Assembly: GCA_014376915.1 (NCBI GenBank)
Contig: JACMQP010000003.1
Span: 1-7,892, forward strand
DNA length: 7,892 bases
Reading direction: 5' to 3'
Source: Ramlibacter sp.
Lineage (GTDB): Bacteria > Pseudomonadota > Gammaproteobacteria > Burkholderiales > Burkholderiaceae
Made by a program: the position numbers and the translations under genes. Numbering within the stretch: the stretch's first letter is position 1; every line of letters starts with the position of its first letter. Below are positions 1 through 7,892 of the stretch, piece after piece. Under the pieces are notes generated by a model, which worked only from the letters and a program-made list of their open reading frames with translations, did not search any database and was not told the DNA's origin.

Positions 1-131
1 CCAGCCTGCCGGTGCTGAACACCAACTTCGGCAACCAGTTCCTCGCCGCGATGAACGGCAGCATCACCGTGGCTGAAGCGCTGGCGCGGGCCGAGCGGGC
101 CAGCAACCGAGAAATCGAGCGTCAGAAGTGA
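1..131 (+). CDS. C-terminal end of probable sugar ABC transporter substrate-binding protein (5' partial)
   Basis: Only the last 42 codons are present, read in the frame starting at base 3 and ending with TGA at 129-131. The visible tail contains TNFGNQFLAAMNGSITVAEAL followed by a charged helix ending in EIERQK. An aromatic/Asn-rich turn, then a helix with a T-V-x-E-A-L pattern, is typical of the last helices of extracellular solute-binding proteins of family 1, which carry sugars to CUT1-type permeases in the periplasm. The position directly before two MalF/MalG-type permeases supports this more strongly than the short sequence does. Its stop overlaps the next start by one base (TGATG), so translation is probably coupled. 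The substrate cannot be read from this fragment; the trehalase at the end of the operon suggests trehalose or a related disaccharide. Confidence 0.72.
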   Translation, partial: SLPVLNTNFGNQFLAAMNGSITVAEALARAERASNREIERQK

Positions 132-1024
132 TGACTATTTCTAGGACCACCAACCGCGATGCCGCCACTGCCTGGGCCTTCCTCGCGCCCACGCTGGCCA
201 TCGTCACCCTGTTCACCTTGCTGCCCGCGCTGTTCGCGCTGTACGCCAGCTTCCACAAGATGGACATCGTCTCGGGCCAGGCGAGCTGGGCGGGGCTGAA
301 GAACCTCGACTACCTGCTCGACGACGACAAGTTCTGGGCCGCCTGCCGCAACACCGCGCGCTACGTGCTCATCGTCGTGCCGACGCAGACGGCGCTGGCG
401 CTGGCGCTGGCCTGCGTGCTGAACGGCCAGGTCAAGTTCAAGCGCGGCTTCGTCACGCTGCTGTTCCTGCCCACGCTCACCTCGTCCGCCGCGATGACGA
501 TGATCTTCATGTGGCTGTTCAATAACAACGGCCTGGTCACGCAATACCTGCAAGAGCATTTCGGCATCACCATCCGCTTCCTGTCCGACCCGGCCTGGGC
601 GCTGCCCATCATCATGATGATGAATGTGTTCTCCACCGTGCCGCACTTCATGGTGGTGTTCCTGGCGGGCTTGCAGGACGTGCCAAAAAGCCTGTACGAG
701 GCGATGACGCTCGACGGCGCAGGCCCGGTCGCCCGCCACTGGCACATCAGCGTGCCGCAGCTGATGCCGATCACGTTCTACGTGCTGACGATGGGGCTGA
801 TCGGCTGCTTCCAGGTGTTCGACCAGGCCTTCATCATGTCCGGCGGCGACGGCGGGCCCGAGGATTCGACGCTCACCTTCACCCTGCTGATCTACCACTT
901 CGCGTTCAAGACCTACAACACGATGGGCCTGGCCTGCGCGCTGGCCGTGGTGCTGACGCTGATCATCCTGGCGGCGACCACGCTGCTCAATCGGTTCGTG
1001 AAATCGGATGGGGTGAACGCATGA
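131..1024 (+). CDS. Sugar ABC transporter permease, MalF/UgpA type
   Basis: This 297-residue protein is an inner-membrane subunit of a CUT1-type carbohydrate importer and would pair with the next gene product to form the channel. About six hydrophobic segments can be seen, near residues 14-38, 73-97, 105-130, 158-180, 212-234 and 263-288. The cytoplasmic EAA loop, which docks on the ATPase, starts at Glu190 (EAMTLDGAG) and ends with ISVP at 206-209. Length and layout fit the short UgpA-like permeases rather than enterobacterial MalF, which is much longer. I chose the ATG at 131 because it overlaps the upstream stop by one base; a GTG one codon earlier (128) is possible. The 3' end overlaps the next gene by four bases (ATGA), which points to translational coupling within one operon. 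Family assignment is secure; the sugar is inferred from the context. Confidence 0.93.
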   Translation: MTISRTTNRDAATAWAFLAPTLAIVTLFTLLPALFALYASFHKMDIVSGQASWAGLKNLDYLLDDDKFWAACRNTARYVLIVVPTQTALALALACVLNGQVKFKRGFVTLLFLPTLTSSAAMTMIFMWLFNNNGLVTQYLQEHFGITIRFLSDPAWALPIIMMMNVFSTVPHFMVVFLAGLQDVPKSLYEAMTLDGAGPVARHWHISVPQLMPITFYVLTMGLIGCFQVFDQAFIMSGGDGGPEDSTLTFTLLIYHFAFKTYNTMGLACALAVVLTLIILAATTLLNRFVKSDGVNA

Positions 1025-1874
1025 GCGCCGTGGCGAACAGCAAGCGACAAAAGCGCTTTGGCGAACACGTGGCCAGCTTCGGCCTGCACGGCTTCCTCGT
1101 CTTCTACGGTGTGCTCACGCTGATCCCTTTCGTGTGGGCCGTCCTCACCTCGCTGAAGAGCCTCAACGAAATCGCCACCAGCGACGCGATCTTGCCGGTG
1201 GCGCTGAACCTCGGGGCCTACAAGCAGATCTTGCAGAGCCAGTTCAGCACCTGGTTCTTCAACTCGATGAAGGTGGCGTTGATCGTCACCGTCACCAGCG
1301 TGTTCGCCAACACCCTGGCCGGCTATGCGCTGGCGCGGCTGCGTTTCGTCGGGCGGGGCGGGGTGTTCCAGGCGTTGCTGCTGATCATCATGGTGCCCTC
1401 GCAGGTGACGATGATCCCGGCCTACTTGGTGGTGGCGCGGCTGGGCTTGGCCGACACGCACACGGCGCTGGTGCTCACCTCGGTGGTCAGCATTGCCTCG
1501 ATCTTCATGATGCGGCAGTTCTTCATCCACTTCCCCAGCGACGTGGAAGAAGCCGCCAAGCTCGACGGCTGCTCGCCCATCGAAACCTTCGTGCGCATCG
1601 TGCTGCCGATGGCGCTGCCGGCATTGGCGACGCAGGCGATCTTCATCTTCATGGGCGTGTGGAACGAGTTCATGAAGCCACTTCTCTACATCAGCAGCGT
1701 GGACAACTACATGCTCACGCAAGGCCTCAACGCCGCCGCCAAGCAGTATGAGAAATCGGCCGCGTGGAACGTGATCATGGCCGGCAGCATCGTGTCCATC
1801 GTGCCGATTTTGCTGATCTACATCGGCCTGAACAAGTATTTCGTCAACGTCAACGACCAGACCGCAGGCTCCAA

Positions 1875-1878
<4 letters not shown>
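1021..1878 (+). CDS. Sugar ABC transporter permease, MalG/UgpE type
   Basis: This 285-residue protein is the second membrane subunit of the importer. Hydrophobic segments lie near residues 22-42, 81-103, 115-137, 148-170, 195-219 and 250-272. The EAA loop is well preserved: EEAAKLDG begins at residue 176, and the conserved Gly is followed by IVLP at 193-196. The stretch GYALARLRF at 101-109 and the motif GVWNEF at 212-217 are typical of MalG-like permeases. The start ATG overlaps the stop of the preceding permease by four bases, and its own stop overlaps the ATPase start by four bases. Such back-to-back ATGA junctions indicate one transcript with coupled translation, keeping the subunits in balance. 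The protein is of normal length and shows nothing broken. Confidence 0.94.
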
Positions 1879-2987
<1,109 letters not shown>

Positions 2988-4508
2988 GATGCGCGGCACG
3001 TTGTTCGCCGAGGTGCAAATGGCGGGCCTGTTCGACGACGGCAAGACCTTTGCCGACGCCTGGCCGCGCCGCGGCGATCACGGTGATTTGGAGGCGCTGT
3101 ACGAGGCGCAGAAGCACGCGCCGGGCTTCTCGCTCGCCGCCTTCGTCGCCAGCCACTTCGCGCTGCCGCCCAAGGTGATCGTGTCTGTCGCCACGCGCCT
3201 GCCGATTGACAAGCACATCCGCGCCCTTTGGCCCCAGCTTACCCGGCCGGCCGAAGATCCCGGCGATCCCGGCCTGCTGCCGCTGCCCCACCCTTACGTC
3301 GTGCCCGGCGGCCGTTTCCGCGAGCTGTACTACTGGGATTCGTACTTCACCCTGTTGGGCCTGCTGGCCGATGGCGAGCAGGCATTGGCCGAGGGCATGG
3401 TGGCCAATTTCGCTCACCTGATCGACACCCTGGGCCATGTGCCCAACGGCAACCGCCGCTACTTCCTCAGTCGCTCGCAGCCGCCGTTCTTCGCGCTGAT
3501 GGCCGAGGCCATCGGCCAGATCGCCCGCTACCTGCCCCAACTCAAGCGCGAGCATGGGTTCTGGATGGGCGGCAGCCGAGCGGTGCGCCTGCCCGACGGC
3601 AGCCTGCTCAACCGCTTCTGGGACGCGCTGGACACCCCGCGCGACGAAGCCTGGCGCGACGATGTGCTGACCGCCCGCGAGCGGCCGGACCGGCCAGCCG
3701 GCGAGGTCTACCGCGCGCTGCGCGCCGGGGCCGAGTCGGGCTGGGATTTCAGCAGCCGCTGGTGCCGGGGTGACCCGCTCTCGTTGGCTGCCATCGACAC
3801 CCCCGCCTTTGCGCCGATCGACCTGAACAGTCTGCTCTGGCACCTGGAGCGCAGCATCGCCGCCGTCGAGCCCGACGCCGCCACCGCCGCCGAATTTGCC
3901 GCGCGCGCCGCTGAGCGCCTGCGCGCCATCGACCGCCACCTCTGGAACCCGGAGCGCCAGCATTATGTCGATGCGCTGTGGCAAGAGGGGGGTCGAGGCC
4001 GCCACTGCGACATTCTGACCGCCGCCACTGTCTCTCCCCTCTTCGTCGGCCACGCCAGCGCCGCGCAGGCCGACGCCGTTGCCGCCGTCGTCGAGCGGGA
4101 ACTGCTCCATCCGAACGGCCTAGCCACCACCCTTGTCAATTCGGGCCAGCAATGGGACGCCCCCAATGGCTGGGCACCGCTGCAATGGATGGCTGTCATA
4201 GGCCTGCGCCGCTACGGCCACGATGCGTTAGCGGCCGACATCGCCACGCGCTGGCTCGGCACTGTCGAGCGAGTCTTTGGTGCCACCGGCCGCTTGCTTG
4301 AAAAATACAACGTCGAACACGACCTCCCCGGCGGCGGCGGCGAATACCCAACACAAGATGGCTTCGGCTGGACGAATGGGGTGTATCTGGCATTGCGGAC
4401 GTTCTACCCGGCTTCACCGCTCACAACCCTGCCACACACTTAACCCGCACCGATACAGCCACCATGCCCGGCAACGACGACTGACATCGATTCTGTGATT
4501 GACGACAA

Positions 4509-4745
4509 TTACCTTGGCCAAGATAGTTGACGCCGACCACGTTCAAAGCCAACAGCCGCTGAACAGGGGTCCACTGGCCGGCCGGCACGTCGCCGGGCAG
4601 GGCGCGATCTCTTGAGCCAGCCCTTCAGCGTTCCCAAGGACATATTCAGCTCAGTAGCCACCGATTCCAAGGTCCGTGAACCACGCGCCCTGGCCTTGCT
4701 CAGTGCCTGCTCAATGAACTCTGGGGAATGTTGCTTCTTTTGCAT
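4509..4745 (-). pseudogene. Truncated, frameshifted transposase OrfA remnant (IS3-like helix-turn-helix protein)
   Basis: The minus-strand frame from ATG at 4745-4743 encodes a helix-turn-helix N-terminus: SPEFIEQAL (7-15), then ESVATELNMSLGTLKGWLKRS (27-47). This looks like the first ORF of insertion sequences common in Burkholderiales. After codon 47 the reading frame turns into Arg/Pro-rich low-complexity protein and stops at 4511-4509. In the neighbouring frame from about 4603 down to 4541, however, the sequence reads DVPAGQWTPVQRLLALN, which I recognise as the continuation of this OrfA type. So a frameshift or small deletion lies near 4601-4608. Homology ends near 4541; the rest of OrfA and the DDE transposase ORF are missing. 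It is a dead remnant, not a functional gene. The IS family name is from memory of similar proteins and is less certain than the transposase call. Confidence 0.72.
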
Positions 4746-4747
4746 TT

Positions 4748-4794
4748 GTTGTCGCTCCGGCGCGGATCATCCGCGTGAAAGGGGAGGCGACAAC
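4748..4794. repeat. Nested inverted repeat upstream of the transposase remnant
   Basis: GTTGTCGC at 4748-4755 is the exact reverse complement of GCGACAAC at 4787-4794. Inside it, CGCGGA at 4761-4766 faces TCCGCG at 4770-4775 across a three-base loop. The structure ends two bases before the start codon of the minus-strand OrfA remnant, so in the intact element it would have lain in the 5' leader of the transposase message. It could be an IS-borne control hairpin or part of a transposon end. No poly-T run follows on either strand, so it does not look like an intrinsic terminator. Confidence 0.5.
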
Positions 4795-4795
4795 T

Positions 4796-4986
4796 AGTCT
4801 GACGCAGGGGGTATTTGTGGCAGTGAGAAGCTGAGATTCGAAGTTGGAGCTCTTCATCCGCTGGTCTAGCTTGTGGCGCCGGGTTGACAATCCGCGACAC
4901 CGACCCCCCGTCTAGCCGAGTCGGGTCACGCCTCCAGACTTCGCATCTCCCCTTCAAACGCCCGCCTTCTCGCTGGCTGTTACCCC
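4796..4986. other. Non-coding gap before the NRPS gene, no convincing signals
   Basis: This stretch has no credible protein-coding frame on either strand; the open frames crossing it lack recognisable motifs and shadow the NRPS gene. It may be the outer non-coding end of the IS remnant joined to the native upstream region of the NRPS gene. A TTGACA hexamer at 4884-4889 resembles a -35 box, but no acceptable -10 box lies 16-18 bases downstream. GTCTAGC occurs twice (4864-4870 and 4910-4916), 46 bases apart, with no known meaning. The NRPS promoter should lie here or in the IS remnant, but I cannot place it. Confidence 0.4.
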
Positions 4987-4990
4987 AGGA
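4987..4990 (+). promoter_or_regulatory. Ribosome binding site of the NRPS gene
   Basis: AGGA lies five bases before the ATG at 4996, a normal Shine-Dalgarno spacing. The codon just before the ATG is an in-frame TGA (4993-4995), so the gene cannot start further upstream. Together these fix the NRPS start. Confidence 0.7.
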
Positions 4991-4995
4991 CTTGA

Positions 4996-7892
4996 ATGAC
5001 GACCACGACCCCGAGCCCCACAGCCATCCTGCGCGGGCCGCAGCAGCCCGAGCTGCTGCGCGAAGAGACTCTGGCTGACCTGTTCGAGCACACTGCTGCC
5101 CATCAACCCAAGCAACCGGCGCTGATCTTCGGTGACCGCCAGTTGAGCTACGGCGAGCTTGACGCCCTGGCCAATGCGGCAGCCCATCGCCTGATCGATG
5201 GCTACGGGGTGGGCCCGGGAATGATCGTCGGTCTTTGGCTGCCTCGCAGCATCGAACTGTTGGTGCTGCAGCTAGCCATCGCCAAGACCGGCGCCGCGTG
5301 GCTGCCGCTGGACGCACAAACGCCGGCTGATCGCGTGCTGACCTGCCTTGCAGACGCCCAGGCCGTGGCCGTAGTGACCGACGACCTGACCCACCGTGGC
5401 CTTGAGCCGATGTCTGAGGGCGTCAGCTTGATCGCTGCCCAAACCCTGTGCGCGCCGCTGCTGCCAAGTGCCGTGTTGCGACATCGCTCGGGCTCCAGCC
5501 CGGCCGACACCGCCTACGTCATCTACACGTCGGGTTCGACCGGCAAACCCAAAGGCATCGCGGTTTCGCAGCGCAGCATCTGCCACTTCCTTCGCAGTGA
5601 AAACGCCCGGCTCGGCATCCAGGCGAGCGACCGCGTCTACCAGGGCTTTTCGGTCGCCTTCGACATGTCCTTCGAGGAGATTTGGATCAGCTATCTGGTG
5701 GGCGCCACCCTGTGGCTAGGCCCTGCCGAAGCGGCCGGCGATCCGGACTTGCTGCCGCGGTTGCTGGCCGATCACGGCGTCACCGTGCTGCATGCCGTGC
5801 CTACGCTGCTGGCGCTGTTTGCGCAGGATGTGCCCGGGTTGCGCATCGTCAACCTGGGCGGGGAGATGTGCCCGGCGGCCCTGGTGGACCGGTGGGTACG
5901 TCCGGGTCGTCAGGTGTTCAACACCTACGGACCCACCGAGACCACCGTCTCGGCCAGCCTGGCCGAGTTGCGTACCGGCCAAGCCGTGACGATCGGCCGC
6001 CCGCTGCCCAACTATGTGTTGATGGTGATCCACCCAATCGACGAAGACGCCTGGGCCGAAGGCACACCGGCGCCGCTTCGACTGCTGCCGCCCGGTGAGA
6101 CCGGCGAGCTTTGCATCGCAGGGCCGGGTGTGGCCCAGGGCTACCTGGGCCGGCCGGACCTGACAGCACGCAAGTTCTTGCCCAACCCCTGGGCCGAGGG
6201 CGACGCTGAAGCCCGGCTGTACCGCACCGGGGATCTGGCCTGCATCAATACCGACGGCCAGGTGCAGTGCCTGGGACGCACGGACGACCAGGTCAAGATC
6301 CGCGGTTTTCGCGTCGAGATGGGCGAGATCGAGGCCGTGCTGTCACAGCAGGCGGGCGTGGGTACTGCAGCGGTGCTGCTGCGGCCCGAGGACGGCGTCG
6401 ACCACCTGGTGGCCTACCTGGTGTCTGCCACCGGTGCCGCGCCGACCGACGCTGCCACACTGCGCAAGGCGCTGGCGACCCAGTTGCCGCCCTACATGGT
6501 GCCTACGCACTTCGAGTGGCTGGCAGCCATGCCACGCATCCCTTCCGGGAAAATCGACCGCAAGGCGCTGCGCGCGCTGCCGCTGGCCCCGCGCCCGGCT
6601 GCGGATTCCGATGCGCCTGAATCCCCGGCCGAGCAGGTGTTGTTCGCTGCCCTGCTGAGGCTGTTCCCAGGCCAGACGCTGCGCCGCGACCTGGACTTCT
6701 TTCGCGACTTGGGCGGCCATTCGCTGCTGGCCGCACGCCTGGTTTCTGCGGTGCGCGCCGACCCGCGCTTCAGTCACGCCACGGTGCGCGACATCTACCG
6801 GCTGCGCAGCCTGGGCGCACTTGCCTCAGCGTTGCAGGAGCAGGCCGATACTGCTCAGGCCGCTGCGGCCAGCGGCCCTGCAGTGGCCGAGCGGCCCTTC
6901 GTGCTGCATTCGGCCTGGCGACGCTGGCGCTGCGGCCTGGCGCAACTGGCCGTCAGTCCGTTGCTGGTGCTGCTGAAGATGGCGCAGTGGCTGGCCCCCT
7001 TCTTCACGTACCACTTCTTCACCGGCGAGCCTGACGACTCGATCGTCTTTGCAGTGCTGATGTCGACGCTGATGTTCCTGTTGTCGACGCTGTTGGAGTT
7101 TGCGGTCGCCTGGGCCGGCAAGTGGCTGATCGCCGGGCGGCTGAGCGCCGGCAGCTACCCGCTGTGGGGCTGGGTCTATTTCCGCTGGTGGCTAGCCGAC
7201 CGGTTGGTGGATGCCGCGCCCACCTACATGATCGCCGGTACATCCCTGTACGTGGGATGGTTGCGCGCGCTGGGCGCGCGCATCGGCCGCGACGTGATCG
7301 TCGGCTCGATCACCCTGCGCGTGCCGGAATTGCTAACGCTGGGCGATGGCACCAGCGTGGGCAATGCGGTGAACCTGGAGAACGCGGTGGTGCAGGGTGG
7401 CATGCTGCATCTGGGTCGCATCGAGATCGGCCGCGAATGCGCGATCGGATCTTTCAGCGTGCTCGAAGGCGACGTCGCCCTCGGCGACGGCGCGCACTTG
7501 CGCGGCCAGACGGCGCTGAGCCGTGGCGAGCGCGTGCCGCCATGTCGCATCTGGGCCGGTTCGCCCGCCCAAGACATCGGCGCGGACGACCCCGCCTTGC
7601 GGCCTGCCCGGCCGCCGGTAACGAAGTCCCGTCGCGCGGGCGAGGCCATTTTCTTCTTGGTAGGCGCGCTGGCCGTGGCCGTCGCCTTCTTTCTGCCGGT
7701 ATTCCCCGCCTTCATGCTGATCGACAGCCTGGACGTGTCGGAATTGGGCGTGCAGCCGTTGCTGGACGACGGCTCGATCACAGCTTGGCAGGCCTTCCTG
7801 CTGCGCCTGGCCAAGTTTTTTGCTCTGGCCATGCCGGCCAGTGTGGTGCTGATCGCCCTGACGGTGCTGCTGTCAGCAGGCATCCGCTGGGC
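4996..7892 (+). CDS. Pls/PosA-family membrane nonribosomal peptide synthetase (3' partial)
   Basis: The visible 965 residues form a single NRPS module fused to a membrane part. The adenylation domain spans about 25-525: YTSGSTGKPKG (177-187), NTYGPTE (309-315), YRTGDL (409-414), GRTDDQVKIRGFRVEMGE from 427, and SGKIDRK with Lys519. A carrier-protein domain follows (about 541-615), with LGGHSLLAARL and the phosphopantetheine Ser576. Then come hydrophobic segments (about 647-670 and 681-714), a left-handed beta-helix, hexapeptide-like domain (about 757-858, with IGRDVIVGS, LGDGTSVGN and IGRECAIGS), and more hydrophobic segments (884-909, 933 to the edge). No classical condensation domain (HHxxxDG) or thioesterase is seen. 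This A-T-membrane order matches epsilon-poly-lysine synthetase (Pls, about 1300 residues), which joins one amino acid repeatedly using unusual tandem C-terminal domains; roughly a quarter may lie beyond the window. The product cannot be proven; pocket residues suggest a basic amino acid. No stop codon interrupts the frame. Confidence 0.9.
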   Translation, partial: MTTTTPSPTAILRGPQQPELLREETLADLFEHTAAHQPKQPALIFGDRQLSYGELDALANAAAHRLIDGYGVGPGMIVGLWLPRSIELLVLQLAIAKTGAAWLPLDAQTPADRVLTCLADAQAVAVVTDDLTHRGLEPMSEGVSLIAAQTLCAPLLPSAVLRHRSGSSPADTAYVIYTSGSTGKPKGIAVSQRSICHFLRSENARLGIQASDRVYQGFSVAFDMSFEEIWISYLVGATLWLGPAEAAGDPDLLPRLLADHGVTVLHAVPTLLALFAQDVPGLRIVNLGGEMCPAALVDRWVRPGRQVFNTYGPTETTVSASLAELRTGQAVTIGRPLPNYVLMVIHPIDEDAWAEGTPAPLRLLPPGETGELCIAGPGVAQGYLGRPDLTARKFLPNPWAEGDAEARLYRTGDLACINTDGQVQCLGRTDDQVKIRGFRVEMGEIEAVLSQQAGVGTAAVLLRPEDGVDHLVAYLVSATGAAPTDAATLRKALATQLPPYMVPTHFEWLAAMPRIPSGKIDRKALRALPLAPRPAADSDAPESPAEQVLFAALLRLFPGQTLRRDLDFFRDLGGHSLLAARLVSAVRADPRFSHATVRDIYRLRSLGALASALQEQADTAQAAAASGPAVAERPFVLHSAWRRWRCGLAQLAVSPLLVLLKMAQWLAPFFTYHFFTGEPDDSIVFAVLMSTLMFLLSTLLEFAVAWAGKWLIAGRLSAGSYPLWGWVYFRWWLADRLVDAAPTYMIAGTSLYVGWLRALGARIGRDVIVGSITLRVPELLTLGDGTSVGNAVNLENAVVQGGMLHLGRIEIGRECAIGSFSVLEGDVALGDGAHLRGQTALSRGERVPPCRIWAGSPAQDIGADDPALRPARPPVTKSRRAGEAIFFLVGALAVAVAFFLPVFPAFMLIDSLDVSELGVQPLLDDGSITAWQAFLLRLAKFFALAMPASVVLIALTVLLSAGIRW

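Follow-up and report, generated by a model that had tools for sequence, protein, structure and literature searches.

A posA-like gene at the end of a Ramlibacter sp. contig, very probably encoding a delta-poly-L-ornithine synthetase

The last gene of the window (the whole stretch of Ramlibacter sp. DNA analysed here, 7,892 nucleotides, by its length an entire contig) very probably codes for a PosA-type delta-poly-L-ornithine synthetase, with a chain of ornithine as its predicted product. The gene is truncated where the contig stops at position 7892, and its reading frame (4996-7890, forward strand) is uninterrupted through the right edge; 965 residues are encoded, and about 1,360 are expected from the homologous protein P0002. 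The annotated features are as follows:

128-4443, forward: two UgpA/UgpE-like permeases, a MalK/UgpC-like ATPase, and a trehalase (NCBIfam, Pfam)
4509-4745, reverse: IS3-like remnant of 78 aa resembling a transposase helix-turn-helix (PF01527, E 5.5e-4, 20.6 bits, cut-off 24.1)
4996-7890, forward: posA-like gene, 3′ end absent (open reading frame of 965 codons, TIGR01733 and TIGR02353, homology to P0002)
5083-6552, forward: adenylation domain, residues 30-519 (AMP-binding and AMP-binding_C, Pfam)
5662-5952, forward: predicted amino-acid pocket D223, M224, E227, H266, N286, G288, T310, V318, S319 (alignment to PosA, L081)
6640-6831, forward: carrier domain, residues 549-612, with phosphopantetheine site Ser576, codon 6721-6723 (Pfam PP-binding, motif DLGGHSL)
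6940-7890, forward: N-terminal 317 residues of the Pls/PosA membrane polymerisation domain, comprising transmembrane (TM) pair 1, the first beta-helix, and TM pair 2 (TIGR02353, hydrophobic segments, fold of the L020 model)
7222-7611, forward: first left-handed beta-helix (C1), approximate limits transferred by eye from the L020 model on the shared AWRRWRCG motif

The window protein matches TIGR01733 (amino-acid adenylation; residues 51-460, 391.9 bits against an NCBIfam cut-off of 317.4), PF00501, PF13193, and PF00550 in an order that places a single carrier domain after an adenylation domain. The Pfam families AMP-binding, AMP-binding_C, and PP-binding all exceed their cut-offs, the last with 22.1 bits against 20.8, and Hexapep falls below its own. 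The A10 lysine (K519) and Ser576, which lies in the carrier motif DLGGHSL at residues 571-577, each align with the same residue in 344 of 344 family members. HHxxxDG is the motif of condensation domains, and a motif search of the window protein does not find it; nor do condensation or thioesterase families occur among the Pfam matches at E ≤ 0.001 of either the window protein or full-length P0002. The window protein is thus not a canonical modular NRPS, as defined by a condensation domain with HHxxxDG. A first-pass annotation had described a full adenylation domain and a lone carrier domain whose serine is Ser576, with condensation and thioesterase domains of the standard kind lacking; all of this is borne out.

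Residues 649-965 match profile positions 2-301, of 695, of TIGR02353 (NCBIfam), with a score of 270.1 bits that lies under the cut-off of 423.1, as expected because the protein stops inside the domain. TIGR02353 is matched at E ≤ 0.001 in 13 of 14 control genomes, and extra weak matches in four genomes score 22 to 37 bits; the 270 bits of the window protein are far above this background, in which weak matches mean little by themselves. Corynebacterium glutamicum is the one genome of the 14 controls with a match over the cut-off. A simple hydrophobicity scan marks four segments in the terminal part (651-669, 682-700, 885-903, and 941-959), and it also marks 77-95 and 143-161, both within the adenylation domain. 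The hydrophobic segments and beta-helix domain reported in the first-pass annotation are seen as four terminal-part segments, TIGR02353 positions 2-301, and a Hexapep match below its cut-off. The remainder of the domain can be judged from P0002, a protein of 1,360 aa with 90% identity to the window protein across all 965 residues (P0003, named Ideonella sp., has 82%), which matches TIGR02353 with 791.2 bits, against a cut-off of 423, over profile positions 2-695. The absent part of the window protein is thus almost certainly of the Pls/PosA type as well, so that a condensation or thioesterase domain, or a C terminus unrelated to Pls, beyond the right edge is not indicated, as judged on this homologue and not on the window itself.

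The window covers four terminal-domain hydrophobic segments and the first beta-helix region. In a model of the homologous domain from a Roseateles locus (L020; pLDDT 94.4) the long helices form three pairs and the strands three blocks, and the C1 region of this model (residues 102-231) is acyltransferase-like on re-ranking of the structure search, which tested mainly C1. Neither the 50 matches listed by Foldseek nor the 48 listed by the sequence search include a solved Pls/PosA terminal domain. The closest known structural counterparts are the trimeric hexapeptide acyltransferases (such as type B chloramphenicol acetyltransferase, 6pu9, and serine acetyltransferase, 3mc4), the difference being that three copies are fused in one chain, each after a TM helix pair, and that the acyl donor in Pls/PosA would be the carrier-bound amino acid, whereas the hexapeptide enzymes use acyl-CoA. 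The motif QTHLFEDR, nearly invariant in the family, belongs to the third beta-helix within the membrane domain, beyond the window, and is the most likely candidate for the active site.

The genes at 128-4443 are an unremarkable set for taking up sugar and breaking down trehalose, the trehalase matching Pfam Trehalase with 443 bits and NCBIfam TreF with 518.4 bits (cut-off 512). A functional link between them and posA was considered and is unsupported: among neighbour families found in at least five loci by clustering of crude longest-ORF gene calls, the window shares only posA and an ABC ATPase, the latter in five loci including the window, and the trehalase is in no such family. Two overlapping sigma-70-like patterns lie at 4481-4527 on the forward strand, about 470 to 515 bp upstream of the posA-like gene; they are consensus matches only (9 of 12 positions each; two found against 0.1 expected). 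The IS3-like remnant is situated between the trehalase and the posA-like gene, and the DNA around 4750-4811 has 80.6% similarity to part of a Polaromonas plasmid where an IS3 family transposase is annotated. This remnant, together with the location of the 3′ end (the last third of the protein) beyond the contig, could be taken to mean that the gene is broken or silent in its host. That is very unlikely, however, with 965 of 965 codons open, the pocket, carrier serine, and A10 lysine intact, and close relatives of full length.

The substrate is predicted from the adenylation pocket, whose residues are identical at nine of nine positions to those of PosA of Acinetobacter baumannii, a proven delta-poly-L-ornithine synthetase (PMC10522769). 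The reference sequence (L081, from strain VB958) carries the pocket residues given in PMC10522769, including Met218, at the published numbering. The pocket code predicts the substrate and does not prove it; identity with a proven ornithine enzyme nevertheless makes it very probable that the window gene makes an ornithine chain. Across 124 aligned proteins (the window protein, PosA, P0002-P0120, L082, L083, and L084) the pocket reads DMEHNGTVS in 116 and DMEHNGSVS in 5, and the outgroups L082-L084 differ. PosA has a kcat/KM for L-ornithine more than 160-fold above that for L-lysine, activates D-ornithine well, and forms delta-linked chains of 7 to 12 units (PMC10522769). Activation of only neutral or acidic substrates by the window enzyme, which had been named as a refuting result, is accordingly not what a pocket shared with an enzyme preferring L-ornithine suggests. 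A Bdellovibrionales relative with another pocket activates arginine modestly and does no better with any of the four known diamino substrates, in assays that PMC10522769 describes for its adenylation domain and that do not extend to a product.

The lysine polymerase Pls of Streptomyces albulus, the model chosen in the first-pass annotation, fits less well than PosA. An epsilon-poly-L-lysine synthetase on the Streptomyces analogy would have the same domain order and family, as Pls consists of an adenylation domain (PDB 7WEW), a carrier, and a six-TM terminal domain with C1 to C3 (PMC8117764, PMC10522769), and PosA itself weakly activates L-lysine. However, the pocket position that sets substrate length is Ala in lysine enzymes, Phe in diaminopropionate enzymes, and Met in PosA (PMC10522769), and the window protein has Met224, not the Ala of lysine enzymes; PosA made no lysine polymer in the in vitro work described in PMC10522769, and the window protein and PosA fall in one clade of 116. 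In a sequence search of the PDB, the PosA adenylation domain matches with 497.8 bits over a single stretch, against 247.4 for the Pls domain; gramicidin synthase chains, which have two modules, sum to as much as 505 bits, but no module of theirs exceeds 259. A lysine product is hence highly improbable, and the fitting model is PosA, with ornithine and delta linkages.

PosA (PDB 8G95-8G98, PMC10522769) shares with the window protein its domain order, pocket, and clade, as well as the TIGR02353 terminal domain as far as the window reaches; when 907 residues are aligned, the two proteins are 53.0% identical, a value that rises to 61.1% for the A-core. The clade of 116 has a support of 1.0 in a FastTree phylogeny of 344 proteins (the window protein, L081-L084, and the 339 of 359 proteins P0002-P0360 with lengths of 1,250 to 1,450 aa, 20 being dropped for length); all of its members carry DMEHNG(T/S)VS, and other pocket types lie outside, with clade borders only as good as a sampling made of the best hits of three queries. 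The Leu-type (Rhizobium, Azospirillum) and Phe-type (Streptomyces) proteins of L082-L084 are similar in length and are all three annotated as Pls/PosA family, but they have pockets DLEDIG(S/T)VV and DFECLSAVT, share 38 to 44% identity with the window protein, and fall outside the PosA clade. In the tree set, the pockets shown for Rhizobium-query proteins are all DLED-type and those for Streptomyces-query proteins are, except for one type, DFE-type. The DLED (Leu/Asp) pocket dominates the Rhizobium-query group (L082, L084, P0241-P0360), and codes of the DLED kind are listed as signatures found uniquely in Rhizobia, Methylobacterium, and others (PMC10522769). On a Streptomyces plasmid (L083, 2911-9213) a Phe-type Pls/PosA gene precedes genes for a diaminobutyrate transaminase family protein and an aspartate kinase, and the locus looks like a diaminobutyrate polymer cluster. 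The protein search scored 7,991 candidates, of which 7,943 are at E ≤ 1e-50 and may include other adenylation-domain proteins; P0001-P0120 are the best 120 of the 7,991, and among the matches listed some are already named Pls/PosA family and most are without a name.

Distribution of posA-like genes is patchy. A scan of genome contigs found 435 encoding stretches, of which 80 were kept (L001-L080); by title these are mostly Burkholderiales (Comamonas, Ottowia, Massilia, Collimonas, and others), and the rest comprise some Rhodocyclales-type genera, three Pseudomonas, and several metagenome-assembled genomes titled Proteobacteria or Pseudomonadota. Of 300 genomes from the same order as L002, 16 pass the TIGR02353 cut-off (the centre genome counted among the 16), and of 399 genomes from the same family as L020, 28 encode a window-like protein at E ≤ 1e-200 (the L020 and L068 genomes included).

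A second gene, coding for a transferase-like protein of about 205 aa, is frequently found next to these posA homologues. Of the 80 loci kept, 73 are assessable, the posA 3′ end being complete and followed by 1 kb or more of sequence, and in 51 of them the transferase-like gene starts on the same strand within 400 bp downstream, as measured from domain positions; it lies within 3.5 kb downstream in four more and is not found in 18. The HMM used for counting was built from 29 of the very proteins it counts, which therefore match by construction. Pfam PF01648 gives no match to the neighbour in L015, a match above the cut-off in L010, and one below it in L004; the Rhizobium neighbour in L084 exceeds the cut-off, and a gene after the posA homologue there (8035-8652) is annotated as phosphopantetheinyl transferase. 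The NCBIfam AcpT and HetI models match four of four other family members, far under their cut-offs, and given these mixed results "phosphopantetheinyl transferase superfamily" is a fair collective name, though one that is not established for every member. Both Roseateles loci, L020 and L068, have the transferase-like neighbour. The related loci with the gene directly downstream are mostly betaproteobacterial by title, in contrast to A. baumannii, in which posA is described as a single-gene operon (PMC10522769) and where the HMM finds no match in L081, with 1.8 kb of room downstream.

Gene neighbourhoods also bear on whether the window enzyme might make another isopeptide from ornithine or a close analogue, such as an oligomer of few units, a chain bearing a cap, or one attached to another molecule. 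The open-access literature yielded no product report for the clade, no assayed enzyme of the Burkholderiales clade, and no paper on a betaproteobacterial member, and one Pls/PosA-type gene is described within a larger hybrid cluster (PMC13291983). Against this, among neighbour families seen in five or more loci, the commonest besides the transferase-like one is present in 11 loci by the crude longest-ORF calling. Such a product is improbable.

For the preferred delta-poly-L-ornithine synthetase, a mechanism can be proposed in which the adenylation domain would activate L-ornithine with ATP, as the pocket suggests and as is shown for PosA, and the ornithyl group would be loaded on the phosphopantetheine of Ser576, as the motif indicates. 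In many relatives the downstream-encoded transferase probably installs the phosphopantetheine, and QTHLFEDR of the third beta-helix may act in chain formation. Synthetic 12-mer delta-poly-ornithine inhibits three fungi and has minimal activity on two Gram-negative bacteria (PMC10522769), and because of this spectrum our best guess is that the product may serve the host as an antifungal or anti-competitor polymer. The first-pass annotation had suggested that it could act as an antimicrobial, a surface polymer, or a stress protectant.

The Pls/PosA kind is already known and is named by NCBI's own model, TIGR02353. Pls has reportedly been known since 2008. PosA was published in 2023 (PMC10522769), and NAPAA is the name given to this type of NRPS in a paper from 2026 (PMC13291983). 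The earlier assignment of the window gene to this family, along with a cationic homopolymer or isopeptide as product, agrees with the adenylation/carrier order, the partial TIGR02353 match, the full one of P0002, and the PosA pocket. The novelty is smaller than the accompanying view, that few such products are characterised in proteobacteria, had suggested, with the Gram-negative member PosA published and relatives already named Pls/PosA.

Within the open-access literature covered, no cationic homopoly-amino-acid synthetase from a Gram-negative bacterium other than PosA has a proven product, and the window gene represents a large betaproteobacterial clade in culturable environmental bacteria such as Comamonas, Ottowia, Massilia, and Collimonas. 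Tentatively, and as a possibility that is rather doubtful in its entirety, Betaproteobacteria and some Pseudomonas may carry a patchily distributed, perhaps mobile cassette of posA and its own phosphopantetheinyl transferase, with delta-poly-L-ornithine as a standing antifungal or surface polymer. In the polymerase, three acyltransferase beta-helices would be fused into a pseudo-trimer, and with a catalytic His (in QTHLFEDR) retained by the third alone, each chain would have one active site. The transferase neighbour and the His motif thus provide two concrete hypotheses for this family, one for carrier priming and one for chain making.
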